Assembly (NCBI GenBank): GCA_028287415.1
Contig: JAQBPS010000475.1
Location: forward strand, 1-10,554
DNA from: Bacillota bacterium
GTDB lineage: Bacteria; Bacillota; Sulfobacillia; Symbiobacteriales; Symbiobacteriaceae
Direction: 5' to 3'
Length of the DNA stretch: 10,554 nucleotides
The notes beneath the pieces were generated by a model. That model ran no database searches and was not told the origin of the DNA. It worked only from the letters and a program-made list of their open reading frames with translations. The stretch's first letter is position 1. The number at the start of each line of letters is the position of its first letter. Of the stretch, positions 1 through 10,554 are shown piece by piece. The position numbers were made by a program, and so were the translations under genes.

Positions 1-23
1 AGGGCGATCAGGAGTCGCTTCAT
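1..23 (-). CDS. Start of a small ORF with signal-peptide-like N-terminus, cut by window edge
   Basis: An ATG at 23-21 begins a frame reading MKRLLIAL before the window ends. An SD (AGGAGG, 32-37) lies 8 nt upstream, so this is very likely a real translation start. The Lys-Arg followed by a hydrophobic run is what the first residues of an exported peptide or lipoprotein look like. It starts 42 bp after the stop of the TPR protein gene, on the same strand and with no terminator between, so the two are probably co-transcribed. A small exported peptide directly after a TPR protein is the layout of Rap/Phr and related peptide-signalling cassettes; that function is inference, as only eight residues are visible. 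It could equally be an ordinary secreted or membrane protein. Confidence 0.6.
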
Positions 24-65
24 ATTCAGTTCCTCCTCTACGTATATGGGACCCCCACCGTTCGT

Positions 66-938
66 TTACAGGGTGTTGCCCAACTGCTGGAGCAGGCGGT
101 TCGCCTTATGAATGCCTGGGTAGTGCACGGCGAGGAACGCGTGTTCCAGTGCCAGGAGCGCCCGTTCGCGGGCGTCCGCTGGGCGGTTCAATGCGAGCAG
201 GGTCTGTGCCCAGGTGTAGTAAACGTCTGCTTTGGTCATGTCGTCCGCGCCGGGATGGATCAGGGCTGAGGTGACCCACTGCTGGCTGCTCACCAGGTCG
301 CCGGCGGCCAGCGCGTATTCGGCACGCCGGCTCAGCTTCTTGGCGCCGGGGAGCCCGTCGTCCCCGAACATTGCTTCAGCCTGGGCGATGGTGATTGCAG
401 CTTCGGCCAGTTCCCCCAGCGCCAGCTGATCTCCGCCCAGGTTGTGCAGACAGGTACCCACCATATGATCGATGTGGAACGCCCTCGCCAATGCCAAAGC
501 CTCTGTGTAGGCCTGTTTCGCCTCGTTCAGGCGAAAGCAGTTGTCGAGGGTGACGCCGTAGTTAAACCAGAGGAAGCAGCCCCACCGCAGTACCTCTGGG
601 TTTCGGTCACGGGAGATGGCAGCGAAGGCGTTCATCAGCTTTGGATAGGGGGAGCAATCCCCAAGGCGGCTGTAAATGAAAGCGAGGGTGCCCATGATGC
701 GGGCTTTGAGTGGCCGGTCCTTACCGGCAGCAGCCATGCCCTCACGCAGACAGCTGATCGCTTCGCCAAACCAGGGGCTGCCCATGCCGATATGGGCCCT
801 GGCTTTCCAATGCAGGATGTGGCCCCAGCTGCTCTTGTAGGCTGGGTTTTGCAGCAACTGGCCCGCGTGGAAGATGACGCGGGCATACTCACGGCGCTTG
901 TACCACTGCTCCAGTTGATCGAGGTTTTCGGTACTCAC
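66..938 (-). CDS. TPR-repeat protein, possible peptide-responsive regulator (Rap-like)
   Basis: A 290-residue, soluble, mostly helical protein with a GTG start at 938-936. The start is supported by an AGGGGG SD (949-954) 8 nt upstream and a plausible sigma-A promoter further up. Helix pairs of TPR type with the usual small/large residue pattern can be seen around residues 115-155, 157-190 and 235-285, for example the stretch with FNYGVTLDNCFRLNEAKQAY. There is no signal peptide or membrane segment, and no helix-turn-helix at the N-terminus, so it is not an HTH-TPR regulator of the PlcR/Rgg kind. Rap proteins are usually about 370-380 residues, so this is shorter and has only a short stretch before the repeats. 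The small exported-looking ORF directly downstream suggests a sensor/peptide pair. An alternative is a general TPR scaffold. TPR nature fairly sure; regulatory role inferred. Confidence 0.8.
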   Translation of the reverse strand: MSTENLDQLEQWYKRREYARVIFHAGQLLQNPAYKSSWGHILHWKARAHIGMGSPWFGEAISCLREGMAAAGKDRPLKARIMGTLAFIYSRLGDCSPYPKLMNAFAAISRDRNPEVLRWGCFLWFNYGVTLDNCFRLNEAKQAYTEALALARAFHIDHMVGTCLHNLGGDQLALGELAEAAITIAQAEAMFGDDGLPGAKKLSRRAEYALAAGDLVSSQQWVTSALIHPGADDMTKADVYYTWAQTLLALNRPADARERALLALEHAFLAVHYPGIHKANRLLQQLGNTL

Positions 939-946
939 GTGTGAGT
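933..946. repeat. Inverted repeat across the start codon of the TPR gene
   Basis: ACTCAC-GT-GTGAGT: two perfect 6-bp arms around a 2-bp centre. It covers the GTG start codon (936-938) of the TPR gene and part of the SD-to-start spacer. As DNA it could be an operator half-site pair. As RNA the 2-nt loop is too tight for the full stem to close. It may be chance. Confidence 0.35.
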
Positions 947-994
947 CACCCCCTCACGCTGCCGTTCACCGGGGAGCATAATCGCTGCGAGATC

Positions 995-1024
995 ATCTTA
1001 ACAAAAATTGGCAATTACGGTCAA
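995..1024 (-). promoter_or_regulatory. Candidate sigma-A promoter for the TPR gene
   Basis: Read on the minus strand: a -35 box TTGACC (1019-1024), an 18-bp spacer, and a -10 box TAAGAT (995-1000). The boxes match the consensus at 5 of 6 and 4 of 6 positions. They lie in a stretch far richer in A/T than the surrounding DNA (about 1000-1060). Transcription would begin near 988, giving a leader of about 50 nt before the GTG at 938. It lies downstream of the terminator at 1134-1167, so the TPR unit is probably separate from the Yip1/DUF1028 unit. Confidence 0.6.
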
Positions 1025-1133
1025 GCGATTTTTCTAAAAACATGTCGATATATGGTAGCATGGCGCACGGCGAGGCCCGGTGGTGTGACTGGGGTGCAAA
1101 GCCTGACGCTGTATGGTTTCGCTGGCAGAGAAA

Positions 1134-1167
1134 GACCGCCGGTCCCCATGTGTGGGGCCGGCGGTTT
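1134..1167 (-). terminator. Rho-independent terminator after the Yip1-like gene
   Basis: Arms 1135-1147 and 1154-1165 form a 12-bp GC-rich stem (ACCGCCGG and CCCC against their complements) with one bulged base at 1143 and a 6-nt loop. Read on the minus strand the stem is followed by CTTTCTC, a moderate U-rich tail. It begins about 25 bp after the Yip1-like gene's stop. The plus-strand side has a weaker TTTGTGT tail and no gene to end. Confidence 0.65.
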
Positions 1168-1189
1168 GTGTCGAACGCTGTCGGGGGCA

Positions 1190-1735
1190 TCAGGCAGGAT
1201 GGATCGCCTGCCAGGTCAGCCAGAATTCGGCCGCACGCCATGGGACCGTGGCAAGTGTTGCGATCAGCAGGACCTTCCACAGGGGCCATGCAGTGATCCG
1301 CTTCAACCCGGCTGTCAGTGATATCAGGTACCACGCGAAGAACGGGATGCTGGCCCAGAGGATGATGTTGTCATAGCCTTTGAGGGCGGGGTAGAAGGTG
1401 GCGATATCCTCTGCCATCAGCACAGCCCAACCGAGGCCGATGTATTTCAGCGATTCCGACCAGGACAGCTGCCATTGGAACGCCCTGGCGACGCCCATCA
1501 GGAGTAACCCCTGGATGTCAAAGCGCAGCAGCAGGTATGCCGCCGTCACGAAGATGAGATCCGCCGGCGTGGCGTCAGCCTGCCCGGCACGCACGGGGCT
1601 GTAGACTTGCATCACTGCTTCCAACATCATCACGGAGAGCACGATCCACCAGTAGCCAAACCGCAGTTCTTTCCGCGCCCGCTCAAAGGTGGCGCCCGGG
1701 CGGAACAGTACGCCTGCAACCCATTCGAGAAACAT
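1190..1735 (-). CDS. Yip1-family-like integral membrane protein
   Basis: A 181-residue protein starting at ATG 1735-1733. It opens with an amphipathic stretch (residues 1-22, MFLEWVAGVLFRPGATFERAR), typical of bacterial Yip1-domain proteins in which a short 'RPxxTF' segment precedes the membrane part. About five hydrophobic segments follow, near residues 27-45, 58-84, 97-115, 123-143 and 150-172, with Trp and aromatic residues at the likely membrane edges. No catalytic motif is visible, so the molecular role is unknown. The start codon lies one base after the DUF1028 stop (TAG-T-ATG) with no convincing SD of its own, which points to translational coupling. A GC-rich hairpin follows the stop. 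The family call rests on the N-terminal pattern and topology and is moderately sure; the membrane location is sure. Confidence 0.75.
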   Translation of the reverse strand: MFLEWVAGVLFRPGATFERARKELRFGYWWIVLSVMMLEAVMQVYSPVRAGQADATPADLIFVTAAYLLLRFDIQGLLLMGVARAFQWQLSWSESLKYIGLGWAVLMAEDIATFYPALKGYDNIILWASIPFFAWYLISLTAGLKRITAWPLWKVLLIATLATVPWRAAEFWLTWQAIHPA

Positions 1736-1736
1736 A

Positions 1737-2633
1737 CTACTTCCCGGACCGCAGCAGGAGCACGGCGCCCCGGAGTGCGAGCATGGTCGCGCCGGGCAGC
1801 CACTCCCCGGACGGACCCATCGCCTCCAGATTTTGCTCAGCGCAGTAGGTGGCCAGGGAGCCCCGGGTGTTGAAGGTCATTTCCCCGTTGACGGCGCCGT
1901 CATACACGCCCAAATCCCGGAGCAGCGACTGGAGGAGGTGGACCTTCTCAGTTGAGTCGAGGGTGTACTGCGCCGGCGGGGTCGGGCCCAGCCAGACCTG
2001 CCGGTGCAGCGCCAGGAGCCGGCGGAGCTCCTCGATCGGCTCGGGATGGTCATCCACCCGCAGGTCGACCAGCCGGTCGTTGAAGCCGCCGTAGCCGCCC
2101 TTTTCCCGTACGACGTACAGGGCGGCTGACTGTTTGCCGCGGCTGTCACCCCCGGCGCTTTGGGCGGCGGCAAGCGCCGCAATCATCCTGTCTGCGAGGT
2201 GGGGGAGGGTGCCGGCTGCCGTGTAGGCCCGGGCCATTTCGCTTACAGTCTCCTCGCCGACCAGGATGTTCCCCTGGCAGGTGAAGCCGTCGCCCACGTG
2301 GTGTCCCGCCCAGTGCATGCACTTGGCACCGGTGTAGGCGGCAGCGTTGCCCTTGCTGTCGACGACGCCGAGCTGGCGGTGGTCGCGCCCTTCATCTTCT
2401 GCCACGAGGCGGTCCACTACTTCCTGGGCGCTCAGGCCTTCCGCCAGCAGTGCCAGGCCAGTCGGTCCATAGGCGACGTTCGCCCAGGCCTGCGTGGCAA
2501 CAGCGCCGGTGCCTGCCTGTGCCCAGGGCACCGCGGAGCCGACCGCGAGAAACTTGGATTGAACGCCGATTGCCAGTTCCCCGGTGTTGGGGTCGCGGGC
2601 GACGATGGAGTATGTAGCGATGATCTGCTCCAC
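1737..2633 (-). CDS. DUF1028 protein with C-terminal peptidoglycan-binding-like domain
   Basis: A 298-residue protein from the GTG at 2633-2631. Residues 5-125 carry the DUF1028 pattern: an N-terminal IATYSIVARDPNTGELAIGVQS, then VGSAVPWAQAGTGAVATQA, then the RQLGVVDSKGNAAAYTGAKC segment, the AGHHVGDGF loop, and QGNIL. DUF1028 proteins are related by fold to Ntn hydrolases, but I know of no firmly established substrate. Residues about 225-290 (EKVHLLQSLLRDLGVYDGAVNGEMT...) look like the small helical peptidoglycan-binding-like domain often fused to this family. No signal peptide is visible, so a cytoplasmic site is more likely than the wall. The reading frame extends 26 codons further upstream, but only this GTG has a good SD at 8 nt. 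It is coupled to the Yip1-like gene. Confidence 0.85.
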   Translation of the reverse strand: MEQIIATYSIVARDPNTGELAIGVQSKFLAVGSAVPWAQAGTGAVATQAWANVAYGPTGLALLAEGLSAQEVVDRLVAEDEGRDHRQLGVVDSKGNAAAYTGAKCMHWAGHHVGDGFTCQGNILVGEETVSEMARAYTAAGTLPHLADRMIAALAAAQSAGGDSRGKQSAALYVVREKGGYGGFNDRLVDLRVDDHPEPIEELRRLLALHRQVWLGPTPPAQYTLDSTEKVHLLQSLLRDLGVYDGAVNGEMTFNTRGSLATYCAEQNLEAMGPSGEWLPGATMLALRGAVLLLRSGK

Positions 2634-2641
2634 GGGGGCAA

Positions 2642-2647
2642 CCCTCC
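2642..2647 (-). promoter_or_regulatory. SD that fixes the DUF1028 start
   Basis: GGAGGG on the minus strand, 8 nt before the GTG at 2633. The longer frame beginning at 2711 has no comparable site. The conserved family N-terminus (TYSIVARDP) begins a few residues after this GTG, which agrees with it. Confidence 0.7.
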
Positions 2648-2746
2648 AGACGGTGAATGAGATTAACCCTACAGAAGTTCGGGGCGCAGAGATGTTTTCC
2701 TGCGCCACCACAAGCTCAGGGAAACGGCCGCCGCAGCGGGGGCAAA

Positions 2747-3661
2747 CTACTGCTGGCCGATTGCGGCGGCCTCATCAGCGGGCAGTGTCCAGGCGGCGGC
2801 GCCGAGCGCATCGGCCCACTGGGCTTCCGTGCGCGGCCCGACCAGCGCAGAGCTGACTGCCGGGTTGGCCAGGCACCACCGGATGGCGATCTGTCCGGCC
2901 GGCCGGTTTAGCCGCTGCGCAGCGGCGCGCACACGGACAGCCGCCGACTCAGCCTCCGGGGTGAGCCTGCCCTCCTGCCATTGCGGGTTCTGCCAGCCGC
3001 GGGAGCCCTCGGGGATGGCATCCAGGTACTTGCCGGTCAGGACTCCACCGGCGAGGGGGCTGTACGCCAGCACCCCGACGCCCTCGGAGCGGGAGAGCGG
3101 GAAGAGTTCCGCCTCGGGGTCGCGGTAGACCAGGTTGTACCGCGGCTGGACGGAGTCGAAGCGGGCATAGTTGCGGACGTCACTGATCCAGAGCGCTTTG
3201 CACAGCTGCCAGGCGGCGAAGTTACTGCAGCCGATATAGCGGATCTTGCCCTGGCGGATCAGGTCATTCAGGGCGGAGAGGCTCTCCTCGAGCGGCGTTT
3301 CCGGGTCCCAGCGGTGCACCTGGTACAGGTCGATATAATCCGTGCGGAGGCGCTGGAGGCTTGCCTCGACCGCCTTGAACAGGTGGCTCCGGGAGAGCCC
3401 CTGCCCGAGCGGCGTCGGTCGCCCGCCCTTCGTGGCCAGAACCGCCTGCGAGCGGCGCCCGGCGAGGGCGGCCCCCACGATGTGCTCTGACGCGCCGCCC
3501 GCGTAAACGTCGGCAACATCAATCAGGTTAACGCCCGCATCGAGGGCCTGCTGGATGATACGGATCGACTCGGCCTCACTCGTCTTTTCACCGAACATCA
3601 TCGTCCCGAGACCGATCTCCGATACCTTCAGGCCAGTGCGGCCCAGCCGGCGATACTGCAC
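2747..3661 (-). CDS. Aldo/keto reductase
   Basis: A 304-residue NAD(P)H-dependent oxidoreductase of the aldo/keto reductase superfamily, a single (beta/alpha)8 barrel acting on aldehyde or ketone groups; the substrate cannot be read from sequence. The N-terminus QYRRLGRTGLKVSEIGLGTM is characteristic. The full catalytic tetrad is visible: Asp48 and Tyr53 (LIDVADVY), Lys78 (ATKGG) and His116 (LYQVHRWD). The IGCSNF motif and the late VGPRTEAQ cofactor-site segment are present, so the domain is complete and of normal length. The GTG at 3661 is chosen because a GGAG SD lies 8 nt upstream and the conserved N-terminus starts at once; the open frame runs 38 codons further but lacks family similarity there. 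It is followed by the DUF1028 gene after about 113 bp without a clear terminator. Confidence 0.92.
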   Translation of the reverse strand: MQYRRLGRTGLKVSEIGLGTMMFGEKTSEAESIRIIQQALDAGVNLIDVADVYAGGASEHIVGAALAGRRSQAVLATKGGRPTPLGQGLSRSHLFKAVEASLQRLRTDYIDLYQVHRWDPETPLEESLSALNDLIRQGKIRYIGCSNFAAWQLCKALWISDVRNYARFDSVQPRYNLVYRDPEAELFPLSRSEGVGVLAYSPLAGGVLTGKYLDAIPEGSRGWQNPQWQEGRLTPEAESAAVRVRAAAQRLNRPAGQIAIRWCLANPAVSSALVGPRTEAQWADALGAAAWTLPADEAAAIGQQ

Positions 3662-3666
3662 GTGGT

Positions 3667-3673
3667 TCACTCC
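3667..3673 (-). promoter_or_regulatory. SD that fixes the aldo/keto reductase start
   Basis: GGAGTGA on the minus strand; GGAG (3670-3673) lies 8 nt before the GTG at 3661-3659. A second GTG three codons earlier overlaps this SD and is therefore unlikely to be used. Confidence 0.6.
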
Positions 3674-3757
3674 AATACACAAGGGTTTCGCAGCCTGGAC
3701 GGGGTATCTACTACTATTATCGACTGCAAAGCATGCGCAGCGGGTGCGGCCCGCGGC

Positions 3758-3793
3758 AGAAAATAGGAGCGCCACCCTGGGGGGTGGCGCTCC
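3758..3793 (-). terminator. Strong terminator hairpin facing the minus strand, upstream of EVE
   Basis: A perfect 12-bp stem (3766-3777 against 3782-3793; GGAGCGCCACCC and its complement) with a 4-base loop. On the minus strand the stem is followed by TATTTTC, a U-rich tail. On the plus strand it is followed by GGAACGATCC, so it can end only leftward transcription. The nearest leftward gene is the RNase H-like gene ending at 4126, so the transcript would cross the whole EVE gene before stopping here. The hairpin would also insulate the aldo/keto reductase from read-through. Confidence 0.75.
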
Positions 3794-3830
3794 GGAACGA
3801 TCCGCAATGAGACGGGGGAGGGCGACAGCG

Positions 3831-4262
3831 ATGCCATATTGGCTGATGAAAACAGAGCCGGAGGATTTCAGCTACCTCGACCTGGAGCGCCGGGGCCGGG
3901 AGCCCTGGAACGGGGTGCGCAACGCCACGGCCCTCAAGCACATGCGTGCCATGCAGCCGGGCGACCTGTTCCTGTTCTACCACACGGGCCGGGAGAAAGC
4001 GGTGGTTGGGGTCGGTCAGGTGGTCACGCCGCCCTATCCGGATCCGCAGGCGGGCGACCCCCGGTTTGCCGTCGTGGACGTGGTGCCGGCTTACCGGTTT
4101 CAGACACCGGTCACCCTGGCGGCGATCAAAGCGGACCCTGCCTTTGCCGGCTGGGAACTCGTGCGCCAGTCGCGCCTGTCGGTAATGCCAGTAGCGCCGG
4201 AACTGTGGCAGTACCTTCACGCGCTGGGGCAAACCCAGGCACCGTCGCCAGGAACGCCCTGA
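3831..4262 (+). CDS. EVE-domain protein (predicted modified-base reader)
   Basis: A 143-residue single-domain protein of the EVE family, a member of the PUA/ASCH/YTH-like fold group, thought to bind modified bases in DNA or RNA; human THYN1 is a relative. Landmarks are YWLMKTEPEDFSY (residues 3-15), WNGVRNATALKHMRAMQPGD (26-45), FYHTG (49-53), VVDV (about 89-92) and LVRQSRLSVMPV near the end. The length is normal and nothing is missing. The ATG at 3831 has a GGAGGG SD (3817-3822) 8 nt upstream; the longer open frame before it has no family similarity. It is the only plus-strand gene left of the haem operon and overlaps the 3' end of the RNase H-like gene by 137 bp, tail to tail. EVE domains occur in housekeeping, RNA-modification and restriction contexts; the neighbour here makes a nucleic-acid role plausible but not shown. 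Confidence 0.93.
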   Translation: MPYWLMKTEPEDFSYLDLERRGREPWNGVRNATALKHMRAMQPGDLFLFYHTGREKAVVGVGQVVTPPYPDPQAGDPRFAVVDVVPAYRFQTPVTLAAIKADPAFAGWELVRQSRLSVMPVAPELWQYLHALGQTQAPSPGTP

Positions 4263-5823
4263 GCGGGACATGCGGCCGTCGGGAGGGCCTGTGGTACCAA
4301 AGCTGCGCCCGATAAGCCTCGTCGCACAGCCTGTCCACGGCATAGACCTCGTCCCGGGGCACCCAGCGGAGCCGCACATCGCATCCACGCTTTGTCAGCA
4401 AGCTGATCAGGCGGCGAACAGTCCTGTCCAGCGTGATGCAGCCCTGCTTGCGCCGCGCCGGGTGCGGGCGCCGGATTCGGCTGAGCATCGTCTTGCAGTC
4501 TGACCAGATCTCGACCTGGGCCCCCGGCGGGGGATCGCCAGCGAACAGCCATCCGAGTGCCATGGCAGCGGCGCCATATTCAGCCATGAGGCTCCCGGCC
4601 GAGGGACCGCAGCAGACCACCTTGCTGGCCCGGAACGCCGCCTCGTCGCCAATGTGCACCTGGAAGCCCGAGATTGCGATGCCGGCACGCCCCTCCCTGT
4701 GCCGGTACAGGCCATCGCATTTGATTAGCACCCGCTCCAGGGCCAGGCTGCGCAGCTGCCGGTCGAATGCGGCAAAGCCGGCCCACGCGGGAATGGTCAC
4801 CCCGTCGCCCACGGTACCGCCCAGTGACTCCACGAGCAGCCGGTGGAGCCCCTGGTCCGCGGAAGGACCGTCCACTGTCACAGTGCGCCCCCGCAGCAGG
4901 TCGACCGGCCCGGTTGCAACCACAGATGCCAGCGTGCGGGCAAATTCGTCACGGGCCCCGACCAGTCTGGCGCGCAGGGTGGCCAGTTCACCCGCTTGCT
5001 TGCGGGCCAGCTCCGCGAGTTCCCGCTCCTGTGCAGCCCATTGCGCCTTGAGCGCCCGGTGGGCTCCTGCGACCTCGCCCCGGGCCTGCGTCAGCAGGGT
5101 GCGGGCCTCCTGCTCAGCACGGCGGGCCCGGTCCTTCAAGTGCCGTCGGTCCTGCTGGAGTCGGCGCACGTTCTGCCGCAGGGCGCCCGACTGCCGGTCT
5201 TTGGTGCGGAGCTCGTCCGCCAGTTCGGGCTGCACTGCCGCCGCAGCCTCCTGTGCCGCCCGGTCCGGCCCCAGTTCGGGGTAGACAATGCGGCGCAGTG
5301 TCAGCCGCCCCACGCTGAGCCACAACTTGTACTGCCGCGGCGCAAAACTGTCCAGGCTCTTGAGCCACTTCTGGAGACCTCTGGCCTTGCCAAGGTATCG
5401 CCGCACATGGATCATCCACATAATATGCAGCCCGTCTTGATACGCCCTGGCAAAGCACTCATCGGTCAGCCGGTGGGCCTGCGTGGCGGCGTCGGGAAAG
5501 GCGCCCATGCCGCACCGTGGGATTAAATCGGTCAGGAATGTACGGACTGTCGCGTCTTTCCATCGGCGCAGGATCATCAGTGTGGCCCGGCGCTTCGCCT
5601 TCGGGCCGGTATGGGAGACCGGGACATTGGCGACGCGGCACAGCTTGGTCCAATAGCCGCCATCAAAGTAGCGCACCATGTAGGCCGCCGCACAGAAAAG
5701 TTCCGCCTCCGCATCGGGGATGGCGGCAGCCGCCGGGTCGGCAGCAAGCCACGCGGCCACGATCCGCTCCTGTGCGTTTATTTCTGCCCGGGGCAACGCA
5801 AACAGCCAGTCCTGCTGCTGCAT
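4126..5823 (-). CDS. Multidomain protein: helical N-domain, coiled coil, C-terminal RNase HI-like domain
   Basis: A 565-residue protein that I do not recognise as a named family. Residues about 20-185 are helical, with PDAEAEL and MILRRWKD, and are related to the upstream gene's product. Residues about 200-300 are rich in Arg, Glu, Gln and Ala with heptad-like spacing, probably a coiled coil. Residues about 308-345 (LLRGRTVTVDGPS..., LLVESLGGTV) faintly recall DUF2325. Residues about 364-510 look like RNase HI of the plant/archaeal type: IKCDG (Asp370), AEYGAAAMAL (Glu415), EIWSDCKTML (Asp442) and WVPRDEVYAVDRLCDEA (487-503, candidate fourth ligand Asp497, alternative Asp501). The active site therefore seems complete, implying cleavage of RNA-DNA hybrid or a related nuclease activity. 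The tail from about 511 is low in complexity, and its last 45 residues or so lie opposite EVE. The ATG start follows the previous stop by 2 nt. Confidence 0.8.
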   Translation of the reverse strand: MQQQDWLFALPRAEINAQERIVAAWLAADPAAAAIPDAEAELFCAAAYMVRYFDGGYWTKLCRVANVPVSHTGPKAKRRATLMILRRWKDATVRTFLTDLIPRCGMGAFPDAATQAHRLTDECFARAYQDGLHIMWMIHVRRYLGKARGLQKWLKSLDSFAPRQYKLWLSVGRLTLRRIVYPELGPDRAAQEAAAAVQPELADELRTKDRQSGALRQNVRRLQQDRRHLKDRARRAEQEARTLLTQARGEVAGAHRALKAQWAAQERELAELARKQAGELATLRARLVGARDEFARTLASVVATGPVDLLRGRTVTVDGPSADQGLHRLLVESLGGTVGDGVTIPAWAGFAAFDRQLRSLALERVLIKCDGLYRHREGRAGIAISGFQVHIGDEAAFRASKVVCCGPSAGSLMAEYGAAAMALGWLFAGDPPPGAQVEIWSDCKTMLSRIRRPHPARRKQGCITLDRTVRRLISLLTKRGCDVRLRWVPRDEVYAVDRLCDEAYRAQLWYHRPSRRPHVPLRAFLATVPGFAPAREGTATVPALLALPTGATGARVPSRQRQGPL

Positions 5824-5825
5824 GG

Positions 5826-6746
5826 TCACTGCCTCCTTTCGGCGGCGGACCATGCGGTGCGGACCGTCAGCGTGCGCTGGTAATCGTGGAGCGCAGCGGC
5901 CAGTTCGGCATGGAGGCGATCGGCCGCCTCCCGGTGAACGCAGGCCTGCTCCGCCAGGGCGGCGGCATGCAGTCGCGCAGCCTCGGTGTGAGCGGCACGG
6001 AGCTTTGCCAGCTCCGACGCCAGTCCGTCCAGCTCCGGGTGCTGCTGCCGCCTGGCCGCGCGCACCCGGCGCAACAGCGACTGCCGCTCCCGACGCAAGG
6101 CGTGGCTACTACGCGTCATAGCGTGCAACTGCACGTCCCGCAGGCGGATTCGCCGGGCCAGCTTCTGCTGCTCCCACGGGGAGGGTTGCCGCGGCGGTTC
6201 GGGCTGTGTGATGAACTCGTGCATCAGCACCTTCCCGAACAGCAGCAGCGCGCGGTAGCGGCTTGCCTGGGCGGGGGAAAGCGCAGCCATGACCGCGGGC
6301 ACCGTGTCGCCCAAACCGTGGTGCCGCAGCGCCGAGATGACCTGCGGTGCGCCATACCAGTCGACCGAGGGCAGGAGCGCCGTGACGCCCTCCGGCCCCC
6401 GCAGCTTACGGATGCCCCGGAAGTCGAGCGTGAGTGCACGCTGAAGGAACGCCTGGCGCAGGATCGGGTCCCGCCACCGCCGCAGAATGTAGCGCCCCAG
6501 GCGGTATTCGTCGTATGTCAGTTCGATGGGAAAGCTGATGCGGGCCGCCTGAAGGTTTGACACGATCTGCTTGTGATCCACATAGTCCATGTAATGTGCG
6601 GCCTGAAGGAAATCTTCGGCCTCCTCGTCCGGATACTGGGCGGCCTCCGGGCACGCGGCGTAGCGCCGCTCCTGATCGGCGGCAAATTCCGCCGCCACGG
6701 ATGCCGCGATCTCCCGTAGGACAAGGTAACGCCTGCCCCGAACCAC
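5826..6746 (-). CDS. Helical plus coiled-coil protein, paralogous to the RNase H-like protein's N-domain
   Basis: A 306-residue protein of unknown function. Residues 39-97 align without gaps to residues 36-94 of the downstream RNase H-like protein with 19 identities, including PD-EAE-F, AA, Y-D, ILRRW and a following D and R. Residues about 195-295 are Arg/Ala/Glu/Gln/His-rich and helical, probably a coiled coil. There is no RNase H part, signal peptide or membrane segment. It reads like a nuclease-less partner of the next gene: same front half, coiled coil that could pair with the partner's. The stop is 2 nt before the partner's ATG, and the partner's SD lies inside the last codons, so translation is likely coupled. 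The GTG at 6746 is chosen because AAAGGAGG lies exactly 8 nt upstream; a GTG at 6755 would overlap that SD. Confidence 0.8.
   Translation of the reverse strand: MVRGRRYLVLREIAASVAAEFAADQERRYAACPEAAQYPDEEAEDFLQAAHYMDYVDHKQIVSNLQAARISFPIELTYDEYRLGRYILRRWRDPILRQAFLQRALTLDFRGIRKLRGPEGVTALLPSVDWYGAPQVISALRHHGLGDTVPAVMAALSPAQASRYRALLLFGKVLMHEFITQPEPPRQPSPWEQQKLARRIRLRDVQLHAMTRSSHALRRERQSLLRRVRAARRQQHPELDGLASELAKLRAAHTEAARLHAAALAEQACVHREAADRLHAELAAALHDYQRTLTVRTAWSAAERRQ
5832..5839 (-). promoter_or_regulatory. SD inside the upstream gene that fixes the RNase H-like protein's start
   Basis: AAAGGAGG on the minus strand, 8 nt before the ATG at 5823-5821. It overlaps the codons for the last residues (ERRQ) of the upstream protein. 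The longer frame opening at 5853 begins before this SD and has none of its own. Confidence 0.75.
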
Positions 6747-6754
6747 CGCCGACA

Positions 6755-6762
6755 CCTCCTTT
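6755..6762 (-). promoter_or_regulatory. SD that fixes the start of the first operon gene
   Basis: AAAGGAGG on the minus strand, identical to the SD of the second gene and with the same 8-nt spacing to its GTG (6746). The matched sites suggest similar initiation rates for the two proteins. Confidence 0.7.
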
Positions 6763-6765
6763 ATA

Positions 6766-6780
6766 TATCCTTGAAGGATA
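6766..6780. promoter_or_regulatory. 15-bp perfect palindrome just upstream of the SD: possible operator
   Basis: TATCCTT-G-AAGGATA, 7-bp arms around one base. It ends 3 bp from the SD of the first operon gene, in an A/T-rich island (6759-6802) within high-GC DNA. A candidate -35 (TTGAAA on the minus strand, 6790-6795) lies 9 bp upstream, which would place the palindrome on the -10 region or early transcript; the -10 (AAGGAT, 17 bp away) is poor. It could be an operator for a dimeric repressor. It is too short for a terminator. Confidence 0.45.
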
Positions 6781-6823
6781 ATACGGAAGTTTCAAGCATA
6801 AAGTTCGGGGCATGCTGCTTACC

Positions 6824-7657
6824 TCACCAGCTCTTGCCATCCCGCCCGTCGATGTACAGGGGGTGCTCCGGCGGCTGCCCCTCACACCAGTACTTGTCGA
6901 AGTCGGTGACGCCGGCCTCGCCCAGGATTTCCTCGTCGGTCAGTTGGCGGCCGGTGCAGCGGGACGGCTCCTGCCGCAGAATCGCCATCACTGCGTCACA
7001 CATGATCGCGGGTGTCCGCCACACGGTCCGGTCGCCCAGGCCGTAGTTGATGACGGCGGCAGTCTCGATGGGTGTGACCGGCCAGAGCGCATTTGCAGCG
7101 ATGTTGTCCGCCCGATGCTCCTCAGCAATGCCGATCGCCAACCGGGCCATCCCCATTTTGGAAATCATATAAGCGACCATGCCCGGGTTCGCCCGCGTGC
7201 TGATCGCCGGGGCCATGTTGATGATGTGGCCCCACCGCTGCCGCTGCATGTGCGGCAGGACATACTGCGAGCATAGGAATGCGGCGCGCACGTTGACGCC
7301 CATGACCAGGTCGAACCGTTTGGCGGGCGTATCCAGGACCGACTGCCACCAGAGGGCGCCGGCATTATTGATGAGGATATCGACCCGCCCGAACTCGGCC
7401 ATGGCCTGCTCAACCATGGTGGCGATCTCCGTTTCCTCCCGTACGTCCACCTTGCACGCCAGCGCCCGGCGCCCTCGCTCCCGCACGGCCTCCGCCGTTT
7501 CGTAGATGTTGCCGGGCAGCTTCTCCCGGGACCGCTCGCTCTTGGCAGCGACGACAATGTCGGCGCCCTCCTCCGCCAGACGCAGGGCGAGCGCCTTGCC
7601 AATGCCCCGGCTGGCGCCCGTGATGATCGCTACCCTTCCCTCCAACATGCTGCCCAC
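6824..7657 (-). CDS. Short-chain dehydrogenase/reductase, HSDL2-like
   Basis: A 277-residue SDR-fold oxidoreductase using NAD(P)H; the substrate is unknown. It has the cofactor motif TGASRGIG (13-20), DV (71-72), NNAG (97-100), the structural Asn122 and the active-site pair Tyr163/Lys167 (YMISK). The region after KLPGNIY (47-52), then PAKRFDLVMGVN, NALWP, and the C-terminal GEAGVTDFDKYW is the pattern of the HSDL2 type rather than of FabG. The catalytic serine is not obvious: the segment that should carry it reads INMAPAIST (146-154), with Ala149-Pro150 where Ser is expected and Ser153 as the nearest candidate. GTG start at 7657 with an AGGGGG SD (7666-7671) 8 nt upstream. It diverges from hemE across 146 bp. 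Its stop is 77 bp before the two-gene operon, with no clear terminator, so some read-through is possible. Confidence 0.9.
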   Translation of the reverse strand: MGSMLEGRVAIITGASRGIGKALALRLAEEGADIVVAAKSERSREKLPGNIYETAEAVRERGRRALACKVDVREETEIATMVEQAMAEFGRVDILINNAGALWWQSVLDTPAKRFDLVMGVNVRAAFLCSQYVLPHMQRQRWGHIINMAPAISTRANPGMVAYMISKMGMARLAIGIAEEHRADNIAANALWPVTPIETAAVINYGLGDRTVWRTPAIMCDAVMAILRQEPSRCTGRQLTDEEILGEAGVTDFDKYWCEGQPPEHPLYIDGRDGKSW

Positions 7658-7733
7658 AGATCCAGCCCCCTTTCCTTGCTACTCAAACTGTTCTGTCCGC
7701 CCGCCCCCACCTCCTGCCAGCGCTTTTTGGTGC

Positions 7734-7762
7734 TGGACCAGGTATCGCCGAAATGTTTTAAT
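7734..7762 (+). promoter_or_regulatory. Candidate extended -10 promoter for the haem operon
   Basis: A -35-like TGGACC (7734-7739; 4 of 6), a 17-bp spacer and a -10 TTTAAT (7757-7762; 5 of 6), preceded by TG one base before it (7754-7755), i.e. an extended -10. Transcription would begin near 7769, giving a leader of about 35 nt before hemE. The rest of the 146-bp gap between the divergent genes shows no better pair on this strand. Confidence 0.5.
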
Positions 7763-7782
7763 GGGTAGGGTAAGAGCCTCGC

Positions 7783-7789
7783 AAAGGAG
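7783..7789 (+). promoter_or_regulatory. hemE SD with unusual spacing
   Basis: AAAGGAG lies 14 nt before the hemE ATG (7804) but 4 nt before another ATG (7794) in a different frame. Neither distance is the 8 nt seen for most genes in this window. No other SD lies closer to hemE, and an in-frame stop (7792-7794) rules out an earlier hemE start. Confidence 0.5.
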
Positions 7790-7793
7790 CCTG

Positions 7794-7817
7794 ATGCTGC
7801 CACATGCTCAAGAATGA
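7794..7817 (+). other. Possible 7-codon leader ORF overlapping the hemE start
   Basis: An ATG at 7794 opens a short frame, MLPHAQE, that stops (TGA 7815-7817) 12 bases inside hemE in another frame. Its ATG is near the only SD. If translated, ribosomes would stop just past the hemE ATG and could restart there. It may also be chance, with the 14-nt spacing simply tolerated. Confidence 0.3.
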
Positions 7818-8844
7818 CCGACTCCTCCGCGCCTGTCGCCGCCAGCCGGTGGACCGTACGCCGGTCTGGTTTATGCGCCAGGCAGGGCGCTACCAGCCCG
7901 AGTATCGCGCCATCAAGGAAAAGTACACCCTCTTTGAGATCTGTGAGCAGCCGGAGCTCTGCGCAGAGGTGACGATGCTTCCGATCAAGCAGCTCGGCGT
8001 TGACGCTGCGATCCTCTTCTCCGACATCATGACCCCGGTGCGGGGCATGGGCGTGGACGTGGTGCTTAACCCCGGCCCGATCCTGGCCCGGCCCATTCGC
8101 ACGATGCAGGACGTGGCGGCGCTACGGCCGCTTGATGTCGAGGCAGCGATCCCCTACGTGACGGAGACGATCAGAATTCTGGTGCGCGAACTGGACGTGC
8201 CCCTGATCGGTTTTGCCGGCGGCCCGTTCACCGTGGCCAGCTACATGGTGGAGGGCGGTCCCTCCAAGGATTACGCCCGGGTCAAGGGCATGATGTACAG
8301 CGAACCGGACACCTGGTTCGCCCTCATGGAGAAGCTGTCCGCCATGACGGCAGACTACCTGCTCGCGCAGATTGCGGCGGGTGCGCATGTCGTCCAGCTG
8401 TTCGACAGCTGGGTTGGCAACCTGACCATTGCCGACTACGACCGCTATGTGAAGCCGTACAGCAAGCGGGTGGCTGACGCCGTCCGGGCCACCGGCACCC
8501 CATTCATCCACTTTGGTTTCGGCACCGGCCACCTGCTCCAGTCCATGGCCGGCATCGGGGTGGACGTGCAGGGCGTGGACTGGAAGGAGGAGCTGGATGC
8601 GGCCTGGGCCCGCATCGGCCATAATGTGGCGGTGCAGGGCAACCTGGACCCCATCGCCCTCTACGCGCCCACAGCGGTATTGGATGCCAAGGTAAAGGAT
8701 ATTCTCCGCCGCTCGGGCGGGCGCCCGGGCCATATTTTCAACCTGGGTCACGGCATCCTGCCCACGACGCCCATGGCGGCCGTGCAGCGCGTGGTCGAGC
8801 TTGTTCACAGCATTGATCCGAAGGAGATGAGCCGGCTTGGCTAA
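7804..8844 (+). CDS. hemE: Uroporphyrinogen decarboxylase
   Basis: A 346-residue cytoplasmic enzyme that removes four acetate carboxyl groups from uroporphyrinogen III to give coproporphyrinogen III. The family signature PVWFMRQAGRYQPEY (residues 20-34) contains the substrate-binding Arg25 and Arg29; Asp74 (ILFSDIMTP) matches the catalytic aspartate. The second signature GFAGGPFTVASYMVEGG carries Tyr147. FDSWVG (200-205) and FNLGHGILP with His316 complete the active site. The length is normal and no residue is missing. The ATG at 7804 is the earliest possible start because of an upstream in-frame stop. It is the first gene of a hemE-hemH-hemY operon; its last codons overlap the hemH start by 8 bases. 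Confidence 0.97.
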   Translation: MLKNDRLLRACRRQPVDRTPVWFMRQAGRYQPEYRAIKEKYTLFEICEQPELCAEVTMLPIKQLGVDAAILFSDIMTPVRGMGVDVVLNPGPILARPIRTMQDVAALRPLDVEAAIPYVTETIRILVRELDVPLIGFAGGPFTVASYMVEGGPSKDYARVKGMMYSEPDTWFALMEKLSAMTADYLLAQIAAGAHVVQLFDSWVGNLTIADYDRYVKPYSKRVADAVRATGTPFIHFGFGTGHLLQSMAGIGVDVQGVDWKEELDAAWARIGHNVAVQGNLDPIALYAPTAVLDAKVKDILRRSGGRPGHIFNLGHGILPTTPMAAVQRVVELVHSIDPKEMSRLG

Positions 8845-9781
8845 GGAAACGATCGGCGTATTGGTGATGGCGTATGGCACGCCGGACAAGCCCGAGGATA
8901 TCCTCCCTTACTATACCGACATCCGCCGGGGGCGGGTACCATCGGATGAGCAGCTGGCCGAGCTGACAGGCCGCTATGCAGCGATCGGCGGCGGCTCCCG
9001 GCTGAACGAGATCTCCCGGGCGCAGGCGGCCAATCTGGGCCGGGTGCTGAATGAGGGCTCGGCGGACGTGGTGTACCGGGTCTACCAGGCGAATCGGCAC
9101 TGGGCGCCCTGGATCAGCGACGTCGTCAAGCAGATGGCTGAGGACGGCATCGAGCGCGCAGTCGCGATCGTGCTGGCGCCCCAGGGCTCGAAAATGAGCT
9201 CCGGCGCGTACTTCGACCGGGTGGACGCGGCTAACGCTGACCTGCCCGTGCCGATCAACTTCAGCTATGTGTTCAACTGGCATCTGGAGCCCGCCTATAT
9301 CGAGGCTGAGGCCGAGAAGGTGGCGGAGGCCCTGGCCAAGTTCCCGGAGCGCAGCCGGGAGCAGCTTGCGGTGATGTTCACCTGCCACAGCCTGCCGGAG
9401 CGGATTCTCACCTGGCAGGATCCGTACCCGGAGCACCTGCGGGAAATCGGCGAGGCCGTGGCCGGGCGTCTTGGCCTGAAGAACGTCCACTACGGCTACC
9501 AGAGCGCCGGCCGCACCCCGGAGCCCTGGCTCGGGCCGGACGTGCGCGACGCCGTGGCCGCCCTCGCTGAGGCCGGCGAAAAGGCAGTGCTGGTCTGCTC
9601 CGTTGGCTTCATTTCCGATCATTTGGAGGTCCTCTACGACCTGGACATTGAGATGCGGGAGGCCGCCCGGGAGCTGGGCGTGCATTTTGAGCGCATGGCC
9701 ATGCTGAACGATTCGCCCCTGCTGGCCGAGGCGATGGCGGCTGCTGTGCGCAAGGCGCTGGACGGCGGCGAAGTGGCATGA
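8837..9781 (+). CDS. hemH: Ferrochelatase of the coproporphyrin (Gram-positive) type
   Basis: A 314-residue enzyme (also called cpfC) that inserts ferrous iron into a porphyrin. In Gram-positive bacteria with this gene order the substrate is coproporphyrin III. The N-terminus GVLVMAYGTPDKPEDILPYYTDIRRGR and the DPYPEHLREI and WLGPDV segments match the Bacillus enzyme closely. Key residues sit where expected: Tyr13 (iron ligand in the Bacillus type), His184 (FTCHSLPE) and Glu264 (SDHLEVLYD). There is no transmembrane tail, as expected for the soluble type. It starts at a TTG (8837) inside the end of hemE; an AAGGAG (8821-8826) lies 10 nt upstream. Its stop overlaps the next start (ATGA), so the three haem proteins are translationally coupled. 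Confidence 0.95.
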   Translation: MAKETIGVLVMAYGTPDKPEDILPYYTDIRRGRVPSDEQLAELTGRYAAIGGGSRLNEISRAQAANLGRVLNEGSADVVYRVYQANRHWAPWISDVVKQMAEDGIERAVAIVLAPQGSKMSSGAYFDRVDAANADLPVPINFSYVFNWHLEPAYIEAEAEKVAEALAKFPERSREQLAVMFTCHSLPERILTWQDPYPEHLREIGEAVAGRLGLKNVHYGYQSAGRTPEPWLGPDVRDAVAALAEAGEKAVLVCSVGFISDHLEVLYDLDIEMREAARELGVHFERMAMLNDSPLLAEAMAAAVRKALDGGEVA

Positions 9782-10554
9782 AGAACCGGATCATCATCGC
9801 AGGCGGTGGGATCACGGGACTGACGGCGGCCTACCGCCTGCAGCAGAAAGCCCGGGCCGCCGGCGTCGCCGCGGAGATCATTCTGGTTGAGCGGGATGAG
9901 CGGCTCGGCGGCAAGACCCAGACCGAGCTGATCGACGGCCTGGTGATCGAGCAGGGTCCGGATTCGTTCCTCGTGCACAAGCCCTGGTTCGCCCAGCTCT
10001 GCAAGGAGCTGGGCCTGCCCATGGTCGGGACCAATCCGCAGGTAAAGACGACCTACATCTACCACAAGGGCCGGCTCGAGCCGCTGCCCACGGGCATGCA
10101 GCTGATGATCCCGACCGAGGCCGGGCCGTTCCTGAAGTCACGGCTCCTCTCACCGGCGGGCAAGCTGCGGGCAGGGCTGGAGCCGCTGGTGCCGGTCAAG
10201 CGGGGGGATGGCGACGAGTCGATCGGCAGCTTTGTGGGGCGGCGCTTCGGCCAGGAGATGCTGAACAACGTGGCTGGCCCGCTGATGGGCGGCATTCACG
10301 GCGGCGACTTCGACAGCGTCAGCATGAAGGCCACCTTCCCGCAGTTTATGAAGATGGAGCGGGAGCATGGGAGCCTGCTGCTCCAGGGTCGGCGCAACAA
10401 GGCGAACAAGCCCAAGGGCCCGACCGGGAGCGCCTTTCAGACGGTGCCCACCGGGCTCAAGACGGTTGTGGACACGTTGGTGAAGGCGTGCGACGGGGTC
10501 AAGGTGCTGCTGAACACGGCCATCACCGCTGTAGAGCCCGCAGCGGAGGGCTAT
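9778..10554 (+). CDS. hemY: Coproporphyrinogen III oxidase (HemY/CgoX), 5' part only
   Basis: The first 259 residues of an FAD flavoprotein; the gene runs off the window end with no stop. The start ATG overlaps the hemH stop (ATGA) and has no strong SD of its own, so it depends on coupling. The N-terminus KNRIIIAGGGITGLTAAYRL holds the dinucleotide-binding GGGITG (9-14). The ERDERLGGKTQTE segment, EQGPDSFL, and the later GPLMGGIHGGDFDSVSMKATFPQF segment are diagnostic of the HemY/PPOX family. In the Gram-positive pathway this enzyme oxidises coproporphyrinogen III to coproporphyrin III before iron insertion (name cgoX). The visible part is uninterrupted; full family members are about 460-480 residues. 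Confidence 0.95.
   Translation, partial: MKNRIIIAGGGITGLTAAYRLQQKARAAGVAAEIILVERDERLGGKTQTELIDGLVIEQGPDSFLVHKPWFAQLCKELGLPMVGTNPQVKTTYIYHKGRLEPLPTGMQLMIPTEAGPFLKSRLLSPAGKLRAGLEPLVPVKRGDGDESIGSFVGRRFGQEMLNNVAGPLMGGIHGGDFDSVSMKATFPQFMKMEREHGSLLLQGRRNKANKPKGPTGSAFQTVPTGLKTVVDTLVKACDGVKVLLNTAITAVEPAAEGY

What the first reader, a model, noticed from the sequence alone, without database searches (positions are those of the whole stretch)
4126..6746. Two-gene operon of paralogous helical/coiled-coil proteins, one carrying an RNase HI-like domain
Residues 39-97 of the first protein and 36-94 of the second align with no gap (19 of 59 identical, including ILRRW). Both continue into a charged helical, probably coiled-coil region. 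Only the second adds an RNase H-like domain. The genes are 2 nt apart with identical SDs (AAAGGAGG, 8 nt). This suggests a duplicated scaffold making a nuclease plus nuclease-less partner complex. I do not recognise it as a described system; function (defence, RNA processing, element control) is unknown.
Basis: partly seen in the sequence, partly recalled or inferred. Interest (0 to 1): 0.72.

Follow-up and report, generated by a model that had tools for sequence, protein, structure and literature searches.

The report
RNase HI-like gene and nuclease-less twin
Two neighbouring genes that arose by duplication encode a probable RNA-cutting enzyme and a matching partner without the cutting part; the pair has been seen so far in one little-studied bacterial group, has its own stress-type promoter, and has no assigned function.

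Summary
In detail: A (306 aa) and B (565 aa) lie 2 nt apart with identical Shine-Dalgarno sequences and share 19 of 59 residues without gaps. The paralogy covers nearly all of A: 282 profile columns, E 5e-21; A and B form separate clades, as one old duplication predicts. B ends in an RNase HI fold with four catalytic acids in 39 of 39 homologues. New here: (1) before the nuclease B carries the start of a DUF2325 domain, and a single-gene relative with helical N-domain, coil and full DUF2325 exists in another family of the class, so B looks like such a protein with its tail replaced by RNase HI; (2) in all three loci whose DNA could be read the operon has the same promoter-like element, GAAC-N17-CGTATT, of ECF-sigma type; its fuller form occurs exactly nowhere else in 8 genomes of the order. 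The pair is accessory, changes neighbours and gave no hit in the phage, plasmid and viral collections. Best explanation: a stress-induced two-subunit RNase HI acting on RNA-DNA hybrids. Heteromer, induction and substrate are inferred.

The parts
6780..6806 (-). Conserved promoter-like element GAACTTTA-N13-CGTATT (equivalently GAAC-N17-CGTATT), ECF-sigma type, upstream of gene A
   Evidence: Same element upstream of both A genes of genome G001; exact pattern found at these 3 places only in 8 genomes of the order, reversed control 0.
6766..6780 (.). Palindrome TATCCTTCAAGGATA just downstream of the -10-like element; not seen in the two G001 upstream regions
   Evidence: function unknown.
5826..6746 (-). 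Gene A: 306 aa, helical N-domain (about 10-180) plus long helices (190-305); nuclease-less paralogue of B
4126..5823 (-). Gene B: 565 aa, helical N-domain, long helix, start of DUF2325, RNase HI
4912..5214 (-). B residues 204-304: predicted single long helix; its first part 204-255 is the best conserved stretch of B (59% mean pairwise identity)
4735..4911 (-). B residues 305-363: alpha/beta segment that begins like DUF2325
   Evidence: Profile match to DUF2325 sequences, E 4.2e-9 over 32 columns, 0 of 24 shuffles as high.
4294..4734 (-). B residues 364-510: RNase HI domain, catalytic D370, E415, D442, D497
4126..4262 (-). 3' end of B (about 45 codons, low-confidence tail) antisense to the 3' end of a convergent EVE-domain gene
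   Evidence: a similar tail is seen in the two closest homologues P0003 and P0004.

Best explanation
A and B are the two subunits of an accessory, stress-inducible RNase HI. An ancestral one-gene protein (helical N-domain, coiled coil, DUF2325) was duplicated in the Symbiobacteriaceae line. One copy (A) lost its C-terminal domain; in the other (B) most of DUF2325 was replaced by an RNase HI domain. Both are made together from an ECF-sigma-type promoter, with the genes 2 nt apart. Through in-register coils (by eye: B L215, V219, L222, R226, L229 against A M210, L214, L217, R221, L224, with an almost invariant Arg at the same heptad place) A and B assemble, and the helical N-domains place the nuclease on its target. 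B cuts the RNA strand of RNA-DNA hybrids with metal ions, as RNase HI does, most likely R-loops or other hybrids that build up under the stress sensed by the ECF sigma factor. Shown by computation: domains, paralogy, intact active site, conserved promoter-like element, accessory distribution. Inferred: heteromer, coil register, hybrid substrate, R-loops as target, use of the promoter by an ECF sigma factor, induction by stress.
Against: No complex prediction or experiment. Heptad periodicity is not significant for A. Neighbouring genes inherited together give correlated distances even without contact. Only three upstream regions were available. Five conserved cysteines in the RNase H domain are unexplained by a plain RNase HI. 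P0038 (373 aa) and P0063 (308 aa) lack the N-domain; fragment or real short form is not known. 10 of 21 A homologues and most B homologues have no partner in the lists, which are incomplete. B's own N-domain profile does not match the G443 protein (E 0.043), only A's does. Stress signal and hybrid substrate come from family knowledge only.
Confidence: 0.5

Rival explanations
1. An anti-phage or anti-element module: the A-B scaffold senses a replication intermediate with RNA-DNA hybrid (phage, group II intron, plasmid) and B destroys its RNA.
For: Patchy presence (2 of 8 genomes of the order, own included, two copies in one), strong divergence, no fixed neighbours. The genome with 26 reverse-transcriptase hits (G004) lacks the pair, too few genomes to mean much.
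Against: No significant match in PADLOC-DB of 2023 (best E 0.065); none of the 18 neighbouring ORFs scanned in three loci is a recognised defence gene; an ECF-like promoter is not typical of defence modules (recalled).
Confidence: 0.2
2. A is an inhibitor (antitoxin-like) that holds the nuclease of B inactive until a signal comes.
For: A is the first gene and is homologous to the non-catalytic part of B, so it could occupy B's coil.
Against: A is large and has no recognised DNA-binding or other known domain; RNase HI is not known as a toxin (recalled).
Confidence: 0.1
3. A and B each form homo-oligomers and do different jobs; they are merely co-transcribed paralogues.
For: Coils of A and B share register with each other and so with themselves (by eye); no interface evidence.
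Against: Pair adjacent in all 3 loci whose DNA was read, correlated divergence.
Confidence: 0.15
4. A selfish or mobile two-gene cassette.
For: Different neighbours at each of three loci; own promoter-like element; two copies in one genome.
Against: None of 14 inverted repeats found in 3700-7200 has both arms outside the pair; no transposase or integrase among the 18 neighbouring ORFs scanned; no match in plasmid, phage and IMG/VR collections.
Confidence: 0.05

Closest known systems
Prokaryotic RNase HI of the archaeal/actinobacterial type (S. tokodaii RNase HI 3aly/2ehg; Rv2228c 3hst; NCBIfam NF041175)
   Different: Fused to a helical N-domain, long helix and start of DUF2325; family-specific Cys at 369, 405, 443, 462, 500; a nuclease-less partner gene; below NF041175's own cut-off (24.7 against 140 bits)
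DUF2325 (PF10087) coiled-coil proteins of the same class (clearest: G443; weaker: G451, G449)
   Same: N-domain similarity (A profile to G443 E 8e-9; B profile to G451 E 1.8e-4), coil, and the start of DUF2325
   Different: Single genes with full DUF2325 and no RNase H; no function of DUF2325 is given in the three papers whose passages I saw
HIV-1 reverse transcriptase p66/p51 (analogy, recalled)
   Same: Heteromer of a nuclease-bearing subunit and a shorter, RNase H-less version of the same chain
   Different: There from one gene by processing; here from two genes, without polymerase
Stand-alone RNase HI-SWIM proteins (G122, G396)
   Same: The two RNase H domain matches outside the window's genome among 398 phylum genomes at E up to 1e-8 (8.1e-18 and 9.7e-18)
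   Different: SWIM zinc finger and no coil; loci with other gene content

Membership tests
RNase HI (type 1 RNase H) | RNase H fold | tested here: met
RNase HI (type 1 RNase H) | D-E-D-D catalytic acids | tested here: met
   D370, E415, D442, D497 in 39 of 39
RNase HI (type 1 RNase H) | Pfam PF13456 or PF00075 over its cut-off in B itself | tested here: not met
   B has neither at E up to 10. 27 of 39 homologues match RVT_3 at E up to 1, best 3.5e-6; 3 of 39 carry a precomputed PF13456 label. Divergent sequence, fold and active site kept
RNase HI (type 1 RNase H) | Cleavage of RNA in RNA-DNA hybrids | not testable with these tools
   Needs an assay
DUF2325 (PF10087) | Full domain over the curated cut-off | tested here: not met
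   No Pfam hit in B; only 32 columns at the start align, E 4.2e-9
DUF2325 coiled-coil proteins (common ancestry) | Collinear N-domain, coil and start of DUF2325 | tested here: met
   hhalign of A1 against the G443 protein: 230 columns, probability 88, E 2.9e-6, running through the coil into DUF2325 (no shuffle control). A2 against it: E 4.5e-9. B's N-domain alone against G443: E 0.043, no match
ECF-sigma promoter | AAC -35 core and CGTA/CGTC -10 core 16-17 nt apart | tested here: met
   GAAC-N17-CGTATT in 3 of 3 loci; published geometry seen in passages
ECF-sigma promoter | Transcription by an ECF sigma factor | not testable with these tools
   Needs transcription-start mapping
Known anti-phage defence system | Match to PADLOC-DB (2023) models, or recognised defence genes beside it | tested here: not met
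   Best PADLOC E 0.065, coil region; 18 neighbouring ORFs in three loci

The most novel reading that the evidence does not exclude
A new kind of signal-controlled RNA-DNA hybrid nuclease: a heteromeric coiled-coil RNase HI, built from a DUF2325 scaffold, induced by an ECF sigma factor and gated by conserved cysteines next to its catalytic acids, so that envelope or oxidative stress switches hybrid (R-loop) degradation on.
Probability: 0.15. Interest if true: 0.75.

Novelty: new variant of a known kind. Interest (0 to 1): 0.5.

Why it matters
Bacterial RNase HI is generally thought of as a small housekeeping monomer (recalled). A dedicated two-subunit version with its own stress-type promoter would tie removal of RNA-DNA hybrids to a regulated response. 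It also gives a foothold on DUF2325, a domain for which the papers seen here give no function: on the same scaffold most of it appears to have been swapped for an RNase H domain, which suggests that the scaffold's role is to bring a C-terminal module to nucleic acid.

Tried and rejected
Reading the middle segment as a BRCT domain: considered from the pattern LxG...ESLGG, not tested by a search of its own, set aside because the DUF2325 profile match was direct. Only RNase HI of the cell: rejected for G001, which has a canonical one; in the window's genome (77.8% complete) none was found, so open there. Mobile element ends: none of 14 inverted repeats in 3700-7200 flanks the pair. Conserved neighbours: none across the three loci among the ORFs scanned; the large ORF downstream of the C72 pair was not scanned (my range failed). 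N-domain fold: no Foldseek match of the A model under E 0.001, VIA-align rows almost only for the long helices; inconclusive, the N-domain alone was not predicted. LexA box as a reading of CGAAC: considered by eye; the second half (GTTCG) is not kept, while CGTATT is. Regulon: beyond the three pairs the relaxed pattern finds a site before a YmdB-like gene in G002, G003 and G004 (gene name recalled) and single sites, 3 in G001 and 1 in G005; I recognised no ECF sigma gene behind the sites read (by eye, loci of about 3 kb). Homologues outside the family: a profile search of 5.8 billion proteins gave 40 proteins at E up to 10, the 39 known and P0063 (only 7997 candidates were scored); 398 phylum genomes gave, outside the window's genome, only two RNase H-domain hits (at most 3 candidates scored a genome); a genome-collection scan gave one locus, in G001's MAG. 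DUF2325-positive genomes of the order: the G001 one read has another N-part. RVT_3 model over 8 genomes: no match at E 0.01, so it misses this family. Literature, listings only: DUF2325; RNase H + coiled-coil + Symbiobacterium; Symbiobacterium + ribonuclease H; RNase H + coiled-coil + paralogous + two-gene operon; two of RNase HI domain, defense system, reverse transcriptase-like: no title or abstract start described this pair. Passages were read in PMC9426514, PMC6934571, PMC10534721, PMC6767563 and PMC2375139; PMC6637203 was not opened.

Full report
What was checked. The 2-nt spacing, the shared AAAGGAGG with 8-nt spacers and the 19 of 59 ungapped identities hold; 0 of 200 shuffles reach the score.

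Relatedness. 39 B proteins (alignment A1) and 22 A proteins (A2) were used, the window's own included in each; P0063 came later. The few rows whose source names an organism say Symbiobacteriaceae or Bacillota bacterium. Profile against profile, A matches B from residue 13 to 303 over 282 columns, E 5.1e-21; N-domains alone 163 columns, E 4.4e-14, 0 of 24 column shuffles as high. In a tree of 62 rows (38 B, 21 A, 3 outgroup; P0038 and P0056 left out) A and B are each one side of a branch with support 99/99, so one duplication before the spread of the family suffices. The tool warns that the long outgroup branches are placed unsurely.

Where it came from. The A profile hit, at E up to 1e-5, 3 of 154 genomes of the class: the window's own, G001 and G443 (G443 E 1.4e-9). 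The G443 protein (392 aa from a TTG start chosen by me) has a DUF2325 above the Pfam cut-off (37.0 against 33.6 bits). A search with it hit 19 of 154 genomes at E up to 1e-4, itself included, mostly through coil plus DUF2325; stretches of 15 more of these were fetched and read (in one, G464, no single frame covered the hit). As to N-domains (single sequences, no shuffle control): G443 matches the A profile at E 8e-9 but the B profile only at 0.043; G451 matches B at 1.8e-4; G449 about 4e-3; G435 and G015 not detectably; several others carry other domains before DUF2325 (by eye). The segment of B before the nuclease aligns with DUF2325 over 32 columns, E 4.2e-9, 0 of 24 shuffles as high, and the G443 protein aligns with B through the coil into this segment (E 2.9e-6, probability 88). 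So B looks like a coiled-coil DUF2325 protein whose C-terminal part was replaced by RNase HI. Four held papers use the word DUF2325; of three seen in passages, one calls it unknown and its gene the most induced by bactericidal light in Campylobacter, one lists it as possible encapsulin cargo, one guesses a virion role.

Pairing and distribution. 11 of 21 A homologues share the longest-contig length with a B homologue, two with adjacent locus tags; the other 10 have no partner in the lists. G001 holds two pairs, both adjacent in DNA; no row bears the length of either contig, so that list is incomplete. Distances over 12 pairs correlate with r 0.875, 0 of 5000 permutations as high, 0.718 for the RNase H domain of B alone. 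In the order, 2 of 8 genomes, own included, have the pair. It is accessory: G001 has a canonical RNase HI and RNase HII-type genes besides. No match in IMG/VR, plasmid or phage collections.

Promoter. Upstream of A the three loci share CGAACTTTA.G and CGTATT at fixed spacing in otherwise different sequence. GAACTTTA-N13-CGTATT occurs exactly 3 times in 8 genomes, all at the pairs; 11 more sites have one mismatch; the reversed control gives 0. The relaxed GAACTT-N15-CGTATT occurs 10 times, control 0: 3 at pairs, 3 before a YmdB-like gene in three related genomes, 4 single. The geometry is that of ECF sigma promoters (passages). In G001 the element follows terminator-like hairpins with T-runs, by eye, so the pair is probably its own transcription unit; in the window it begins 17 nt after the stop of a short-chain dehydrogenase gene on the same strand.

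Neighbours differ: EVE-domain gene, aldo/keto reductase, short-chain dehydrogenase and haem genes in the window; trypsin-like, peptidyl-prolyl isomerase, TPR and DUF6544 genes (C72) or aldehyde ferredoxin oxidoreductase and radical-SAM genes (C141) in G001 (9 ORFs scanned there, 9 in the window).

How it most likely works. Shown: an intact RNase HI active site on a duplicated scaffold with a nuclease-less partner, kept together, behind one conserved ECF-like element. Inferred: the first part of the long helix, the best conserved stretch of B (59%, against 55% for the RNase H domain; A 55%), joins A and B in register (B L215, V219, L222, R226, L229 against A M210, L214, L217, R221, L224; family-majority residues, register by eye); B cuts RNA in hybrids under stress. 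Heptad periodicity is significant only for B 205-255, which weakens this step.

Verdict. An undescribed (in the searches made here) two-gene RNase HI-like system, real and conserved, of unknown trigger: a new variant of a known enzyme kind, with a new link between DUF2325 scaffolds and a nuclease.

Noticed in passing
L009 (G000:C660) 5125-6126 +: Same genome: a 333-aa tandem RNase H protein (P0064); by eye the first domain has lost two catalytic acids, the second keeps all four; sits upstream of genes resembling asp23, nusB and folD (names recalled). Second domain 39% identical to that of B.
   Followed up: partly
window 6766-6780: Palindrome TATCCTTCAAGGATA between the promoter element and the Shine-Dalgarno of A; possible operator, not seen in the two G001 upstream regions.
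   Followed up: partly
window 3766-4262: B overlaps the convergent EVE-domain gene by 137 nt, and of the two terminator-like sites found on its strand the strong one (3793-3766) lies beyond that gene's start, so the A-B transcript may run antisense to all of it.
   Followed up: no
B residues 369, 405, 443, 462, 500 (window 4294-4734): Five nearly invariant cysteines around the catalytic acids, unusual for RNase HI ('unusual' recalled); possible metal or redox site.
   Followed up: no
L070, L071, L076: A GAACTTTTGTGC-N9-CGTATT site is kept before a YmdB-like phosphodiesterase gene (name recalled) in three related genomes.
   Followed up: partly
G004: 26 reverse-transcriptase domain hits in one 3.6-Mb genome of the family, against 0-2 in the other seven.
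   Followed up: no
L018, L019: RNase HI-SWIM zinc-finger proteins in two distant genomes, the only matches to the B profile outside the window's genome among 398 phylum genomes at E up to 1e-8.
   Followed up: partly
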